Assembly (NCBI RefSeq): GCF_005166025.1
Contig: NZ_CP028923.1
Span: 2,792,001 to 2,856,000, forward strand
From: Mangrovivirga cuniculi
Lineage (GTDB): Bacteria > Bacteroidota > Bacteroidia > Cytophagales > Cyclobacteriaceae
Direction of reading: 5' to 3'
DNA length: 64,000 nucleotides
Shown piece by piece: positions 1 through 64,000 of this stretch. The position numbers and the translations under genes are program-made. Within the stretch, counting starts at the first letter, position 1, and every line of letters starts with the position of its first letter. The notes under the pieces were generated by a model, which saw only the letters and a list, made by a program, of their open reading frames with translations, was not told the DNA's origin and did no database searches.

Positions 1-317
1 GAAGAAAACATTTCTAAATAAAGAGCAAACCCTGTACCTTCTAGATATTTCTTACCACTACCTTGTGTGAAATGAAGCCCTTCTGAAATAATTCTAAGAT
101 CCATCCAGTTTCCTTCAAAATTTAACCCTGAACTGGGATTAGAATCAGTACCAAAGTTTTCAATAAGACCAGATGTCATATGGTAATTATTACCGTCAAA
201 TGACGATTCTCCCCGATTAACATTATTAGGTGCAGGATCCTCTTTAGGATCTTTACAGCCGGTAATTGATAAAAGAATTATCAGAGAGGCTATAGATAAT
301 TGTTTAAAAAATCTCAT
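1..317 (-). CDS. Lipoprotein, N-terminal part (runs off the window)
   Basis: The minus-strand frame opens with ATG at 317 and stays open to the left edge, so only about 105 N-terminal residues are visible. It starts with a short basic, hydrophobic signal segment ending in the lipobox LSITGC (Cys near residue 20), followed by a polar linker (KDPKEDPAPNN). It is therefore very likely an exported lipoprotein. The mature part (repeated NFG/NFEG and aromatic residues) does not let me name a family. It could be a periplasmic or surface lipoprotein of any class. The 3' end lies outside the window. Confidence 0.7.
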   Translation of the reverse strand, partial: MRFFKQLSIASLIILLSITGCKDPKEDPAPNNVNRGESSFDGNNYHMTSGLIENFGTDSNPSSGLNFEGNWMDLRIISEGLHFTQGSGKKYLEGTGFALYLEMFS

Positions 318-438
318 TTTCTTAGTGATTAAAGTTTTAGTTATTCATTAGTTGATTACTTTCAGGGGCTAAAATAAATGATTTCTTATCTAAAGAGAAA
401 ATATGAGATGATTTTACATCCGATTATTTGTTATTTTA

Positions 439-1377
439 TTAATCAACTTGTCCAGGCCTTATGGGAAAATAGATCCGAAAATTAGTCCCCTCCCCTTTCC
501 TGCTATTTATTTTTACTTGCCCATTATTCATTTTTAACAAATGCATACAAAAAGCCAGTCCAACACCTTTACCAACTTCACCATCAGTACCAACAGTATC
601 AAACGATACATCCCGATTGAAAATCTTTTGAATTTGATCCTCAGTCATTCCCTGACCGAAATCTAATACAGATATGTTAACCTTATTACCTTCAATTTGA
701 CTGTTAATATGTACAATTGAATTTTCTCGAGAATATTTAATCGAATTATGAATAATATTTCTCATGATTATCTTAAAATGGTTCGGATCAAGGTAGGCAT
801 TTTTACTTTCAAAATTTTTGATAATCTTAATCCTTTTATCCTTATAAGTTTGTTCTAATTGAAATAAAATTTGGTCAATTTCCCGTTCAATATTTACTGG
901 AAAAGGGTTGCTCTTTAGACCTCCTAATTGATCCATTGACCAATACAATAATTCATCGACCATAACCTGGACAGGCCCAAGTCTTTCTTTTACATATTTA
1001 GAGTGATTGATAAACTCAGATTTATTTATATATCCTTTTTCACTGGCATTTAAAATAGTTTCAAAGGTTTTAATTGGTTCCCGGATATCGTGAGATAAAA
1101 TATTTATCAACCTACTTTTATCATCGTTTGCTTTATTTAGTCTTTCCAGACTTTGATTAAATACTTTGTTCTTTCTGATTTTAAAAAAACAGCAAACAAA
1201 AAGGCTTCCAAAGACAAAAAATATCACTATCAAGACACTAACCATTCTTTCAGTATCCAAAAAATCAGATAATCCAAATAGATCATATTTACGATCTATG
1301 AACAAAAATGCGATTACAGAAGTAATCAGTAGGAATATTACTATCAGTAGTAAAATCCTGAAGATTTTATTTTTCAT
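439..1377 (-). CDS. Membrane sensor histidine kinase
   Basis: A 312-residue sensor kinase. Two hydrophobic segments (about residues 7-27 and 46-67) enclose a very short extracytoplasmic loop. The HisKA box SHDIREP follows with the phospho-accepting His near residue 97, then a HATPase_c domain with an N-box (NIIHNSIKYS, about 208), G1 (DFGQGM) and G2 (GKGVGLAF). There is no sensor domain beyond the membrane anchor, so the signal is unknown. No response regulator is adjacent. The gene is divergent from a TetR-type regulator across about 77 bp. The family autophosphorylates on His and passes phosphate to a receiver protein, which here must be encoded elsewhere. Confidence 0.9.
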   Translation of the reverse strand: MKNKIFRILLLIVIFLLITSVIAFLFIDRKYDLFGLSDFLDTERMVSVLIVIFFVFGSLFVCCFFKIRKNKVFNQSLERLNKANDDKSRLINILSHDIREPIKTFETILNASEKGYINKSEFINHSKYVKERLGPVQVMVDELLYWSMDQLGGLKSNPFPVNIEREIDQILFQLEQTYKDKRIKIIKNFESKNAYLDPNHFKIIMRNIIHNSIKYSRENSIVHINSQIEGNKVNISVLDFGQGMTEDQIQKIFNRDVSFDTVGTDGEVGKGVGLAFCMHLLKMNNGQVKINSRKGEGTNFRIYFPIRPGQVD

Positions 1378-1454
1378 TATCTTTTTTTACAAAAACAGAG
1401 ACAAAATTAACAAGAAAATATAAAAACTAATATATTTTCCATAATTTTATATCA

Positions 1455-2069
1455 ATGAAAAACAGAATACTTAATAAAGCAATCGAGTTATTTACTATAT
1501 ATGGATTCAGGGCTATTTCTATGGGAAGGATAGCCAGAGAATTAGGGTGTTCCACAAAAACCCTCTATCAGCACTATCCCAATAAGACTTTAATCATTAA
1601 AAACATGGTTGAACAAGGGATACTAATTGACCAACAATTTATTAATGAAATCGATAAACAAGATATTTTATCAATTGAAAAATTATTGAAATTTAAGGGC
1701 TTTATTTATAGTCGGCATCTTCAAAATCTATATCCGGGAATGACTGACGATCTTAAGAAGTATGAGCCGGATATATATACTTTAATAGAAATATTTTTTC
1801 AGGAAACACTTTCAATTTGGTTTATTAAAACACTAGAAAAAGGAAAAAATGAAGGTTTTTTCAGGGAAAACATAAATTCTGATATTCTTTCCAAATACCT
1901 TATAGAATTATCTATGAAATCTTTATCCTCTCAAATATTCCCTGCTTATGAACTTAGAGCCAGTAAAGCTTATGCGGAATTAACAGAAAATTTCTTATAT
2001 GGAATTTCTTCTATTAAAGGGGTGAAATATCTGGATGAAAATTTCAGTAAATACATAAATATTAAATAA
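1455..2069 (+). CDS. TetR/AcrR-family transcriptional regulator
   Basis: This 204-residue protein has the typical TetR layout. An N-terminal helix-turn-helix (about residues 1-48, with IARELGCSTKTLYQHYPNK as the recognition region) is followed by an all-helical ligand-binding and dimerisation domain. Family members are usually repressors released by a small ligand. The gene starts at ATG 1455, 77 bp from the divergent kinase gene, so the shared intergenic region is a plausible operator. No efflux or metabolic operon is adjacent, so the regulated genes cannot be named. The N-terminal assignment is firm; ligand and targets are unknown. Confidence 0.88.
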   Translation: MKNRILNKAIELFTIYGFRAISMGRIARELGCSTKTLYQHYPNKTLIIKNMVEQGILIDQQFINEIDKQDILSIEKLLKFKGFIYSRHLQNLYPGMTDDLKKYEPDIYTLIEIFFQETLSIWFIKTLEKGKNEGFFRENINSDILSKYLIELSMKSLSSQIFPAYELRASKAYAELTENFLYGISSIKGVKYLDENFSKYINIK

Positions 2070-2201
2070 TATGTAAACTGTTTATTTTTCCCACAAACAA
2101 ACCTGTTTTCATTCTGAATTTAGTCTGGAGATTTTTTTCAATTGATTCAAGACTTTTTTTAATGTATTTTTCAGGATAGAACTTTTTAAACAACATTAAA
2201 C

Positions 2202-3851
2202 ATGAAAAAACTACTCTATACCGGATTATTGCTTGGTCTCCTTGCTTGTGGTTCTCAATCTGACACACAAGATCAGACAGAAAATACCTCAGATACTACC
2301 AAAGTAGGTCCGATACAAAAGAAAGTAAACGATTTTGCCAAGGTAACTCTGACAACGGATCTGTCAGATCTAAGTGAAAATGAGAAAAAGATGATTCCTT
2401 TACTGATTGAGGCATCTCAAATTATGGATAAGCTATTTTGGAGAGAAGCTTACGGCAATAAAGAAGAATTAATGGATGGTCTGACTGAGGCCGAACAGGC
2501 CTATGCTGAAATCAATTACGGTCCATGGGAACGTTTAAATAATGACAAACCATTTATCGAAGGTGTTGGTCCCAAACCTGCAGGAGCTCAATTCTATCCT
2601 GAAGATATGACTAAAGAAGAGTTCGAGCAATGGGATGAACCCAACAAGGATGGTCAGTATTCTTTTGTTAGAAGAGATGAAAATGGAGAATTATATTTAG
2701 AGCCGTATCATGTTGCTTTTGAAGAAGAAGTTGCCAGGGCCGCGGAACTATTGCGTCAGGCTGCCGAATTAGCTGAAGAAGAGGGACTTAAAAAATATCT
2801 GACATTACGTGCTGAAGCACTTTTAGATGATAATTACCTGGAGTCAGACATGGCCTGGATGGATATGAAGGATAATACAATCGATGTTGTTATCGGTCCT
2901 ATTGAAAATTATGAAGATAAACTTTACAACTATCGCTCTGCACACGAAGCATACATCTTAATAAAAGATAAAAAGTGGAGTGAAAGATTAGAAAAGTTCG
3001 CTTCATTTTTACCTGAATTACAAGAAGGATTACCGGTTGCTGATGAATATAAAAAAGAAATGCCGGGTACCTCATCTCAGCTAAATGCTTATGATGTCAT
3101 ATATTATGCTGGAGATTGTAATGCAGGAAGTAAGACTATTGCGATTAACCTGCCAAATGATGAGCGTGTTCAATTAAAGAAAGGGTCAAGGCGTTTACAG
3201 CTTAAAAATGCAATGAAAGCTAAGTTTGATAAGATCTTAGTGCCAATTTCTGAAGAGCTGGTAAGTGAGGATCAGAGAAAACACATTACTTTCGATGCGT
3301 TTTTTGCGAATACTATGTTTCATGAAGTTGCACATGGATTAGGCATTAAGAATACCATCGACGGAAAAGGCACAGTGAGAGCAGCACTGAAAGAAAAGGG
3401 TTCAGCTATAGAAGAAGGAAAAGCAGATATTCTTGGCTTATACATGGTGACAAAGTTGCATGAAAAGGGAGAGATCGAAGGAGAATTAATGGACTACTAT
3501 GTTACCTTCATGGCAGGAATATTTCGATCTGTAAGATTCGGTGCATCAAGTGCGCATGGCCAGGCGAATATGATTCGATTTAATTACTTCCAGGAAATGG
3601 ATGCGTTTAATTACGATGAAGAAACCGGTCAATACTCGGTGAACTTCGAGAATTTCCAGAAAGCAATGAATTCACTTTCAGAAAAGATATTAACTCTTCA
3701 GGGTGATGGTGATTATGAAGGAGTCACAGTTCTTTTTGAAGAAAAAGGAAGCATAAGTCCTGAATTACAAGACGCATTGGATAAAGTAACAGAAGCTGGG
3801 ATACCAGTGGATATCAGATTCAACCAGGGAACAGATGTTCTGGGTATTTAG
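2202..3851 (+). CDS. M49-like zinc metallopeptidase lipoprotein
   Basis: A 549-residue exported protein. The signal peptide ends in a lipobox (GLLACG, Cys 16), so it should be lipid-anchored. The zinc site appears as HEVAH (about residues 374-378) followed by EEGKAD (about 404-409), a glutamate-bearing second motif about 30 residues downstream. That spacing and the flanking sequence (FANTMFHEVAHGLG; ILGLYMV) resemble the dipeptidyl-peptidase III (M49) superfamily and its Bacteroidota Zn-dependent hydrolase relatives. Classical M49 enzymes use a longer HEXXGH motif, whereas this one has plain HEXXH, so substrate cannot be assumed. It is monocistronic, ending at a strong hairpin terminator. Confidence 0.75.
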   Translation: MKKLLYTGLLLGLLACGSQSDTQDQTENTSDTTKVGPIQKKVNDFAKVTLTTDLSDLSENEKKMIPLLIEASQIMDKLFWREAYGNKEELMDGLTEAEQAYAEINYGPWERLNNDKPFIEGVGPKPAGAQFYPEDMTKEEFEQWDEPNKDGQYSFVRRDENGELYLEPYHVAFEEEVARAAELLRQAAELAEEEGLKKYLTLRAEALLDDNYLESDMAWMDMKDNTIDVVIGPIENYEDKLYNYRSAHEAYILIKDKKWSERLEKFASFLPELQEGLPVADEYKKEMPGTSSQLNAYDVIYYAGDCNAGSKTIAINLPNDERVQLKKGSRRLQLKNAMKAKFDKILVPISEELVSEDQRKHITFDAFFANTMFHEVAHGLGIKNTIDGKGTVRAALKEKGSAIEEGKADILGLYMVTKLHEKGEIEGELMDYYVTFMAGIFRSVRFGASSAHGQANMIRFNYFQEMDAFNYDEETGQYSVNFENFQKAMNSLSEKILTLQGDGDYEGVTVLFEEKGSISPELQDALDKVTEAGIPVDIRFNQGTDVLGI

Positions 3852-3872
3852 AGCGTAAAATTATTATTGAAA

Positions 3873-3906
3873 AGCCAGCATATTCATTTATGCTGGCTTT
3901 TTTTAT
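3873..3906 (+). terminator. Rho-independent terminator after the metallopeptidase
   Basis: AGCCAGCATA pairs with TATGCTGGCT around a short loop and is followed by a run of T. It lies about 20 bp after the metallopeptidase stop codon and marks the boundary between ordinary core sequence and the repeat-rich island. Confidence 0.85.
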
Positions 3907-4118
3907 CAAATGCCAAGAATAAAGATGTTCTTGTTCCCATTTATTTTAATTCGGATCACAGATCCTATGATAACTGTTCCACATTACAAATGTCGAATAG
4001 CTTCTTTCTCTTATGAAGCTGCTTTAAAAAATGAAAATCACCGATATATAGATGCTCTTCAGAATTTGCAATCCTGAAGCCTTATTGCTGGATTTGCTAT
4101 ACGGTTTTAGGTTATCAT

Positions 4119-5069
4119 ATAAAGATAACTTCCGATGCCCTGGTTCGTGTCTCCACGAAACAGATTAAACATTAATAAATTCTGCTCCCTGGTTCAAGCG
4201 TCGCGCTTGGACCGTTTATATAAATTGGCAGGATTACCTTCGGTGATCCTGGTTTTTGGGTCGGTGCTAATGAAAACCCATCCCGCTATCGCGATATATT
4301 TTTTTTTGCTTGTACTGCCCAATTTCAAGCGAGCTTGACTCATATAATCTTGCATCATCTTTAACCAACTGCCCCTGGTTCAAGCGTCGCCCTTGGACCG
4401 TTTATAATGATAAATTAGCAGGATTACCTGGCGGTGATCCTGATTTTTGGGTCGGTGCTAATGAAAACCCACCCCCTATCGGGGGCTAGTTTTGTTGTTT
4501 ATGCCAGTCAAGATCAAGCAAGCTTGGTATCATATAATATTGATCCATCATAATCTACTGCCCCTGGTTCAAGCGTCGCGCTTGGACCATTTATAATGAT
4601 AAATTGGCAGGATTACCTAACGGTGATCCTGAGTTTTGGGGCGGTGCTAATGAAAACCTTATCGCTATCGCGATATTTTTTTTTGCTTGTACTTTCCAAT
4701 TTCAAGCAAGCTTGGCATTTCTCCGATGACGCCCTGGTTCGTGTCTCCACGAAACAGATTAAACATTAATAAATTCTGCTCCCTGGTTCAAGCGTCTCGC
4801 TTGGACCGTATTATTGATTTACATGTAGATGATCTTTGGAAAATATAATTTCATTTTGATAAAGTATTCCTATCATCCCTCCATCCTATTAATCCTAGTT
4901 CAGACAAATATCAGGATTACCTTCGGTGATCCTGAAATTGGGTCGGTGCTAATGAAAACCCATCCCGCTATCGCGGAATTGTTTTGTTGTTTTAAGCACA
5001 AGCTCAAGTAAAACTTGGCTTGATCTTAAAACAACAAAACCCAGCACTTTTGTGCTGGGTTTTCATTGT
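4119..5069. repeat. Hairpin-rich tandem repeat array A (left flank of the RHS island)
   Basis: Four degenerate units of roughly 190 bp in a stretch without a credible gene. Each unit combines short inverted repeats: TTCAAGCG/CGCTTGGA, CAGGATTACC/GGTGATCCTG (at 4229, 4419, 4608 and 4912), a CCCGCTATCGCG-type palindrome after GTGCTAATGAAAACCC, and a larger arm beginning TTTTGTTGTTT. A further hairpin, TTCGTG/CACGAA, lies at about 4134 and 4738. Blocks are near-identical to array B at 11209-11886: the segment at about 4714-4930 matches 11520-11745, and 4267-4405 matches 11270-11409. Small open frames inside it are by-products of the repeats. Sequence from 3907 to 4118 shows nothing recognisable. 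Confidence 0.85.
4978..5063 (-). repeat. Long inverted repeat plus terminator hairpin (copy in array A)
   Basis: GTTTTGTTGTTTTAAG pairs perfectly with CTTAAAACAACAAAAC across a ~28-nt centre, and is followed by the AAAACCCAGCAC/GTGCTGGGTTTT hairpin. The equivalent element next to tRNA-Pro (11797-11882) has a different but equally perfect inner stem (TTTATAGC/GCTATAAA), so the pairing rather than the sequence is conserved. The second hairpin is the same terminator that follows tRNA-Pro. Confidence 0.75.
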
Positions 5070-5084
5070 CGGGGTGGCAGGATT
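5070..5084 (-). other. 15-bp remnant of the tRNA-Pro 3' end
   Basis: CGGGGTGGCAGGATT is identical to the last 15 bases of the tRNA-Pro gene at 11889-11903 and is preceded by the same terminator hairpin and ATTG linker. After it the sequences diverge. It forms a direct repeat with the intact tRNA gene and flanks the RHS island, as attachment-site duplicates do. A segmental duplication of the tRNA downstream region would explain it equally well. Positions 5085-5244 show nothing recognisable. Confidence 0.75.
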
Positions 5085-5244
5085 TTAACCCTACCCTTAA
5101 ACCCGTTTATTTTCAATGACTTACGAACTATTTGAAATATTAACTCACCGAATTACTCACTTATAATTTGATGTTTTTTGATAAAGAAAAGTTAATTGAT
5201 TTGGAAGAAAGTTAAAAACTTTAAAACAAAATGAATCATTATAA

Positions 5245-5270
5245 AAGCTTCCAGAATAATCTGGAAGCTT
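5245..5270 (-). terminator. Terminator of immunity gene 1
   Basis: Perfect 10-bp stem AAGCTTCCAG/CTGGAAGCTT with a 6-nt loop, followed on the minus strand by TTTTATAATG. It lies 7 bp after the stop of the small lipoprotein gene. The terminator of the second immunity gene (7340-7365) has a related stem and the same loop. Confidence 0.8.
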
Positions 5271-5276
5271 AAAATC

Positions 5277-5681
5277 TTAATATTGCAAATAATCTGAATC
5301 ATTAACTTTATCTCCTATGGAATCATTTAAAATTTTATAGTAATACTTGAATTCTGTATATTTTAGAGAAATTGTTTCTATACCTTCATCCGAAAAATAG
5401 GTGATTTCTGGTTCTAAAATTAATCCATCATCAATAAACCCTTGAATTATTTCTTCAGCTTTTTTAGACGAATACCCTTTTTTATTTATTAATGAATCTT
5501 CATAAGATTTATATCTCCTTGCTAAATTAAATGTAGATTTTGTTCTAATATCATCTGGATAATAAAATAATCTTTCTTTTGAAATGTTATTATTCTTATC
5601 CTCGTTTGCATTTGTTTTTTTATTCACGCATCCAATTAAAATCGTAAATATAAATTGTAAGATTAGAATCTTTTTCATCAA
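5277..5681 (-). CDS. Small lipoprotein, candidate immunity protein for RHS tip 1
   Basis: A 134-residue predicted lipoprotein: basic start, hydrophobic segment and lipobox ILIGC (Cys near residue 18), then an Asn/Lys-rich linker and a small globular domain. I do not recognise the domain. Its ATG overlaps the TGA of the upstream RHS tip gene (ATGA overlap at 5678-5681), the classic coupling of a toxin tip to its immunity gene, and a terminator follows at once. A second ATG one codon in is equally possible. A lipid anchor suggests protection in the periplasm or at a membrane. The immunity role is inferred from position only. Confidence 0.65.
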   Translation of the reverse strand: MMKKILILQFIFTILIGCVNKKTNANEDKNNNISKERLFYYPDDIRTKSTFNLARRYKSYEDSLINKKGYSSKKAEEIIQGFIDDGLILEPEITYFSDEGIETISLKYTEFKYYYKILNDSIGDKVNDSDYLQY

Positions 5682-6865
5682 TAATAGTAGTTTTTTGTTT
5701 CTGGTAAAGATAATTCAATTGGAGGTCCATCTAATAAATTAATATTGATTATTCTAGCTTTATTTGAATCCATATCTGAAGATAATTGAATAGATAATCG
5801 TTCTAATAATTTAAGATAATCTTTAGATGTACCACCTTTAAAGATATTTTTATAATCACTCATATTTTTCGAATTCCCATATTTTTTAATCATTTCATAA
5901 TTTGTTAAATCAATTTTTGTTTGATCATCCAAATTAGCATCAAATACACCGGTCGCATCCGCTAGATCTATATTTCCTAATATATTATCAGCCTCTTTCA
6001 TCCTTGCACCTGCTAAGTCTCTTTCTGCTTGAGCACGGTCTATTTTATAAGCTTCATTTAGTATATCTCCCTTTTCCATACTAATTGGAATATCGATTAA
6101 TATACTAGTTAATGGGTATGCGGGATGTCTACCTTTACCTATTATTTTATTTACGTTATCTGCTCCTCGTATATATGATGCCCTTTCTAAAAGACTTCCA
6201 ACACTTGGATGACTTTTTAAAAGCCAATAAGCTTGAATCCCATAATTGTATGTCCCAGATCTCTTATTAGAAAAAGGATGTTTAATTATACCTGTCATAA
6301 TGGGAATTATATTGGGAGCCGGGCCTACTGCATTACCATCATTATCAACCATATTTATAGGGTTGTTTCCTAGTAAACTATAAGGAGACACATTAGGATA
6401 TTCATCAGATAATGCATCAACTGAAATCCATATACTTGATTTTGGATTGCTATATCTAGCCCCATAGTAATACAACCCGGTTTCTTCGTCTAACTCTTTG
6501 CCGTTAAACAAGTATGGAGTTCTATTTGTATTGCTGTGTTCTTCAACAAAGGTTTCGCCGAAGGCCATATACTCTAAGTGCTGGTATACTTCTCCGCTTG
6601 CATCGGTGATGTAGCTAGAGCTACCAAGATGATCCGGGTGATAGTAGTACTGGAATGGTTCTGAGGCGGAACCACCATTTCCTCCTTTGCCATTAAGCTG
6701 GCCTGGAGGAATTTTACCGCTTTTACCGGCTGTTAAGATCTCTCCGTTCTCGCCTAAGAATTTCAGGTTCTTACCAGCCCTGCATTCCGGCTCCTCGCTA
6801 AAAATGTTCACTGGACATTTTCTAAACGCTCGGACCTCCACATACTTTGCCATTCTTGGCGCCAT
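5678..6865 (-). CDS. RHS copy 1: core end plus variable toxin tip
   Basis: The frame contains the RHS-associated core (YYYHPDHLGSSSYITDASG, then FNGKELDEETGLYYYGARY, DALSDEYPN and the NNPINMVDNDG hinge), then about 210 residues unrelated to copy 2, which form the variable C-terminal tip. The tip (helical, with HPFSNKRSG and GKGRHPAYPL) matches no toxin family I recognise. The listed start (ATG 6865) is an accident of the 67-bp palindromic insertion at 6774-6840, which shifts the reading frame. The natural RHS frame would come from upstream (remnant to 7333), so this is an orphan 3' cassette without signal peptide or YD-repeat shell. It could still serve as a donor of tips by recombination with an intact RHS gene. 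Confidence 0.7.
   Translation of the reverse strand: MAPRMAKYVEVRAFRKCPVNIFSEEPECRAGKNLKFLGENGEILTAGKSGKIPPGQLNGKGGNGGSASEPFQYYYHPDHLGSSSYITDASGEVYQHLEYMAFGETFVEEHSNTNRTPYLFNGKELDEETGLYYYGARYSNPKSSIWISVDALSDEYPNVSPYSLLGNNPINMVDNDGNAVGPAPNIIPIMTGIIKHPFSNKRSGTYNYGIQAYWLLKSHPSVGSLLERASYIRGADNVNKIIGKGRHPAYPLTSILIDIPISMEKGDILNEAYKIDRAQAERDLAGARMKEADNILGNIDLADATGVFDANLDDQTKIDLTNYEMIKKYGNSKNMSDYKNIFKGGTSKDYLKLLERLSIQLSSDMDSNKARIININLLDGPPIELSLPETKNYYY
6774..6840. mobile_element. 67-bp palindromic element E1 inserted in RHS copy 1
   Basis: RHS copy 2 carries only 12 bp (9493-9504) at this point, while copy 1 carries 67 bp, so this is a filled site beside an empty one. The element starts CCAGCCCTGC, ends CTCGGACCTCCA, and has a central hairpin AAAATGT/ACATTTT. 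Related elements lie at 7014-7080 and 9286-9350. It shifts the RHS frame. It behaves like the in-gene palindromic repeats known from Rickettsia (RPE), but I cannot place it in a named family. Confidence 0.8.
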
Positions 6866-7013
6866 AGTCTATTTTGTCTCCACCAGCTACACGGTTGTCT
6901 ATTGCATCATCATAACCACCACCAAGCTTACTTACTATTCGCTGGCTTTCGATATAATAATGCTTGGTATAACTTCCGCTTCTGATATAATAAATAAAGA
7001 ATATTTGTTTTTA

Positions 7014-7080
7014 CCTGCCCTGCAATCTGGCCCTTCGCTAAATATGTCCACTGGACATATTATTAACGCTTAGTCCTCCA
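7014..7080. mobile_element. 67-bp palindromic element E2 inserted in RHS copy 1
   Basis: Same length and ends as E1 (CCTGCCCTGC ... TAGTCCTCCA). The central hairpin is AATATGTCC/GGACATATT; relative to E1 the third stem position changed from A-T to T-A on both arms. The corresponding place in RHS copy 2 (9648-9686) has 39 bp of ordinary RHS sequence instead. About 30 bp of extra A/T-rich sequence (6984-7013) precedes the element. Confidence 0.78.
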
Positions 7081-7145
7081 TATTTCCGGAGCCACTTCTG
7101 TGGCTACCGTCTTTGTAGACTGCCTGTCCCTGGCTTTTGCCTTTT

Positions 7146-7313
7146 AACCTGGATTATACAATAGAAATCGTGATGAGATTTTAAAACACTAAGAAAGAGA
7201 CACTTATGTTGATGAGGCATAACACCGCTATGGTGATTCAACAAACTTGTGTTAAGAGGCTCTTTCAAAGAGTTTTATAGTCGGAATAGATTCTCTCTTG
7301 AATATTTCAGGTT
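7146..7313. mobile_element. MITE-like 168-bp inverted-repeat insertion
   Basis: It splits RHS copy 1 between two points that are contiguous in copy 2 (about 9752-9755). The ends are AACCTG and CAGGTT in inverted orientation. Inside, an 18-bp inverted repeat (7182-7199 with 7260-7277) matches at 15 positions, and the centre has CACC/GGTG. There is no coding sequence. The structure suggests a small non-autonomous element, but no transposase with matching ends is present in the window. Confidence 0.6.
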
Positions 7314-7339
7314 TAATACTCTTGTCCGGATTGAAAAAA

Positions 7340-7365
7340 AAGCCTCCAGGATAATCTGAAGGCTT
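7340..7365 (-). terminator. Terminator of immunity gene 2
   Basis: Stem AAGCCTTCAG/CTGGAGGCTT (one mismatch), read on the minus strand and followed by eight T. It lies about 140 bp beyond the stop of the immunity gene. Loop and stem resemble the terminator at 5245-5270, suggesting that the two toxin-immunity cassettes share a common origin or were duplicated with their terminators. Confidence 0.7.
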
Positions 7366-7432
7366 CAATATTATATTTTGATCAGCTTGTTAATCTTTAT
7401 TAATGTTGTAAATGCTGATTCAGACAATTTAG

Positions 7433-7500
7433 CCGAAGTTACTTTGCCGAACGCGTTTTGTTGAAAAAACAACGCGCTTGAGTGGAGTCTGAAGTTACGC
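7433..7500. repeat. Short quasi-palindromic repeat flanked by GAAGTTAC
   Basis: Direct repeats GAAGTTAC (7435-7442 and 7491-7498) flank an inverted segment, ACGCGTTTTGTTG then six A then CAACGCGC. It lies between the stop of immunity gene 2 and its terminator. It looks like one of the interspersed palindromes common in Bacteroidota intergenic regions. The remaining bases of this 7366-7505 gap show nothing else. Confidence 0.45.
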
Positions 7501-7505
7501 TATCG

Positions 7506-8275
7506 TTAACCTCCTGACATTAGCGGTTTTTGATAATTTGTTGGATTATTTTTGATTTGATATGTAGCCCATAAATAGGTTGCTATTTTTGTGAATATTC
7601 CTGGAACATTATCCCCAGAATCAAATATAAACTCAATATTTTCATCTGAAATAAGTTTTAAATGAAAATATTTTGCATGAATAAAATTTGATATGTATTT
7701 CTTTTTAGAGCTTGAAAAATTAACTTGGTTTAACATGTTCTTTAGGATTAATTTCTCACGATCATCAATATTGTAAATATTACTAGTTGAATCATCAAAA
7801 TTATATACTCTGAACTCCTTGTCATTTAAATTTATTTCAAACTTTAAATCTTGACATATAGGATCATTTGCACATGAAGAAATTATTAATATGAAGTTTG
7901 GGAATTTATTTTGTCTTAAATTATCAATTCTGGTTAATAATAGTGAATGCTTACTCGCTGTACTATCTAATGATTTTAAGAAGAGTGTATCCGAATTAAT
8001 ATTCATTACTTGGTAAACATCTAAAATCACCTCTCCTGTACTATTATAATATGGAGTTTCAATATAAATGGTATCTTCTTTTAATTCCCACTTTGAAAAA
8101 GGAAAATACTCTTTATATAAAACTAAGGTGTCATCAAAAACAAAGAAATCTTCTGAAGTATTATCTTGCCAATACCCATTTAATGATTTTTTATTAAAAA
8201 TTTCTTTATTTGACTTATTTTCATTACACGAAATGAGACAATAAAAATCCCTATTACTAGTAAATATCTTTTCAT
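7506..8275 (-). CDS. Lipoprotein, candidate immunity protein for RHS tip 2 (frameshifted near its start)
   Basis: The open frame runs without stops from about 8256 to 7506. An ATG at 8275 would give a normal lipoprotein start (MKRYLLVIGI, then FYCLISCNENKSN) if one more A were present in the five-A run at 8243-8247; as written the start and the body are in different frames. The full product would be about 256 residues, with lipobox LISC and a beta-rich body (SLNGYWQDN, then FFVFDDTLVLYKEYFPFSKWEL) reminiscent of lipocalin-like domains, though I cannot assign a family. The ATG lies 1 bp after the RHS tip stop codon, so toxin and immunity are coupled. The frameshift may be real or a sequencing error. 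Confidence 0.65.
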
Positions 8276-8276
8276 A

Positions 8277-9182
8277 TTATTTTAAATGGTCTATAATATC
8301 TTCTCTATAACTCGCGGTTATAGTATTAAATGTCGGATGGTTTTTCTGCATCATATAAATTTGTTTATGATCTCCAGGTAAATGACTCAATCCCATGCTA
8401 GCGTGTCCTTTAAACTCATGAACACCTAAAATACTAATGACGTTTGAAACTGTAATTAAATGTTTTGTTCCGTATTTTTGACTATAATTTGCTGTTACTT
8501 TAATAGTTCCATTTGACGCACTACCTGTAAATTCATAAGGTTCTCCGGTTTCTGGATTTATTTGACCTTTATAGAGACCTGAAGCATTTTGACCAAATCT
8601 CATTTTAGAACCATCATTATAATTTTCACTTGAAATTGAACGTCCACCGTCAATCGAAACTTGTTGATTATAAAGTTTATCAATATTGTAACCATATTTT
8701 TTTAATATTGATGTAAATATTCTAGATGCTGCTTTTGCAGATATACCTGATCCATTAATCCCTACACTTCTTTCATCTAAATCCTTTTGGAGTGCTAAGT
8801 TTGTTTGAGTCCTATCATTTAGCGTTTCTTCTCCATGAATAAATTTAATATCATTAAAATCTGATTGTTTTAAAATTCTTATGTTATCAGTTTCTTTATT
8901 ATCCTCGTACAAGAAGTCTCCATTTTCATTATAATACCTGTCAAATGCTCCATCAGGATCAATTCTTACAACAGGATTATTTTGAACATAATTATATGGT
9001 GACAACCATGATCTATGTTCTGCCATCGGATCCACACCCAAAAACATGCCAATCTGCGCATCATAATACCTAGCTCCATAGTAATACAACCCTGTTTCTT
9101 CGTCTAGCTCTTTACCATTAAACAAATATGGAGTTCTATTTGTGTTGCTGTGTTCTTCTACAAAGGTTTCGCCGAAGGCCAT
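8277..9182 (-). CDS. RHS copy 2: core end and putative HEXXGH metallopeptidase toxin tip
   Basis: The frame holds the end of the RHS-associated core (FNGKELDEETGLYYYGARYYDAQIGMFLGVDP, residues about 21-52; hinge NNPVVRIDPDG) and a ~220-residue tip. Near its end the tip has HEFKGH (residues 255-260), then GLSHLPGDHKQIYMMQ and HPTFNTITASY. HEXXGH is a zinc-binding signature (as in M49), so I infer a zincin-type peptidase toxin. Related RHS tips with an HE..GH and HPT...T.SY ending occur in Bacteroidota. The listed ATG (9182) is internal; the natural frame would come from the RHS core, but insertions at 9186-9246 and 9286-9350 cut it off. Immunity candidate follows 1 bp downstream. Confidence 0.7.
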   Translation of the reverse strand: MAFGETFVEEHSNTNRTPYLFNGKELDEETGLYYYGARYYDAQIGMFLGVDPMAEHRSWLSPYNYVQNNPVVRIDPDGAFDRYYNENGDFLYEDNKETDNIRILKQSDFNDIKFIHGEETLNDRTQTNLALQKDLDERSVGINGSGISAKAASRIFTSILKKYGYNIDKLYNQQVSIDGGRSISSENYNDGSKMRFGQNASGLYKGQINPETGEPYEFTGSASNGTIKVTANYSQKYGTKHLITVSNVISILGVHEFKGHASMGLSHLPGDHKQIYMMQKNHPTFNTITASYREDIIDHLK

Positions 9183-9185
9183 GTA

Positions 9186-9246
9186 TTGCTCACAGTTGTG
9201 TTTATTTTTTTAAGGAGTTCGCGAACCTCGTTCCTCGGTTTCAAAA
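9186..9246. mobile_element. 61-bp insertion with GTTCGCGAAC palindrome in RHS copy 2
   Basis: RHS copy 1 has only 7 bp (CTCTAAG) at this point. The insert contains the 10-bp perfect palindrome GTTCGCGAAC, flanked by GGA and CTC, then CGTTCCTCGG. Read in the RHS frame it introduces a TAA stop. It differs from elements E1-E3, so it is a second family of small palindromic insertions in the same gene. Confidence 0.65.
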
Positions 9247-9285
9247 TGCTGGTATACTTCTCCGCTTGCATCGGTGATGTAGCTC

Positions 9286-9350
9286 CCACCCTACAACCTG
9301 GCCCCTCACTAAAATCTTCACAGGAGATTTTCTAAACGTTCGGTCCTCCA
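9286..9350. mobile_element. 65-bp palindromic element E3 inserted in RHS copy 2
   Basis: It replaces 12 bp found in copy 1 (6617-6628), in the middle of the HPDHLGSSS motif. Ends match E1 and E2 (CCACCCTACA ... CGGTCCTCCA). The central hairpin is AAAATCT/AGATTTT: compared with E1, the G-C pair became C-G on both arms. It ends the upstream RHS frame with a TGA inside the element. Confidence 0.8.
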
Positions 9351-11208
9351 ATGATCCGGGTGGTAGTAGTACTGGAATGGTTCTGAGGCTGAACCGCTTC
9401 CTCCTTTACCGTTAAGCTGTCCTGGAGGTATCTTACCACTTTTACCGGCTGTCAATATTTCTCTGTTCTCGCCTAAGAATTTCAGGTTCTTAACAATGCC
9501 GTCCCATACTTTTCCTTTCTTAACACCGTAGTCTACTTTGTCTCCACCAGCAGCTCGGTTGTCTATTGCATCATCATAACCACCTCCCAGCTTACTTACA
9601 ATACGCTGGCTTTCGATGTAATAGTGCTTTGTATAACTTCCGCTTCTTAACACGATATATGGATTTACATATACCGTAAAGTTACCCATATTACCGGAAC
9701 CTGATTTGTGGCTACCGTCTTTGTAGACTGCCTGCCCCTGGCTTTTTCCTTTCAATACTCTTGTTCCGGATGCATCATACACGTAGTGATGTATTGCTCC
9801 GTTGTCCATAATCGAGCGGATTCTGTTTTCTTCATCCCAAACTATGTTTCTTCGCTGTCCACTGACATCGTGGGTCCAGCCGGTCAGGTTTCCATTTAAA
9901 TCGTACTGGTATGACTTGTCACCAATGTGTACCGGAGCATTTGGCTGCTCTTTTCCATACTCATAGGTCATATCGTAGGTAGTTCGTTTTTGGGTTACCC
10001 AATTATTACCTTCACCACCACTGCGCTCGTGGGTCTGGTTTTTTCTTAAGATTCCACCAACGGTATTGTATTCCATTTCCAGATTATATCGATGCTTTTC
10101 ATTGCTTCCGGTATAATTACCTTCTGCAGAGACTAAACGATACAGATCATCATATTCGTATGAGTATGTTGATGAACCACCCATCAGGTCACTTGATGGA
10201 ACTGCTGCCCTGTTTGTCAGGCTAAGGATGTTGTTTACCTTATCGTATTCATACACATTATCCATCATGTCGCGACCCTGGCTGGTCTTGGTATTCATGT
10301 TTTTCAGTCTTCTACGATCTTCTTCATAAGAATAGGTAGTCTTAGTTCCGTTACCATATTCTAAGAATACTCGCTGACCAAACTTATCATAGCCTAGTTG
10401 CTCCACGTAGTTGAACTTGTACCCTTGCTTCTTCCCTTTCATGCTGCGAAGTAACCCACCAGCATTATAAGTATATTCTACTTTCTCACCGTCAGGGTAA
10501 GTCATTGACATTAATCTGTTCCAGGTGTCATACTCCCACTCGGTAACATAGGTTTGCTCGGTGTGTCCTGAAATGACTACGGTACGAATATTCTTGATCA
10601 CCTCTCCTAGTGGACCGTAGAAGAATTCCTGTGCTCCGGAGGCATCTTCCTGAAGAACTACCCTACCAGCACGGTTATTGTCTGCTCCAGCCTCACCATA
10701 GGTATAAGTCACATTGTTTTCCGGATTTTCCGGATAAATGATCTTTTCTAAACGATTGTAATCGTATTCATAAGTTACTGCTCCACCAGATTCTCTCAGG
10801 TTAGCAGTTACTGTTTCTCTTAAGTTACTTGCAATGTCATAACTAAAAGTTGTCAGACCGGCATCCGGATGATCACGGCTGATTCGACGACCAAACCAGT
10901 CGTATTCGTACAATGTTTTGTTTTCACGATCATCCATTGAGGCGATCTTCTCATTCATCGCATTGTACTCAAAGCTTGTCCAGACACTTCCATCACTTGT
11001 TACATTTTTAACTGCCGTGACACGTTCTCTGATATCAGTATATTGAGCAGTTCGAATTCCATTTGGATCAATGGTAATGGTTTCAAACATTTTTCGACCC
11101 TGGCGATCTTCACCAAAACCGTATTTCATTTCGGTTTTAGCCCCATCCGGAAGATAGGATCTTAATGCTCTACCTAGTACATCATATTCCGTTGTAGATG
11201 GTGTGACT
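9318..11208 (-). pseudogene. RHS/YD-repeat protein copy 2, core fragment (5'-truncated, 3'-interrupted)
   Basis: Over 600 residues of YD repeats of the RHS shell type (TTFSYDIASNL, YEYDWFGRRISRDHPDAG, TYEYDYNRLEKIIYPEN, YQYDLNGNLTGWTHD, VWDEENRIRSI, HHYVYDASGTRVLKG), leading to FQYYYHPDH. The frame is open from about 11208, but no start codon, signal peptide or N-terminal domain is present; the first ATG is at 11129. The 5' side breaks directly into repeat array B, and the 3' side ends in element E3. It is therefore a remnant of a polymorphic toxin whose shell would be thousands of residues long. Expression without an upstream partner is unlikely. Confidence 0.85.
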
Positions 11209-11854
11209 TAGATTAAACATTCTTTTTATTTATGGCAGGATTACCTGACGGTGATCCTGGTATGGGGTCGGTGCTAATGAAAACCCATCCCGCTATCGCG
11301 ATATTTTTTTTTGCTTGTACTGCCCAATTTCAAGCGAGCTTGACTCATATAATCTTGCATCATCTTTAACCAACTGCCCCTGGTTCAAGCGTCGCCCTTG
11401 GACCGTTTATATAAATTGGCAGGATTACCTGCCGGTGATCCTGATTTTTGGGTCGGTGCTAATGAAAACCCATCCCGCTATCGCGGAATTGTTTTGTTGT
11501 TTATGCCAGTCAAGCTGAAGCAAGCTTGGCATTTCTCCGATGACGCCCTGGTTCGTGTCTCCACGAAACAGATTAAACATTAATAAATTCTGCTCCCTGG
11601 TTCAAGCGTCTCGCTTGGACCGTATTATTGATTTACATGTAGATGATCTTTGGAAAATATAATTTCATTTTGATAAAGTATTCCTATCATCCCTCCATCC
11701 TATTAATCCTAGTTCAGACAAATATCAGGATTACCTTCGGTGATCCTAATTTTTGGGTCGGTGCTAATGAAAACCCATCCCGCTATCGCGGGAATGGTTT
11801 TGTTGTTTATAGCAACCTAGCTCAAGCGAGCTTTGCTAGTCCGCTATAAACAAC
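11209..11854. repeat. Hairpin-rich tandem repeat array B (right flank of the RHS island)
   Basis: Three units of the same ~190-bp repeat as array A, with CAGGATTACC/GGTGATCCTG-type hairpins at 11236, 11420 and 11726 and the TTCAAGCG/CGCTTGG and TTCGTG/CACGAA hairpins between them. The block at 11520-11745 is essentially the same as 4714-4930. The last unit carries GTTTTGTTGTTTATAGC (11797-11813), pairing perfectly with GCTATAAACAACAAAAC (11842-11858). I see no gene in this stretch. Confidence 0.85.
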
Positions 11855-11882
11855 AAAACCCAGCACAAAAGTGCTGGGTTTT
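11855..11882 (-). terminator. Terminator downstream of tRNA-Pro
   Basis: Perfect 12-bp stem AAAACCCAGCAC/GTGCTGGGTTTT with a 4-nt loop, 6 bp after the tRNA-Pro discriminator base on the minus strand. An outer inverted repeat (AATGAAAACCCA near 11766 with TGGGTTTTCATT at 11875-11886) encloses it together with the long hairpin of array B. Duplicated at 5036-5063. Confidence 0.75.
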
Positions 11883-11887
11883 CATTG

Positions 11888-11962
11888 TCGGGGTGGCAGG
11901 ATTCGAACCTGCGACCTCCTCGTCCCAAACGAGGCGCGATAACCGGGCTACGCTACACCCCG
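11888..11962 (-). tRNA. tRNA-Pro (anticodon TGG)
   Basis: Folds as a 75-nt tRNA: acceptor stem CGGGGTG/CACCCCG, anticodon stem CTCGT/ACGAG with loop TTTGGGA (anticodon TGG), T arm GCAGG-TTCGAAT-CCTGC and discriminator A. No CCA is encoded, as usual in Bacteroidota. It is transcribed together with the tRNA-Ser upstream. Its 3' end is duplicated at 5070-5084 on the far side of the RHS island. Confidence 0.95.
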
Positions 11963-11980
11963 TAGTCTTTTACAACTAAC

Positions 11981-12069
<89 letters not shown>

Positions 12070-12138
12070 GGGTTTTGTCTTAACTACTTAACCTTCTAAA
12101 TTACCGGCTTCGTTCAGCCTTTTCGTTTAAAAGTGATG

Positions 12139-12170
12139 CAAATATAAACGATACTTTTTTACTTCTTCAA
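12139..12170 (-). promoter_or_regulatory. Promoter of the tRNA-Ser/tRNA-Pro operon
   Basis: On the minus strand a Bacteroidota-type -7 element TATATTTG (12139-12146) has TTG 21 bp upstream (12168-12170), close to the family's TTTG / TAnnTTTG consensus. Transcription would start near 12133, about 65 nt before tRNA-Ser. Confidence 0.6.
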
Positions 12171-12224
12171 CCCTCAACCAAAAAAAATAAAAAAAGTTTT
12201 TAACACCATTTAACCCCGATCTGG

Positions 12225-12255
12225 TTTCCCTCTTTCACTCACTTAGTTATATTTG
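12225..12255 (+). promoter_or_regulatory. Predicted promoter of the batB-batC pair
   Basis: TTTC at 12225-12228, 19 bp, then TATATTTG at 12248-12255, one mismatch from the Bacteroidota consensus. It lies 22 bp before the ATG at 12278, so the leader would be short. It is divergent from the tRNA promoter. Confidence 0.5.
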
Positions 12256-12277
12256 TTTTCTAAATTATTGTGATAAC

Positions 12278-13249
12278 ATGAATTGGTACGTCGAACCTGA
12301 TAATACGGTTTACATTTTTGCCGGACTTTTTATTTTCTTATATCTGCTCTATGTAGTCAGAGTATCAGTCATATCCCGTAAAATGGGTGTCCCCTATTAT
12401 GGCATTGCATTTAAAGCGATTCTGCGTACTGTCTATTTCGCATTATTTATCGTTGCTCTCCTGGGCCCGTCATTTGGCCAGGCGAAAGATCAGATACAAG
12501 CTGTGGGAAAAGATGTCTATTTCTGTGTTGATCTTTCTGAGTCGATGAATGCCAACGACATCGAACCCTCTAGGCTTTCAAAGCTAAAACATGAGCTTAT
12601 CGATATAGTCGATGCATTTAGTGGCGACAGAATGAGCCTGATCATTTTCTCCGGTGAAGCATTCATCCAGTGCCCGCTTACTTATGACCAGTCCGCTCTG
12701 AGTCTTTATATCGAAACACTATCCACCAGCCTCGTGCCTGAAACCGGAACTAATTTTGGTCCGCCCCTTGAAATGGCACTATCCAAAATGGAGGAAAACG
12801 AGCAGGTGGCCGGAAAGGAAACTAATAAAATCATAATCCTGATGTCTGACGGTGAAGATTTTGGCGAAAACACGAACGAAGCAGTAAAAAAGATCAAAGA
12901 TCGCGATATTTCTCTTTATACTTTAGGTATAGGTACCCGACAGGGAAGCAGAATACCTGAAGGAAGATCATATAAAGCAGACAAGCAAGGACAACCGGTG
13001 ATCACGAAACTTAATCCGGAAGACCTGATCAGCCTGGCTGATGAAACAGGAGGAGAATATTACGAGATCTCAGCTCAGAAGAATGAAACCAATAAGCTGA
13101 TCAAAGACGTTAAAGAGATAAAAGGTCAGGTTCAGGCAACCAAAGTTATCGATGTGAACCAAAATAAATACTGGATCTTCCTGGCCATAGCAATGGGACT
13201 ATTCGTACTTGATATGTTAGTACCGGTAAAAACTTTACAACTAAAATGA
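12278..13249 (+). CDS. batB: BatB-like von Willebrand factor A membrane protein
   Basis: A 323-residue protein with two N-terminal membrane segments (about residues 10-30 and 48-66), a VWA domain with intact MIDAS start DLSES (85-89) and SDGED later, and a C-terminal membrane helix (about 302-318). This is the BatA/BatB layout of the Bacteroides aerotolerance operon, where VWA proteins are thought to act in envelope protein complexes under stress. It overlaps the next gene by 4 bp (ATGA), which encodes a BatC-like TPR protein, supporting the BatB rather than BatA assignment. No batA, batD, batE or moxR gene is adjacent, so the operon is split or reduced here. Confidence 0.82.
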   Translation: MNWYVEPDNTVYIFAGLFIFLYLLYVVRVSVISRKMGVPYYGIAFKAILRTVYFALFIVALLGPSFGQAKDQIQAVGKDVYFCVDLSESMNANDIEPSRLSKLKHELIDIVDAFSGDRMSLIIFSGEAFIQCPLTYDQSALSLYIETLSTSLVPETGTNFGPPLEMALSKMEENEQVAGKETNKIIILMSDGEDFGENTNEAVKKIKDRDISLYTLGIGTRQGSRIPEGRSYKADKQGQPVITKLNPEDLISLADETGGEYYEISAQKNETNKLIKDVKEIKGQVQATKVIDVNQNKYWIFLAIAMGLFVLDMLVPVKTLQLK

Positions 13250-14118
13250 GAATTTTATTATTTACGATATTATCATTTTTTTCAATCACTTTGATCTCAG
13301 CAAATAATATTGCGACGATTAATAAATTGAAAAAAGAGGCAACAGAAGCTTTTAAGAATGAAAACTACGAAGTGGCAATTGAAAAGTTCACCATCCTTAA
13401 AGATTCATTCAATGTAAAGGAAGAAAGCCTTTTATTAAACCTGGCTCACTCCTACTGGCAATCAGGTGACACCACCCAGGCACAGGGAGCTTATTCAAAC
13501 CTGTTAGATGCAAAGGATAAAAAGATTCGTTCGATAGCCTATCAGCAAACCGGCAGCATTTCTTTTCACAAAAAAAACCTCGAATCAGCTATAGCTATGT
13601 ACAAACAGTCTTTGCTGGCTGATCCGTATAACGAACAGGCCAGGTATGACTTTGAGCTGGCAATGAAGAAAAAGAAAGAAGAGGACGAAAAGAAAAAGCA
13701 GCAACAAAAGCAAGATCAGAATAAAGATCAACAAAACAAAGATCAGCAGAAGCAGGATCAACAAGACAAAGATCAAAAAGGCGATAAGAATAAAAACAAA
13801 AGCGGCGAAGAAAAAGAAGATAAATCAAAGAAAGAAGAGCAGGAAAAAGCCGAAAATCAAAAAGCTGATCAAAAGAAAGAACAGGAAAACGACGGTAAGG
13901 CTGAAAAAGACGACGAAGACCAGGAGCAAAATGACGAGACTGATAAGGAAAAACTCGAGAAGATGAAAAAACTTCGTGAAAAGCTTAAGGAAATGAATAT
14001 GTCTGAGGAAAAAGCCCAGATGATTCTCCAGGCACTGCAAAATAATGAAGTTCAGTATCTCAAGCAGATGCAAAGAAAGTCCACAAAAGACAAAGACGAC
14101 GATAAACCAGACTGGTAA
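13246..14118 (+). CDS. batC: BatC-like TPR protein with Lys/Gln/Asp/Glu-rich tail
   Basis: A 290-residue exported protein: cleavable signal peptide (about 1-20, ending SANN), then two to three tetratricopeptide repeats (about 23-135, for example SIAYQQTGSISFHKKNLESAIAMYKQSLLADPYNEQARYDFELAM). A long highly charged low-complexity region follows (KKKQQQKQDQNKDQQ; about 140-235) and a short C-terminal helix (about 240-275). BatC proteins of the aerotolerance operon have TPRs and a similar charged stretch. Translation is coupled to batB by a 4-bp overlap. Open frames on the opposite strand over the low-complexity part are by-products. It probably acts in the periplasm with BatB. Confidence 0.78.
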   Translation: MRILLFTILSFFSITLISANNIATINKLKKEATEAFKNENYEVAIEKFTILKDSFNVKEESLLLNLAHSYWQSGDTTQAQGAYSNLLDAKDKKIRSIAYQQTGSISFHKKNLESAIAMYKQSLLADPYNEQARYDFELAMKKKKEEDEKKKQQQKQDQNKDQQNKDQQKQDQQDKDQKGDKNKNKSGEEKEDKSKKEEQEKAENQKADQKKEQENDGKAEKDDEDQEQNDETDKEKLEKMKKLREKLKEMNMSEEKAQMILQALQNNEVQYLKQMQRKSTKDKDDDKPDW

Positions 14119-14125
14119 TACGAAA

Positions 14126-14150
14126 ACCACTTAATTGTGGCTTTTTTTAT
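14126..14150 (+). terminator. Weak terminator after batC
   Basis: AACCAC/GTGGCT with a TTAATT loop followed by seven T, about 10 bp after the batC stop. The stem is short, so efficiency is uncertain. Confidence 0.5.
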
Positions 14151-14273
14151 GATAGTCAACCCTAACATTTGTTCGCCCTGACGTGAATTTGATTTTCAAT
14201 TTAATTAAGTTGCAACTGAATAAACAAACATTAATCTATTAAGGATAATCCCCTTTTATAAACCATAATATTC

Positions 14274-15452
14274 ATGAAAGAAGTATATATCGTATCCGCT
14301 GTCAGAACTCCAATAGGCAGCTTTAACGGAACATTAGCAAACATTCCTGCTACTAAACTTGGCACAATTGCGATTAACGGAGCTCTGGATAAAGCCGGCG
14401 TATCTGCGGACAAGGTACAGGAAGTATTTATGGGTAATGTAGTCTCTGCCGGATTAGGTCAGGCTCCTGCAAGACAGGCAGCTCTTGGAGCAGGCATTGG
14501 AACTGACGTACCTTGTACTACTGTTAATAAAGTATGTAGTAGCGGACTTAAATCGGTAATGTTTGCTGCTCAAAGCATCATGCTTGGACATAATGATGTA
14601 GTAGTTGCCGGTGGTATGGAAAACATGTCTTCAATTCCTTATTACCTGCCAAAAGCCAGATGGGGAATGAAATACGGCCATGGCCAGGTTATCGACGGAT
14701 TAATGCACGATGGTCTGTGGGAAGTTTACAATGGTTTCCCTATGGGAAATTGCGCTGATAATACGGCAAAAGAAATGGGTATTACCCGCGAACAGCAGGA
14801 TGAATATGCAATGATGAGTTATAAGCGCTCTGCAGAAAGCACTGAAAAAGGAAACTTCAAAGAAGAGATCGTTCCGGTAGAAATTCCTCAGCGTAAAGGT
14901 GATCCGATCATGATGACTGAAGATGAGGAATACAAGAATGTGAAATTTGAAAAGATACCTTCTTTAAGGCCTGTATTCGATAAAGAAGGAACAGTAACTG
15001 CTGCTAACGCAAGTACAATTAATGATGGTGCTTCTGCTTTAGTAGTAATGAGCAAAGAAAAAGCCGAAGAATTGGGAGTTAAACCAATTGCTAAAATATT
15101 AGGCTTTGGTGATGCTGCTCAGGATCCGATCTGGTTTACTACATCTCCTTCTCTAGCTATCCCTGTTGCATTAGAAAGAGCAGGTGTGAAAATTGAAGAT
15201 GTTGACTACTTCGAGATCAACGAAGCATTTTCTGCTGTAGCGATTGCAAACAACATGAAACTTGGTCTTAGCGAAGACAAAGTAAATGTGTTTGGAGGAG
15301 CTGTTTCATTAGGTCACCCACTTGGAGCTTCAGGAGCGAGAATCCTTACAACACTGACTTCCGTTCTAAAACAAAAAGATGGTAAAATCGGTACTGTCGG
15401 TATTTGTAACGGTGGCGGTGGTGCCAGCGCAATGGTAATTGAGAAATTGTAA
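14274..15452 (+). CDS. atoB: Acetyl-CoA C-acetyltransferase (thiolase)
   Basis: A 392-residue thiolase of normal length. The nucleophilic cysteine is C88 in NKVCSSGLKS; the other catalytic motifs are NEAFSAVA (about 317), GHPLGASGAR (about 347, catalytic His) and CNGGGGASA (about 379, second Cys). The family condenses two acetyl-CoA to acetoacetyl-CoA or cleaves the reverse. Residues around the active site resemble the biosynthetic acetoacetyl-CoA type rather than FadA, but substrate length is not certain. It is a single gene with its own terminator, so it gives no operon hint on pathway. The symbol follows the acetoacetyl-CoA type. Confidence 0.88.
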   Translation: MKEVYIVSAVRTPIGSFNGTLANIPATKLGTIAINGALDKAGVSADKVQEVFMGNVVSAGLGQAPARQAALGAGIGTDVPCTTVNKVCSSGLKSVMFAAQSIMLGHNDVVVAGGMENMSSIPYYLPKARWGMKYGHGQVIDGLMHDGLWEVYNGFPMGNCADNTAKEMGITREQQDEYAMMSYKRSAESTEKGNFKEEIVPVEIPQRKGDPIMMTEDEEYKNVKFEKIPSLRPVFDKEGTVTAANASTINDGASALVVMSKEKAEELGVKPIAKILGFGDAAQDPIWFTTSPSLAIPVALERAGVKIEDVDYFEINEAFSAVAIANNMKLGLSEDKVNVFGGAVSLGHPLGASGARILTTLTSVLKQKDGKIGTVGICNGGGGASAMVIEKL

Positions 15453-15470
15453 TTTTCCAATAATAAATTT

Positions 15471-15505
15471 GAGAGCCTTGCGTTATTCGTAAGGCTCTTT
15501 TTTTA
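15471..15505 (+). terminator. Terminator of the thiolase gene
   Basis: AGAGCCTT/AAGGCTCT stem, 11-nt loop, then seven T. It sits 19 bp after the thiolase stop and 25 bp before the next gene. Confidence 0.85.
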
Positions 15506-15529
15506 TGATTTATAGTGTATATTTACCCT

Positions 15530-16828
15530 ATGTATAAGCGTATTCTATTACTTTTTGTTATTCTAACTTCTACTGTCGCTACATCGGCACAGGATTCTTA
15601 TGGTAAAAAAGTCATTACTCGTTATGGTAATGGTGAAATTAAGGAAGAATATTATGTAATCGGTCCTGATCAAAATAAGATGAACGGGCCGTATATCACC
15701 TATTATCCCAGTGGACAAATTGCCGGTGAGGGATCGTTTACTGACGGTAAGCGTGACGGGGAATTCACTTCCTATTATGATGATGGAACCAAAATGAGGA
15801 TCATAAATTACAAAGAAGGACAAAGGCATGGACCTTTTAGCATTTATGATCAGGATGGAGTTAAGATCCAGGAAGGTGAATACGTAATGGGAAATATCGT
15901 TGGTAGCGTAGCTGTATATCTTGAAGAAGGAGTGCTTAAAAGTGAAACACAGTTCGAAAATGGCTCTCCCGAAGGCAGTGTAAAACAATACTATGAAAAT
16001 GGAGCGGTAAGACAAGAAATTATTTATAAAGATGGTAAACAGAACGGTGTATCAAAACAGTTCTATCGCAACGGACAATTAAAAACAGAAGCTAATTACG
16101 AAGATGGATATCTCACTGGCTTCTTTAAAACCTATTACCCTAATGGTCAGCTGGAAACCGAAAGTTTTCTGGTTGATGGAAACAGGCATGGAGAGTTCAA
16201 GACTTATAACATGCAAGGTGCACTGATCATGAAAGGTGAATTCAAAGATGGATTACTGGATGGTGCGAATTTAGCCTATTATGGTTCTGGTAAATTAAAG
16301 CACGAACTTGAATACAAGAAAGGAAGCCGACAGGGATCAGCAAAGTATTATTTTGAGGATGGTTCATTAGAGAGAGAAGTAGTTTATAAAAACAGTGAAG
16401 CGTTCCAGGATATTACTGAATACTATGCCAATGGAAATGTCAAACACAAGCAATTTATTCGTGAAGGCGAGAAGAATGGTCTCTGGAAATATTATTATGA
16501 AGATGGCACACTTAGCAAGGAGATCCCATACCTTGATGGCAGAGCTCACGGAAAAGTGACTACATATTATACAAATGGTGAAAAAAAATCAGTTGCTAAT
16601 TATGCTACCGGCTTTCTTCATGGTGAATACACAGCATGGTATCCGAATAAGCAATTAAGAATGAATGTAGGATACCAGCTTGGTAAAAGAAAGGGGGCAT
16701 TTCTAGAATATTATGAAAATGGTCAGCTTAAAACTAAAGGTCAGTATTACGACGATAAACGAGTTGGTGACTGGAAGTTTTACGATGAAGAAGGCAACCT
16801 GCTGGAGGGAGAAAAAGTACTGGACTAA
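15530..16828 (+). CDS. Exported MORN-variant repeat protein (YwqK-like)
   Basis: About 432 residues. I place the start at ATG 15530, which gives a clean signal peptide ([21 protein letters not shown]); a GTG at 15515 is less likely. The rest is about 17 repeats of roughly 23 residues with the pattern YYxNGxxKxExxYKxGxxxGxxKxY, i.e. the MORN_2 repeat. Databases often label such proteins YwqK family antitoxin, but here there is no adjacent toxin and the protein is exported, so I do not adopt that. MORN_2 repeats form extended beta-hairpin surfaces; ligand and role are unknown. It is monocistronic, between the thiolase and purC. Confidence 0.8.
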
Positions 16829-16850
16829 TAATATTATTTAGCGGGTATAC

Positions 16851-16880
16851 TTTGAAGCAAAAAACACTTTCTTATTTTTG
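16851..16880 (+). promoter_or_regulatory. Predicted purC promoter placed right at the start codon
   Basis: TTTG (16851-16854), 18 bp, TATTTTTG (16873-16880): both elements match the Bacteroidota TTTG / TAnnTTTG consensus. The ATG at 16885 is only 4 bp further, so the transcript would be leaderless or nearly so. Confidence 0.5.
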
Positions 16881-16884
16881 CATC

Positions 16885-17829
16885 ATGAAGCAACACGCAC
16901 TGAAAGAAACTAATTATAATTTCAACGGTCAGGATAAATTCTACCGCGGCAAAGTACGGGATGTTTACACTTTTGGTGACAAGCTCGTAATGATTGCATC
17001 AGATAGAATTTCAGCCTTTGATGTGGTTTTACCAGAGCCAATCCCTTATAAAGGCCAGGTATTAAATACGATCGCAGCCAAATTCCTTGAGGCGACAAAA
17101 GATATTGTACCTAACTGGGTAACAGAAGTCCCTGATCCAAATGTAACCATCGGATATGCCTGTGAAACCTACCCTGTAGAAATGGTGATCAGAGGATATC
17201 TTGCCGGTCATGCATGGAGAACTTACAAGTCTGGTAAAAGAGAACTATGTGGAGTTCAGCTTCCTGAGGGATTAAAAGAAAACGATAAATTACCTGAACC
17301 GATCATCACTCCTACCACCAAAGCGCACGAAGGTCATGATGAAGACATTAGCAGGGAAGAAATTCTAGAGCAGGGTTTAGTTTCAGAAGAAGAGTATAAA
17401 TTACTTGAAGAATATACCAGGGCTTTGTTCCAGAGAGGAACCGAAATGGCAGCTAAACAGGGTTTAATCCTTGTAGACACCAAATATGAGTTTGGAAAAT
17501 TCAACGATAAAATTTACCTTATAGACGAAATTCATACACCTGACTCATCGAGATATTTTTATGCGAAGAGATATGAAGAAAGACAGGCTGCGGGAGAACC
17601 TCAAAAGCAATTGTCGAAAGAATTTGTAAGGCAATGGTTGCTTGAAAATGGCTTCGCTGGTAAAGAAGGTCAAAACATGCCTGAAATGACTCCTGAGAAG
17701 ATCAACGAGATAAGCGACAGGTACATTGAATTATATGAAAAAGTAACAGGGTTACCTTTTAAAAAGGCTGACAATACACAAATGGAAACCCGAATTGAAG
17801 AAAACATTAAAAACGCATTGTCTTTATGA
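16885..17829 (+). CDS. purC: Phosphoribosylaminoimidazole-succinocarboxamide synthase
   Basis: The enzyme joins CAIR and aspartate using ATP to form SAICAR in de novo purine synthesis. Recognisable motifs are YRGKVRDVY with SDRISAFD (nucleotide and CAIR site, about 18-50), [16 protein letters not shown] (about 96), [11 protein letters not shown] (about 140) and LVDTKYEFG followed by [12 protein letters not shown] (about 195-225). Counted from ATG 16885 it has 314 residues, the longer SAICAR synthetase form common in Bacteroidota. An upstream TTG (16852) falls inside the predicted promoter, so I reject it as the start. Its stop overlaps the start of the STAS gene by 4 bp (ATGA). Confidence 0.93.
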
Positions 17830-18212
17830 AATACGAACTCGAAGAACAAGATAAATATACAATAATCACACTTAAGCAGGAAAAAGTAGATTCATCCATT
17901 GCCCCGGATATTAAATCTAAATTAGTAAAAATGCATGCCGAAGGTGTTGGCAATCTCGTCATCGACCTTGCAGATGTTAAATACATGGATTCTTCTGGTT
18001 TAAGTGCTTTACTTGTAGGAAACAGACTGTTTACAGAAGATGGAGGAGACTTTATTCTGTGTAATATATCTGATCATGTGATGAAATTAATAAACATTTC
18101 CCAGCTGGATAAAGTTCTATCTATAGTACAGAACAAGGAAGAGGCTGTTGATCTGGTTTATATGAACGAACTTGAAAGAGAGTTCAAAAAAGAAAATCCT
18201 GATGGGGAATAA
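17826..18212 (+). CDS. STAS-domain anti-sigma factor antagonist
   Basis: A 128-residue single STAS domain of the SpoIIAA/RsbV type. The phosphorylatable serine is in [10 protein letters not shown] (Ser 56 or 57), after a typical beta strand VIDLADVKY. Unphosphorylated STAS antagonists bind and inactivate anti-sigma kinases. No RsbW-like kinase or PP2C phosphatase is adjacent, so partners must be elsewhere. It overlaps purC by 4 bp and so is translationally coupled to it. A ~25-residue acidic/basic C-terminal extension ([15 protein letters not shown]) follows the domain. Confidence 0.85.
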
Positions 18213-18250
18213 TACGTTAAGTTGATTTTTATTTTTTAAACTATACACTA

Positions 18251-19168
18251 TTGGCTTTTTATATAACAATACTGGGGTCTAATGCATCGACGCCTGCATA
18301 CGGGAGAAACCAGACGTCGCAGTATATCAAATTGCATGGTCACAACTTCTTAATGGACTGTGGAGAAGGCACTCAATTGTTATTAAAAAAGAACCGCCTC
18401 AAAATTCAACGAATTAATAAAATATTTATAAGTCATTTGCATGGTGATCATTATTTTGGTCTTATAGGCCTGGTATCCACCATGCATTTACTGGGCCGTA
18501 CTACTCCATTGGAAATATATGGTCCAAAAGGGTTGGGTGAAATTTTAACTATCCAATTCAAATATTCTGACACCAAACTCAGATACGATCTTACCTTTAA
18601 GGAACTTGATTACGGAAAAAGCGGGGTTATTTTTGAAGATAAAAAGATTCAGGTCGAGCATTTCCCTTTAAAGCACAGAATCGATTGTCATGGGTACATT
18701 TTCAAAGAAAAGCCTAAGCCAATCAGGATCAATCGGGATGCCATTCCGGAAAACCTGGCAGTGGAAGAAGTTTCTATTTTAAGACAGGGCAAGTCTGTTT
18801 ACAATGAAGATGGAAGTATTAAGTATGATAAAAAAGAATATACACTTCCACCGAGAAAGTCTTTTAGTTATGCTTTTGCCTCCGATACTATTTATGATCC
18901 TGAGATTGTAAATTATATTAAAGATGTGGATCTCCTTTATCATGAGTCTACCTTTTTAAAGGATGAAGAAGAACGTGCTGCCCAGACTTTTCACTGCACT
19001 ACCTACCAGGCTGCAGACATTGCAAAACGTGCTAATGTAGGCAAGCTTCTCCTGGGTCATTATTCAACCAGATACCGTAATCTTGCCCCCTTCGCTGAAG
19101 AAGCGAAAGAAATATTCGAAAATTCTGAACTATCTGTTGAAGGCAAGGTTTACGAACTAAAAGATTAG
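18251..19168 (+). CDS. rnz: Ribonuclease Z
   Basis: A 305-residue metallo-beta-lactamase-fold enzyme that removes the 3' trailer from tRNA precursors, relevant here because the tRNA genes lack an encoded CCA. It has the zinc motif HLHGDH (62-67), further ligands in FASDTIY and FHCTTYQAA, and LLGHYSTRY near the C-terminus, as in RNase Z. The start is taken as TTG 18251 (next residues AFYITILGSN align with family N-termini); no ATG or GTG upstream is in frame before a stop. A rare start codon suggests modest expression. It follows the STAS gene after 38 bp and may share its transcript. Confidence 0.92.
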   Translation: MAFYITILGSNASTPAYGRNQTSQYIKLHGHNFLMDCGEGTQLLLKKNRLKIQRINKIFISHLHGDHYFGLIGLVSTMHLLGRTTPLEIYGPKGLGEILTIQFKYSDTKLRYDLTFKELDYGKSGVIFEDKKIQVEHFPLKHRIDCHGYIFKEKPKPIRINRDAIPENLAVEEVSILRQGKSVYNEDGSIKYDKKEYTLPPRKSFSYAFASDTIYDPEIVNYIKDVDLLYHESTFLKDEEERAAQTFHCTTYQAADIAKRANVGKLLLGHYSTRYRNLAPFAEEAKEIFENSELSVEGKVYELKD

Positions 19169-19173
19169 ATCAC

Positions 19174-19971
19174 GTGACAATTTCAGGAAGCGAAAAGAAA
19201 AGAAATCTATTTTTCATCTTATCAGGTATTTTTTTAACCAACGCCCTACTGGCAGAAATCGTTGGTGTGAAAATTTTCAGCCTGGAAAAAACTTTTGGAG
19301 CCAACCCTGTTAATTTCGAACTCTTTTCTGGTGCCAACATGAGTTTTAATTTAACTGCCGGAGTGATTTTATGGCCGGTGGTATTTATCACCACTGATAT
19401 AATCAATGAATATTTCGGTCGAAAGGGTGTAAAGAAAATCAGTTTTGCTACGGTAGCATTTATTTCCTATATGTTTATCGTTATTTTCATTATCACTAAG
19501 CTTGCTCCTGCCGATTTTTGGTTAGAAACTAATAAACAAGGTGCAAATGGTGATAATTTCAATGTTAATTTTGCTTTCAATAAATTATTCCTCCAGAGTG
19601 CTGGAATTATTATCGGTTCATTGATAGCTTTCCTCATCGGACAGCTCCTGGACGTAACAGTATTTCACTACCTGAGAAGGTTTACAGGCGCAGATAAGAT
19701 CTGGTTGAGAGCAACCGGTTCTACTTTAGTTTCTCAATTAATTGATAGCTTTGTGGTATTATATATTGCTTTTATACTTTTTGCTCCTGCAAATAGTAAA
19801 TGGACATATACCCAGCTATTAAATGTTGGATTAATGAACTACATGTATAAATTTGTTGTGGCGATAGTCCTCACTCCCCTGCTCTATCTTGCCCATTGGC
19901 TTATTGATGGATACCTGGGGAAAGAAAAAGCCGATGAATTAATGGAAGAAGCGGCCAGAAGCAGCCGCTAA
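19174..19971 (+). CDS. Queuosine precursor transporter (YhhQ/VUT family)
   Basis: A 265-residue membrane protein with six to seven hydrophobic segments. Family features include FLTNALLAEIVGVKIF at the start, DIINEYFGRKGV (about 70-81), RATGSTLVSQLIDSFVVLY (about 170-190) and MYKFVVAIVLTPLLY. E. coli YhhQ imports queuosine precursors (preQ0/preQ1). The insert between residues about 100 and 130 (LAPADFWLETNKQGANGDNF) is typical of Bacteroidota members. It begins at GTG 19174, 5 bp after the rnz stop, so two tRNA-maturation functions sit together. Confidence 0.88.
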   Translation: MTISGSEKKRNLFFILSGIFLTNALLAEIVGVKIFSLEKTFGANPVNFELFSGANMSFNLTAGVILWPVVFITTDIINEYFGRKGVKKISFATVAFISYMFIVIFIITKLAPADFWLETNKQGANGDNFNVNFAFNKLFLQSAGIIIGSLIAFLIGQLLDVTVFHYLRRFTGADKIWLRATGSTLVSQLIDSFVVLYIAFILFAPANSKWTYTQLLNVGLMNYMYKFVVAIVLTPLLYLAHWLIDGYLGKEKADELMEEAARSSR

Positions 19972-19972
19972 C

Positions 19973-21037
19973 TTAATTTTTATTAGGATTTTCTATATTT
20001 ACTTTTTTATTCTGATATAATTCGACAATCGTCTGTTGTCGTCTGATCTCAGCTTTCTTAAGGAAAGTCCTGTTGAGGTTTTCTTTTATTTCATGCTCGA
20101 GTTCCATGATCTCCTGCTCATATTCAACAATATCCGAATAAAGATCCTTATTCTTATCCTGTAGCTTATCTTTGCTACGCTCAAGCTTTTTTAGCTCCTT
20201 CTTTATGTTTTTTTCAAGATCTCTGTTATCAGCTACTTTTGCATCATACATATCATCTTTATATTTGGCGATCTTCTCACTATTAAGCTCAATAGTCCTT
20301 TTGTTTGTTTGGATATCCTGCTGAGCATGCTCAATATCGATTTCGTTATCTTTAACACCCTTACGGAATTTCTCGTGATCTTTCTGTAGATCATCCAGTT
20401 CATCTTCAAGATCTTCCAGGATTTCTTCTTCCTTTTCAATCTGTGTATCTACAACATCCTGGTAAACCTCTTTAGCATAAGAACCAACATAAGCTTTAAG
20501 CCTGTCAAATGCCCTTTGATCTACTTCACTGGTAAGAACATTCATTGAATCAGCGACATAGGTTTCAACTTTCACACCATCATCGGCTTTATCTATCTTT
20601 GCATACAAGCTCAGTTCCCTATCTTCAAAACCATCTATTTTTTGGTTTTCTACATAATGCAAATTCCCTTCGTTAATAACCTTACTTTTAAAAACAGAAA
20701 AGATATTCTCAAGGTCTTTCTCCCATATTTTAATTGCCTGTTCAAGCTCTGCCTCAGGTATTACCACAGAAACACCTTCATGTTTACCACGATTAAGATC
20801 AACCGTAGTAACCTCAAACACAAATGATTCCGGTTCATCAATGTCTTCCAGGTCTGAATAATCGTTAATGTCTTTAAGTAACATTTTATAGTTCTCAGGA
20901 AGCTCTCTTTCCACTTCGACAAATACTGTATCAGTTACAGTACGTACAGTCTCATTCTTATCTTTTGATGTTTCCTGACTCAAAAGATTGATAGTTGAAA
21001 AAATTGATAAAAAAGTAAAAAATAATATAGTTCTCAT
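19973..21037 (-). CDS. Exported coiled-coil protein of unknown function
   Basis: From ATG 21037 the product has about 354 residues: signal peptide MRTILFFTFLSIFSTINLLS, a 150-residue globular part (FEVTTVDLNRGKHEGVSVVIP; ADDGVKVETYVAD), then a long charged coiled coil from about residue 190 onward (EKEEEILEDLEDELDDLQKD, NKRTIELNSEKIAKYKDD). An upstream in-frame start would add 39 residues and destroy the signal peptide, so I prefer the internal ATG. No family is recognised. It converges on the queuosine transporter with a 1-bp gap between stop codons and is divergent from the deformylase-like gene. Confidence 0.75.
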   Translation of the reverse strand: MRTILFFTFLSIFSTINLLSQETSKDKNETVRTVTDTVFVEVERELPENYKMLLKDINDYSDLEDIDEPESFVFEVTTVDLNRGKHEGVSVVIPEAELEQAIKIWEKDLENIFSVFKSKVINEGNLHYVENQKIDGFEDRELSLYAKIDKADDGVKVETYVADSMNVLTSEVDQRAFDRLKAYVGSYAKEVYQDVVDTQIEKEEEILEDLEDELDDLQKDHEKFRKGVKDNEIDIEHAQQDIQTNKRTIELNSEKIAKYKDDMYDAKVADNRDLEKNIKKELKKLERSKDKLQDKNKDLYSDIVEYEQEIMELEHEIKENLNRTFLKKAEIRRQQTIVELYQNKKVNIENPNKN

Positions 21038-21154
21038 GTTATCTAGTTTCCATTTAGCCTTCATAAATATGAAAAAAATCTCTACAAATCTAATTATTTT
21101 AATAAAAAAGAGCTTGCAGTTATTAAATTTGAATACCAAAATAAACAACTGCAA

Positions 21155-21970
21155 ATGGATAACTTGTACCGCTTACATATTCCCGACAAAATAAAATACC
21201 CAATTTTGATCAGCGTTCCTCATTCCGGGACATTTATCCCGGATGAAATTTCAGCTAAAATGAATGAAGATCTGATTACCGAACTTGAAGATACTGATTG
21301 GTTTGTTGATAGACTATACCAGTTTTGTCATCAGGAAGGAATTCCGATGATAATTGCTAATTACCATCGATGGGTGATTGATCTGAATAGAAATCCGGAA
21401 AACAAATCTCTATATAATGATGGCAGAGTAATTACCGAGTTATGTCCTACCAAAACGTTTAATGACGAATCGTTATATCTTGAAGGTAATGAACCGGACA
21501 ACGATGAGATAGAAAGCAGGAAAAAAAATTTTTACTACCCATACCATGTAAAGGTTAAAGAATTACTCAATGAAATAAAATCAGAATTTGGCCAGGCATT
21601 ACTTTTTGATGCTCATTCTATCAAAAAGCAGGTTCCGGGAATTCGAAAGGAGCCATTCCCTGATTTTATCCTGGGAGACAATGAGGAAAAATCAGCTTCA
21701 AAAGAAATTATAAAAATTGCGTATGAAAACCTCGCATTAAATAACATCGGAGAATTTACTCATAATCAACCCTTTAAAGGCGGGCAGATAACCAGAAGTT
21801 TTGGAGACCCTTCAAATAACATTCATTCATTACAACTTGAAATGGCTAAGGTTAACTATATGAGCGATGATGAGACTAAATATGATTGTGACCGGGCTAA
21901 AAATGTACAGGAAAAGCTCTTAAAACCATTATTAAACAACCTTGGCAAATATTTATTGAATAATAAGTAA
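21155..21970 (+). CDS. N-formylglutamate amidohydrolase family protein
   Basis: A 271-residue member of the FGase family, which cleaves N-formyl-L-glutamate to formate and glutamate. Family features: ISVPHSGTFIP (about 14-24), NYHRWVIDLNRNP (about 70-82), LLFDAHSIKKQVPG (metal-binding DxHS) and GGQITRSFGDP with LQLEMAKVNYM near the end. It is followed after 11 bp by hutF, whose product is its expected substrate, so the two form the final part of the five-step histidine degradation route via formylglutamate. HutH, HutU and HutI are not in the window. Confidence 0.87.
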   Translation: MDNLYRLHIPDKIKYPILISVPHSGTFIPDEISAKMNEDLITELEDTDWFVDRLYQFCHQEGIPMIIANYHRWVIDLNRNPENKSLYNDGRVITELCPTKTFNDESLYLEGNEPDNDEIESRKKNFYYPYHVKVKELLNEIKSEFGQALLFDAHSIKKQVPGIRKEPFPDFILGDNEEKSASKEIIKIAYENLALNNIGEFTHNQPFKGGQITRSFGDPSNNIHSLQLEMAKVNYMSDDETKYDCDRAKNVQEKLLKPLLNNLGKYLLNNK

Positions 21971-21981
21971 GCATTCTCCAC

Positions 21982-23346
21982 ATGAAATACCTTCATATAC
22001 CACAACTTATCACGGAAAACGGTCCTGAAGAAACATATTTAACTCTTGATGAAAAAGGAATAATCACGGAATCCGGACAGGTTGAAAAAAATAACATTGA
22101 GTATTATACAATCAATGGAGTCGTTTTACCGGGAATCCCCAATTCTCATAGTCATGCTTTTCAATATGCAATGGCAGGTCTGGCTGAAGTTCAGCAGCGA
22201 AGCGAAAGCGATGACTTCTGGACATGGAGAAACTCTATGTATAAACTTGCTTCTAATATCTCCCCGGAGAATCTGGAAATAATAGCGACTCAATTATATG
22301 CTGATATGCTTACTTGTGGATACACTCATGTCGTAGAATTTCATTATCTGCACAGACAACCCGATGGAAAACCCTATTCAGATAATGCAAGAATGGGTAG
22401 AAGCCTTATCAAAGCAGCAAAAACTGCAGGAATAGGTATTACATTAATGCCAGTATATTATCGTCTCGGTAATTTTGGCCAGGCACCTGTTGAAGGACAG
22501 AAAAGATTTTTATCAAAATCCTTTGACCAATATAAAAAACTCGTCATAGACACAAATGCTATGATCAGAGAGGAAAATCATGGGCAAATTGCCATTGCTG
22601 CACATTCATTACGAGCAGTGGATGAAGAAGATCTTTTTAAATTAAGTGAATTGGGGGATGAGTTGAATTGCCCAATCCATATACATATTGCCGAGCAATT
22701 AAAAGAGGTAAAAGATTGTTTTGACTACCATAAGAAAAGACCTGTAGAATATTTACTGGACCTCGATATTTGTGATAATAGATGGAACCTTGTCCATGCT
22801 ACTCACCTGACGGAAGAAGAAACAATAAGAATGGCAGAAGCTGATGTTAACGCAGTTATTTGTCCCAGCACGGAGGGCAATCTTGGAGATGGCTTCTTTA
22901 ATATGCGATTATATCTGGAAAGTAATGGACGATTTTGCATTGGTTCTGACAGCCATATAGGTTTATCTCCATTTGAAGATATGAGATGGCTGGACTACGG
23001 TCAAAGACTTGTAACTCATCAGCGAAATACATTTAACACCTCATTCCGGTCTGAAATGCTTCATGGTGTCGTATTGCAGGGTAGAAGATCAGCCGGATTA
23101 AACAGTGCAAGATATTTCAATCAAGGTATACCTTTTAATGCTATCGCAATTGATGATTCACATCCTCTTGTTGGTTCTGCCAGTCCTGAAAACCTTCTGA
23201 GTACAATTCTTTATAGTGATTCAACGATTAAAATAAACGACGTCTATCATTCTGGAAAGAAGGTAGTTGAGGATGGAAATCACGTAAAAAGAAAAGAAAT
23301 AGGAACAAATACCCTCAAAACTTTAAAAAACACCGGACTTAGATAG
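21982..23346 (+). CDS. hutF: Formimidoylglutamate deiminase
   Basis: A 454-residue amidohydrolase-superfamily enzyme that converts N-formimidoyl-L-glutamate to N-formylglutamate and ammonia. Metal ligands are visible in GIPNSHSHAFQ (about 52-62), HIHIAEQ (about 232), NLVHATHLT (about 268) and GSDSHIGLSP (about 320). VEFHYLHRQPDGKPY is characteristic of HutF. Together with the upstream deformylase it bypasses formiminotransferase. The gene is separated from the next by about 80 bp. Confidence 0.9.
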   Translation: MKYLHIPQLITENGPEETYLTLDEKGIITESGQVEKNNIEYYTINGVVLPGIPNSHSHAFQYAMAGLAEVQQRSESDDFWTWRNSMYKLASNISPENLEIIATQLYADMLTCGYTHVVEFHYLHRQPDGKPYSDNARMGRSLIKAAKTAGIGITLMPVYYRLGNFGQAPVEGQKRFLSKSFDQYKKLVIDTNAMIREENHGQIAIAAHSLRAVDEEDLFKLSELGDELNCPIHIHIAEQLKEVKDCFDYHKKRPVEYLLDLDICDNRWNLVHATHLTEEETIRMAEADVNAVICPSTEGNLGDGFFNMRLYLESNGRFCIGSDSHIGLSPFEDMRWLDYGQRLVTHQRNTFNTSFRSEMLHGVVLQGRRSAGLNSARYFNQGIPFNAIAIDDSHPLVGSASPENLLSTILYSDSTIKINDVYHSGKKVVEDGNHVKRKEIGTNTLKTLKNTGLR

Positions 23347-23428
23347 GGATTATTTTTTATAACTGTTAAAAAATGATATATTAGTATTATTAATCTAAGC
23401 TAGATATAGATTTTTTACAGATATAGTG

Positions 23429-25294
23429 ATGCTTATAAATAATTTTAAGGCATACAATTTTTTTAAGAATGCCAATTTTCAGATAGTTTTTCTTTCCCTC
23501 ATATATATCCTTGCGGCTTTAATGGGTATAAAAACGATGATGCCTGATATTAATGTCACTCCGGTATGGCCTGCAACAGGGATAATATTTGCTTTTGTAT
23601 TGATAATGGGATATCAATCATGGCCAGGAGTATTTATCGGTTCATTAATATCAAACTTTCTTTTATTTAACTTTTTCGGCTATTCTTTTAATTATGACAG
23701 CATATTAGCTGCAATATTTATTTCTGTCGGTCATACTGTTGAAGTACTGGTTGGATTTGTTTTGGTCAAATTCTATATAAAAACCGATAAAATATTTATT
23801 AAGACCATCGATACATTTAAATTTTTAGGTGTAAGTATGTTCATGAGTACTATTGGAGCATTTATTACAGTTGGAGCCTATCAGTACTTTGAGCTTATTT
23901 CATACCAGGATTATGTATTTAAATTTGTCACCCTTTGGATTGGCTCAATGGTAAGTTTGCTTCTTTTTACTCCATTCATATTATCGTGGAAAACTAAAAC
24001 AAGATGGACACTTACCAAAAATCACCTCTTTGAATTTATTGCTTTCTTATTAAGTATAAGCATTTTATGGATATTGTGGCAAATTGACTTCTTAAGTATG
24101 CCCATAGAAAAATCATTTCCATTATTATCCATACCATTTCTTCTATGGCTTGCATTTAGATTTAATTTACAGGCTTCCATGACAGGAATCCTGATACTTG
24201 CTCAGGGCACTATTTTATATACTGTAGATGATTTGGGTCCTTTTGTAGCTAATAATCATCAAAATTCACTTTTACTTCTTCAGATCTACATCGCAGTTGT
24301 TTCTGCTATGACCATTATTGTATCAGCTACTGTAACAGAGAGGAATGAGGCTCAACAAAAATTGATCGGTTTTAATGAAAACCTGGAAGCTAAAATTCAG
24401 GAACGAACCAGTGAGTTAAAAGAAGAGATATCAAACAGAAAGAAAACCGAAAAAGAATTACTTACAAGCAATAGAGATTTAATCAAAGCCAATGAAGAGC
24501 TTGACAACTTTGTTTATAGCGTCAGTCATGACCTCAGGGCTCCTATTGCCTCTGTACTTGGATTGGTAAACCTTGCCCAGCTTGAAACCGATATAAAAAG
24601 AGTAAAAATCATCCTTGAAAAAATAGCAAAGAGTGCCGAACAACAGGATGCATTTATAAAAGACATTCTTGATCTTTCGAGAAATGCAAGGCTGGAAGTA
24701 GAAAATGAAATAATAGATCTGTCAGGAATGGCTTTGGATATCTGTCAGCAACTGAAATATAGTGGTCACAATAAGCCGGTTGAACCTGAGATCAATATTG
24801 AAAAATCAAGTGAATTTGCTTCTGATGCCAAAAGACTAAGAGTTATCCTGAATAACTTACTATCTAATGCGATCAGGTACAGTGATGATGAAAAACCTAC
24901 TGTAGTAGTTGATGTAAAGATCACTAAAACAAGTGTGCGTTTAAGGATCTCTGATAATGGAATTGGTATAGAAAAAGATCATATGCCAAAGATTTTTGAC
25001 ATGTTCTACAGGGCGACAGATAAAAACTCCGGTAGTGGTCTTGGTCTTTACATTGTTAAAGAAACCTTAAACAAATTAAATGGACAGGTATTCCTTGATT
25101 CAACGCCGGGTAAAGGAACAGATGTAGAAATTATACTTCCTAACAATATCAGCTTCCTCCCTCCTGCTAAGAAAAAGAATCCGAAGAAAAAAACAACAAA
25201 AAAATCTTCTCCAAAAGTGCAAAAAGACCAGCCAGAAAATGCTAAGGGAATAAATAGTGCTAAAAAAATTGAAAAACCAGAAACCAAGACTTAA
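23429..25294 (+). CDS. MASE1-type membrane sensor histidine kinase with basic tail
   Basis: About 621 residues. The N-terminal half has eight or so hydrophobic segments in the MASE1 pattern (MPDINVTPVWPATGIIFAFVLIMG; WPGVFIGSLISNFL; LWIGSMVSLLLFTPFIL). A coiled linker (residues about 310-350), the HisKA box SVSHDLRAPI (His near 365) and a HATPase_c domain (NNLLSNAIRYS; DNGIGI; GSGLGLYIVKE) follow. The last 50 residues are unusually lysine-rich (PAKKKNPKKKTTKKSSPK), perhaps for membrane or nucleic acid contact. I take the ATG at 23429 rather than the GTG before it. No receiver gene is adjacent; the signal is unknown. Confidence 0.88.
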   Translation: MLINNFKAYNFFKNANFQIVFLSLIYILAALMGIKTMMPDINVTPVWPATGIIFAFVLIMGYQSWPGVFIGSLISNFLLFNFFGYSFNYDSILAAIFISVGHTVEVLVGFVLVKFYIKTDKIFIKTIDTFKFLGVSMFMSTIGAFITVGAYQYFELISYQDYVFKFVTLWIGSMVSLLLFTPFILSWKTKTRWTLTKNHLFEFIAFLLSISILWILWQIDFLSMPIEKSFPLLSIPFLLWLAFRFNLQASMTGILILAQGTILYTVDDLGPFVANNHQNSLLLLQIYIAVVSAMTIIVSATVTERNEAQQKLIGFNENLEAKIQERTSELKEEISNRKKTEKELLTSNRDLIKANEELDNFVYSVSHDLRAPIASVLGLVNLAQLETDIKRVKIILEKIAKSAEQQDAFIKDILDLSRNARLEVENEIIDLSGMALDICQQLKYSGHNKPVEPEINIEKSSEFASDAKRLRVILNNLLSNAIRYSDDEKPTVVVDVKITKTSVRLRISDNGIGIEKDHMPKIFDMFYRATDKNSGSGLGLYIVKETLNKLNGQVFLDSTPGKGTDVEIILPNNISFLPPAKKKNPKKKTTKKSSPKVQKDQPENAKGINSAKKIEKPETKT

Positions 25295-25365
25295 AAAAAT
25301 TTGCCTAATGCTATTGCTAACTTAATATAGATTATATAATTTAGTATAAACTAATTTATATTTCT

Positions 25366-25755
25366 ATGAAATGTCCAAGATGTTTGAGCACTGAAAAGGT
25401 AAAAGATGGGTTTGTTAACGACCGCCAAAGATATCAGTGCAAGTCATGCGGATACCACTACTCTACCAGGCAAAAAGGAAAAAAACCATCATATTTAAAG
25501 CGTTTAGCTTTATTTCTCCATCTCGAAGGGATGGGGTACCGCCCAATAGAAGATCTCATCGACGTATCTAATGTATCAATTATGAACTGGATGAATAAAA
25601 TGACTACTCAGCTGAAGCCACTCAAAAGCGACAGACAAAGAGTCAAAACAATAAACAGAGAAAGCGTTCGGGAAATTATTAATCAAGAAAAAGACGGAAA
25701 AATGCTTTTAATCAATCTAAAAGACAATAAATCCGAAATTTTTTATATAAAATAA
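25366..25755 (+). CDS. Orphan IS1 InsA-like zinc-ribbon/HTH protein
   Basis: A 129-residue protein. The N-terminus is a zinc ribbon (CPRC at 3-6 and CKSC at 25-28, with RQRYQCKSCGYHY), followed by an HTH-like segment (LKRLALFLHLEGMGYRPIEDLIDVSNVSIMNWM, about 45-78). This is the layout of InsA/IS1 transposase N-terminal proteins. There is no downstream DDE catalytic domain, no InsB frame and no visible terminal inverted repeats; the C-terminus is a short tail ending IFYIK. It is therefore likely a domesticated DNA-binding protein, or a solitary remnant with an intact frame. It lies between a sensor kinase and a PD40-OmpA gene. Confidence 0.72.
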   Translation: MKCPRCLSTEKVKDGFVNDRQRYQCKSCGYHYSTRQKGKKPSYLKRLALFLHLEGMGYRPIEDLIDVSNVSIMNWMNKMTTQLKPLKSDRQRVKTINRESVREIINQEKDGKMLLINLKDNKSEIFYIK

Positions 25756-25820
25756 TATAAATCACTTGACTTGTTATTTTATCTATATTATATTAGCAAT
25801 ATAACAAAATACCAAAAGCT

Positions 25821-27380
25821 ATGGCATTTTTTAAATACACATTTTTAGCATTTGCGATATTATTATTCTCTACTTGCAACCTGATCGCAAACTCCGACAC
25901 CTCTTCATCGAGAAGTAACGTTAAAGAAAGAATATTTCAGATCAACCTGGAAGACCCCGGACTTGGCATAAACACAAAATTTCATGAAGTAAAACCAATC
26001 ATTTCTCCTGACGGACAATCACTCTTTTTTTCAAGAATGTTTTACCCAGGTAATAAGGGAGGTATAACTGACGAGCAGGATGTCTATCACTCAAGAATGA
26101 TAGACGGAAAATGGTCCCACCCGGTCAATATGGGCTCTCCTATTAATACACGGGGTGCTAATGGCCTTATTTCCATTTCACCTGATGGGCGTCACATACT
26201 ACTTTTAAATAGTTATAAAGGAACTTCTGCGCCTGTTTCTCAGTCTTTTAAGCAAAAAGATGGTAAATGGTCTCAGCCAGAGGATATAAAAATTTACTCA
26301 TATTACAACAATAGCATATATGCTGATTTTCATATGGCTCCTAACAATCGTACACTTTTAATGGCTATAGAAAGAAATGACAGCCGTGGCGATCAAGATC
26401 TTTATGTATCATTTGTATTGGATAATGGACAATGGTCACCTCCTTTACACATGGGGGATATTATTAATAGCAAAGGAGCTGAGTTTTCACCCTATCTATC
26501 ATCTGATGGCAAAACGCTATATTTTGCGAGCACAGGCCATAATGGATATGGTGAAAGTGATATTTATTATACCAAAAGACTGGACGATACCTGGACAAAA
26601 TGGTCTGCTCCTGTAAATATGGGGCCTCAGGTTAATTCTCCCGGCTGGGAAGCTTATTACTCAATATCGAACATTTCTGATTACGCTTATTTCATATCAG
26701 GCAAAAGCGCTGATTCAAAAACGAGAAATGTTTACAGACTTCCTTCCTCTCAAATAGATTACACACCTGAGACTACTGTTATGATTGAAGGGAAGGTAGA
26801 AGGCCTGAATAAAGAATCTGTAACTGTACGAGTTAAAGACTCTGAAACAGGTGAAGAATTAGCACAGGCTTACACTTCAGCAAATTCGGGTAAATACACC
26901 TTAATGATTCCTAAAGTTGCATCAATTGATATTTCTGCAAAAGGTGATAAAATATTTGGATTTAATAAACGAATAGATCTTTCTAAGGTGAATATAAAAA
27001 CCAGGATTGACCTGAAAGCTGAGCCTTTATCAAAAGGTGGGAACATCAGAATGAACAATCTTCTATTTCAACGGACTACACCTATCCTCCTTAAAGAAAG
27101 CTATCCTGACTTAAAAAATATAGCATATATAATGCAGAGAAATCCTAAAATAAAAATAAGAGTAGAAGGACATACAGATAATGTTGGTCATGATAAAGCT
27201 AAATTAAAACTGAGCTTTGACCGTGCTAACATGATCAAAAGCCACCTTATCAATTTAGGAGTTAAAGAAAACAGAATTGAAACAATAGGATATGGTGATG
27301 AAAAACCTGTTGCTCCAAATGATACAGAAGATAACAAACAGCGAAACAGAAGGGTAGAAATTAAAATCCTATCATTCTGA
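25821..27380 (+). CDS. PD40 (WD40-like) / OmpA-family outer membrane protein
   Basis: A 519-residue exported protein: hydrophobic leader with a possible lipobox (LLFSTC, Cys near 19), four or five PD40-type repeats (ISPDGQSLFFSR, ISPDGRHILLL, LSSDGKTLYFASTGHNGYGESDIYYTKRLDD), a small beta domain (about 320-395) and a C-terminal OmpA peptidoglycan-binding domain (VEGHTDNVGHDKAKLKLSFDRAN; NKQRNRRVEI). The arrangement is widespread in Bacteroidota and is thought to anchor a surface or periplasmic beta-propeller to peptidoglycan. A paralogue lies convergently downstream (27473-29094), with a shared terminator between them. Confidence 0.87.
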   Translation: MAFFKYTFLAFAILLFSTCNLIANSDTSSSRSNVKERIFQINLEDPGLGINTKFHEVKPIISPDGQSLFFSRMFYPGNKGGITDEQDVYHSRMIDGKWSHPVNMGSPINTRGANGLISISPDGRHILLLNSYKGTSAPVSQSFKQKDGKWSQPEDIKIYSYYNNSIYADFHMAPNNRTLLMAIERNDSRGDQDLYVSFVLDNGQWSPPLHMGDIINSKGAEFSPYLSSDGKTLYFASTGHNGYGESDIYYTKRLDDTWTKWSAPVNMGPQVNSPGWEAYYSISNISDYAYFISGKSADSKTRNVYRLPSSQIDYTPETTVMIEGKVEGLNKESVTVRVKDSETGEELAQAYTSANSGKYTLMIPKVASIDISAKGDKIFGFNKRIDLSKVNIKTRIDLKAEPLSKGGNIRMNNLLFQRTTPILLKESYPDLKNIAYIMQRNPKIKIRVEGHTDNVGHDKAKLKLSFDRANMIKSHLINLGVKENRIETIGYGDEKPVAPNDTEDNKQRNRRVEIKILSF

Positions 27381-27432
27381 TTTTTTACAACAGTTCCGGA
27401 AACGGACTATTTTTTAAATCACAGTGCCAACT

Positions 27433-27464
27433 AAAAAAAGCTGCATTTAGCAGCTTTTTTTTCT
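27433..27464. terminator. Bidirectional terminator between the two PD40-OmpA genes
   Basis: AAGCTGC/GCAGCTT stem with ATTTA loop, flanked by seven A on the left and eight T on the right, placed between convergent stops. It can end transcription from both sides. Confidence 0.85.
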
Positions 27465-27472
27465 TATTATTC

Positions 27473-29094
27473 TTAGTTCTTAATAATAGTAAACTCTACC
27501 CTTCTGTTTAGTCGCCGTGTGGCTTCAGTAGCATTTGAAGCTATGGGTTGAGAACCGCCATACCCTTTACCATTCATTCTGCTTTTTTGTATTCCTTTTT
27601 CGGTCAAATACTCTATTACTCGGTCTACCCTTTCTTCACTTAATTTTAAATTCAACTTTGGATTACCCCTGTTATCTGTATGCCCGGATAATTTGATTTT
27701 CATATTTGGGTTCTCCTTTAACATTTGAACGACTAAATCTAATTCGTCATAAGATCCGGTTAACATCGTAGCTGTTCCTCTTTTAAAAAGAACATTATTA
27801 AGTTGAATAGTTGACCCGACTTCAAGTGGATTAAGCAACACATCAATACTCTCAGAAAGACTGTCTGAAGTTAAATAAACAGCTTTTTCTTCAGGCATAA
27901 ATCCCGGACTTACTACGCGAACAAGTACTTTTTGATCTTCGTATTCTTCTTTCAGGGAAACATCAAAGTAACCGGAGTTAGTTTCGATCTTTTTGATAAC
28001 CTGTTTGTCTTCAGGTAGTGCGATATTCACAACTCCTTCAGTTATGAGAGTTTTATCTTTCTTATTCCTTAGAGACCCTCTGAATGAGATTAGTTTATTT
28101 TCTACTACTCGGTGAATAATAGCCGAATCCTTTTTAATTACCTGGGCGACAACCTGACGCGTTACGACTTCAGTTGTTGTATCTTCCGGAATAATATCTT
28201 CTGGTTTTACATCTACCTTCTTAATGTCTCCGTAACCATCACTATCATGAGTGGAAACCAGGTAAACAAAATCACCTGAAGGGTCAAAAAACAATGATGT
28301 CTCCATTCCCGAAGTATTGATTCCACTACCGAGATTTTCCGGTACACTCCAATTAGTCCATGAATCATCTAACCGTGTACTTACAAAAACATCTTTAGAC
28401 CCAAACCCATCATGGCCATTTGATGAGAAAAATAAGTTTTTATTGTCCTTTAATAAATATGGAGTCACTTCCTGAAATTCCGTATTTATCACATTTCCAA
28501 GATTTTTAGGCTCACTCCAGGAACCATCAATATTCAGGAAACTAACATATAAATCTTCAGCACCTTTTGTATCAAAAGATTGCAGAGCAAGAATCATAAT
28601 TGTTCCATCGTCTGAAACAAAAATATCCTGATTTTCAGAATAATTTCTAAAATATTTTATGTCTAACTTTTGAGGAAAAGACCACTTACCATTTCTTTTA
28701 ATTGAAAAAGAAAGTCCCTGCGTTTTAGGGGCTGAGTTATCTTCACTATACAATCCATATAAATAAATGATCGCACCATCAGAAGAAAATCCAAGAACGG
28801 AATTTTTTCTTTTATCGTTGAAAGGAGCTCCTACATTTTGGGGAGTTCCCATTGACCGTTGGATCCTTTTTTTGACATCCAGATATCCCCTTTATCCGAT
28901 TTACCCCCGACATTTCCAGGATGATGAGCTCTGGTAAAATAAAGGGTATTACCATCAGGTGAAACTACCGGAACGCTTTCATCTTCTTTGCTGTTAATCG
29001 CATCTCCAATACTCTTTTGCTCATCGCCAAAATCCTGACTATATCCTATGAAGGCTAGAAAAAATAAAAGAATGAATGGTAACTTGTTGGCCAT
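27473..29094 (-). CDS. PD40/OmpA-family protein, second paralogue (frameshifted)
   Basis: Two overlapping frames together encode one normal protein of about 540 residues. The first (29094 to about 28840) has the signal peptide MANKLPFILLFFLAFIGYSQ and VVSPDGNTLYFTRAHHPGNVGGKSDKGD; the second (to 27473) continues with NVGAPFNDKRKNSVLGFSSDG, further PD40 motifs, a carboxypeptidase-like beta domain and a C-terminal OmpA domain (LSGHTDNRGNPKLNLKLSEERVD; TRRLNRRVEF). The junction reads ...GQWELPK / NVGAP... and is restored by one extra base in the TTTT run at 28836-28839 (next to GGGG). Either a recent one-base deletion or a base-calling error. Residue order matches the upstream paralogue. Confidence 0.8.
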
Positions 29095-29276
29095 TGTTTA
29101 ATTGATCTGTTTTAATTTCAAAAATAATTGGATATTTGGTGAAATCAATAATAAAGACAAACTAAAATTTGTCCAATATTACATTGTATCAAATATTGTT
29201 TTCATAAATATCCATTTGGCTCTAAAACGTTAAAATACAATATTATTGCATCACGCAAAAACCAAACCAACATTCA

Positions 29277-29870
29277 TTACAATTCAGATAAAAGAAAGTC
29301 TTCTTTCAGCTTTTTACTGACATATTTAGATCCTTTAATATAAAAGCGCCATGGATTTAAAGCATCTTCCCCAGCGTAATCAACACCAATTCGTTTGCTC
29401 ACCATTATTTCTTCATCTGTTAATTCCGGCTTATTAGTTAAAAACAATTCGTCTGAAACCAAACTATGCCCGGTCATATCTACTTTTAACCCAATTGCCT
29501 TTGTCCATTTACCCGGTCCGTCAGTTGAAGGATAATCGTAATCAGATTGATTTAAAGGCTCTACAGCTCTTACCAAAATTGCATCAGCTGTACCCTCAAC
29601 ATTGGTCACTATATTAAATAAATGATGAATACCATAACACAGATATATATAGCACCTACCACCTTCCATGAACATCACCCGGGTTCTTTTGGTCATTCCT
29701 CCGGATGCATGGCAGGCCTTATCATTAAAGCTTCTATAGGCTTCAGTTTCAACAATTCTTAGCCGGTGTAAAAATCCCCCAGTTTGATAATTAATTACCT
29801 TACCTAATAATTGCTTTGCAATGCTAACTACGTTATTTTGTAAATAAAATTCTTTATTTAATTTTTCCAT
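29277..29870 (-). CDS. DNA-3-methyladenine glycosylase (AAG/MPG family)
   Basis: A 197-residue base-excision repair enzyme of the AAG fold that removes alkylated purines. Characteristic motifs: IVETEAYRSFNDKACHASGGMTKRTRVMFMEGGRCYIYLCYGIHHLFNIVTN (about 39-90, including the catalytic Glu and the Tyr-rich pocket), AILVRAVEP and TDGPGKWTKAIGL (about 120). Length is normal for bacterial members. It is monocistronic and divergent from the DUF2911 gene. The 29095-29276 gap holds nothing obvious. Confidence 0.92.
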   Translation of the reverse strand: MEKLNKEFYLQNNVVSIAKQLLGKVINYQTGGFLHRLRIVETEAYRSFNDKACHASGGMTKRTRVMFMEGGRCYIYLCYGIHHLFNIVTNVEGTADAILVRAVEPLNQSDYDYPSTDGPGKWTKAIGLKVDMTGHSLVSDELFLTNKPELTDEEIMVSKRIGVDYAGEDALNPWRFYIKGSKYVSKKLKEDFLLSEL

Positions 29871-29936
29871 TTAATACTTAAACAGTATAACCACTAATAA
29901 CGTTACAAGAAAATAATCAACATACTATAAATTACC

Positions 29937-30815
29937 ATGCGTAAACAAACACTATCTATTTTCTCAATTATTGCCCTGACATTAATAATGTTTACGGCAA
30001 ATGCACAACAAGGAATCCAGCTTCCTCAACCAAGTCCTTCAGCAAAATTATCTCAAGCTGTAGGTTTAAGTACCATTGAAGTTGAATATTCTCGTCCGGG
30101 TGCTAAAGGAAGAGAAATATTCGGTTCACTTGTACCTTATGATCAAATCTGGAGAACAGGAGCCAACGCTTCTACTAAGATCACTCTAAGTGATGACTTC
30201 ACTTTTGAAGGAAAGGAAGTTCCTGCTGGAAAATATGCATTATATACTATTCCAGGAAAAGACAGCTGGGATATTATTATTCACAAAAACCTTGAATTAT
30301 GGGGAGCAGGCGGGTATGATGAATCTAATGATCTGATAAAATTCTCTGTTAAACCTTCTAAGTCAAAATCATTTTTTGAAACATTCACTATTGAATTTTC
30401 AAACCTTGGTTTCACAGATGCGATGATGGACATCAAATGGGGCAACACTGTTGTGAGCTTCAAAGTCTCAACAGAAGTTGACAGTAAAGTTATGTCTCAG
30501 ATTAATGAAAAAGTTATTAACGCTGAGGGAGATATTGATGCCGGACTTTATGCTGCCGCTGCAAATTATTATTTAATGGCAGACAAAGACATGAACCAGG
30601 CGATAGAATGGATCAATAAAGCGCTTGAAGCAAACCCTAAAGCTTTCTGGTTAATGCATAATAAAGCTAAGATGCAAGCAAAAAACGGTGACTATAAAGC
30701 AGCTATAGAAACAGCTCAAAAGTCTATGGAGCTTGCTAAAAACAACCCTAATGGTGATTTTGGATATATTAAAAACAACCAGGATGCTATTAAGAAATGG
30801 AAAGATATGATGTAG
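29937..30815 (+). CDS. Exported DUF2911 protein with C-terminal TPR
   Basis: A 292-residue protein with a signal peptide (ending TANAQQ, about 24), a DUF2911 domain (about 25-170: PSPSAKLSQAVGLSTIEVEYSRPGAKGREIFG; WRTGANASTKITLSDDFTFEGKEVPAGKYALYTIPG; FFETFTIEFSNL) and tetratricopeptide-like helices (about 195-285: AAANYYLMADKDMNQAIEWINKALEANPKAFWLMHNKAKMQAKNGDYKAAIETAQKSMEL). DUF2911 proteins are abundant secreted proteins of Bacteroidota with no established function. Monocistronic, with a hairpin following. Confidence 0.88.
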   Translation: MRKQTLSIFSIIALTLIMFTANAQQGIQLPQPSPSAKLSQAVGLSTIEVEYSRPGAKGREIFGSLVPYDQIWRTGANASTKITLSDDFTFEGKEVPAGKYALYTIPGKDSWDIIIHKNLELWGAGGYDESNDLIKFSVKPSKSKSFFETFTIEFSNLGFTDAMMDIKWGNTVVSFKVSTEVDSKVMSQINEKVINAEGDIDAGLYAAAANYYLMADKDMNQAIEWINKALEANPKAFWLMHNKAKMQAKNGDYKAAIETAQKSMELAKNNPNGDFGYIKNNQDAIKKWKDMM

Positions 30816-30831
30816 TAATCATATGCAATAT

Positions 30832-30866
30832 TAAAAAGGGAGCTCTGTTAAAGGGTTCCTTTTTTA
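30832..30866 (+). terminator. Terminator after the DUF2911 gene
   Basis: AAAGGGAGC/GGTTCCTTT stem (with imperfect pairs) followed by six T. It reaches the stop codon of the convergent symporter gene, so it may serve both. Confidence 0.6.
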
Positions 30867-32567
30867 TGATTGATTATTTCTTATCCACTGAATAACCACT
30901 GCCACCAGAACAACAGCCAAACACCCAATCAGGTTATACCACAAATATCCGATCTCGAAGATTTCTTTTACATTGAGGATATGGGTTGCTATTACAAGTC
31001 CTTCTCCAACTACAGCACCGATAAATACCGCAGTTCCCTTTACGTATTTTATATAAAAAGCGGTTACAAAAATACCTAGAATCGCACCGTAAAATAAAGA
31101 TCCCAATAAATTAACGAGTTGAATGAGGTTCTCCAGAAGATTTGCATTAAAAGCAAAGGTCATAGCTAAGACACCCCAGAATAGCGTTAGTAATTTACTA
31201 GCAGTCAGATAATGCTTATCTGTTGCATCCTTTTTAAAATATCGTTTATAAAAGTCTACTGTTGCGGTAGAACCCAGAGCATTTAATTCTGAAGAAGTAC
31301 TACTCATAGCAGCACTGAAGATCACTGCAAAAAGTAAGCCTACTATTCCTACTGGTAAATGATCCATAACAAAAGTCATGAATACGTAATCCTTATCATT
31401 AGTTTCAACTAATGGCGATTTCTCACTGATATATTCTTTTACCTCAGATCTTAATTGTGCTTCCGCCTCACTCATCTGCATTGCTTTGCTAAGTGCCTGT
31501 TCGGAAGCTTGCTCATCGCCTTTTTCTAATGCGGAAAGCATATCTCTGTAAGCATTGGATTTGTTTTGATGTATATTTCCGAAATCTTCATTCACTTCAT
31601 CAAAAAAAGCACTCCCCTCCTTCTCTGATATTTCTTCTATTGCCACTTCATTAAAAAAAACTGGTGGCTTATTAAACTGATAAAAGACAAACACAAGTAT
31701 CCCAACAAACAGGATCAGGAATTGCATAGGAACCTTAAGTAAGCCATTCATCATTAATCCGAGTCTACTTTCTCTGATGGAACGACCCGAAATATACCTC
31801 TGAACCTGGGACTGATCAGTACCAAAATAGGCCATAAACAAAAAGAAGGCACCAAAAATACCAGACCACATGTTATATCTGTCTTCCAGATCAAAAGAAA
31901 AACTTATCGGATTGAGTTTTCCGCTTTTACCGGCAACATATAAAGCATCTTTGAAAGAGATATCTTCAGGCAGTAAAACAAACACCATAATGCCTGCTAC
32001 GATCATCCCTCCCATCATTACAGCCATTTGCTGTTGCTGTGTTTGTGAAACGGCTTTAGTGCCACCCACAACTGTATAAATGATCACCAGGACACCAATG
32101 ATAAGAGTGGTTATTGATAATGGAATACTTAACAGTGTGGAAAGAATTATAGCCGGTGCGTAAATTGTTATTCCAGCTGCCAGTCCTCTTTGCAATAAAA
32201 ATAATAATGCTGCTAATGACCTTGTTTTAGCATCAAAGCGATTTTCAAGGAATTCATAAGCTGTATAAACTTTTAATTTGTAAAAGATTGGTATGAATGT
32301 CACTGAGAGAACAATCATTGCGATTGGCAATCCGAAATAGAATTGCACAAACTGCATACCGTCTGCATATGCCTGACCAGGCGTACTTAAAAAGGTAATC
32401 GCGCTAGCCTGGGTTGCCATTACAGATAAACCTATCGTCCACCATTTTGAAGTATTTCCTCCCTTTAGATAATCTTCAATATCCTTTGAACCTCGTGTTT
32501 TAACAACACCATAGGTTACTATAAAAATCAATGTACCTGCGAGAACCAGCCAGTCAATCCAACTCAT
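30864..32567 (-). CDS. Sodium:solute symporter (SSS family)
   Basis: A 567-residue transporter with about 13 membrane segments. The SSS signature region is present (GGNTSKWWTIGLSVMATQASAITFLSTPGQAYADGMQFVQFYFGLP, about 38-82), as are AALLFLLQRGLAAGITIYAPAIIL and the core QVQRYISG (about 243). A soluble loop of about 95 residues (about 290-385, Glu-rich) separates helices in the C-terminal half. Members import sugars, amino acids or carboxylates with Na+; the substrate is not evident. Three bp upstream lies a 41-residue membrane protein that probably belongs to the same transporter unit. Confidence 0.9.
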   Translation of the reverse strand: MSWIDWLVLAGTLIFIVTYGVVKTRGSKDIEDYLKGGNTSKWWTIGLSVMATQASAITFLSTPGQAYADGMQFVQFYFGLPIAMIVLSVTFIPIFYKLKVYTAYEFLENRFDAKTRSLAALLFLLQRGLAAGITIYAPAIILSTLLSIPLSITTLIIGVLVIIYTVVGGTKAVSQTQQQQMAVMMGGMIVAGIMVFVLLPEDISFKDALYVAGKSGKLNPISFSFDLEDRYNMWSGIFGAFFLFMAYFGTDQSQVQRYISGRSIRESRLGLMMNGLLKVPMQFLILFVGILVFVFYQFNKPPVFFNEVAIEEISEKEGSAFFDEVNEDFGNIHQNKSNAYRDMLSALEKGDEQASEQALSKAMQMSEAEAQLRSEVKEYISEKSPLVETNDKDYVFMTFVMDHLPVGIVGLLFAVIFSAAMSSTSSELNALGSTATVDFYKRYFKKDATDKHYLTASKLLTLFWGVLAMTFAFNANLLENLIQLVNLLGSLFYGAILGIFVTAFYIKYVKGTAVFIGAVVGEGLVIATHILNVKEIFEIGYLWYNLIGCLAVVLVAVVIQWIRNNQS

Positions 32568-32570
32568 ATA

Positions 32571-32696
32571 TCAGGAATATATCCTACCCAAAAAGTAAAA
32601 CAATACGACTTGTAAAAACAACACAAATAAAAGAAGGGCGTACCAGCCCTTCCAGGATTTAAATATCGGTATATTATTTGAGTCTTTTTTATCCAT
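32571..32696 (-). CDS. 41-residue single-pass membrane protein upstream of the symporter
   Basis: ATG 32696 to TGA 32571, too short for most ORF finders. It has a polar N-terminus (MDKKDSNNIPIFKSWKG), one strong transmembrane helix (YALLLFVLFLQVVLFYFLG) and a basic end (RIYS). The stop is 3 bp from the symporter ATG, so the genes are surely co-translated. By analogy with small subunits found next to other SSS transporters it may stabilise or regulate the symporter. That role is inference; only the frame, the helix and the spacing are seen. Confidence 0.7.
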   Translation of the reverse strand: MDKKDSNNIPIFKSWKGWYALLLFVLFLQVVLFYFLGRIYS

Positions 32697-32813
32697 TGGC
32701 TGCTAATTTAAATGATTTCTCCTCCTTATCCGCCAATGCCCGTGTTTTTTTCTTTCAGTAGTTACCTTATCTCTATCAATAAATTAGATAATATTGATCC
32801 AATTTATCAGTAA

Positions 32814-34682
32814 CTAGCTCTTCTTGTTATTAACAAGTATAAGTGCCTTATTGTCACTTTTATGCACTTTTTCGTAGAATTCATTTACAACATCAACTTC
32901 ATCAGGTGAGAATACTTTTCCAGAAAATTTTATCTTTCTCGAAATAATCAAGGCACCTTCTTTTAATTCATATTTCAATAAATATGACCCGGCTGAAGAT
33001 TCAATAGTTGTCTCTCCAGGAAGTTCTGCAACTGTATATTCATCAGGAAGTATCAATTTGATTTTACTGATTTCCTGTTGCCTGGTATTGATATGAAACT
33101 TCTTATTGTAATCCTGATCAACTTCAATTCTTTGATTCAACTTACAGATTTCCAATGGTTTTATAACCCGATTATTCCCGGCTGAAGCCATTAAGCCATT
33201 ACTTTGACCTTTAAGTGTTATTCTGAACGTCGGATTAATTTCATCAAATTGCTCAATTTCAAATTCATTAAGTTTACTGACTTGAAATGGTAATTGCTTT
33301 TTGTAACGCTTTTTGAAATCCTGAAATTCTAATTTGTAGTCATTGTGCAATCTTTCGATTAATGCTTTATTACCTCTGACAATCTTATTTACAACGAAAG
33401 TTTGTTGATCACCGCTCAAATCATAAACTACATCCAATTCTTCAGAATTATCCTCATAAGTAAAGGAAGGTGTTTTAATCAGCTTTGAACCATCTTCTTC
33501 TACAAATAATGCGGTTCTGTTACCTATATGAAAGCCAGTATAATTCATATTAGTATTAGAACTTGTACATTCCAGCCAGACAGTATCTTTCTCCATCGGT
33601 ACAACCAGAAAAACATGGTTAAAATTATTTTCCGGAGTTTCTTCAAGAAAAGGTTGGTGCATTTTTCCATAAGTTGCTCCTGCCAATACATAGTTGGATT
33701 TAATTCCAGCTATATCCAACATGCCTTTCATGTATGTTGATAGTCCTTTACAATCTCCATAACCTTTTGTTGCAACACTTTCTGCAGTCATGGACTGCCA
33801 GCCTCCTATCCCAAGCTGTATACTTACGTACCTGGTAGTATTTTGCAGGTAATCATATAATATCGAGATCTTCTCAAGGTCTGTGCCTGCATTTTTTACT
33901 AATTCTTTAACCTTAGCTACCTGGTTTTCCGGAAGCTCATCACGTCCTTCATTTAATTTGTAAAACCAATTGCCATAATCTTTCCAGGAACTCATATTCA
34001 CATCACTTTGTTCGAAGATAAAGTTCTTCGGTTGAGGAATGAAGCCAGGTCCCTGATCGAGACCGGGTACAGCATATTCCTTTTCGGTTTCCGCAACATA
34101 ATTTTTTAGGGTTATGGCAATCTTTTCAGGTTTCTCTTCTATTTGATATAAACTTTTATCCCCACGATATCTTTTTTCCAATTTAAAATTCTCATTAGTA
34201 AATAATTCATAGGAATAATTGCTTACCCTTACCTCTTCAGAATGAGCAGGAGACCAGGCACCAAAAAACTCCAGGAAAAATAATGATGAGCATTCTATCT
34301 TATATTCATATCTTACTGTATAAGGATAAATAGGATATGCAGGGCGATAATAAATAATCCGTTCACCTGTAATATTCCCTCCAAAATCAGCTGATACATC
34401 CAAAAATTCTCGTGATTTAACTTTATCTACATCACCGTTAGCCTCTATTTCTGCTTTCAGGTTCTTTACCTCGTAGAGATCTCCGTAACGAAAGAAAGCC
34501 GTAGCATACTTGACTCCGTTTTTATTTAAAACAGTTGTCTCTTCAACCATTTCAACAACGAATGAACCATCGTCATTAATAATAACTTTTTGAGATATAC
34601 TTTTTTCTGCATTTATATTTGTCGCTAAAGCATCGACGACAGTTAACAGAAAAAATAAAGAAAAAATTGATACGTATTTCAT
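32814..34682 (-). CDS. DUF3857/transglutaminase-like exported protein, paralogue 2
   Basis: About 622 residues from ATG 34682, which gives a proper signal peptide (MKYVSIFSLFFLLTVVDALA); an ATG at 34706 overlaps the upstream gene and is less likely. The N-terminal half is DUF3857 (for example PYTVRYEYKIECSS), followed by a transglutaminase-like core with the cysteine in KGYGDCKGLSTYMKGMLDIAGI (about 315-340) and His/Asp in NNFNHVFLVVP and VWLECTSS. The C-terminal part is beta-rich and ends in a basic tail (HKSDNKALILVNNKKS). Function is not established for the family; the Cys-His-Asp triad seems intact. It overlaps or abuts its paralogue upstream. Confidence 0.84.
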   Translation of the reverse strand: MKYVSIFSLFFLLTVVDALATNINAEKSISQKVIINDDGSFVVEMVEETTVLNKNGVKYATAFFRYGDLYEVKNLKAEIEANGDVDKVKSREFLDVSADFGGNITGERIIYYRPAYPIYPYTVRYEYKIECSSLFFLEFFGAWSPAHSEEVRVSNYSYELFTNENFKLEKRYRGDKSLYQIEEKPEKIAITLKNYVAETEKEYAVPGLDQGPGFIPQPKNFIFEQSDVNMSSWKDYGNWFYKLNEGRDELPENQVAKVKELVKNAGTDLEKISILYDYLQNTTRYVSIQLGIGGWQSMTAESVATKGYGDCKGLSTYMKGMLDIAGIKSNYVLAGATYGKMHQPFLEETPENNFNHVFLVVPMEKDTVWLECTSSNTNMNYTGFHIGNRTALFVEEDGSKLIKTPSFTYEDNSEELDVVYDLSGDQQTFVVNKIVRGNKALIERLHNDYKLEFQDFKKRYKKQLPFQVSKLNEFEIEQFDEINPTFRITLKGQSNGLMASAGNNRVIKPLEICKLNQRIEVDQDYNKKFHINTRQQEISKIKLILPDEYTVAELPGETTIESSAGSYLLKYELKEGALIISRKIKFSGKVFSPDEVDVVNEFYEKVHKSDNKALILVNNKKS

Positions 34683-34695
34683 AATCACAAATAAT

Positions 34696-36654
34696 TTATA
34701 CCTCACTAACTAACATCACTTGTTTTGATAGTTCCTTTTCTACAGCATCAAAAAACATTTTAATTTCATCGTACTTAGTGTGAAGAAAATAATAGTCTTT
34801 TATAAGAATCATTGAAGTATAAATAACCTTATTTCCTACTTTTGAGCTTGTGATTTTAAAGGACATTTTTTGGTCTGAGGTGACAAACACTTTATTTTTA
34901 ATATCTGATTGTACCGTATACCCTTCCGGCACATTCACTGTTACCATAAAAACTTTTTTCCACGGACTAACAAAATCTATCCCCTGGTATCTCTTCTCAT
35001 TTTTAAAAGGGTTTTTCTTGAATTTAAAATCCTCAAAAGGACTGATATAAATAGTATTATTAGCGCTTAAAACTGTTTGAGAGATATTCAGATTTTCAAT
35101 AGCTCCGCTCCCTTCTAAGTTGATTTCATGAGCATTGATCTCAGCATCTGAGAATTCTGATGTATAGCGCTGGTTAAAATCCTCTACGTATTTAGCAGAA
35201 TCAAGACCTGTAATAAATCTTACCAGATCTATCCCTAATCTTTTTCTATTTATACTTTTTTCAATCTTTTCTTCTTCCGGATCTATAGAAAATTCCACTG
35301 AGCTAAGAGTTTCTGCGCTCAGATATGTACTTAAATTCACCCATTGTTCTGTCGCATCATCCCGTACGATAAGTGCTTTACCATTGATACACCTTAAAGG
35401 GATTAGACCAAATGGAGCCTGGGGTTCGGTTGCATCTAACAATACACGTTGACCATCAACTTCCAATAAACAAATAACATAATTGAAATTACTGATTAAA
35501 GGAACAAATGGATTTACTCTACCGGCATTCCTGGTGTTCAGGAGAACAGGATAAGCATTAAACCCCGCTTTTCTCAAAGCCCCGACTAAGAGGTTATTAA
35601 TCTCAGCTGCGCTACCATTTCTATCATTTATTAGTTTACGGTATGATTTATTCGGAGTAACCCAGCCATTTTGTTTATTCCAGGCTATGTTTTTACTAAC
35701 CAGCCTGTAAACTGTATTCGCTCCCGAAATAGAATTATCTATTTTCACATCGCCAATAATATCATTTAGAATATTATTATTTTTTTGGTATTGGACAAAA
35801 TAAGAATTGTCAAAAAGCCTTTCTTTAATAATAGTTGAATAGTTACTTCCGAGCGGATGATAGACTAAATAAAAATCTCTGTAACCCCTGATCTCAAACC
35901 TGTATTTTGTAAATGAATTTGATTTTACTGAAGTATAAATTTCATCAGGAACACCGGGAAGATTTTTTGCAGAATAGACTTTTTTAAAGTATGAATAAGT
36001 TTCTGAGAAATCAGTACCGTTTATACTTGATACGCCCTCTCCTTTTTCGATTTTCACAGGATAACTTCCCTGGTAAAAAGCATTAAAATCAAAATATTCA
36101 GGGGTGATCGTAGTGTATTCACTAAAGAGAACCGGATTTTCGGATTGGAAAACCCAATCACGCACGTTGGCTATATTTTGAGATAATATCTTTAATTCAT
36201 ATTCAACAATAGTATTTTTCTTTACATTAGGGATGTGCAATATTAAATTATCCCTAAAATCTGTATACTCTGTAAACATTCCATCCCGAGTAGTAAACTT
36301 TTCATCCTCAACTTTTCCTGACTCAGCTAATGAATAGGTATAACCTTTAACATAAACATCATCATTATCGCTGAAAACAATATCTAAATTACCATATTGA
36401 TCAATACCTTTATCATTCAGCACTAATACCTTGATATAATAATTATATTCCAGCATCCAGCCTTTTGTAGTATTGTAATCAATCCGTGATAAACCAATGT
36501 TTTCAATTATTACTGCATCACAAACTTCTCTTAAAGAATCCAGCTTTTCAATTTGCCAATCCTTTTTAGATACTTTACCTACTTTATATCTGGTTTGTGA
36601 AAAAGACGAAAAGGAAGTAATCGCTAATAATAGCAGTACTGTTAAAAATCTCAT
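34696..36654 (-). CDS. DUF3857/transglutaminase-like exported protein, paralogue 1
   Basis: A 652-residue exported protein with signal peptide (MRFLTVLLLLAITSFSSFS), a DUF3857 region (about 55-250, LILHIPNVKKNTIVEYELKILSQN) and a transglutaminase-like region. At the position of the catalytic cysteine it has NDRNGSAAEINNLLVGALRKAGFNAYPVLLNTR (about 345-378): alanine/serine replace the cysteine, so this copy is probably not a thiol enzyme, whereas the adjacent paralogue keeps GDCKG. A C-terminal beta domain and helix follow. Gene order (inactive-looking copy first, then active-looking copy) suggests that the two products work as a pair. Confidence 0.82.
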   Translation of the reverse strand: MRFLTVLLLLAITSFSSFSQTRYKVGKVSKKDWQIEKLDSLREVCDAVIIENIGLSRIDYNTTKGWMLEYNYYIKVLVLNDKGIDQYGNLDIVFSDNDDVYVKGYTYSLAESGKVEDEKFTTRDGMFTEYTDFRDNLILHIPNVKKNTIVEYELKILSQNIANVRDWVFQSENPVLFSEYTTITPEYFDFNAFYQGSYPVKIEKGEGVSSINGTDFSETYSYFKKVYSAKNLPGVPDEIYTSVKSNSFTKYRFEIRGYRDFYLVYHPLGSNYSTIIKERLFDNSYFVQYQKNNNILNDIIGDVKIDNSISGANTVYRLVSKNIAWNKQNGWVTPNKSYRKLINDRNGSAAEINNLLVGALRKAGFNAYPVLLNTRNAGRVNPFVPLISNFNYVICLLEVDGQRVLLDATEPQAPFGLIPLRCINGKALIVRDDATEQWVNLSTYLSAETLSSVEFSIDPEEEKIEKSINRKRLGIDLVRFITGLDSAKYVEDFNQRYTSEFSDAEINAHEINLEGSGAIENLNISQTVLSANNTIYISPFEDFKFKKNPFKNEKRYQGIDFVSPWKKVFMVTVNVPEGYTVQSDIKNKVFVTSDQKMSFKITSSKVGNKVIYTSMILIKDYYFLHTKYDEIKMFFDAVEKELSKQVMLVSEV

Positions 36655-36864
36655 AATTATTAAAAAATAGTTGATAAACTCTTAAAGGCTGCAATAAAGC
36701 AAAAATTATGGCAAATTCAAAAAAACTTAAACGGTTAATTACATTATAAGTAAATAATGATCACCTGGTTTAGTGAGGAAATATTTGTTAACACGGCCCT
36801 ATTAGAACAAAACGATTACGAATTAATCACTGGAAAAAATTAAAAATTCTGTAAAATTATTTAT

Positions 36865-38073
36865 CTAGTTTAGGTGTCCTAATACTTTTCCGGATACTAC
36901 ATCGCCAATAGACAATGAGGATGTAGCTGCCGGAGAAGGCGCATTACACACATTTACAACTCCATCAGATTCAAGTATCAGAAAGTCGTCGATTAAACCA
37001 CCATCTTTGTCACACGCTTGTGCTCTTACTCCTGCTCCACCTGAAATGAGATCATCTTCTTGCAATTCCGGCATTAACTTTTGCAATGCTTTTGTGAAAG
37101 CAGATTTACTAAAGGACCGATACATTTCTCCAAATCCGGTTTTCCAGTATTTAGAAGCTACCTTAATAAAACCCGGCCAGGTCAATGATTCTATAAGCTC
37201 TGAAACATTTATATCTGACTTAGAATATCCTTCTCGTTGAAAAGCAAGTACAGCATTTGGTCCAGCCTCTATACCTCCATTGATCATCCTGGTAAAATGA
37301 ACTCCCAGGAAAGGAAAGTTAGGATCTGGAACCGGATAAATGAGGTTTTTAACTAAATGATGCTTTTCAGGTTTTAACTCGTAATATTCCCCCCTGAATG
37401 GAATGATCTTAACACTCATCTCCTGCCCGGCCATTTTTGCAACTTTATCGGAATAAAGGCCGGCACAATTAACAATTACATCTGTTTTGAATGTGCCTTT
37501 ATTTGTTTCCAGAATTCTTTCTCCACTCTTTAAAAGTATATTTTTAACTTTCGTATTCAGGTGTATCTCACCGCCGTTCTTCTTGAATAATTCAGCGTAT
37601 TTATTTGCCACCTCTGTATAATCAATAATTCCTGTTTGAGGCACATATAATCCTGCTATTCCGGACACATGTGGTTCATATTCTTTTAATTCACTTTCAT
37701 TAAGCTTTAAAATCCCTTCCAGGCCGTTTTTAGCTCCTCGCTCACGCAATACATCTAATTGAGGTAGTTGAAATTCATCTGTAGCAACTACGACCTTTCC
37801 ACAAAGCTCATATTTGATTTCATTTTCATTGCAAAAATCGAGAAGCATTTTATACCCTCCCACACAATTATTGGCTTTTAGGCTACCAGGTTTATAATAC
37901 AGTCCGGAATGAATAACACCACTGTTGTTACCGGTTTGATGGAGTGCAAGCTTTCCTTCCTTTTCAAATAAGGCAATTTTAAGTCCGGGCCTTTTGATAC
38001 TGACCTGGTAAGCTGTAGCTAAACCAACTATTCCTCCGCCGATAATTATGATGTCGTATTTATCCATTCTCAT
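36865..38073 (-). CDS. lhgO: L-2-hydroxyglutarate oxidase
   Basis: A 402-residue FAD-dependent DAO-family oxidoreductase. The dinucleotide-binding motif is IIIIGGGIVGLATAYQ (about 7-22), with HQTGNNSGVIHSGLYYKPGSLKA (about 44-66), FRGEYYELKP and AGVRAQACDKDG, all typical of LhgO/YgaF. It oxidises L-2-hydroxyglutarate to 2-oxoglutarate, passing electrons to the membrane. The start is ATG 38073 or the ATG two codons in. Single gene, upstream region with a weak A/T-rich promoter. Between 36655 and 36864 only a 28-codon frame is seen (see rejected items). Confidence 0.9.
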   Translation of the reverse strand: MRMDKYDIIIIGGGIVGLATAYQVSIKRPGLKIALFEKEGKLALHQTGNNSGVIHSGLYYKPGSLKANNCVGGYKMLLDFCNENEIKYELCGKVVVATDEFQLPQLDVLRERGAKNGLEGILKLNESELKEYEPHVSGIAGLYVPQTGIIDYTEVANKYAELFKKNGGEIHLNTKVKNILLKSGERILETNKGTFKTDVIVNCAGLYSDKVAKMAGQEMSVKIIPFRGEYYELKPEKHHLVKNLIYPVPDPNFPFLGVHFTRMINGGIEAGPNAVLAFQREGYSKSDINVSELIESLTWPGFIKVASKYWKTGFGEMYRSFSKSAFTKALQKLMPELQEDDLISGGAGVRAQACDKDGGLIDDFLILESDGVVNVCNAPSPAATSSLSIGDVVSGKVLGHLN

Positions 38074-38163
38074 TATAATTTATTGCGAATATACACTCAT
38101 TGAGACAGTCTTAAAAAAAGTTGGTATAACTTTTGAACATCTATTTATAAACTATCAATAGAT

Positions 38164-38565
38164 ATGAGAAGATTACTTTTTTTAATACCAGTATTTTTAT
38201 TAGTACTAATATCATCTTGTACTACATACATTGAAGAGCCTTACTATGATCTGGAAGGAACATACAGAGTAGAAGAATACAGTTATTACTATGATGAGTT
38301 TTTTGGCTATTCGATTTATGTTGAGCAACCCTATTTATCCGGACCAGATAACATAATCTATATCGAGAATTTTTACAATTCAGGTATTATCGTAGAAGCC
38401 TATCTTAATGGTTCGAGAATCTCAATCCCTTATCAGGAAATAGGCCAATTTGATATTGAAGGTTCGGGCTATCTGGATGGAGGTCATATCCACATTGAAG
38501 CTACGGTATGGGAACATACCAGTCATGCAGTTATAAGGGACGATATTGAAATAACTGCTTACTAA
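38164..38565 (+). CDS. Small lipoprotein of unknown function
   Basis: A 133-residue lipoprotein: signal segment ending in LISSC (Cys near 19), then a beta-rich, tyrosine-rich domain (YYDLEGTYRVEEYSYYYDEFFGYSIYVEQPY). No family recognised. The gene is divergent from lhgO, and its stop overlaps the stop of the convergent M20 peptidase gene by about 4 bp. The architecture resembles lipocalin-like stress lipoproteins, but this is only an impression from strand pattern. Confidence 0.75.
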   Translation: MRRLLFLIPVFLLVLISSCTTYIEEPYYDLEGTYRVEEYSYYYDEFFGYSIYVEQPYLSGPDNIIYIENFYNSGIIVEAYLNGSRISIPYQEIGQFDIEGSGYLDGGHIHIEATVWEHTSHAVIRDDIEITAY

Positions 38566-40022
38566 TTGGCCATCAGGTTATAGAAGAAGGTCTTAGCTGA
38601 ATTAATATTATCAATACTGATCATTTCATTATTTCCATGTATTCTGTCAAGATCCTCATTTTCCAGAATAAATGGAGAAAAGCGGTATACATTTTCAGCT
38701 ATACCTTCATAGTGGCGGCCATCTGTACCTGCAATAACGAGACCCGGAACAACAACAGAATTTTCAAATGTTCCTGCAATAATGCCGGCTAATTCCTCAA
38801 AAGATTCACTTTGATAATCAGAGATCTTACTTGGGTTTTTAGCGAACTTATCAGATTTTCTGATTTTAACATTTGTGTTAAAAGTTGCCTTCTTGAGGTA
38901 ATTTTCAATATCTTCAATCTTTTCACCAGGAAGAATTCTAAAGTTAATCGAGGCCCGGGCTTTAGCAGGAACTACATTATCTTTGACTCCGGCCTCAAGA
39001 ATGGTAACGGCCGATGTAGTTCTTACCATTGCGTTGCCTGATGGGATTTCCTCATATGTGGAGATCAAAAGATCATCAAAAAGCCATGTGTTCGCGAATA
39101 TCATACGCTGAGGAAATGGCATTTCAGGACCTAAATAATTGATGAACGCTCTCAAAGGAGCTGAAATTCTTGCCTTAAACGGCTCTTTTCTGATTTTATC
39201 TAATACTTCGGTCAGCTGATTTATAGCGTTGTTTCTCGCTGGCATTGAAGAGTGCCCGGCTTCAGCATCAGCTTCAAGATGATAGGTTACATAGCCCTTT
39301 TCGGCAATCCCAACGATGGCTGTATTTTTATCAAGGCCAGGAACGATGCCTTTTGTCACTACCGACCCTTCATCAAGTGCCATTCTCAAGCTTACCCGCT
39401 GACTTTTTAAATGCTCAGCTATTTCTTTAGCTCCATCGTTACCTCCAATTTCTTCATCAAAGCCAAAGGCCAGGTAAATCGTTCTTGTCGGTTTATTCCC
39501 TTCCGACAACAAACTTTCTGCAGCTTCCAAAATAACAAAGGCCGACCCTTTATCATCCAGTGTACCTCTTCCATAAACAAATTCTTCATCATATTCACCT
39601 GCAAATGGAGGATGCTCCCATTGGTTTAGTTGATTTTCTGCCAGTGGTACCACATCAAGATGAGCTGCAAGAAGATCTGGTTTTAAACTATTATCCTGTC
39701 CTTCAATCTTAATTAAGATACCCGAATTATTGATCAAATTAATCTCCGATTGTTCATTCACAACAGGATAGTTTTCTTTAATCCATGGTAACAAAAGGTC
39801 AAAGTCAGAACTATCAGTTGTATTTCTTCCCTGGTATGAAACTGTTTTCAACTGCAGGAGTTCTGAAAGTTGGGATAGGTCTTTCTCATCAACTATTTTC
39901 CTTTCCACAGCCATTGCTGCAGGCTGGTTTGAAGAAAACATAAAAGTTTTAATAAGCAATACCAATAAGGTAAAAACAAAAACTCCTAACAGAACGTAAA
40001 AAACCTTGACTCGTTTTCTCAT
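38562..40022 (-). CDS. M20-family peptidase, membrane-anchored (PM20D1-like)
   Basis: About 486 residues from ATG 40022 (MRKRVKVF...), which places a single N-terminal membrane anchor at about 5-28; the longer frame to 40088 adds 22 residues before the basic start and is less likely. Metal-binding features of M20: AAHLDVVPL (about 118), GRGTLDDKGS (about 152, bridging Asp) and FGFDEEIGGNDGAKEI (about 185, catalytic Glu), with the dimerisation domain between. The spacing resembles carboxypeptidase S/PM20D1 enzymes that hydrolyse N-acyl amino acids or peptides. Divergent from the PIG-L gene. Confidence 0.87.
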   Translation of the reverse strand: MRKRVKVFYVLLGVFVFTLLVLLIKTFMFSSNQPAAMAVERKIVDEKDLSQLSELLQLKTVSYQGRNTTDSSDFDLLLPWIKENYPVVNEQSEINLINNSGILIKIEGQDNSLKPDLLAAHLDVVPLAENQLNQWEHPPFAGEYDEEFVYGRGTLDDKGSAFVILEAAESLLSEGNKPTRTIYLAFGFDEEIGGNDGAKEIAEHLKSQRVSLRMALDEGSVVTKGIVPGLDKNTAIVGIAEKGYVTYHLEADAEAGHSSMPARNNAINQLTEVLDKIRKEPFKARISAPLRAFINYLGPEMPFPQRMIFANTWLFDDLLISTYEEIPSGNAMVRTTSAVTILEAGVKDNVVPAKARASINFRILPGEKIEDIENYLKKATFNTNVKIRKSDKFAKNPSKISDYQSESFEELAGIIAGTFENSVVVPGLVIAGTDGRHYEGIAENVYRFSPFILENEDLDRIHGNNEMISIDNINSAKTFFYNLMAN

Positions 40023-40097
40023 GAATATAGTTTTATAAGAATTCCCAATAATAATCAAGGTTTGGTAAATTACAAACTTCAAACTCAACAGAAAGAA

Positions 40098-42608
40098 ATG
40101 AAAAAACTGTTTTTACTTTTTTTATTTACCTCATTCGTATTTTCTAATTTATCAGCTCAGGAAGAACATATAATATCGCCACCTGCTTCATCTGTTATTG
40201 CAGATGAGATAAAAGGACTGAAATCATTTATAAAGGTATTGTATGTTGCTGCCCATCCGGATGATGAAAACACCAGGCTAATAACATATTTTGCCCGATA
40301 CAAACATTTCGAGACAGGTTATTTATCTATGACTCGTGGGGATGGAGGTCAGAATCTAATTGGATCAGAAATCAGGGATGGCCTTGGATTAATCAGAACT
40401 CAGGAGTTGATTGCTGCAAGAAAAATCGATGGTGGAAATCAATTTTTCACCACGGCCAATGATTTTGGATATTCAAAAAACCCTACAGAAACTTTTAATA
40501 AATGGAATAGAGAAAAAGTTCTTGGTGACGCTGTTTACGTTATCAGGAAATTTCGTCCGGACATAATTATTACGCGGTTTCCTGAAATCCCGGGTATAAC
40601 CCATGGCCATCATACTGCCAGTGCTATTATTGCCAGGGAAGCCTTTGATCTGGCCAATGACCCTTCAGCTTACCCTGAACAACTTGATCATGTAAAGACA
40701 TGGCAACCTAAAAAAATATACTGGAATACCTCTCCATGGTTTTACAGAGGTAGAGATGAATCATTTGATACGACTAACCTGGTAAAACTTAATGTCGGCC
40801 ACTACCTGCCTTCAATGGGAGAATCGATTGAGGAAGTAGCAGGAAGAAGCCGCAGTATGCATAAATCACAGGGTTTTGGATCTTCCGGGTCCAGGGGCGA
40901 ATCATTTGAATGGCTCGTGCCAGTTAAAGCAGTCAAAGGTTCCGAGAAAGATTTTTACTCAGGTATTAAAACATCCTGGGCTCAAATGGGAGCTCCGAAT
41001 ATTGAAAAAAACATAAATAAGATCATTAACAGTTTTAATCCTTTAAGACCTGAGAATTCAATTGAAGATCTTGTTCAACTTAAGAATGAGATCAGAAAAA
41101 CAGATCTGAAAAATGAAAAGGTTGAAAGTAAACTGAGTCAAATAGACGAACTCATTGTAAAATGCCTTGGATTATATGCAGGCCTTCATTCAGACCGGCC
41201 ATATTATTCTCCCGGTGATACAGTAGAAATTAATTTTGAGGCAATAAACAGATCTGACATTGGTGTAAAAATTTCTAAGATCAACATCCCTGGCACTGAT
41301 ATAGATAAAAAAGGTAATTTAAATCCTAATAAAACATTTGAGTTTAGCACTAAACTGGTATTACCATCTGATATAGCATTTACAGACCCTTATTGGTTAA
41401 ATGGTAATCAGACTGATGCTAACTTTGATGTATCAAGTTTTTCATTAATAGGTAATGCTGAAAATCATCCCGTATATCATGCAGAAATAATTCTGGATGT
41501 TTATAATGAATTAATAAAAATAGAATTACCTCTAACCTATCATACAACTGACAGAGTAAAAGGAAAGGTTATCCAGCCAATGCATATTATGCCTGAGATC
41601 AGCGTTGAGCCACTTCAAAAAGTTCTTGTTCTTCCGGTAAACAAAGAAAAAAGCATCATTGTAACACTGACTTCAGATTCACCTTTACCTTCAGGAGAAT
41701 TAACCATAGATCTTCCTGCAGGGATCAAATGTGAAAAAGAGGTAATAAAATATGAAGCAGATGGTGTTGAAAGGGTTAGAAGCTTTGAGTTTCATATTTC
41801 TGCTGAAAAAGCTACAAAATTTGAAGAAAACAATGTTTCATTTGAATTTAACACCAAACAAAATGAGAAATTTGACCAGTATACCGTCTTTATCGAATAT
41901 GATCACATACCAAACCAAATCGATGTCAGAGCTTCAGAAATGACTGTTTCTGCAGTCGACATTGATGTACCTGACGTTAAAGTCGGATATATCATGGGTG
42001 CTGGCGATGATGTTCCGAATTTGTTAACAGACGTTGGTATGTATGTCGATCAGATCGGTGTAGAGGACTTAAATGGCGGGAAAAATATTGATTACGATGT
42101 CATCATATTGGGTATAAGAGCATTAAATACAAACTCTGAATTAGCAAGATCCATGGATAAATTATACAATTTTGTCTATGATGGCGGAACTGTAATTGTA
42201 CAGTATAATACTTCTTATGGCTTAAATGTAGAAAATCCCGGACCTTATCCAATTAGTATCTCCAGAGGCAGAGTGACAGATGAAAATTCTGAGGTCAGAA
42301 TATTGAATAAAGATCACATTGCTTTTAATCAGCCAAATAAAATTACAGAAGATGATTTTAAAAACTGGGTGCAAGAGCGTGGTTTGTATTTCCCTGGTAC
42401 ATGGGACGATAACTATACACCTCTTTTGAGCATCAGTGATACTGACGAGGTTCCACTTAAAGGCAGTCTTTTGGTAGCAGAATATGGAGAAGGTTATTAT
42501 GTTTATACAGGATTATCTTTTTTCAGGGAACTACCTGCCGGGGTGCCCGGAGCCTATCGATTACTCATAAACCTGATTAGCCTGAGTCATTCATCAGAAA
42601 AGCCTTAA
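40098..42608 (+). CDS. Exported PIG-L family deacetylase, multidomain
   Basis: About 836 residues from ATG 40098, which begins a good signal peptide (MKKLFLLFLFTSFVFSNLSAQ). The PIG-L domain has AAHPDDENTR (about 47-56, Zn-binding AHPDDE), SMTRGDGGQN and GHHTASAII (third ligand, about 176). Additional beta domains (about 360-620) and a C-terminal glutamine-amidotransferase-like fold (VGYIMGAGDDVPNLL, YDVIILGIRALNTN) follow, an arrangement seen in Bacteroidota PIG-L proteins. The family removes acetyl groups from GlcNAc-containing compounds; the substrate here is unknown. A strong terminator follows. Confidence 0.86.
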   Translation: MKKLFLLFLFTSFVFSNLSAQEEHIISPPASSVIADEIKGLKSFIKVLYVAAHPDDENTRLITYFARYKHFETGYLSMTRGDGGQNLIGSEIRDGLGLIRTQELIAARKIDGGNQFFTTANDFGYSKNPTETFNKWNREKVLGDAVYVIRKFRPDIIITRFPEIPGITHGHHTASAIIAREAFDLANDPSAYPEQLDHVKTWQPKKIYWNTSPWFYRGRDESFDTTNLVKLNVGHYLPSMGESIEEVAGRSRSMHKSQGFGSSGSRGESFEWLVPVKAVKGSEKDFYSGIKTSWAQMGAPNIEKNINKIINSFNPLRPENSIEDLVQLKNEIRKTDLKNEKVESKLSQIDELIVKCLGLYAGLHSDRPYYSPGDTVEINFEAINRSDIGVKISKINIPGTDIDKKGNLNPNKTFEFSTKLVLPSDIAFTDPYWLNGNQTDANFDVSSFSLIGNAENHPVYHAEIILDVYNELIKIELPLTYHTTDRVKGKVIQPMHIMPEISVEPLQKVLVLPVNKEKSIIVTLTSDSPLPSGELTIDLPAGIKCEKEVIKYEADGVERVRSFEFHISAEKATKFEENNVSFEFNTKQNEKFDQYTVFIEYDHIPNQIDVRASEMTVSAVDIDVPDVKVGYIMGAGDDVPNLLTDVGMYVDQIGVEDLNGGKNIDYDVIILGIRALNTNSELARSMDKLYNFVYDGGTVIVQYNTSYGLNVENPGPYPISISRGRVTDENSEVRILNKDHIAFNQPNKITEDDFKNWVQERGLYFPGTWDDNYTPLLSISDTDEVPLKGSLLVAEYGEGYYVYTGLSFFRELPAGVPGAYRLLINLISLSHSSEKP

Positions 42609-42613
42609 AAAAT

Positions 42614-42642
42614 AAAGGGGAGTTCTTTAGCTCCCCTTTTTA
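42614..42642. terminator. Bidirectional terminator between the PIG-L and GAF genes
   Basis: AAAGGGGAG/CTCCCCTTT stem with an 8-nt loop, T-rich on the right and A-rich on the left. It overlaps the stop of the convergent GAF gene (42640). Confidence 0.85.
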
Positions 42643-44010
42643 ATTCTCTACTTGTATTTGTCTTTTCAAGTTATCTATTTCCTCTAAATAACGTTTTTCT
42701 TTTCTAAGCATCTCTTCCTGAGTAGCTGCAAGCTCTTCCATATTCTGCCTCATTTCTTCTTCCTGGGCTCTCATTTCTTCTTCCTGCTGTCTGGCTTGTT
42801 CAAGTAACTCTTTATTAGACTCGTTAATCTTTATATCTTTTAAACTTGAAGCGATAGACTCACCTAGTTTTTTAACAAAACTGATCTGATGTTCATCAAA
42901 CTCTTTAAAAGAAGCTATTTCTAAAATACCCTCAACTTGTTCATTAAAGATCATCGGTACAATCAACAAACTATTTGGAGTTGCCTCACCTAATCCGGAA
43001 GTTATCTTGACATAATTTTGTGGGATTTCTTTTAAATGTATTACCTCTTTTTCAATATAAGCCTGGCCAATTAATCCCTGGCCCGGATGGATTTGTTTCT
43101 CCTCAAACTTTTTCCTGTTGTAAGCATAAGTTGCATAAAGATTTAAAACAAAACCTTCATTATCAATCAGGTACATACTTCCCTGATTTGCTTCCATATA
43201 TTCTACCAAAAAAGCCATAATGTTATCACATAGACTTTTTAAGCTATCATAGCCTCTAAGTAACTCTGTCACTTCAGCTAGTCCCTGGACTGCCCATTGT
43301 TGCTTTTTTTCATTTTGCCTGACAAGCTCAACCTCTTTCAAATTTTCCTTTGCCTGTTTCTCAGATTCCTCCATTTTCCTGGCGATATCCTTACTTTCCT
43401 GAATATAATGTGAAGATATTTCTTCAGATCTCTTATTTTCTAAAAGTAGAACCATAATTATACCAACAGCAAAAACTACAGATATAAAAATAGCAACTCT
43501 TGTTAGATTACCCTTTTTCAATTCAGACCTGTCTAAATCTATTTCAAGCCATTCATTAATGAAATCAAAACCAAGGATCATCAATATTGCTATTCCTGCA
43601 CAAGTGAATAAATATCCCTTTTCTCTGATATCAAAAACTATAAACGGTATAAACAGAAAAGCCAGAGATAGCATGGACATACCGACCATAGGAGGATTCC
43701 CGGCTTCAACAATGAAAGCGGCTTCCGAAGTAGCTAATGAAACAGGAACCAAGGAAACAATAATCCGACTTACATAAATCAATCCAAACCTATTTAAAAC
43801 CATTGCTAACAAGGAAAGGATGAAACCGGCAATTGGAATCCCAATGGTTGGTTTTAATGTGTTTTGAGAAATTAGAATAAATGGCAATGAAACAAAAAAA
43901 GCCAGTATTAGTGCAGTAATATTAGACTGATAAATTTTTCTTTTTAAAAACCTGGGCTGATCAGGCTTAATTCCCCACTTTAGTACGTCCTTAAATTTCA
44001 TTTTATTCAA
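42640..44010 (-). CDS. Membrane protein with GAF domain and coiled coils
   Basis: A 456-residue protein: six hydrophobic segments in the first 190 residues, a coiled coil (about 195-240), a GAF domain (about 245-390: GYDSLKSLCDNIMAFLVEYMEANQGSMYLID; GQGLIGQAYIEKEVIHLKEIP; PMIFNEQVEGILEIASF) and a Glu/Gln-rich coiled coil (EEEMRAQEEEMRQNMEELAATQEEM) at the end. The NMEELAATQEEM pattern is frequent in Bacteroidota signalling proteins with methyl-accepting or PAS domains. There is no catalytic output domain, so it probably senses something and acts through protein contacts. Regulation is unknown. Confidence 0.82.
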   Translation of the reverse strand: MNKMKFKDVLKWGIKPDQPRFLKRKIYQSNITALILAFFVSLPFILISQNTLKPTIGIPIAGFILSLLAMVLNRFGLIYVSRIIVSLVPVSLATSEAAFIVEAGNPPMVGMSMLSLAFLFIPFIVFDIREKGYLFTCAGIAILMILGFDFINEWLEIDLDRSELKKGNLTRVAIFISVVFAVGIIMVLLLENKRSEEISSHYIQESKDIARKMEESEKQAKENLKEVELVRQNEKKQQWAVQGLAEVTELLRGYDSLKSLCDNIMAFLVEYMEANQGSMYLIDNEGFVLNLYATYAYNRKKFEEKQIHPGQGLIGQAYIEKEVIHLKEIPQNYVKITSGLGEATPNSLLIVPMIFNEQVEGILEIASFKEFDEHQISFVKKLGESIASSLKDIKINESNKELLEQARQQEEEMRAQEEEMRQNMEELAATQEEMLRKEKRYLEEIDNLKRQIQVEN

Positions 44011-44087
44011 AAAATTATAATCTTAGCAATCTTATAAAAATATATTTTACCAATATATAAATAAAGATCATTTAAACCATATTTTTT

Positions 44088-45581
44088 ATGTCTCAAAAAG
44101 AGGAATTCAGTAATCGGTGGGGAATTATATTAGCTGCGCTGGCTATGGCGGTAGGCGCAGGAAACTTATGGAGATTCCCAAGATTAGCCGGAGAATACGG
44201 CGGGGCCTTCATCATTTTGTGGATGGTATTTTTGTTTATCTGGTCAATCCCTATTCTACTTACAGAATTTAGCATAGGAAAAAAATTCAAACGATCAGTA
44301 ATCGGATCTTATAGTGAATTTGCCGGTTCTAAATATGCATGGATGGGATATTTCATAACCCTGTGTACCCTGGGAATTGCTTTTTATTATTCGGTAGTAA
44401 CTGCCTGGAGCTTACAGTACCTTGGTTTTTCCATAGAATATACTCTTAAGTATTTTGAAGGAGCGGATCTTGCCAGCATCGGAACCCAGGAACAACTCAC
44501 AAATTATTGGGACAATATCGCTAATGGTAACTTTAAAACAGTAGGGCTTCATATTTTAGCCCTGGGATTTGCTGTATTTGTTTTAACTAAAGGCGTAAAA
44601 AACGGACTTGAAAAAGCAAATAAAATTTTGATCCCCACTCTATTCATCTTACTCATTGTAATTTCTATTATTGCTTTAAATATTGAAGGAGGTGAAATCG
44701 GTCTTCAATATATGTTTGGAGTCGAAGTCAAACACTTTTCTAATCCAAAGGTATGGATCGAAGCATTATCTCAAAGTGCCTGGTCAACCGGCGCAGGTTG
44801 GGGACTAATTATGACTCTTTCTGCTTATTCAAGAAAAAAAGAAGATGTGACTCTCAATATTATTATGAGCTCGATAGGTAATAACATTGCTTCAATATTG
44901 GCAGGCATAGCAATTATACCATCTGTCTTTGCTTTGAGTGCTTCTGAAGCCAATGCACTAGAATATCTCCAAAGTGGAAACCAGGCTTTAACATTCACTA
45001 TAATACCAAAGTTATTCTTTTCTATACCCGGTGGTCCGGTATTATGTGTGATTTTCTTTGGAGCATTTTTCCTTGCTGCATTTAGTAGCCTCCTGCCCAT
45101 GATCGAATTATTTATTAAAACATTAACAGATCTCGGGTTGTTCAGAAAAAAAGCGGTAATAATCGCTGCGGTATGCTGTGCAATATTTGGATTTCCGAGT
45201 GCCTGGTCATTAGATGTTTTTAATAATCAGGACTGGGTCTGGGGAGTTGGATTAGTTGTTAGTGGTTTATTTATAATCTTTCCTGCATTACGAATTGGAG
45301 TAAAGAAAATAAAAGATGAGATGATTGATCCGGATTCTGATGTACGACTACCAGATCTTTATTATGCAATTTCAATGTATATAAATATTGCCTTTGGAAT
45401 AGTTCTTATTTGGTGGTGGTTATCGAGAGGATACAGCCCTGAACCATGGTTTACTGAAGAAGGTGTTTGGAATGTATTTGATGTTTATAGTAATGCTTCG
45501 GTAATTACCCAGTGGCTACTTGTATTAATAAGTGGTTTGCTCTTAAATAATTATATTAATAAAAAATTCAAAACTATATAA
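44088..45581 (+). CDS. Sodium-dependent transporter (NSS/SNF family)
   Basis: A 497-residue LeuT-fold transporter of about 12 membrane segments. NSS features are clear: WGIILAALAMAVGAGNLWRFPRLAGEYGGAFIILW (TM1 with the sodium site, about 10-44), YYSVVTAWSLQYL, WIEALSQSAWSTGAGWGLIMTLSAYS (TM6, about 225-250), NIIMSSIGNNIASILAGIAIIPSVF. Bacterial members mostly import amino acids with Na+. The substrate is not evident. Monocistronic, with terminators behind it. Confidence 0.92.
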   Translation: MSQKEEFSNRWGIILAALAMAVGAGNLWRFPRLAGEYGGAFIILWMVFLFIWSIPILLTEFSIGKKFKRSVIGSYSEFAGSKYAWMGYFITLCTLGIAFYYSVVTAWSLQYLGFSIEYTLKYFEGADLASIGTQEQLTNYWDNIANGNFKTVGLHILALGFAVFVLTKGVKNGLEKANKILIPTLFILLIVISIIALNIEGGEIGLQYMFGVEVKHFSNPKVWIEALSQSAWSTGAGWGLIMTLSAYSRKKEDVTLNIIMSSIGNNIASILAGIAIIPSVFALSASEANALEYLQSGNQALTFTIIPKLFFSIPGGPVLCVIFFGAFFLAAFSSLLPMIELFIKTLTDLGLFRKKAVIIAAVCCAIFGFPSAWSLDVFNNQDWVWGVGLVVSGLFIIFPALRIGVKKIKDEMIDPDSDVRLPDLYYAISMYINIAFGIVLIWWWLSRGYSPEPWFTEEGVWNVFDVYSNASVITQWLLVLISGLLLNNYINKKFKTI

Positions 45582-45585
45582 ATAA

Positions 45586-45620
45586 AAAAGGCCCTTTAAT
45601 CTGGGCCTTTAATTTTTTGA
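45586..45620 (+). terminator. Terminator of the NSS transporter gene
   Basis: AAAGGCCC/GGGCCTTT stem, 9-nt loop, then AATTTTTT. It starts a few bp after the transporter stop. Confidence 0.82.
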
Positions 45621-45623
45621 TAT

Positions 45624-45655
45624 AAAAAAAGCCCGAATGAGCTCCGGGCATCTTT
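45624..45655 (-). terminator. Terminator of the Fe(II)/2OG oxygenase gene
   Basis: On the minus strand GCCCGG/CGGGC with an AGCTCATT loop followed by seven T. It is about 135 bp downstream of the oxygenase stop and back-to-back with the NSS terminator. The remaining 45656-45791 interval shows nothing else. Confidence 0.72.
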
Positions 45656-45791
45656 TCAACCAGCTATGGAAAGAAAGATATACTTGATTCTACTTGCATT
45701 TCAAATATATCAGATATAATTATATTTATAAACCCTATTTAGACGAACGGCAATATTCACACGATGAGTGTGCTAATTATTTATACGAAGC

Positions 45792-46400
45792 TTAAAGCGG
45801 TGTGTGTTTATGCTTTAACCATCCGGTAATTGAAAGTCTTGTTTTATTTGTTATCAAGACTTCATGAGGAAGTTCATCGCTTTTAAACAAAACCAACCTT
45901 CCCGGTTGAGGAAGTATTCTTAATGGTCCTGATTCAGGATAAATCATTAATTCTCCTCCGTAACTTTCATCCCAGAATTCATTTAAATAACAGATCACAG
46001 TCAATAAACGCGCATCATTTGTTTTAAACTGATCAACGTGTTTCTTGTAGAATGCCCCAGGAGGATAAACCGCAAAATGAAATTCACAATCGTTAATACT
46101 TAAAAAGCAATATCGATTTAGTATCGAAACGAGTCGATCAATCTCACTGTAAAAATTCACAAGTTCTGAAAATAAACCTCTGCTGAGCCAAAGAATTTCA
46201 TCTTTTCTTATACTATTAACTTTGGTTTGGTTGAACCTGTCTCCTATTTCAGCATCCTTAAACTCACCTTCGTGATAATGCTCTTTTATGAGATGTCTGA
46301 GTTTAGCAAGGTAATCTGGAGATATAAAATCATCACATACTGCAAAACCATTTTCGACAACCGTGTCGATCAATGGCAAAAAGTCTACTTTTGTTTTCAC
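45792..46400 (-). CDS. Fe(II)/2-oxoglutarate-dependent oxygenase (prolyl-4-hydroxylase-like)
   Basis: A 202-residue protein with the facial-triad signature HVD (His121, Asp123, in YKKHVDQFK) and His179 in DELPHEVL, with Arg188 in TRLSITGWLK as the 2OG-binding residue. Strands ARLLTVICYLNEFWDESYGGELMIYPESG are typical of the 2OG-FeII_Oxy_3 group (SM-20/PHD-like). The family hydroxylates protein or small-molecule substrates; in bacteria a translation factor or ribosomal protein is possible, but this cannot be told from sequence. Single gene with its own terminator. Confidence 0.87.
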   Translation of the reverse strand: MKTKVDFLPLIDTVVENGFAVCDDFISPDYLAKLRHLIKEHYHEGEFKDAEIGDRFNQTKVNSIRKDEILWLSRGLFSELVNFYSEIDRLVSILNRYCFLSINDCEFHFAVYPPGAFYKKHVDQFKTNDARLLTVICYLNEFWDESYGGELMIYPESGPLRILPQPGRLVLFKSDELPHEVLITNKTRLSITGWLKHKHTPL

Positions 46401-46427
46401 CTATCAAAATAATGCCGGCGAAAGTAA

Positions 46428-46811
46428 TTAAATAATAGATGATTTTTCTACAATTCGCTGATTTTTTACAAGGATCAAATTGTTACCACCAATATCGATA
46501 TAGCCTTGATCATACACGAATGTATAGTTGTTTCCATTCTTAGCTTTATAAAAACTTGTTACATAAGAGAAATCAAATCCATATGCTATCAGGGTCTCAC
46601 GAGTGACTTTGGTTTTCCCATTCGGATTGAGTTGATTTAGAATTCTACGGTTCTTTTGCAATCGATAATTTACTCTTCTAATTAAATTATTTTCCCCGGA
46701 AGAAATCCGGTTGTTAAAAGTACTCCTGCAGTGATCAGAACAAAAAATTTTATCTGACCTGCTACCGGAATTAATAGAATTCCCGCATAGTTTGCAAGCT
46801 CTGGTCTTCAT
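46428..46811 (-). CDS. Small zinc-ribbon protein of unknown function
   Basis: A 127-residue basic protein with an N-terminal treble-clef or ribbon motif: CKLC (6-9), then FCSDHCRSTFNNR (Cys24, Cys28). A helix rich in Arg/Asn (NLIRRVNYRLQKNRRILNQLNP, about 42-64) and a small beta domain (YTFVYDQGYIDIGGNNLILVKNQ) follow. The two halves are conserved together in Bacteroidota as hypothetical proteins; nucleic acid binding is a reasonable guess from the charge and the zinc ribbon. It is 28 bp upstream of the oxygenase gene on the same strand and may be co-transcribed with it. Confidence 0.72.
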   Translation of the reverse strand: MKTRACKLCGNSINSGSRSDKIFCSDHCRSTFNNRISSGENNLIRRVNYRLQKNRRILNQLNPNGKTKVTRETLIAYGFDFSYVTSFYKAKNGNNYTFVYDQGYIDIGGNNLILVKNQRIVEKSSII

Positions 46812-46935
46812 AATAAAAAAGTGTTGTTTTGGTTGATAATGTCCGAAAATAACACTTCTATCGAAAAAAGTAAACTATTTAAAGAAAAGATATAAGATTT
46901 TTGTCACCTTATTCATCAAAAAGGTATTAACGGAT

Positions 46936-47445
46936 ATGGATATATTATTTTTTAAGAACATCAGAAAAAAGGTCATCGAAAAGCAGAATAAAAAGCATTT
47001 GATAAACCTATGCGCATTGGCTATTGCAGATGGAACTTTCGATGAATCGGAAAAGAAATACATCATGGCTATTGGCAAAAAAATGGAGATATCAGAAAAT
47101 GACATCGCTAACATAATAAAATATAGCAGGGAAAATGCTGTAGTGATAAAAACACGCCGAAATCTTTTCAGCCGGAAAAAACTATCGGAATATTATGCTT
47201 TGGTCCTATCTGATGGAGTAATACATCCAAATGAAGCTCGATTGATCAATCATATTGGATTAAAATGGGGGTTTAATGAAAGCCAGACAGCTAAAATAAT
47301 AGGGAAATGTAAAAAGTACATCGGCCCGGGTAACATTAAGGCTAACATATCAAAAAGGCTTGAGTTTTTATTGACCGACTTTTATGAAATCTTTGATAAA
47401 ATAAGTTCCACAATAAATAAACAGGTTCATATATTTGCAGTGTGA
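46936..47445 (+). CDS. TerB-like helical protein
   Basis: A 169-residue all-helical protein with two TerB-type repeats (LINLCALAIADGTFDESEKKYIMAIGKKMEIS, about 23-55, and YYALVLSDGVIHPNEARLINHIGLKWGFNE, about 90-120). The AIADGxxDExE pattern is the acidic metal-binding turn of TerB (tellurite resistance protein B family). There are no other ter genes here, so tellurite resistance is not implied; single TerB-like proteins are thought to act at membranes. Its TGA overlaps the GTG start of the next gene (GTGA), which encodes a TSUP permease, so the two are coupled. Confidence 0.75.
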   Translation: MDILFFKNIRKKVIEKQNKKHLINLCALAIADGTFDESEKKYIMAIGKKMEISENDIANIIKYSRENAVVIKTRRNLFSRKKLSEYYALVLSDGVIHPNEARLINHIGLKWGFNESQTAKIIGKCKKYIGPGNIKANISKRLEFLLTDFYEIFDKISSTINKQVHIFAV

Positions 47446-48197
47446 GTTTACCTGTAATAGACTATTTTTTATTATTTGGCGTCGGCATTGTAGCCGGTTT
47501 CATCAACGTTATAGCCGGTGGTGGCAGTTTTTTTGTTTTACCATTAATGATGTTCATTGGCATTCCTCCGGCAGTGGCAAATGCCACGAATCGAGTTGCA
47601 GTATTATTACAGAGTATCTCAGGAGTCGCAGGGTTCAAAAGCAAGGGTGTAAACATCAGTCGCTTCAGCATTTATCTTTCAATCTCTGCTTTGATAGGTG
47701 CAGTTATAGGAACCCAGCTAGCGATAGAGATCGACCAAAACCTCTTTAAAAAATCTATATCCGTTTTCATGCTTATTCTGGTGTTTTTCACGGTTTTATT
47801 TACCAAACACCACTATAAACCTGAAGAAGCCTTACTCAAAGGGAAAAACCTGATTTTCTCCATTATCATATTCTTTTTTATTGGTATATACGGTGGTTAT
47901 ATACAGGCAGGCGTCGGTTTTTTGATAATGGCTGCATTAACAGGGATTAATAAGTTAGACCTGGTTAGAACCAACAGTATCAAAATGTTTGTCAATGTGG
48001 TTTATACAGCAATCGCATTGATCATCTTTGCCTATCAAATAAAGATCGAATGGACCGCTGGCCTTTGGCTTGCAGCAGGTAACATGCTGGGAGCCTGGAT
48101 CTCCAGTCGCTGGTCTGTGAATACTGAAAGTAAAACTTTAAAGTATGTAACGCTTGGCGTTTTTGTTATCCTGGCTGTTGCTTTATGGTTTTATTAA
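47442..48197 (+). CDS. TSUP-family permease (TauE/SafE)
   Basis: A 251-residue membrane protein with seven or eight segments and both TSUP motifs: VGIVAGFINVIAGGGSFFVLPLMMFIGIPPAVANATNR (about 13-50) and IGIYGGYIQAGVGFLIMAALTGINKLDLVRTNSIKMF (about 146-182). The family exports sulfite, sulfoacetate or related organosulfur anions. Start is GTG 47442, overlapping the TerB-like gene by 4 bp. It is convergent with trmB, and the stops overlap by 4 bp. Confidence 0.88.
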   Translation: MSLPVIDYFLLFGVGIVAGFINVIAGGGSFFVLPLMMFIGIPPAVANATNRVAVLLQSISGVAGFKSKGVNISRFSIYLSISALIGAVIGTQLAIEIDQNLFKKSISVFMLILVFFTVLFTKHHYKPEEALLKGKNLIFSIIIFFFIGIYGGYIQAGVGFLIMAALTGINKLDLVRTNSIKMFVNVVYTAIALIIFAYQIKIEWTAGLWLAAGNMLGAWISSRWSVNTESKTLKYVTLGVFVILAVALWFY

Positions 48198-48850
48198 TTC
48201 CATTGAAATTTAAGATACTTTATTGAAAAGCCCTTTTCGTAAAACATCTTTTCAAACCTTGTTTTAATTCCGTGGTGCTCATCTATATATTCAGAATGAT
48301 ACAGGTCTCTCGTTATGCAAAGATTCTTTATATCATCCCTATCGGATAATACTTCGAGTGTATAATCAAATAAACCGGGATTGTCTGTTTTAAAATATAC
48401 CCATCCCTCCTTTTGCATTACTTTCTTATACATATCAAGAAATCGCGGGGATGTTAGTCTCCTTTTAATATCTCTTTTTTTAGGCCTGGGATCAGGGAAG
48501 GTTATCCAGATGTCGTGAACCTCCCCATCAACAAAGAATTTCTCGAGCAATTGTATTTGGGTTCTTAAAAATGCAACATTTGATAAATTCTCATCTATTG
48601 CATCCTTACTACCCCACCAAATACGGTCACCCTTTATATCAACTCCGATAAAATTTCTTTCAGGATAATGCCTTGCCAGACCTGTCGTATATTCCCCTTT
48701 TCCACAGGCTAATTCCAGGGTAATATGGTTATCATTTTCAAAATATTTGTCGTGCCAATTTCCTTTGATCTCTTCATAACCAGGCTTTTCAGGTTCAAAA
48801 ATATTTGGTCTTTCTCTGTTTTCTGCAAAGCGCTTTTGCTTATTCCTCAT
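48194..48850 (-). CDS. trmB: tRNA (guanine-N7-)-methyltransferase
   Basis: About 218 residues from ATG 48850 (MRNKQKRFAENRERPNIFEP, the usual family N-terminus); a start at 48862 would add four residues. SAM-binding motif LELACGKGEYTTGLARHYPERNFIGVDIKG (about 47-76) and the family signature ITFPDPRPKKRDIKRRLTSPRFL (about 118-140), with FKTDNPGLFDYTLE (about 155). It methylates G46 in the tRNA variable loop. It overlaps folC by about 11 bp and is the last gene of the minus-strand cluster. Confidence 0.93.
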   Translation of the reverse strand: MRNKQKRFAENRERPNIFEPEKPGYEEIKGNWHDKYFENDNHITLELACGKGEYTTGLARHYPERNFIGVDIKGDRIWWGSKDAIDENLSNVAFLRTQIQLLEKFFVDGEVHDIWITFPDPRPKKRDIKRRLTSPRFLDMYKKVMQKEGWVYFKTDNPGLFDYTLEVLSDRDDIKNLCITRDLYHSEYIDEHHGIKTRFEKMFYEKGFSIKYLKFQWN

Positions 48851-50081
48851 AATTAAGTTCATTCAATTCAGCCACAACAAATGTGCTACCACCAATATAT
48901 AACGCATCAGATTCCTTCATATCATGGCGGGCATCATTTACCGCATCATTTACACTATTATAATATCCTGCCACAGTGATATCTGAAGAAACCCTCGGCT
49001 TCAGATCAACCACTTTTAACCCCCGTGGCACATTAGGGGTGCAAAAGTAATAAACCGCATTCTTAGGAACTACTTCCAACACTTCTTCTACCGCTTTATC
49101 AGAAACAAAACCCATAACAAAACGATATTGAGAGGCATCGCGGGCTAAAAATTGTCTTAAGGTCTCTCCCAGTCCTTCTACATTATGGGCAGTATCACAG
49201 ACTACAAAAGGCTTTTCGGATAAAACCTGCCATCTCCCTTGCAAGCCTGTGTTGGTTATTACTTTAGAAAGCCCTGCGTTTATATTTGGGAGATCAAACC
49301 CTTTTTCTTTTAAATTTTCTATTATAGCTAATACTCCGGATAAATTCCTGAGTTGATATTCACCCTTAAGATCCAGTGAATACTTTTTTAGTTCGGTAAG
49401 AGTATATTTATCAGAAGCAAATATTATGTCACTATTATTTTCCCTGGCTTTAGATTTAAAAACATCGGCTATTTCGGGCTGCGTTTCACTGATCACCACG
49501 TCAATTCCTGGCTTTATAATACCAGCTTTTTCACCTGCAATTTGCTGAAGGGTATCACCGAGCATATTCTTATGGTCAAGTCCAATATTAGTGATCAATG
49601 ATACTAGTGGAGTAATAATATTAGTCGAATCAAGCCTGCCTCCTAATCCGACTTCAATTATAGCAATATCAACCTTATGATCAGCAAAATATTTGAAGGC
49701 AAGTCCGACAGTCCATTCAAAAAATGACAACTGCAGATTCTCTGCATGTTCTTTATACTTTTCAACAAAATCAACGATATATTGCTTGAGAATGAGTAAT
49801 CCATTGATCTTAACCCTTTCCCTGAATGATTTTAGGTGAGGAGAAGTGTATAGACCGGTCTTGTAGCCATTTTCCTGTAAAACAGAAGCAATCATATGGG
49901 ATGAACTTCCCTTTCCGTTGGTGCCGGCAATATGAACAGACTTAAATTGATCCTGGGGATTACCGAGGATTTTGCAAAATTCCTCAATATTACCTAGACC
50001 AGTCTTAAAAGCGACTTTTCCCATGCGTTGATACATAGGCAACTGCTCAAAAAGATATTCTTCTATTTGTTCGTAGGTCAT
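48840..50081 (-). CDS. folC: Folylpolyglutamate / dihydrofolate synthase
   Basis: About 413 residues. Mur-ligase-fold ATPase with P-loop IAGTNGKGSSSHM (about 50-62), TSPHLKSFRERVKING (about 75-90), EVGLGGRLDSTNI (about 140) and NIGLDHKNMLGDTLQQIAGEKAGI (about 160-184), and a C-terminal domain with VCDTAHNVEG (about 298). It adds glutamate to dihydropteroate and folates. Start ATG 50081 is preferred over the GTG directly before it. It lies in a cluster with tonB/exbD/exbB upstream and trmB downstream. Confidence 0.93.
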   Translation of the reverse strand: MTYEQIEEYLFEQLPMYQRMGKVAFKTGLGNIEEFCKILGNPQDQFKSVHIAGTNGKGSSSHMIASVLQENGYKTGLYTSPHLKSFRERVKINGLLILKQYIVDFVEKYKEHAENLQLSFFEWTVGLAFKYFADHKVDIAIIEVGLGGRLDSTNIITPLVSLITNIGLDHKNMLGDTLQQIAGEKAGIIKPGIDVVISETQPEIADVFKSKARENNSDIIFASDKYTLTELKKYSLDLKGEYQLRNLSGVLAIIENLKEKGFDLPNINAGLSKVITNTGLQGRWQVLSEKPFVVCDTAHNVEGLGETLRQFLARDASQYRFVMGFVSDKAVEEVLEVVPKNAVYYFCTPNVPRGLKVVDLKPRVSSDITVAGYYNSVNDAVNDARHDMKESDALYIGGSTFVVAELNELNYEE

Positions 50082-50115
50082 CACCGAAAATTAAAACGGT
50101 GACAAAGATAGTAAG

Positions 50116-50982
50116 TTATTGGCTTTTAATAATGAAAGTTACTGTACCTTTTGTTCTGGGTTTTGGAGGTAAACTTCCAGTTTGACTAAAAGTAGTTTCT
50201 TCTAATTGGTTCTGATAAAATTTGAGGACATCCGGACTAACTGTAGATTCAATTGGAGTAACATTCACTACATAACCATCATCATCAATTTCAAATGAAA
50301 ACTTAATTCTGCCGCTTTGAGCAGATTGATCCTTTTTATCAGGAACACGATCCCACGTCCATCCGGTTATGTCCAGTTGTGGTCCACCACCGCCACCTCC
50401 GGATGTCCCTTTATAAATGAAGCGTTCATCTACACTTTCAGGGTCTCCTTTATCTCCTTGCTGATCGGTATCATCACCATCACTTTTTTTGCTGGCACCA
50501 CTACCCTCACCTTTCTCTGTACCCGGATATATCGGTGCCGTTACTGTTTCTTCTTTTGATTCAGTTTTATTTTCAGTCTTGGTCGTAGTTTTCTTAGGTT
50601 CAGGCTCAACAGGAACAGCATCTGTGTTTTCAGAAACCTCATCTACAGGATCGACAGGATCATCGGTTTCCACTGCTTCTGTTGGTTCTGAGGTTTCTTC
50701 CACTGGTTGTTCACTAGGATCCTCAACTGCTTCTTCGACAGGAGAAGGTTCATCCTCAGCCTCAGATTCGGGAGCCTCGATATTATCCTGATCATCTCCA
50801 CTTCCAACATTATCCATTCCCATATCAATCTCTATACCATATTGTGGTAAGGGAGGATTAGGTTCTTTCCACGCTAAAAGAAACGCGAACAAGACCAGAA
50901 GGACTCCATGGATTGCAATTGTAATTACCATCGATTTCTGTTTATCCTTCTTCCTGGCTATTTCGTCCTCGCGTTTTATCAT
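50116..50982 (-). CDS. TonB-like energy transducer
   Basis: A 288-residue protein: cytoplasmic basic start, one membrane helix (MVITIAIHGVLLVLFAFLLAW, about 19-39), a long periplasmic linker rich in Pro, Glu, Val and Asp (about 60-150), a Gly-rich stretch (TSGGGGGGPQLD) and a C-terminal domain (about 210-288) with SGRIKFSFEIDDDGYVVNVTPIES. That is the TonB/TolA plan: the helix contacts ExbB/ExbD and the C-terminal domain reaches the outer membrane. It is 2 bp downstream of exbD. The target receptor is unknown, though a beta-barrel gene lies upstream in the same cluster. Confidence 0.83.
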   Translation of the reverse strand: MIKREDEIARKKDKQKSMVITIAIHGVLLVLFAFLLAWKEPNPPLPQYGIEIDMGMDNVGSGDDQDNIEAPESEAEDEPSPVEEAVEDPSEQPVEETSEPTEAVETDDPVDPVDEVSENTDAVPVEPEPKKTTTKTENKTESKEETVTAPIYPGTEKGEGSGASKKSDGDDTDQQGDKGDPESVDERFIYKGTSGGGGGGPQLDITGWTWDRVPDKKDQSAQSGRIKFSFEIDDDGYVVNVTPIESTVSPDVLKFYQNQLEETTFSQTGSLPPKPRTKGTVTFIIKSQ

Positions 50983-50984
50983 TC

Positions 50985-51380
50985 TTAATTGTCTGGAGTG
51001 GTTGCTATTGAAACTTTCGCTTTTAATGAAGTAGCAATACCGGCAATCTCAACAAAATGTTCGGTCGGCACAGACTTATCAATATATAACGAAACTGTCG
51101 GAGTTTCGGTTTTACCGATCTCATTTCTTAACATTGGCTCAATCACTTTTCTACTAACCTTATCTCCATTAAAGAAATATTGCAGGTCATCAGTAATTGC
51201 AACTTTAATAACCGGGTTACTGTAGGTGTTACTTTTTGATTTCGGTAAGTTGACTGGTAAAGCCATCGGATCAACTACAGTAGAAGTCAGCATAAAAAAG
51301 ATCAGCAACAAAAATATGACATCAGTCATCGATGACATATTAAAAGTTGGATCGACTTTGTGTTTTGACTTTAGTGCCAT
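50985..51380 (-). CDS. exbD: ExbD/TolR-family proton-channel subunit
   Basis: A 131-residue protein with a short cytoplasmic N-terminus, one membrane helix containing the proton-linked aspartate (SSMTDVIFLLLIFFMLTSTVV, Asp near residue 19) and a periplasmic domain (about 45-128). It forms a proton-driven motor with ExbB that powers TonB. Spacing of 2 bp to exbB and 2 bp to tonB shows one operon. Confidence 0.9.
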   Translation of the reverse strand: MALKSKHKVDPTFNMSSMTDVIFLLLIFFMLTSTVVDPMALPVNLPKSKSNTYSNPVIKVAITDDLQYFFNGDKVSRKVIEPMLRNEIGKTETPTVSLYIDKSVPTEHFVEIAGIATSLKAKVSIATTPDN

Positions 51381-51382
51381 AA

Positions 51383-52072
51383 TTATTTGTTTGGCTCTTG
51401 TAATAAATCAATGAATTCAACAGAAGTATATTCCATTCTGTGAACTACCTTAAGTACTCTTGCTACCAGGTAATTATATCCAAGATAGGCCAAAATACCA
51501 ATAAAAAGTCCACAGGCAGTAGTGATCAATGCTTCGTAAATACCTGCAGACAATTGCTGGGGAGTTAACGCACCTTCAATTTTCGTAATATCCATAAAAG
51601 CAGTGATCATACCGGTAACAGTACCGAGGAATCCAAGCATTGGTGCAGCTCCGGCAATTGTTGCGAGTAGATTCAAATTTTTCTCTAATCTATAGATCTC
51701 GATTTTACCGACATTCTCGATACTTACTTCAATATTTTTAAGAGAAGAGCCAATTCTGTCTATACCCTTCTCGATCATCCTGGCGATCGGAGTATTTTCA
51801 GACTGACATATACTTTTAGCCCCCGATATATCTCCGGAAGTCACAGTATGTCTGACACGTTCCATCAGATCAGCAGAATCTTCGTCTGCCCTTCTGATGG
51901 TGAAAATTCGTTCGAAGAAAATATAAACTGCGGCGAGTTGTAATAAACCAAGTGGCACTAACCACCATCCGCCTTTTTGTAATAGTTCTAAAAATGTTAG
52001 TGATTGTTCAGACGACATAGACTGCATAGCCAGCGAATCTGACGTCTGAGTCAGTTGCAAAAGTAAGCTCAT
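51383..52072 (-). CDS. exbB: ExbB/TolQ-family proton-channel subunit
   Basis: A 229-residue MotA/TolQ/ExbB-family protein with three membrane segments (about 35-55, 135-155 and 180-205). The conserved region LNLLATIAGAAPMLGFLGTVTGMITAF (about 131-157) and LSAGIYEALITTACGLFIGILAYLGYN are family hallmarks. The first ~30 residues (MSLLLQLTQTSDSLAMQSMSS) are a periplasmic extension. It forms the pentameric channel of the ExbBD motor. It follows the SPOR gene after 7 bp. Confidence 0.9.
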   Translation of the reverse strand: MSLLLQLTQTSDSLAMQSMSSEQSLTFLELLQKGGWWLVPLGLLQLAAVYIFFERIFTIRRADEDSADLMERVRHTVTSGDISGAKSICQSENTPIARMIEKGIDRIGSSLKNIEVSIENVGKIEIYRLEKNLNLLATIAGAAPMLGFLGTVTGMITAFMDITKIEGALTPQQLSAGIYEALITTACGLFIGILAYLGYNYLVARVLKVVHRMEYTSVEFIDLLQEPNK

Positions 52073-52079
52073 AAATTTT

Positions 52080-52735
52080 TTAATATTTCAACACCCATAC
52101 ATCGGATCCGTATTCATCCTTATACCCTTCAGCCTGCTGAACTCCTTCCTGGTAACTGTCAAAAGATTCAACAGCCACTCTATAGAATCTTGTCTTTCCA
52201 TAAGGCTCTATAATATAAGATGTTAGTCCGTCACCTTTTCTTTCATTGGCAAAATCCATAGCCTGATCTTTGTCAAAGAAACTGCCAACTACAACATATG
52301 AACGACCTGTTCTGCTTTTTAGTACATTGATAGTACCTTCCACAGACATATTTTCCTGAGCGGCCCTTGCTGAGTCCAAAGCTCTTTGCCTTTCAGCTTC
52401 TAATTCAGCTTGTCTGGCCTGTTCTTCTTTTAACCTTTGGTCTTCTAATTCCTGTTGTTTTTGTCTTTCTTCTTCAGCTAATCGATCTGCTTCCTGGTTT
52501 GGTTTTATCACAAAAAACCAGATAGCAAAACCGGCTGCTATTAAAAGAACGATAACAACCGCGGCAATTAATCCGGTATTAGAATCGTTATTTTTTTATT
52601 ATATGAACTTGTTTGTTTTCTTTGAGATTTCTGCTGGCCTTCAGCTTTTGCTGGTTTATCTCTATCTATTGGATCGAATGACTGATTTTCCGGCAACCCA
52701 TAATCAGAATCTTTAGACCTGTACTTTTGCTCCAT
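52080..52735 (-). CDS. SPOR-domain membrane protein (frameshifted)
   Basis: Two frames make one protein of about 218 residues. From ATG 52735 the first frame gives a polar N-terminus (MEQKYRSKDSDYGLPENQ, to about residue 48). One extra base in the seven-T run at 52591-52597 would join it to the second frame, which gives a membrane helix (TGLIAAVVIVLLIAAGFAIWFFV), a Glu/Gln/Arg-rich coiled coil and a SPOR domain (SYVVVGSFFDKDQAMDFANERKGDG; TRFYRVAVESFDSYQEGVQQAEGYK). SPOR domains bind denuded peptidoglycan at division sites. The gene is 7 bp upstream of exbB, which suggests that the TonB-like motor here is linked to the cell wall. Confidence 0.78.
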
Positions 52736-52860
52736 GATTTAAATTTGCTGACAGTTTTAAAAAAAATTAAAGTTTCGAGTGTAAACTTAATTTAAATAAA
52801 TTATACCTCAAAAACCTAAAGTAAACACTTTTTTAACCCAAATCAAGTATTTAGGCTTAA

Positions 52861-54540
52861 TTAAAAGCTATAAGTCAGACCTGCAAGGAATTGCACTTTC
52901 TTGTTACGATAATTTAAATAACGCTGATAATCATTATTTAATAAATTGTATCCCTCAATAAAAATGCTAAACCTTGGAGAAAACAGATAAGAAACCTGTG
53001 CATTCAGATCCAGAATATTATCAAGTTTAACTATATCGTCCTGCGCAGGATTTAAGGCTTCAATCTGGCCCATATAGTATGCTCCAAAACCCACATGAAG
53101 CTTATCATAAAAATTATATTGTGCTACCAGGTCAAATTTATAAGTAGGCTTATGCCATGCACCCAGCAACTCATCTAAACCGTAATTAAAAACATCCATC
53201 GATAACTGGATATTTCCATTTTCATTGAATTGATACCTTCCGTTAGCATAGAAGTTAAAAACAGCCACTGCATCATTGTTATATACAATCTCAAATTTTG
53301 ATGTATCTGCAGCACTGTTATTAAAGAATCCCATATTTAAATAGCTACCAGCTCTGAATCCGACACTATATGCATAGTTCTTATTTTGTCCCCTGATACC
53401 TCCATCCAATTCAAACGTTTTAATCTCCTGTCTTATATCCAGACTAGAACCAAGATATGGGTTAGCAGCTACATATCCTTTATAGGTTTGTTTATTAATA
53501 CCTCCTGAAATACCCGCATAAACACTGATCATATCCTGCAGATCATATTCTGCAAATACCTGAGGGAAAAACCTGAGGTCTTTCTGATTATCATTAAGTG
53601 TATCATCCTCGTAAGCTACAGTTACTCCGGCCCTGATCCTGAAGTCATTCCAGTGAAAATAATAAGATGGAGTGAATTGAAACAGATTTCTTTTATCTGT
53701 GCGTGTAGTATCCTTTAAATTACTATGCCATAACTCAAGATCGATCTGTAAATTTTGCTCATCATTGATATGCCAGTCTGCATGTCCTTCGAGACCGATC
53801 TGGGTTTCAGAATCTTCATAGTCGGACCAGAATCTATTCGCGCTGGTGGTCAAATTATAATTAAAATCTTTCTTTTCCTGATAGGTTCCAAAGTCAATTT
53901 CCAGCCCAACATTCCTGTATAACTGGCGAATATCTTCCTTATCTACCTCCAGAGATGGATCATATCCGTAATAGTGGTATTTATCAAGGCTACCAATCAA
54001 TTTTCCTCCAACCTGAACACCATTATCCATATATTTCCCATTCAGTTCAATTTCAGTATTGCCAAATGCCGCATTCTCATCATATGGTTCCGGTCCTCTT
54101 CCCGAGCTATTGTGAAACACCCTTGCTCCAAGAATCATGTTTTCACTCCGCTTATTATTTACCAGTACTTTTAAATATGGAGTAGCATAATTTCCAAATC
54201 CGGCTTTCACAAAATTCCCATATAGTTTTTCAATCGGTTCTGTATTTATCCGCAATGGTCTTATAGGAATTAAAGCCGGTAGTTGTTTTATCTCCAATTT
54301 TGGAATAGTGTAATTCACCTTTAAATCCTTCTTATCAGCTTCAGATTCTTCAGCAGTAACAAAAATCTTTGATGCTTTTGGAACAGTCAGTTCCTTATTT
54401 TTCTCAATTACAATATTTGTCGGATCAATACTATCCGCTTTTTCTTTAGGTTTATCTTTTTGTTTATCCTCATCCTGAGCTGTTATTGAAGCTGAGGTAA
54501 AAAGTAAAATAATATATATCGAAATGAATTTAATATTCAT
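52861..54540 (-). CDS. Outer-membrane beta-barrel protein (TonB-receptor-like)
   Basis: A 559-residue protein: signal peptide (MNIKFISIYIILLFTSASITAQ), Lys/Asp/Glu-rich linker, then roughly 18 amphipathic beta strands ending in FLAGLTYSF, with an aromatic C-terminal residue as expected for BAM substrates. EPIEKLYGNFVKAGFGNYATPYLKVLVNNK (about 103-132) begins the barrel and ISIFIEGYNLLNNDYQRYLNY resembles the last strands of TonB-dependent receptors. No plug domain is visible, so it is a receptor-like barrel rather than a full receptor. It follows the giant TPR gene by 7 bp. Confidence 0.8.
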   Translation of the reverse strand: MNIKFISIYIILLFTSASITAQDEDKQKDKPKEKADSIDPTNIVIEKNKELTVPKASKIFVTAEESEADKKDLKVNYTIPKLEIKQLPALIPIRPLRINTEPIEKLYGNFVKAGFGNYATPYLKVLVNNKRSENMILGARVFHNSSGRGPEPYDENAAFGNTEIELNGKYMDNGVQVGGKLIGSLDKYHYYGYDPSLEVDKEDIRQLYRNVGLEIDFGTYQEKKDFNYNLTTSANRFWSDYEDSETQIGLEGHADWHINDEQNLQIDLELWHSNLKDTTRTDKRNLFQFTPSYYFHWNDFRIRAGVTVAYEDDTLNDNQKDLRFFPQVFAEYDLQDMISVYAGISGGINKQTYKGYVAANPYLGSSLDIRQEIKTFELDGGIRGQNKNYAYSVGFRAGSYLNMGFFNNSAADTSKFEIVYNNDAVAVFNFYANGRYQFNENGNIQLSMDVFNYGLDELLGAWHKPTYKFDLVAQYNFYDKLHVGFGAYYMGQIEALNPAQDDIVKLDNILDLNAQVSYLFSPRFSIFIEGYNLLNNDYQRYLNYRNKKVQFLAGLTYSF

Positions 54541-54547
54541 AAAAAGT

Positions 54548-57500
54548 CTATTTTATACTGTCTGTATCAATATAATTTTTCTCAACAATTTGTTTTTCTA
54601 TGCCTTTTAGCTCAGCGAGTTTTTCCTTTGCCAATTCTATGATTTCTTCATTGGTCGCATTATCCATCACTGATTTTAAAGTAGCTTCAGCCTGTAACAT
54701 TTCATCCAGAGCTATGAAGTTATCAGATATAAGGATAAAGCTTCTTCCCAGCCAGTAATCATAAGCACCAAACTTGTTTATAAATTCATATAAAACCTCA
54801 TTACTTTCTTTGTATTCCTTTTGTTCATGAAGGATCTCCCCTTTTCTATACATTGACTCCGCAGCATATTCATCGGAAGCGTTAGTAATTACATCATTTA
54901 AAATCTGTAAGGCTGCAGTGGTATCTCCCTTACCTAGCAGAGCTTTCCCTTTATAAGTAGCTGCCATCGTTGCTGATGACGGTTTAGGTGAGCCGATCTC
55001 CATCGTTTTTTGAGCATACTCAATAGCTCTTTCATACTTTCCTGAGTTGTAATAAGCAATCATAAGGCCCTCGACAGCATCATATTTCTGGCGCTTATTA
55101 ACAGCATCTTGTTCAAGTTTTGTATAAGCGACAATTGCCTCTTCCCAATTACCTTCGCTTTGTTGAAGATCGCCAATCTTTTGCCTGGCTCTGTTAACCT
55201 TATTCGTTTGGTTTTGCTCAATAACTTTCCGATAGGCCCTGATCGCATCGGTTGAATTACCATTATACCTTAAAGCTTCAGCTTTTAAATATTGAGATTC
55301 GTAGGCTTCTGTAGTTCCTTCGTATTCGTTAATAATCTCATTGAATGATTTTATCGCTTCATCGTATTTGCCGGCATATAATAATGACTTAGCACTTTCA
55401 AAGCGGACTATAAGTATTTCCTTATTTTCCGGATTTGTATCTCTGTAAATCTCTAAATATTTATTAAACTCTTCAGAGCGATCTGTCCGGGCCAGAAGAT
55501 CCTGCAATCCAAGTAATGCATTATAAGCACTTGGATAAGTAGAGTAGTTTTCTATGGCGGTTTTATAATCCTTTATAGCCATATCATAGTTCTGCAGGTT
55601 AGTTGCCGCGAGTGCTCTTTTAACATAAGCTTCCACTATCAATTCCTTTTTTGTGGCTCCGGACAAAAACCTTGTGAATGCATCAATTGATTCTTTGTAT
55701 TTCCCCCCTTCAAATAAAATTGTCCCTATCTGGAAAGCGGCATCTTCGCGATATACGCTATTTGGATAATTCCTCACCAACCTGGTAAGAGACTGAACTG
55801 CAGCCTGATCTTTTCCTGAAAGCCATTGTGCAGCAGCTAACTGGAAGGTGGCATAATCTGCATTTATAGTAGACTGCGATAGATATTTTTGATAGGAATT
55901 CTCAGCTTGTGAATACTGTTTGGTAACATAATAGGAATCTCCTAATCTTAGCGTAGCATCAGCTATTTTTCTTTTTTCAGCTTCAGTTTCACCACTTAAG
56001 TTTGAGTAAATTCTAAAGTGAGGGATTGCCTTCTGAAATTCTTTATTATTGAAATATGCGTATCCGATACCATATCGAGAATTAAGGAAAAGTTCCGAAT
56101 TTTCGTTTTTCAGTCTGAATACCCTGGCATATGAATTTACAGCCTCAGGATATTGTTCATTTAGTACCTGAATTTCCCCTTTTAAATATGATGCTCTGGC
56201 TGTAAGATCTTCAACAGCATTTACATCTAGTGATTCATTAAGATATCCAACAGCCTTATCAACCTCTTTTTTGTTAAAAGTTTCAGCTCCCAGATTATAT
56301 GTTACTCTTTGAAACACCTCTTTTAATTGATAAGTATTAAGGTTTGTATTTTTTAAATGCCTGTAGGCCGCCTGGTAGTTATTATTGTATAAATATGCCT
56401 GACTTAACCAGTCATTCACTTTATTTTGATTCGCATCTTCAGGATACAATTCTTTATATGATTCCAGGCCGGATATTGCATCATTAAAGTTGCCTAATTC
56501 AAGACTTAATTTTGAGTAAAGTAATAGTGACTCCTTTTTAATTTTATCATCAAAATCCATCTCCGAGGCCTTTTTTAAAGGAGCCGGAGCATATGGCTTA
56601 TTACCGGATTCCAGATAACACAATCCTAAAAAGAAGGAAGCTCTCTGTCCTACCTCACCTTCTGTTAAAGCAAGTGGGCGAAGTCTGTTAACAGCTGTTT
56701 CGAAATTTCCGGCTTCATAATTCGAAATTCCGATTCTTAAGGCGATTCTTTCATCAACCTTTCCCCTGTTGGTAGAAATAAATTTATCGTAATAAACTAG
56801 GGCTTCTTCTTTTCGATCCGTGAAAAAATAAGCTTCAGCCATAGAGAGATAAAAATCAGATGCATTTCGAATCCTTCTTCCGGATCGATTGATTTTTTCG
56901 CCATATTCTATTAATTCATCATATCTTTCAGTCTCATAATATGAAAGAGCAATTAAAGATGGCACAATTTCTTTGTATGACTCACCTGCTTCTGCCTGCC
57001 TGAATTCATTTAAAGCCTCATTATAATTTTTATTTCGGTAATGAATATATCCGCTATAATAATGAGCAGCATACGTATAGGGGTTTGATGAATTTTTAAG
57101 AAACCCAAATTGACTCAGTGCCTCATTAAATCTTTGCTCATTGAAATAAGAATATGCTAATCTAAACCTCGTTTCGATTGCAGTCGATCTGCTTAATTTG
57201 GAAAGATCTGCCCTCTTAAAATATTCAACTGCTTTATTATAGGTACCGGAGCGATAATAATAATCTCCCAACTCTATAAAGGCCTGGTTTGCCAAAGGGT
57301 GCCCCGGATATCGGTTGGTGAACTGCCTCAATAAGTATTCCCCATCATCATGGTAAAGTTTAATAGCACTCATCGCCAGGTAATACTTGGCTTCCATCAG
57401 ATTATTATCTTCAGGAGAGGTTTCAAGGTAGTTCTCAAGAGTACTCCTGCTGGCATTGTATTTTCCACTATTAAATAAAGAAATTGCCTGAAGTAGTGGC

Positions 57501-57598
57501 CCATTGTCATCAGTAAAAAACAATGTTTGCTGAGAGAAAATGGAGAAATTAATCGCAAAAAAAATCAGAAGTCCGGTAAAGACTTTTATTCTATGCAT
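54548..57598 (-). CDS. Exported 1016-residue TPR protein
   Basis: Signal peptide (MHRIKVFTGLLIFFAINFSIFS), then about 25 tetratricopeptide repeats across almost the whole length (for example YYLAMSAIKLYHDDGEYLLRQFTNRYPGHPLANQAFIELGDYYYRSGTYNKAVEYFKRA), with repeats of the YfgM/BamD-like type. The C-terminus is short and charged (EKQIVEKNYIDTDSIK). Such long TPR proteins sit upstream of barrel and ExbBD/TonB genes in Bacteroidota and probably serve as periplasmic scaffolds. It opens the cluster TPR / barrel / (promoter gap) / SPOR / ExbB / ExbD / TonB / FolC / TrmB. Confidence 0.85.
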   Translation of the reverse strand: MHRIKVFTGLLIFFAINFSIFSQQTLFFTDDNGPLLQAISLFNSGKYNASRSTLENYLETSPEDNNLMEAKYYLAMSAIKLYHDDGEYLLRQFTNRYPGHPLANQAFIELGDYYYRSGTYNKAVEYFKRADLSKLSRSTAIETRFRLAYSYFNEQRFNEALSQFGFLKNSSNPYTYAAHYYSGYIHYRNKNYNEALNEFRQAEAGESYKEIVPSLIALSYYETERYDELIEYGEKINRSGRRIRNASDFYLSMAEAYFFTDRKEEALVYYDKFISTNRGKVDERIALRIGISNYEAGNFETAVNRLRPLALTEGEVGQRASFFLGLCYLESGNKPYAPAPLKKASEMDFDDKIKKESLLLYSKLSLELGNFNDAISGLESYKELYPEDANQNKVNDWLSQAYLYNNNYQAAYRHLKNTNLNTYQLKEVFQRVTYNLGAETFNKKEVDKAVGYLNESLDVNAVEDLTARASYLKGEIQVLNEQYPEAVNSYARVFRLKNENSELFLNSRYGIGYAYFNNKEFQKAIPHFRIYSNLSGETEAEKRKIADATLRLGDSYYVTKQYSQAENSYQKYLSQSTINADYATFQLAAAQWLSGKDQAAVQSLTRLVRNYPNSVYREDAAFQIGTILFEGGKYKESIDAFTRFLSGATKKELIVEAYVKRALAATNLQNYDMAIKDYKTAIENYSTYPSAYNALLGLQDLLARTDRSEEFNKYLEIYRDTNPENKEILIVRFESAKSLLYAGKYDEAIKSFNEIINEYEGTTEAYESQYLKAEALRYNGNSTDAIRAYRKVIEQNQTNKVNRARQKIGDLQQSEGNWEEAIVAYTKLEQDAVNKRQKYDAVEGLMIAYYNSGKYERAIEYAQKTMEIGSPKPSSATMAATYKGKALLGKGDTTAALQILNDVITNASDEYAAESMYRKGEILHEQKEYKESNEVLYEFINKFGAYDYWLGRSFILISDNFIALDEMLQAEATLKSVMDNATNEEIIELAKEKLAELKGIEKQIVEKNYIDTDSIK

Positions 57599-57811
57599 AC
57601 GGAGCTATTAGTTTTATTTTTATAACAGTTAAAATTCTGAATTATTTTGTTGGGATAAAACAAAATGAATAAAGAATATTTTCGACATTCTAAAAATTCA
57701 ATTAAATCTGGTTTTATGTAAGATTGAACATTAATCAATAATATTTAGTCTGTAAACTATAAATTATTATTTCTATTATTGTATATAAGCAATTTTGTAA
57801 ATCCTTATTAA

Positions 57812-60198
57812 TTGTTAAAGCGTTTAAAGAAAATATTCGGAAACAAAAAGGACTCAGACAATAACCCTTCCTTTGGAGATGAGCAAATCAGTCGATTTGT
57901 AAGTTATCTCGTTTATAATGTTGAAGATATTGATTCTGATTCTCTTTTGAAGGAAAAGGTCAGAGAAATAAACAAACTGGATCCTGAGGATAAAAAGAAT
58001 TTCTTACCCGGTCTATATTTACTCTTTGAACGAAATATTTTAAGTGGTCCGAAATACACCACTCAAACTGATAAAGATAATTTCAAAATAGATTTTTGCC
58101 AGCGATTTCCTAATATCAGCAGTACCCCCGAGATGAACCTGCTGTTTGAAGAAAAGCTTATTCAGGAAAAACTTTTGTGTATTCTTTTTCTTGAGAAAAT
58201 CATCACAAATGGTTATTCCCTGGTGGATTCAAAGGGTAGAAACCAGATCAAAAAGGCGACTGATTTCATTGAGAGTTTAAAGAATGAAAAGAAGGCACTC
58301 AAGGCAGATAGATCTAAAAAAATAATAGGAACCCTTAAATCTTTTACCGAAAATATTTATTCCGAGTTAAAAAAATCTGCAGGAGAAAAAACAGCTTCGG
58401 AGATTTTTCAGGGAGTCTATAATTATATGGCAGATAACTATCGCCTATTAGATACATTCCAGGAGGTAGTAGTTATAATTCCTCAGCAGGCTCTTAACGA
58501 GCAACAATTAGGTATGCTGAGTAAAAAGCATATACAAAATTTACTGATTGAAAAGGTAGGTAATCTGGAGGCTGTAAATAAAAGGTTGAATGAAGAGATC
58601 ACTGAGCGTAAAAAGGCAGAATCAGCATTAAAAGACAGTGAACAACGGTTGGCACAGATCATCGGATCTGCGATGGATGCCGTAGTAATTTTCAACGGAT
58701 CTGGTGTAATTATGGAATGGAATAAACAGGCTGAAATACTCCTGGGTTATTCTAAAGAAGAAATTTTAGATAAGCAGGTAAACGAAACCATTTTGCCTGA
58801 TATTGAAATTACTGAAAAAAGCACCGGAGAACCCCAGGTTAAAATAATGGATCAATATCCTATCAATTCTCATAACCTGAGGATAGAAATGAAATCTGTT
58901 CATAAATCCGGCTATAAAATTGAAACAGAATTATCTATTTCACCGGTAAACTATTATGGTGAATTTATTTTCAGTGTATTTATTAGAGATATAACTCAGA
59001 GAAAGGAATACGAAAGAGAAATCCTTGAAGCAAAAGATAAAGCAGAACAGGCTTCTATTTCGAAAGCTCAATTTCTTTCAACTATGAGTCATGAGATAAG
59101 AACACCACTAAATGCTGTGATCGGTATTTCTAACCTGCTTCTGAATGCTAATCCAAGCAAAGAACAAATCGAAGATTTAAAAATATTAAAATTTAGTGGA
59201 GAAAATCTCCTTGCTATAATCAATGACATACTAGACTTCAATAAGATCGACGCTGGAAAGATCGAACTCGAAAAAGCACCATTTAATATTAAAACGGTTA
59301 TTAATGGAGTAAAAAGTTCGCTAACCACTAAGGCTTTCCAAAAAGACCTGCCTCTTATATTATATATTCAGGATAATATTCCGGATGTAGTAGTGGGAGA
59401 CAGTACACGACTAACTCAAATATTAACTAACCTGATTAGTAATGCCATTAAATTTACTCAGGCAGGATCTGTTACTATTTCAGTGGTGATAAATGAAGAT
59501 ACTGATGACAATATTAAATTACATTTTTCTGTAAAGGATACTGGAATCGGCATTTCTGAGGACGAGCAGGAAAGAATCTTTGAAAATTTCGGCCAGGCTT
59601 CAAGTTCTACGACGCGAAAATATGGTGGTACCGGACTTGGTCTTTCGATATGTAAAAAACTATTGGAGCTTCAGGGAAGTGAATTAAAACTGGAAAGCGA
59701 GAAAGGTAAGGGAGCAGATTTCCATTTTACACTTGAATTTGGCAAGTCAGATATAGAGTTAGCTCCGGAAGGACTTAACATAAATGATGACAAAAAGACC
59801 TTAGAAAAGCCAAAATCCTGGTTGCCGAGGATAACAAAGTCAATTTATTAATAGCTGTAAAATACCTTAATCGCTGGAACGCTTTAGTTGATACTGCTGA
59901 GGATGGAAATGAAGTATTGGCTAAATGTAAAAATAATGACTATGACCTTATTTTGATGGACTTACAAATGCCTGACATGGATGGTATTGAAGCAACAAAG
60001 GTGATCAGGGGAATGAATAACAAAAAATATCAAAGTTTGCCTATCATCGCTTTGACCGCATCTGCCATGACGGAAGTAAAAAGACAGGTTCTTGAAGCAG
60101 GTATGAATGACTTTGCTGCCAAACCTTTAAATCCTGAACTATTATACAAAAAGATATACAATCAAATCTATGAGAATAAAGAAAGTATTTCCTTTTAA
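57812..60198 (+). CDS. Hybrid histidine kinase with PAS, kinase and receiver domains (frameshifted)
   Basis: One protein of about 795 residues split by a frameshift. From TTG 57812: helical N-terminal region (about 1-240), coiled coil, PAS domain (about 280-395: QIIGSAMDAVVIFNGSGVIMEWNKQAEILLGYS), HisKA (STMSHEIRTPL, His near 428), HATPase_c (NLISNAIKFT; DTGIGI; GGTGLGLSICKKLL). The receiver domain (KILVAEDNKVNLLIAVKYL ... LILMDLQMPDMDGIEATK, phospho-Asp; LTASAM; KPLNPELLYKKI) begins in the next frame. One extra A in the run 59805-59808 joins them. No DNA-binding output is present, so it is probably a hub for a phosphorelay. A TTG start is rare but no better start is in frame. Confidence 0.85.
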
Positions 60199-60210
60199 TA
60201 AAAAGGCTAA

Positions 60211-61233
60211 TTAGTGCATTAATTTATAGATCAACTCTTTCCATAATTCCTTTTCTTCAATACTCGCCCCTACTCCTTTCGATGCAAGATCTGCACTATA
60301 TAGATGACCAAGATTTTCAATCACCTTTTGAGGCGGATAATTTTTTGCCGCGGCAAGATATTCTTTCTGAACATATGGATTGAAAATTTTTATTACACCA
60401 CCAACCGCTTTTTCATTATAAGCCTGTTTATGATGAATCTGAAGCAATTTAGTATAGTATCCTGTTAATACTGCCAGTGCAGGAATAATCGGATGGCTTT
60501 TAGAATTAGCTGCAAAGTATTGAACAATTCGGTTTGCCTTAACTACGTTTCGGGTAGACAAAGCTTTTTGTAATTCGAAAATATTAAAGTCTTTGCTGAT
60601 ACCTACATTCTTTTGAACATGATCTTCATCAATGGTATCACCGTCTTTGAAGTTTATTAGAATTTTATCTATTTCGTTACTAAGCCTGCTCAGATCATTT
60701 CCAATAAAATCAGCAAGCATGATCATTGCTTTTTGGTTGATTTTATAACCTTTGCCCGATACATACTTTTCAATCCAGTCCGGAACCTGGTTATCATATA
60801 ATTTTTTTACACTTACCAGGGTAGCATATTTATCCAGACTTTTGGCAAGAGATTTTCTACCATCAAGTGTTTTGTGTTTATGAGCAAATACGAGAATTGT
60901 ACTAGGTTGAGGGTTTTTGATGTAATTCTCCATCAATTTAATTCCCTGTTCTTTTTGTAAATCCGGTACGTCCTGTGCTTCTTTTACGATTACAACCTGC
61001 CTGTCAGACATCATAGGAAAACGACCTGCATTGGTAATGATTGTATTAACATCCACATCCTTACCATAAAACACCATTTGATTAAATCCTTTCTGAGATT
61101 CTTCAAGGGCATTGTTTTCAATATATTCTGTGATCAAGTCAATATAAAAAGGTTCATCCCCCTGTAAAAAATAAACCGGGTGGTAAGTTCCTTTATTTAG
61201 TTCTTCTATTATTTTTTCCGGTGCTACGGCCAT
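60211..61233 (-). CDS. holA: DNA polymerase III, delta subunit
   Basis: A 340-residue clamp-loader subunit. The N-terminal domain begins PEKIIEELNKGTYHPVYFLQGDEPFYIDLITEYI (about 5-38), the usual HolA start, and RQVVIVKEAQDVPDLQKEQGIKLMENYIKNP lies near 78-108. The AAA+ fold continues with LSRLSNEIDKILINF, and the C-terminal collar helices contain FELQKALSTRN and LTGYYTKLLQIH. It binds and opens the beta clamp. Its start overlaps the SanA-like gene by 41 bp on the same strand. Confidence 0.92.
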   Translation of the reverse strand: MAVAPEKIIEELNKGTYHPVYFLQGDEPFYIDLITEYIENNALEESQKGFNQMVFYGKDVDVNTIITNAGRFPMMSDRQVVIVKEAQDVPDLQKEQGIKLMENYIKNPQPSTILVFAHKHKTLDGRKSLAKSLDKYATLVSVKKLYDNQVPDWIEKYVSGKGYKINQKAMIMLADFIGNDLSRLSNEIDKILINFKDGDTIDEDHVQKNVGISKDFNIFELQKALSTRNVVKANRIVQYFAANSKSHPIIPALAVLTGYYTKLLQIHHKQAYNEKAVGGVIKIFNPYVQKEYLAAAKNYPPQKVIENLGHLYSADLASKGVGASIEEKELWKELIYKLMH

Positions 61234-61915
61234 TTCTTCTATTTAGTCGATTTGTATAACTATATCCGATTACAAAAGATGTTGCCAAAATTGATAATAA
61301 ATTGACAAAAACAACAACAACGAACAGATTATAATCTCTTTTATTCTGATTCATATTTAAATCAGGCCCAGAGAAAGTACCACTATATATTGGCTTTGTA
61401 TTAAATATATACAGGTCCAGATGAACTTTAAACCGGGCTATAAGTTCCCTCAGAAACATTCTTACCGTCATTCCTCCCTTCGCTTTTAATCCAACAGCGT
61501 TAAAACCATGGTATTCTGCAATTGGAATAGCTCTTCTCAAATGGAATTGTTGAGAAATAATAATTATATCCTCAATATTATGGTCTTTAAGCCTGACAAC
61601 AGAACCTAATGTATTTCTTCCGGCATAATCGAGTTCAATTTTGCTTGCCGGGACACCTCGTTGGATTAATGATTGTCTCATTAAAGCCGGTTCGTTATAG
61701 CTTTTAGAAGAATTATCTCCGGAAAGTATGAAGAAACTGGATTTTCCAGATCTATACAGATTAGCAGCCATATCCATTCTGTTCTCATAATAAGCATTTT
61801 TAGACACCCCATCCCTGAGATATTTATTGGTTCCTAATACCAATACCGGGGCATTCATTTCTATATCAGTAGGAGAGTTTTCCAGGTTGCCAGTCGATTG
61901 TACAACAATCAGCAA
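61193..61915 (-). CDS. SanA/YdcF-like DUF218 protein (start unclear)
   Basis: The visible 240 residues contain a DUF218 domain: NAPVLVLGTNKYLRDG (about 22-37), FFILSGDNSSKSYNEPALMRQSLIQRGVPASKIELDYAGRNTLGSVVRL (about 61-110) and IIIISQQFHLRRAIPIAEYHG. A C-terminal membrane helix (DYNLFVVVVFVNLLSILATSFVIGYSY) and a basic tail follow. Family members affect envelope barrier function. The natural N-terminus is probably longer: in-frame sequence upstream reads GFLTLCILVSNLLIVVQSTG, and one more base in the AAAAA run at 61941-61945 would add LKVLVFLL before it from a TTG at about 61970. Start uncertain. Confidence 0.78.
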   Translation of the reverse strand: MLIVVQSTGNLENSPTDIEMNAPVLVLGTNKYLRDGVSKNAYYENRMDMAANLYRSGKSSFFILSGDNSSKSYNEPALMRQSLIQRGVPASKIELDYAGRNTLGSVVRLKDHNIEDIIIISQQFHLRRAIPIAEYHGFNAVGLKAKGGMTVRMFLRELIARFKVHLDLYIFNTKPIYSGTFSGPDLNMNQNKRDYNLFVVVVFVNLLSILATSFVIGYSYTNRLNRRNGRSTGKNNRRTK

Positions 61916-61967
61916 ATTGCTTACCAGGATACATAATGTTAAAAACCCAATAGGAAAACCAAAACCT

Positions 61968-62494
61968 TCAACCAGTAATAAACAGGGGAACGATAAGATA
62001 ATCCCACTTCCTTTTCAACTTTTTTTTCTTTTGCAGATTTACCTTTTTTAGATCTTTTTTTCTTTTCTTTTTACTAATAATTCCGGATAGATATGAGATT
62101 ACCGGAAGTTCAATAATTAGTATCCAAAATAAATTGTGCACCATAAACAGCACTTGCCCGTATAAAAAGTTTTTAACACGGTACTCACTTAGATCCAGTT
62201 CAATATTTCTTAAAACAGAGGATAGATTCAGTCCGTCAAAAATTCCTTAAGAGAATTATAACTGCCTAAAAAGTGAATAGCCGGATACTTTTGATTGAGA
62301 AATTGAAAAGCAGAAATAACCTTGTGTTTTTCTAGTAAAAACAAAGGAACCAGGGTCTGGAAAAAGACAATCCCGACAGCAAAAAATAAAAAATAAAAAT
62401 TCCGATCAGTGCACGTTGCATTTAATTTCGCATAGCTGTTAAGCTGGCAAATAAACAATTTTTGATAAAAGAAAAAAGAAGACCAGCACCCCAT
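61968..62494 (-). pseudogene. Fragmented membrane-protein ORFs between the acyl-CoA dehydrogenase and sanA
   Basis: Two minus-strand frames (62228-62494 and 61968-62153, the latter open back to about 62248) read as one membrane protein if one base is added in the AAAAA run near 62238: ...SYNSLKEF / FDGLNLSSVLRN... followed by FLYGQVLFMVHNLFWILIIELPVISYLSG and a lysine-rich stretch with A-runs where a further shift is likely. I recognise no family. Several shifts in 500 bp mean either real decay or clustered base-call errors in A/T runs. It could also be the N-terminal part of the SanA-like gene. Confidence 0.4.
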
Positions 62495-62509
62495 GTAAGT
62501 TAAAAATAA

Positions 62510-62536
62510 AAAGAGCCCGGGCGAGGGCTCTTTTAA
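62510..62536 (-). terminator. Terminator of the acyl-CoA dehydrogenase gene
   Basis: AGAGCCC/GGGCTCT stem with a TCGCCC loop, then TTTTTATTTTT on the minus strand, about 50 bp after the dehydrogenase stop codon. Confidence 0.85.
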
Positions 62537-62583
62537 ATGGGCAATCGGAAATAAACGATTAATTTTTGTATTAAAACAAGATA

Positions 62584-63741
62584 TTAACCGAGTATTTTTC
62601 TTGAAATAATTTCCTTCATGATCTCATTTGTTCCGGCATATATTCTTTGTACTCTTGCATCCGCCCATGCTCGTGCAACGGGATATTCCCACATATAACC
62701 GTAACCACCATGAAGTTGTACACATTCATCAGCTATTTCACACTGAAGGTCGGTTAGTTTATATTTAGCCATTGAAGCTGTTGCTGTATCGAGCTTACCT
62801 TCATTATGCATCATCAGACACTTATCGGCAAAAGCACGGGCCATAGTTAAGGAAGAGGCCATTTCAGCAAGTTTAAACTTGATCGTTTGTAACTTGCTTA
62901 TTGATCCTCCAAAGGCTTCACGTTGTTTTGTATATTCAACTGTCTGCTCGTAAATCGCTTCCGCAGCAGCTACAGCACTTAAACCAACAACAAGTCTTTC
63001 CTGTGGCAATTCAGTCATCAGGTATTGAAAACCTTTACCTTCATCACCAATCAGATTTTCTTTTGGCACTTTAACATCTTCAAAAAACAATTCACAAGTA
63101 TCCTGGGCATGAAGACCAACTTTCTGAAAAGGAACTCCTTTTTTAAACCCTTCCATTCCTTCTTCTACAAGAATAAGGCTGATTCCTTTGGCTCCTTGCT
63201 CAGGAGTAGTTTTAACAGCAACCACCACGTAGTCAGCCAGATAACCATTAGTAATGAAAGTTTTACTTCCATTCACCAAATAATGATCTCCTTTATCAAC
63301 TGCAGTAGTACGCATAGATTTAAGATCACTTCCGGCGCCGGGTTCCGTCATTGCAATTGCATTAATTTTTTCCCCGGTTAGCATTTCCGGTAAGACCCTC
63401 TTTTTTAATTCTTCAGATCCGTTGTGAATGATATAAGGTAGAACTATATCAGAATGAAGAGGATAACCGATAGCCGGCCCTGCGCAACCCGATCTTGAAA
63501 GTTCTTCTATTAAAATGGCGTTATAACGGAAATCGTCAAGCCCCAGACCTCCATACTCTTCAGGTACCTGGATTCCAAGAAAACCATTTTCACCAAATTT
63601 TTTCCACGATTCACGAGAGACCATTTTATTCTTCTCCCACTCCTCATTATAAGGGACAACTTCCCTGTTAATAAAATCTTTTACTGAATCTCTGAAAAGC
63701 GCATGCTCTTCGTTAAAAATATCTCTCGGTAGTAATTCCAT
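62584..63741 (-). CDS. Acyl-CoA dehydrogenase
   Basis: About 385 residues from ATG 63741. FAD-dependent ACAD with all three domains: AMTEPGAGSDLKSMRTTA (about 126-143, flavin and substrate loop), GLHAQDTCELFFEDVKVP (about 205), YTKQREAFGGSISKLQTIKFKLAEMAS (about 270-296) and the C-terminal CVQLHGGYGYMWEYPVARAWADARVQRIYAGTNEIMKEIISRKIL. The catalytic-base Glu is found in YAGTNEIMKE. It probably acts in beta-oxidation or branched-chain catabolism; chain length is not evident. No adjacent ETF or thioesterase genes. Confidence 0.91.
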   Translation of the reverse strand: MELLPRDIFNEEHALFRDSVKDFINREVVPYNEEWEKNKMVSRESWKKFGENGFLGIQVPEEYGGLGLDDFRYNAILIEELSRSGCAGPAIGYPLHSDIVLPYIIHNGSEELKKRVLPEMLTGEKINAIAMTEPGAGSDLKSMRTTAVDKGDHYLVNGSKTFITNGYLADYVVVAVKTTPEQGAKGISLILVEEGMEGFKKGVPFQKVGLHAQDTCELFFEDVKVPKENLIGDEGKGFQYLMTELPQERLVVGLSAVAAAEAIYEQTVEYTKQREAFGGSISKLQTIKFKLAEMASSLTMARAFADKCLMMHNEGKLDTATASMAKYKLTDLQCEIADECVQLHGGYGYMWEYPVARAWADARVQRIYAGTNEIMKEIISRKILG

Positions 63742-63801
63742 GCCTAACAAGTGTTAGTTAATAAGGGCAAAGATAAGCGATTAGTCCATATTATCAAGGA
63801 A

Positions 63802-64000
63802 CTAAATCGGAAGAAAATCATACTCACTCGAATTGTGATTGATAAATTGATTTAATATTCTCTGTACGTCTGCGTCATGAATTCCCGGATGAATATATTC
63901 TTCCCATTGGTCTATTATACTTACCTCAGTGGGTGCGAAACCATATCCTTTGAAGAGGTTTTTACGAACAACTACAAATCCTACTTCCGTCTTATCTCTT
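63802..64000 (-). CDS. DnaQ-like exonuclease, C-terminal end (runs off the window)
   Basis: About 66 codons to the TAG at 63804-63802. The visible residues (VGFVVVRKNLFKGYGFAPTE, IIDQWEEYIHPGIHDADVQRILNQFI) resemble the C-terminal extension of Bacteroidota exonuclease-domain proteins related to the DNA polymerase III epsilon subunit. The catalytic DEDD motifs would lie outside the window, so the assignment rests on this extension alone. It lies about 60 bp upstream of the acyl-CoA dehydrogenase ATG. Confidence 0.55.
   Translation of the reverse strand, partial: RDKTEVGFVVVRKNLFKGYGFAPTEVSIIDQWEEYIHPGIHDADVQRILNQFINHNSSEYDFLPI

Follow-up and report, generated by a model that had tools for sequence, protein, structure and literature searches.

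Our analysis identifies a family of short palindromic repeats, R1, in the window (the whole stretch of 64,000 nucleotides that was analysed) and beyond it: R1 is a repeat family, its insertion is accompanied by loss of target bases, its copies share a covarying structure of two stems, and it has preferred genomic neighbours. The explanation that we favour, to which we give about an even chance, is that R1 comprises non-autonomous dispersed palindromic DNA elements, present in many Bacteroidota genomes, that move as folded hairpins. No insertion was observed in progress, and no mover was found in the loci examined; both points count against this explanation, which we hold with middling confidence.

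The three palindromic inserts that a first-pass annotation had assigned to one family (E1, E2 and E3; Table 1) are indeed copies of a single element of ~65-70 bp, mutually alignable end to end, and both the genome and its relatives contain more of them. A core pattern allowing ≤3 mismatches matches the window twice, at E1 and E2, and gives no match in 100 shuffles; it misses E3, which is one base short. A covariance model derived from E1-E3 and two tmRNA-adjacent copies (the five founding copies), used together with BLAST, identified nine copies at E ≤ 2.2e-6 in the host genome (a single contig of 4.66 Mb), five of these nine being the founders of the model themselves; the window accounts for three, and of the others three come just past the tmRNA gene and three are at RT genes of group II introns. 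A weak match at G000:C1:519922 proved to be a chance hairpin within another sequence. Run under stricter filters over 59 genomes, host included, this model has at least one match in 21; two congeners carry 11 and 7 copies, and at E ≤ 0.01 there are 114 matches in G021 and 25 in G024.

Table 1. R1 copies, empty sites and RHS copies in the window.
Feature	Position	Strand	Description
RHS copy A	6452-7147	-	3' part of RHS core similar to copy B; bears E1 and E2
S3, empty in RHS copy A	6617-6628		12 bp here, missing where E3 sits
E1, R1 copy	6774-6840	+	Covariance model 90 bits; RHS site S4, filled in copy A
E2, R1 copy	7014-7080	+	Covariance model 87.6 bits; RHS site S5, filled in copy A
RHS copy B	8277-11129	-	ORFs 9318-11129 (Pfam RHS_repeat) and 8277-9182, split by E3 and another insert
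E3, R1 copy	9286-9350 (model match 9285-9352)	+	Covariance model 80.1 bits; RHS site S3, filled in copy B
S4, empty in RHS copy B	9493-9504		~12 bp missing where E1 sits
S5, empty in RHS copy B	9648-9686		Mostly diverged RHS sequence; lost piece probably <39 bp

Public genomes contain at least 120 stretches that match the core pattern. Among the 80 matches listed, 76 are Bacteroidota by record title (Flavobacteriaceae, Cyclobacteriaceae, Bacteroidales and others), and the remaining four titles name Rickettsiales, Mobiluncus, Psychrobacter and Clostridia; the covariance model matches 79 of these 80 loci, the Mobiluncus locus only partly. A second model, applied to 198 genomes drawn over the phylum, matches R1 at E ≤ 1e-4 in six of them, a low figure that is partly due to the insensitivity of scoring only 25 candidates per genome. 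The distribution of R1 is thus patchy, which counts against the mobile-hairpin explanation. No match was obtained in viral contigs with the exact core pattern, or in plasmid and phage records with a single R1 element as query; no Rfam family matches R1 elements; and word searches of the open-access literature, which could miss one, returned no paper on the family. An origin of R1 from tRNA, proposed on a resemblance to D-arm letters, was dropped as the likeness is superficial.

Evidence that R1 inserts into pre-existing sequence comes from the RHS copies. We aligned five copies from three congeneric genomes (two from the window, two from G001 and one from G002), all of which are alignable on both sides of each of five R1 sites; the sites are filled in 1, 2, 4, 2 and 4 of the five copies (13 of 25 in total). 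Empty copies hold ordinary RHS sequence, and filled copies are short of ~6-12 bp as read from the alignment; target duplication was found at none of the five sites, bases being lost instead. The empty sites S3 and S4, which the first-pass annotation had already recognized, stand up in this comparison, as does its assertion that target is replaced and not duplicated, although the 39 bp that it gave for the piece lost at E2 is probably too long. A loss of ~12 bp is unusual for a transposase and counts against the mobile-hairpin explanation. The inserts do lie in RHS sequence, as had been stated, but in RHS remnants and not in genes proper, because both RHS copies of the window fall short of full length. 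At both sites tested, those of E1 and E3, the insert puts stops into the RHS reading frame. Some of the sites are common to congeners and are therefore old. At S5, the stem found in G000 and G001 differs from that in G002; exchange or reinsertion of copies at a single site is therefore possible.

That the five-copy alignment misplaces diverged RHS copies, a risk raised at first pass, has next to no likelihood: sequence divergence between the window copies does reach several per cent, but R1 recurs genome-wide and across genomes, the copies outside RHS already refute such an artefact, and the five copies align around each site.

R1 copies share two stems separated by a recurrent uneven internal loop (TA vs. 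CTTAAC). The outer stem has the consensus GG.C.CC-TC-GC / GC-TC-GG.CC, with a recurrent unpaired TC/TC mismatch; the inner stem reads AAAAnnnTCC / GGAnnnTTTT, its middle letters being free so long as pairing holds. In the five founding copies, all 44 cells of the inner stem are paired and four of the nine pairs are changed on both sides; 39 of 500 shuffles reach this pair count, and none of the 500 reaches the covariation score. Across 64 copies, 60 of them distinct, 98.1% of 539 inner-stem cells are paired, and eight of nine pairs are changed on both sides (116 cells vs. 30.2 in shuffles), the five- and 64-copy alignments having both been fitted to a model that contains this stem; controls with slid partners are paired in ≤57.2% of cells. 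The paired stem changes noticed at first pass were thus real and, if anything, understated. The number of inner-stem pair types beyond the first is not above that in shuffles of the 64 copies (462 of 500 reach the observed number); this count does not favour structure and is a point against the mobile-hairpin explanation. Mutual information over 88 distinct rows recovers the inner stem together with outer pairs absent from any model, so that the stems named at first pass are correct but the outer one had been overlooked.

A second set of 110 copies from other genomes, with one locus in common with the earlier set, supports the outer stem: 3.46 of four pairs form, against 2.95 with shuffled partners (top of 1000 shuffles, 3.15), in 67 distinct arm pairs from the 110 rows, 18 rows being unparsable and the remaining difference being repeats. 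Without the shared locus the values are still 3.46 and 2.95 (top shuffle, 3.19). Because the pattern used for fetching this set fixes some inner-stem letters, the free letters of that stem constitute its test there. With both stems counted in place, 94.5% of 1539 cells are paired and 13 of 15 pairs are changed on both sides. In single-sequence DNA folding, E1 (z −0.68) and E3 (z −0.47) are unremarkable and E2 (z −2.69) is special; the evidence for R1 structure is covariation, not folding energy. Compensating changes alone are insufficient for the earlier conclusion that movement requires the stem or that the stem is under selection, since template switching at hairpins is described in PMC8794818 as a source of paired changes.

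The mobile-hairpin explanation can be put as follows. One strand of R1 folds into an imperfect hairpin of outer stem, uneven internal loop and inner stem; copies enter new places, replacing roughly 6-12 bp of target in the RHS examples, as the filled and empty copies show, and persist in dispensable DNA such as RHS remnants, group II intron genes and the sequence just downstream of tRNA or tmRNA genes. The moving form would most likely be folded single-stranded DNA, processed by an enzyme of the host or one acting in trans, and hairpin-templated repair may help to keep the two arms complementary.

We examined the neighbourhoods of R1 in 138 pooled loci; these contain 205 elements, 200 of which are distinct when flanks of 20 bp are included. 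ORFs ≤1.2 kb from R1, grouped by clustering with the families of representatives confirmed, are RHS-like in 12 loci, RT in eight and TonB receptor-like in six. Twenty-eight of the 205 elements (12 of 95 and 16 of 110 in the two sets), in 17 loci and with tandem copies counted singly, lie ≤250 bp from a gene for tRNA or tmRNA; 23 are downstream of it on its strand. Since part of the first set was chosen for several hits, the second (10 of 79 loci) gives the fairer figure. The share of a genome that lies so near to such genes is estimated at about half a per cent. The layout there, in several cases, is gene, terminator, inverted piece of the gene end, R1, direct copy of the end, and terminator. 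Direct matches of ≥11 nt to a tRNA or tmRNA 3' end occur in 16 of 205 right flanks, against one at an offset of 300 bp and none at 600 bp; inverted matches of the same length occur in 13 of 205 left flanks, against three and none. The longest direct tRNA copies reach 23 nt (L186, L196 and L221). Of 192 elements, 24 have left and right flanks that pair with each other at ≤ −14 kcal/mol, twice the rate of permuted pairs (6.3%); the shift in mean pairing is slight (−8.02 vs. −7.56 permuted, sd 0.23; lowest of 60 permutations, −8.07). At L200, the same inverted and direct layout is found at the 5' end of a tRNA-Leu gene. At L159, L182, L186 and L198, a larger inverted repeat or a hairpin resembling a terminator carries R1 in its loop.

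The search for a linked transposase, which the first-pass annotation had suggested, yielded little. No convincing R1 copy lies beside the 58 Y1 loci examined, which are part of all Y1 matches (best E 0.62). Conversely, a profile search found no Y1 ORF in 80 R1 loci (612 kb), with a profile that recovers all 58 Y1 loci, 33 of which were used to build it; 59 further R1 loci gave one, an intact ORF of 184 aa in G002 with the motif YIHNNP, 1.5 kb from R1 copies and flanked by no R1-like repeats. Maturase genes are found in 11 of 21 R1-bearing genomes and in seven of 38 others (Fisher p 0.009), and their numbers correlate weakly with those of R1 (rho 0.42). A group II intron RT as the mover of R1 was rejected, maturase matches being missing from ten R1-bearing genomes (G002, G003, G006, G007, G015, G023, G024, G028, G030 and G045); given the association, this RT is kept as a possible helper, and R1 and maturase may both do no more than flag genomes in which mobile DNA is abundant. 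R1 has no clear link to any enzyme: Y1 and maturase genes are each absent from some R1-bearing genomes.

It is against these results that the reading of R1 as a REP-type element moved by a Y1 (RAYT) transposase has to be judged. Like REP/BIME sequences with their RAYT (TnpA-REP), R1 is a short dispersed palindrome with conserved mismatches and many copies, which form inverted pairs in G024; Y1 genes occur in 47 of the 59 genomes, R1 and Y1 numbers show a weak correlation (rho 0.30, p 0.02), and the intact G002 ORF lies 1.5 kb from R1 copies. However, R1 copies flank no Y1 gene in the loci examined, two R1-bearing draft genomes (G006 with nine copies and G011 with one) have no Y1 match, and the repeats around two of the Y1 genes of the host genome are sequences other than R1. 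The GTAG- or CGTC-type foot tag of REPs is not conserved: GTAG, GGAG and CGTC were found ≤8 nt beyond the stem in only 8, 5 and 2 of 89 rows on one side, and in none on the other. R1 (~65-70 bp) is also longer than REPs, for which 20-40 bp is given in PMC3733652; subclasses 2.4 and 2.6 are described in PMC6006769. We consider this reading unlikely.

A stronger, though still doubtful, alternative dispenses with a dedicated enzyme: hairpins and repeated genes would be the places where R1 originates and multiplies, through template switching, fold-back replication and ectopic gene conversion. The paired stem changes and the inverted tRNA-end copies beside R1 could, with the same modest probability, be the marks of this process, and the few end copies at offset positions, the excess of strongly pairing flanks and the different stems at S5 all suit it, as does the precedent of template-switch mutation in PMC8794818. 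Such mutations would yield both paired stem changes and inverted flank copies; they differ from R1 in being a mutation process, whereas R1 is a repeat family, and it is hard to obtain by such means >100 dispersed copies of one conserved 65-70 bp sequence in one genome, as in G021. The mean flank pairing, barely above the permuted level, also speaks against it. The direct end copies and the downstream position of 23 of 28 tRNA- or tmRNA-adjacent elements are what would be expected if R1 at tRNA and tmRNA genes were the remnant of attachment sites of integrated elements that use tRNA 3' ends, copies elsewhere being secondary; yet the same R1 element adjoins Ser, Gln, Lys, Asn and Arg genes as well as tmRNA, each with its own end copied, the sites in RHS and RT genes have no tRNA end copy, and an inverted end copy is unexpected for an attachment site, which makes this origin very improbable. 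Slightly less probable still is that R1 acts as a structured RNA with a function of its own, or as a regulatory hairpin, and is not a mobile element. Strong covariation with G-U pairs allowed is compatible with it, and in five loci, chosen by eye, R1 meets the 3' end of a TPP aptamer, with aptamer matches of 30.2-46.7 bits against an Rfam cut-off of 54.3; but R1 itself has no Rfam match, its copies occur inside RHS and RT genes in both orientations, and its presence differs between RHS paralogues.

We also entertain, as a rather speculative reading, a hairpin that propagates itself without a transposase: during replication, R1 would capture the fold-back apex at tRNA ends, terminators and repeated genes, each round copying neighbouring sequence in inverted form, and its stem would evolve and grow by template switching. 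If so, paired stem changes would record the mode of movement and not selection for function. Covariation is often taken as proof of selected structure; because the stem letters of R1 turn over freely and tRNA-end copies, inverted and direct, flank it, R1 offers a natural test between selection and mutation process. Bacteroidota would, in addition, have a REP-like family next to which the usual enzyme has not been found.

R1 resembles, without matching, other known families. MITEs are non-autonomous, dispersed and palindromic, with terminal inverted repeats and a target-site duplication. R1 shares the first three properties, but its ends are not terminal inverted repeats, target duplication is absent at the five RHS sites, and no parent transposon was seen. 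Rickettsia palindromic elements (RPE) are short palindromic inserts within protein genes and elsewhere, as is R1, and are noted for preserving an open host reading frame in coding genes. The first-pass annotation had likened R1 to RPE in an unrelated phylum; small palindromic elements are indeed present in Cytophagales, among them Lunatimonas salinarum (Cyclobacteriaceae), in whose public sequence an identical element was found, but a likeness to RPE as a class is not supported, given the stops introduced by E1 and E3, the other phylum and the adjoining tRNA ends. R1 works like a REP or an RPE, yet we file it as neither, since Y1 genes with R1 at their flanks, foot tags and reading frames kept open were all looked for and not found in the loci, rows and sites examined. 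REPs often occur as inverted pairs, as in BIMEs, a layout that R1 resembles in one genome: in four G024 loci (L119, L121, L125 and L128), two copies lie head to head 17 bp apart, and these BIME-like pairs suggest, by analogy, single-strand handling.

The RHS region is flanked on either side by two direct repeats, one of 265 bp at 94% and one of 62 bp at 90%. The 62-bp repeat reproduces the end of tRNA-Pro together with its terminator, and we therefore place the RHS region within a duplication adjoining tRNA-Pro. Also adjoining tRNA-Pro is a 71-nt unit (GGTGATCC...GGGTCGGTGCTAATGAAAACCC...), which is present seven times and carries hairpins of its own; it is perhaps the same sort of unit as R1, the dispersed palindromic element, but for a different tRNA. 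R1 itself occurs in tandem after a tRNA-Ser at another locus (L154, 4194-4468; four copies with a period of 69 bp).

Coordinates in the window of repeats and of an insert other than R1
Feature	Window positions	Location	Basis
Direct repeats bracketing the RHS region	4678-5090 and 11492-11909		
71-nt repeat unit, distinct from R1	4242-4994 and 11249-11809		
Second insert, unrelated to R1	about 9187-9240	RHS copy B	RHS copy alignment

The second insert, of ~54 bp, is also found in both RHS copies of one congeneric genome (G001) and in that of another (G002); RHS copy A is without it.

R1 also meets the 3′ end of TPP aptamer matches (below the Rfam cut-off) at five loci (L180, L183, L184, L202 and L213). 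These junctions lie upstream of genes, in several Flavobacteriaceae, and R1 possibly serves there as a component of the expression platform. At L194, a Flavo-1 RNA match (4577-4670), likewise under the Rfam cut-off (30.4 vs. 42 bits), is separated from an R1 copy by ~30 bp.

Two Y1 transposase genes of the host's own genome (L091 and L099) are each surrounded by long direct repeats of their own, which differ from R1.
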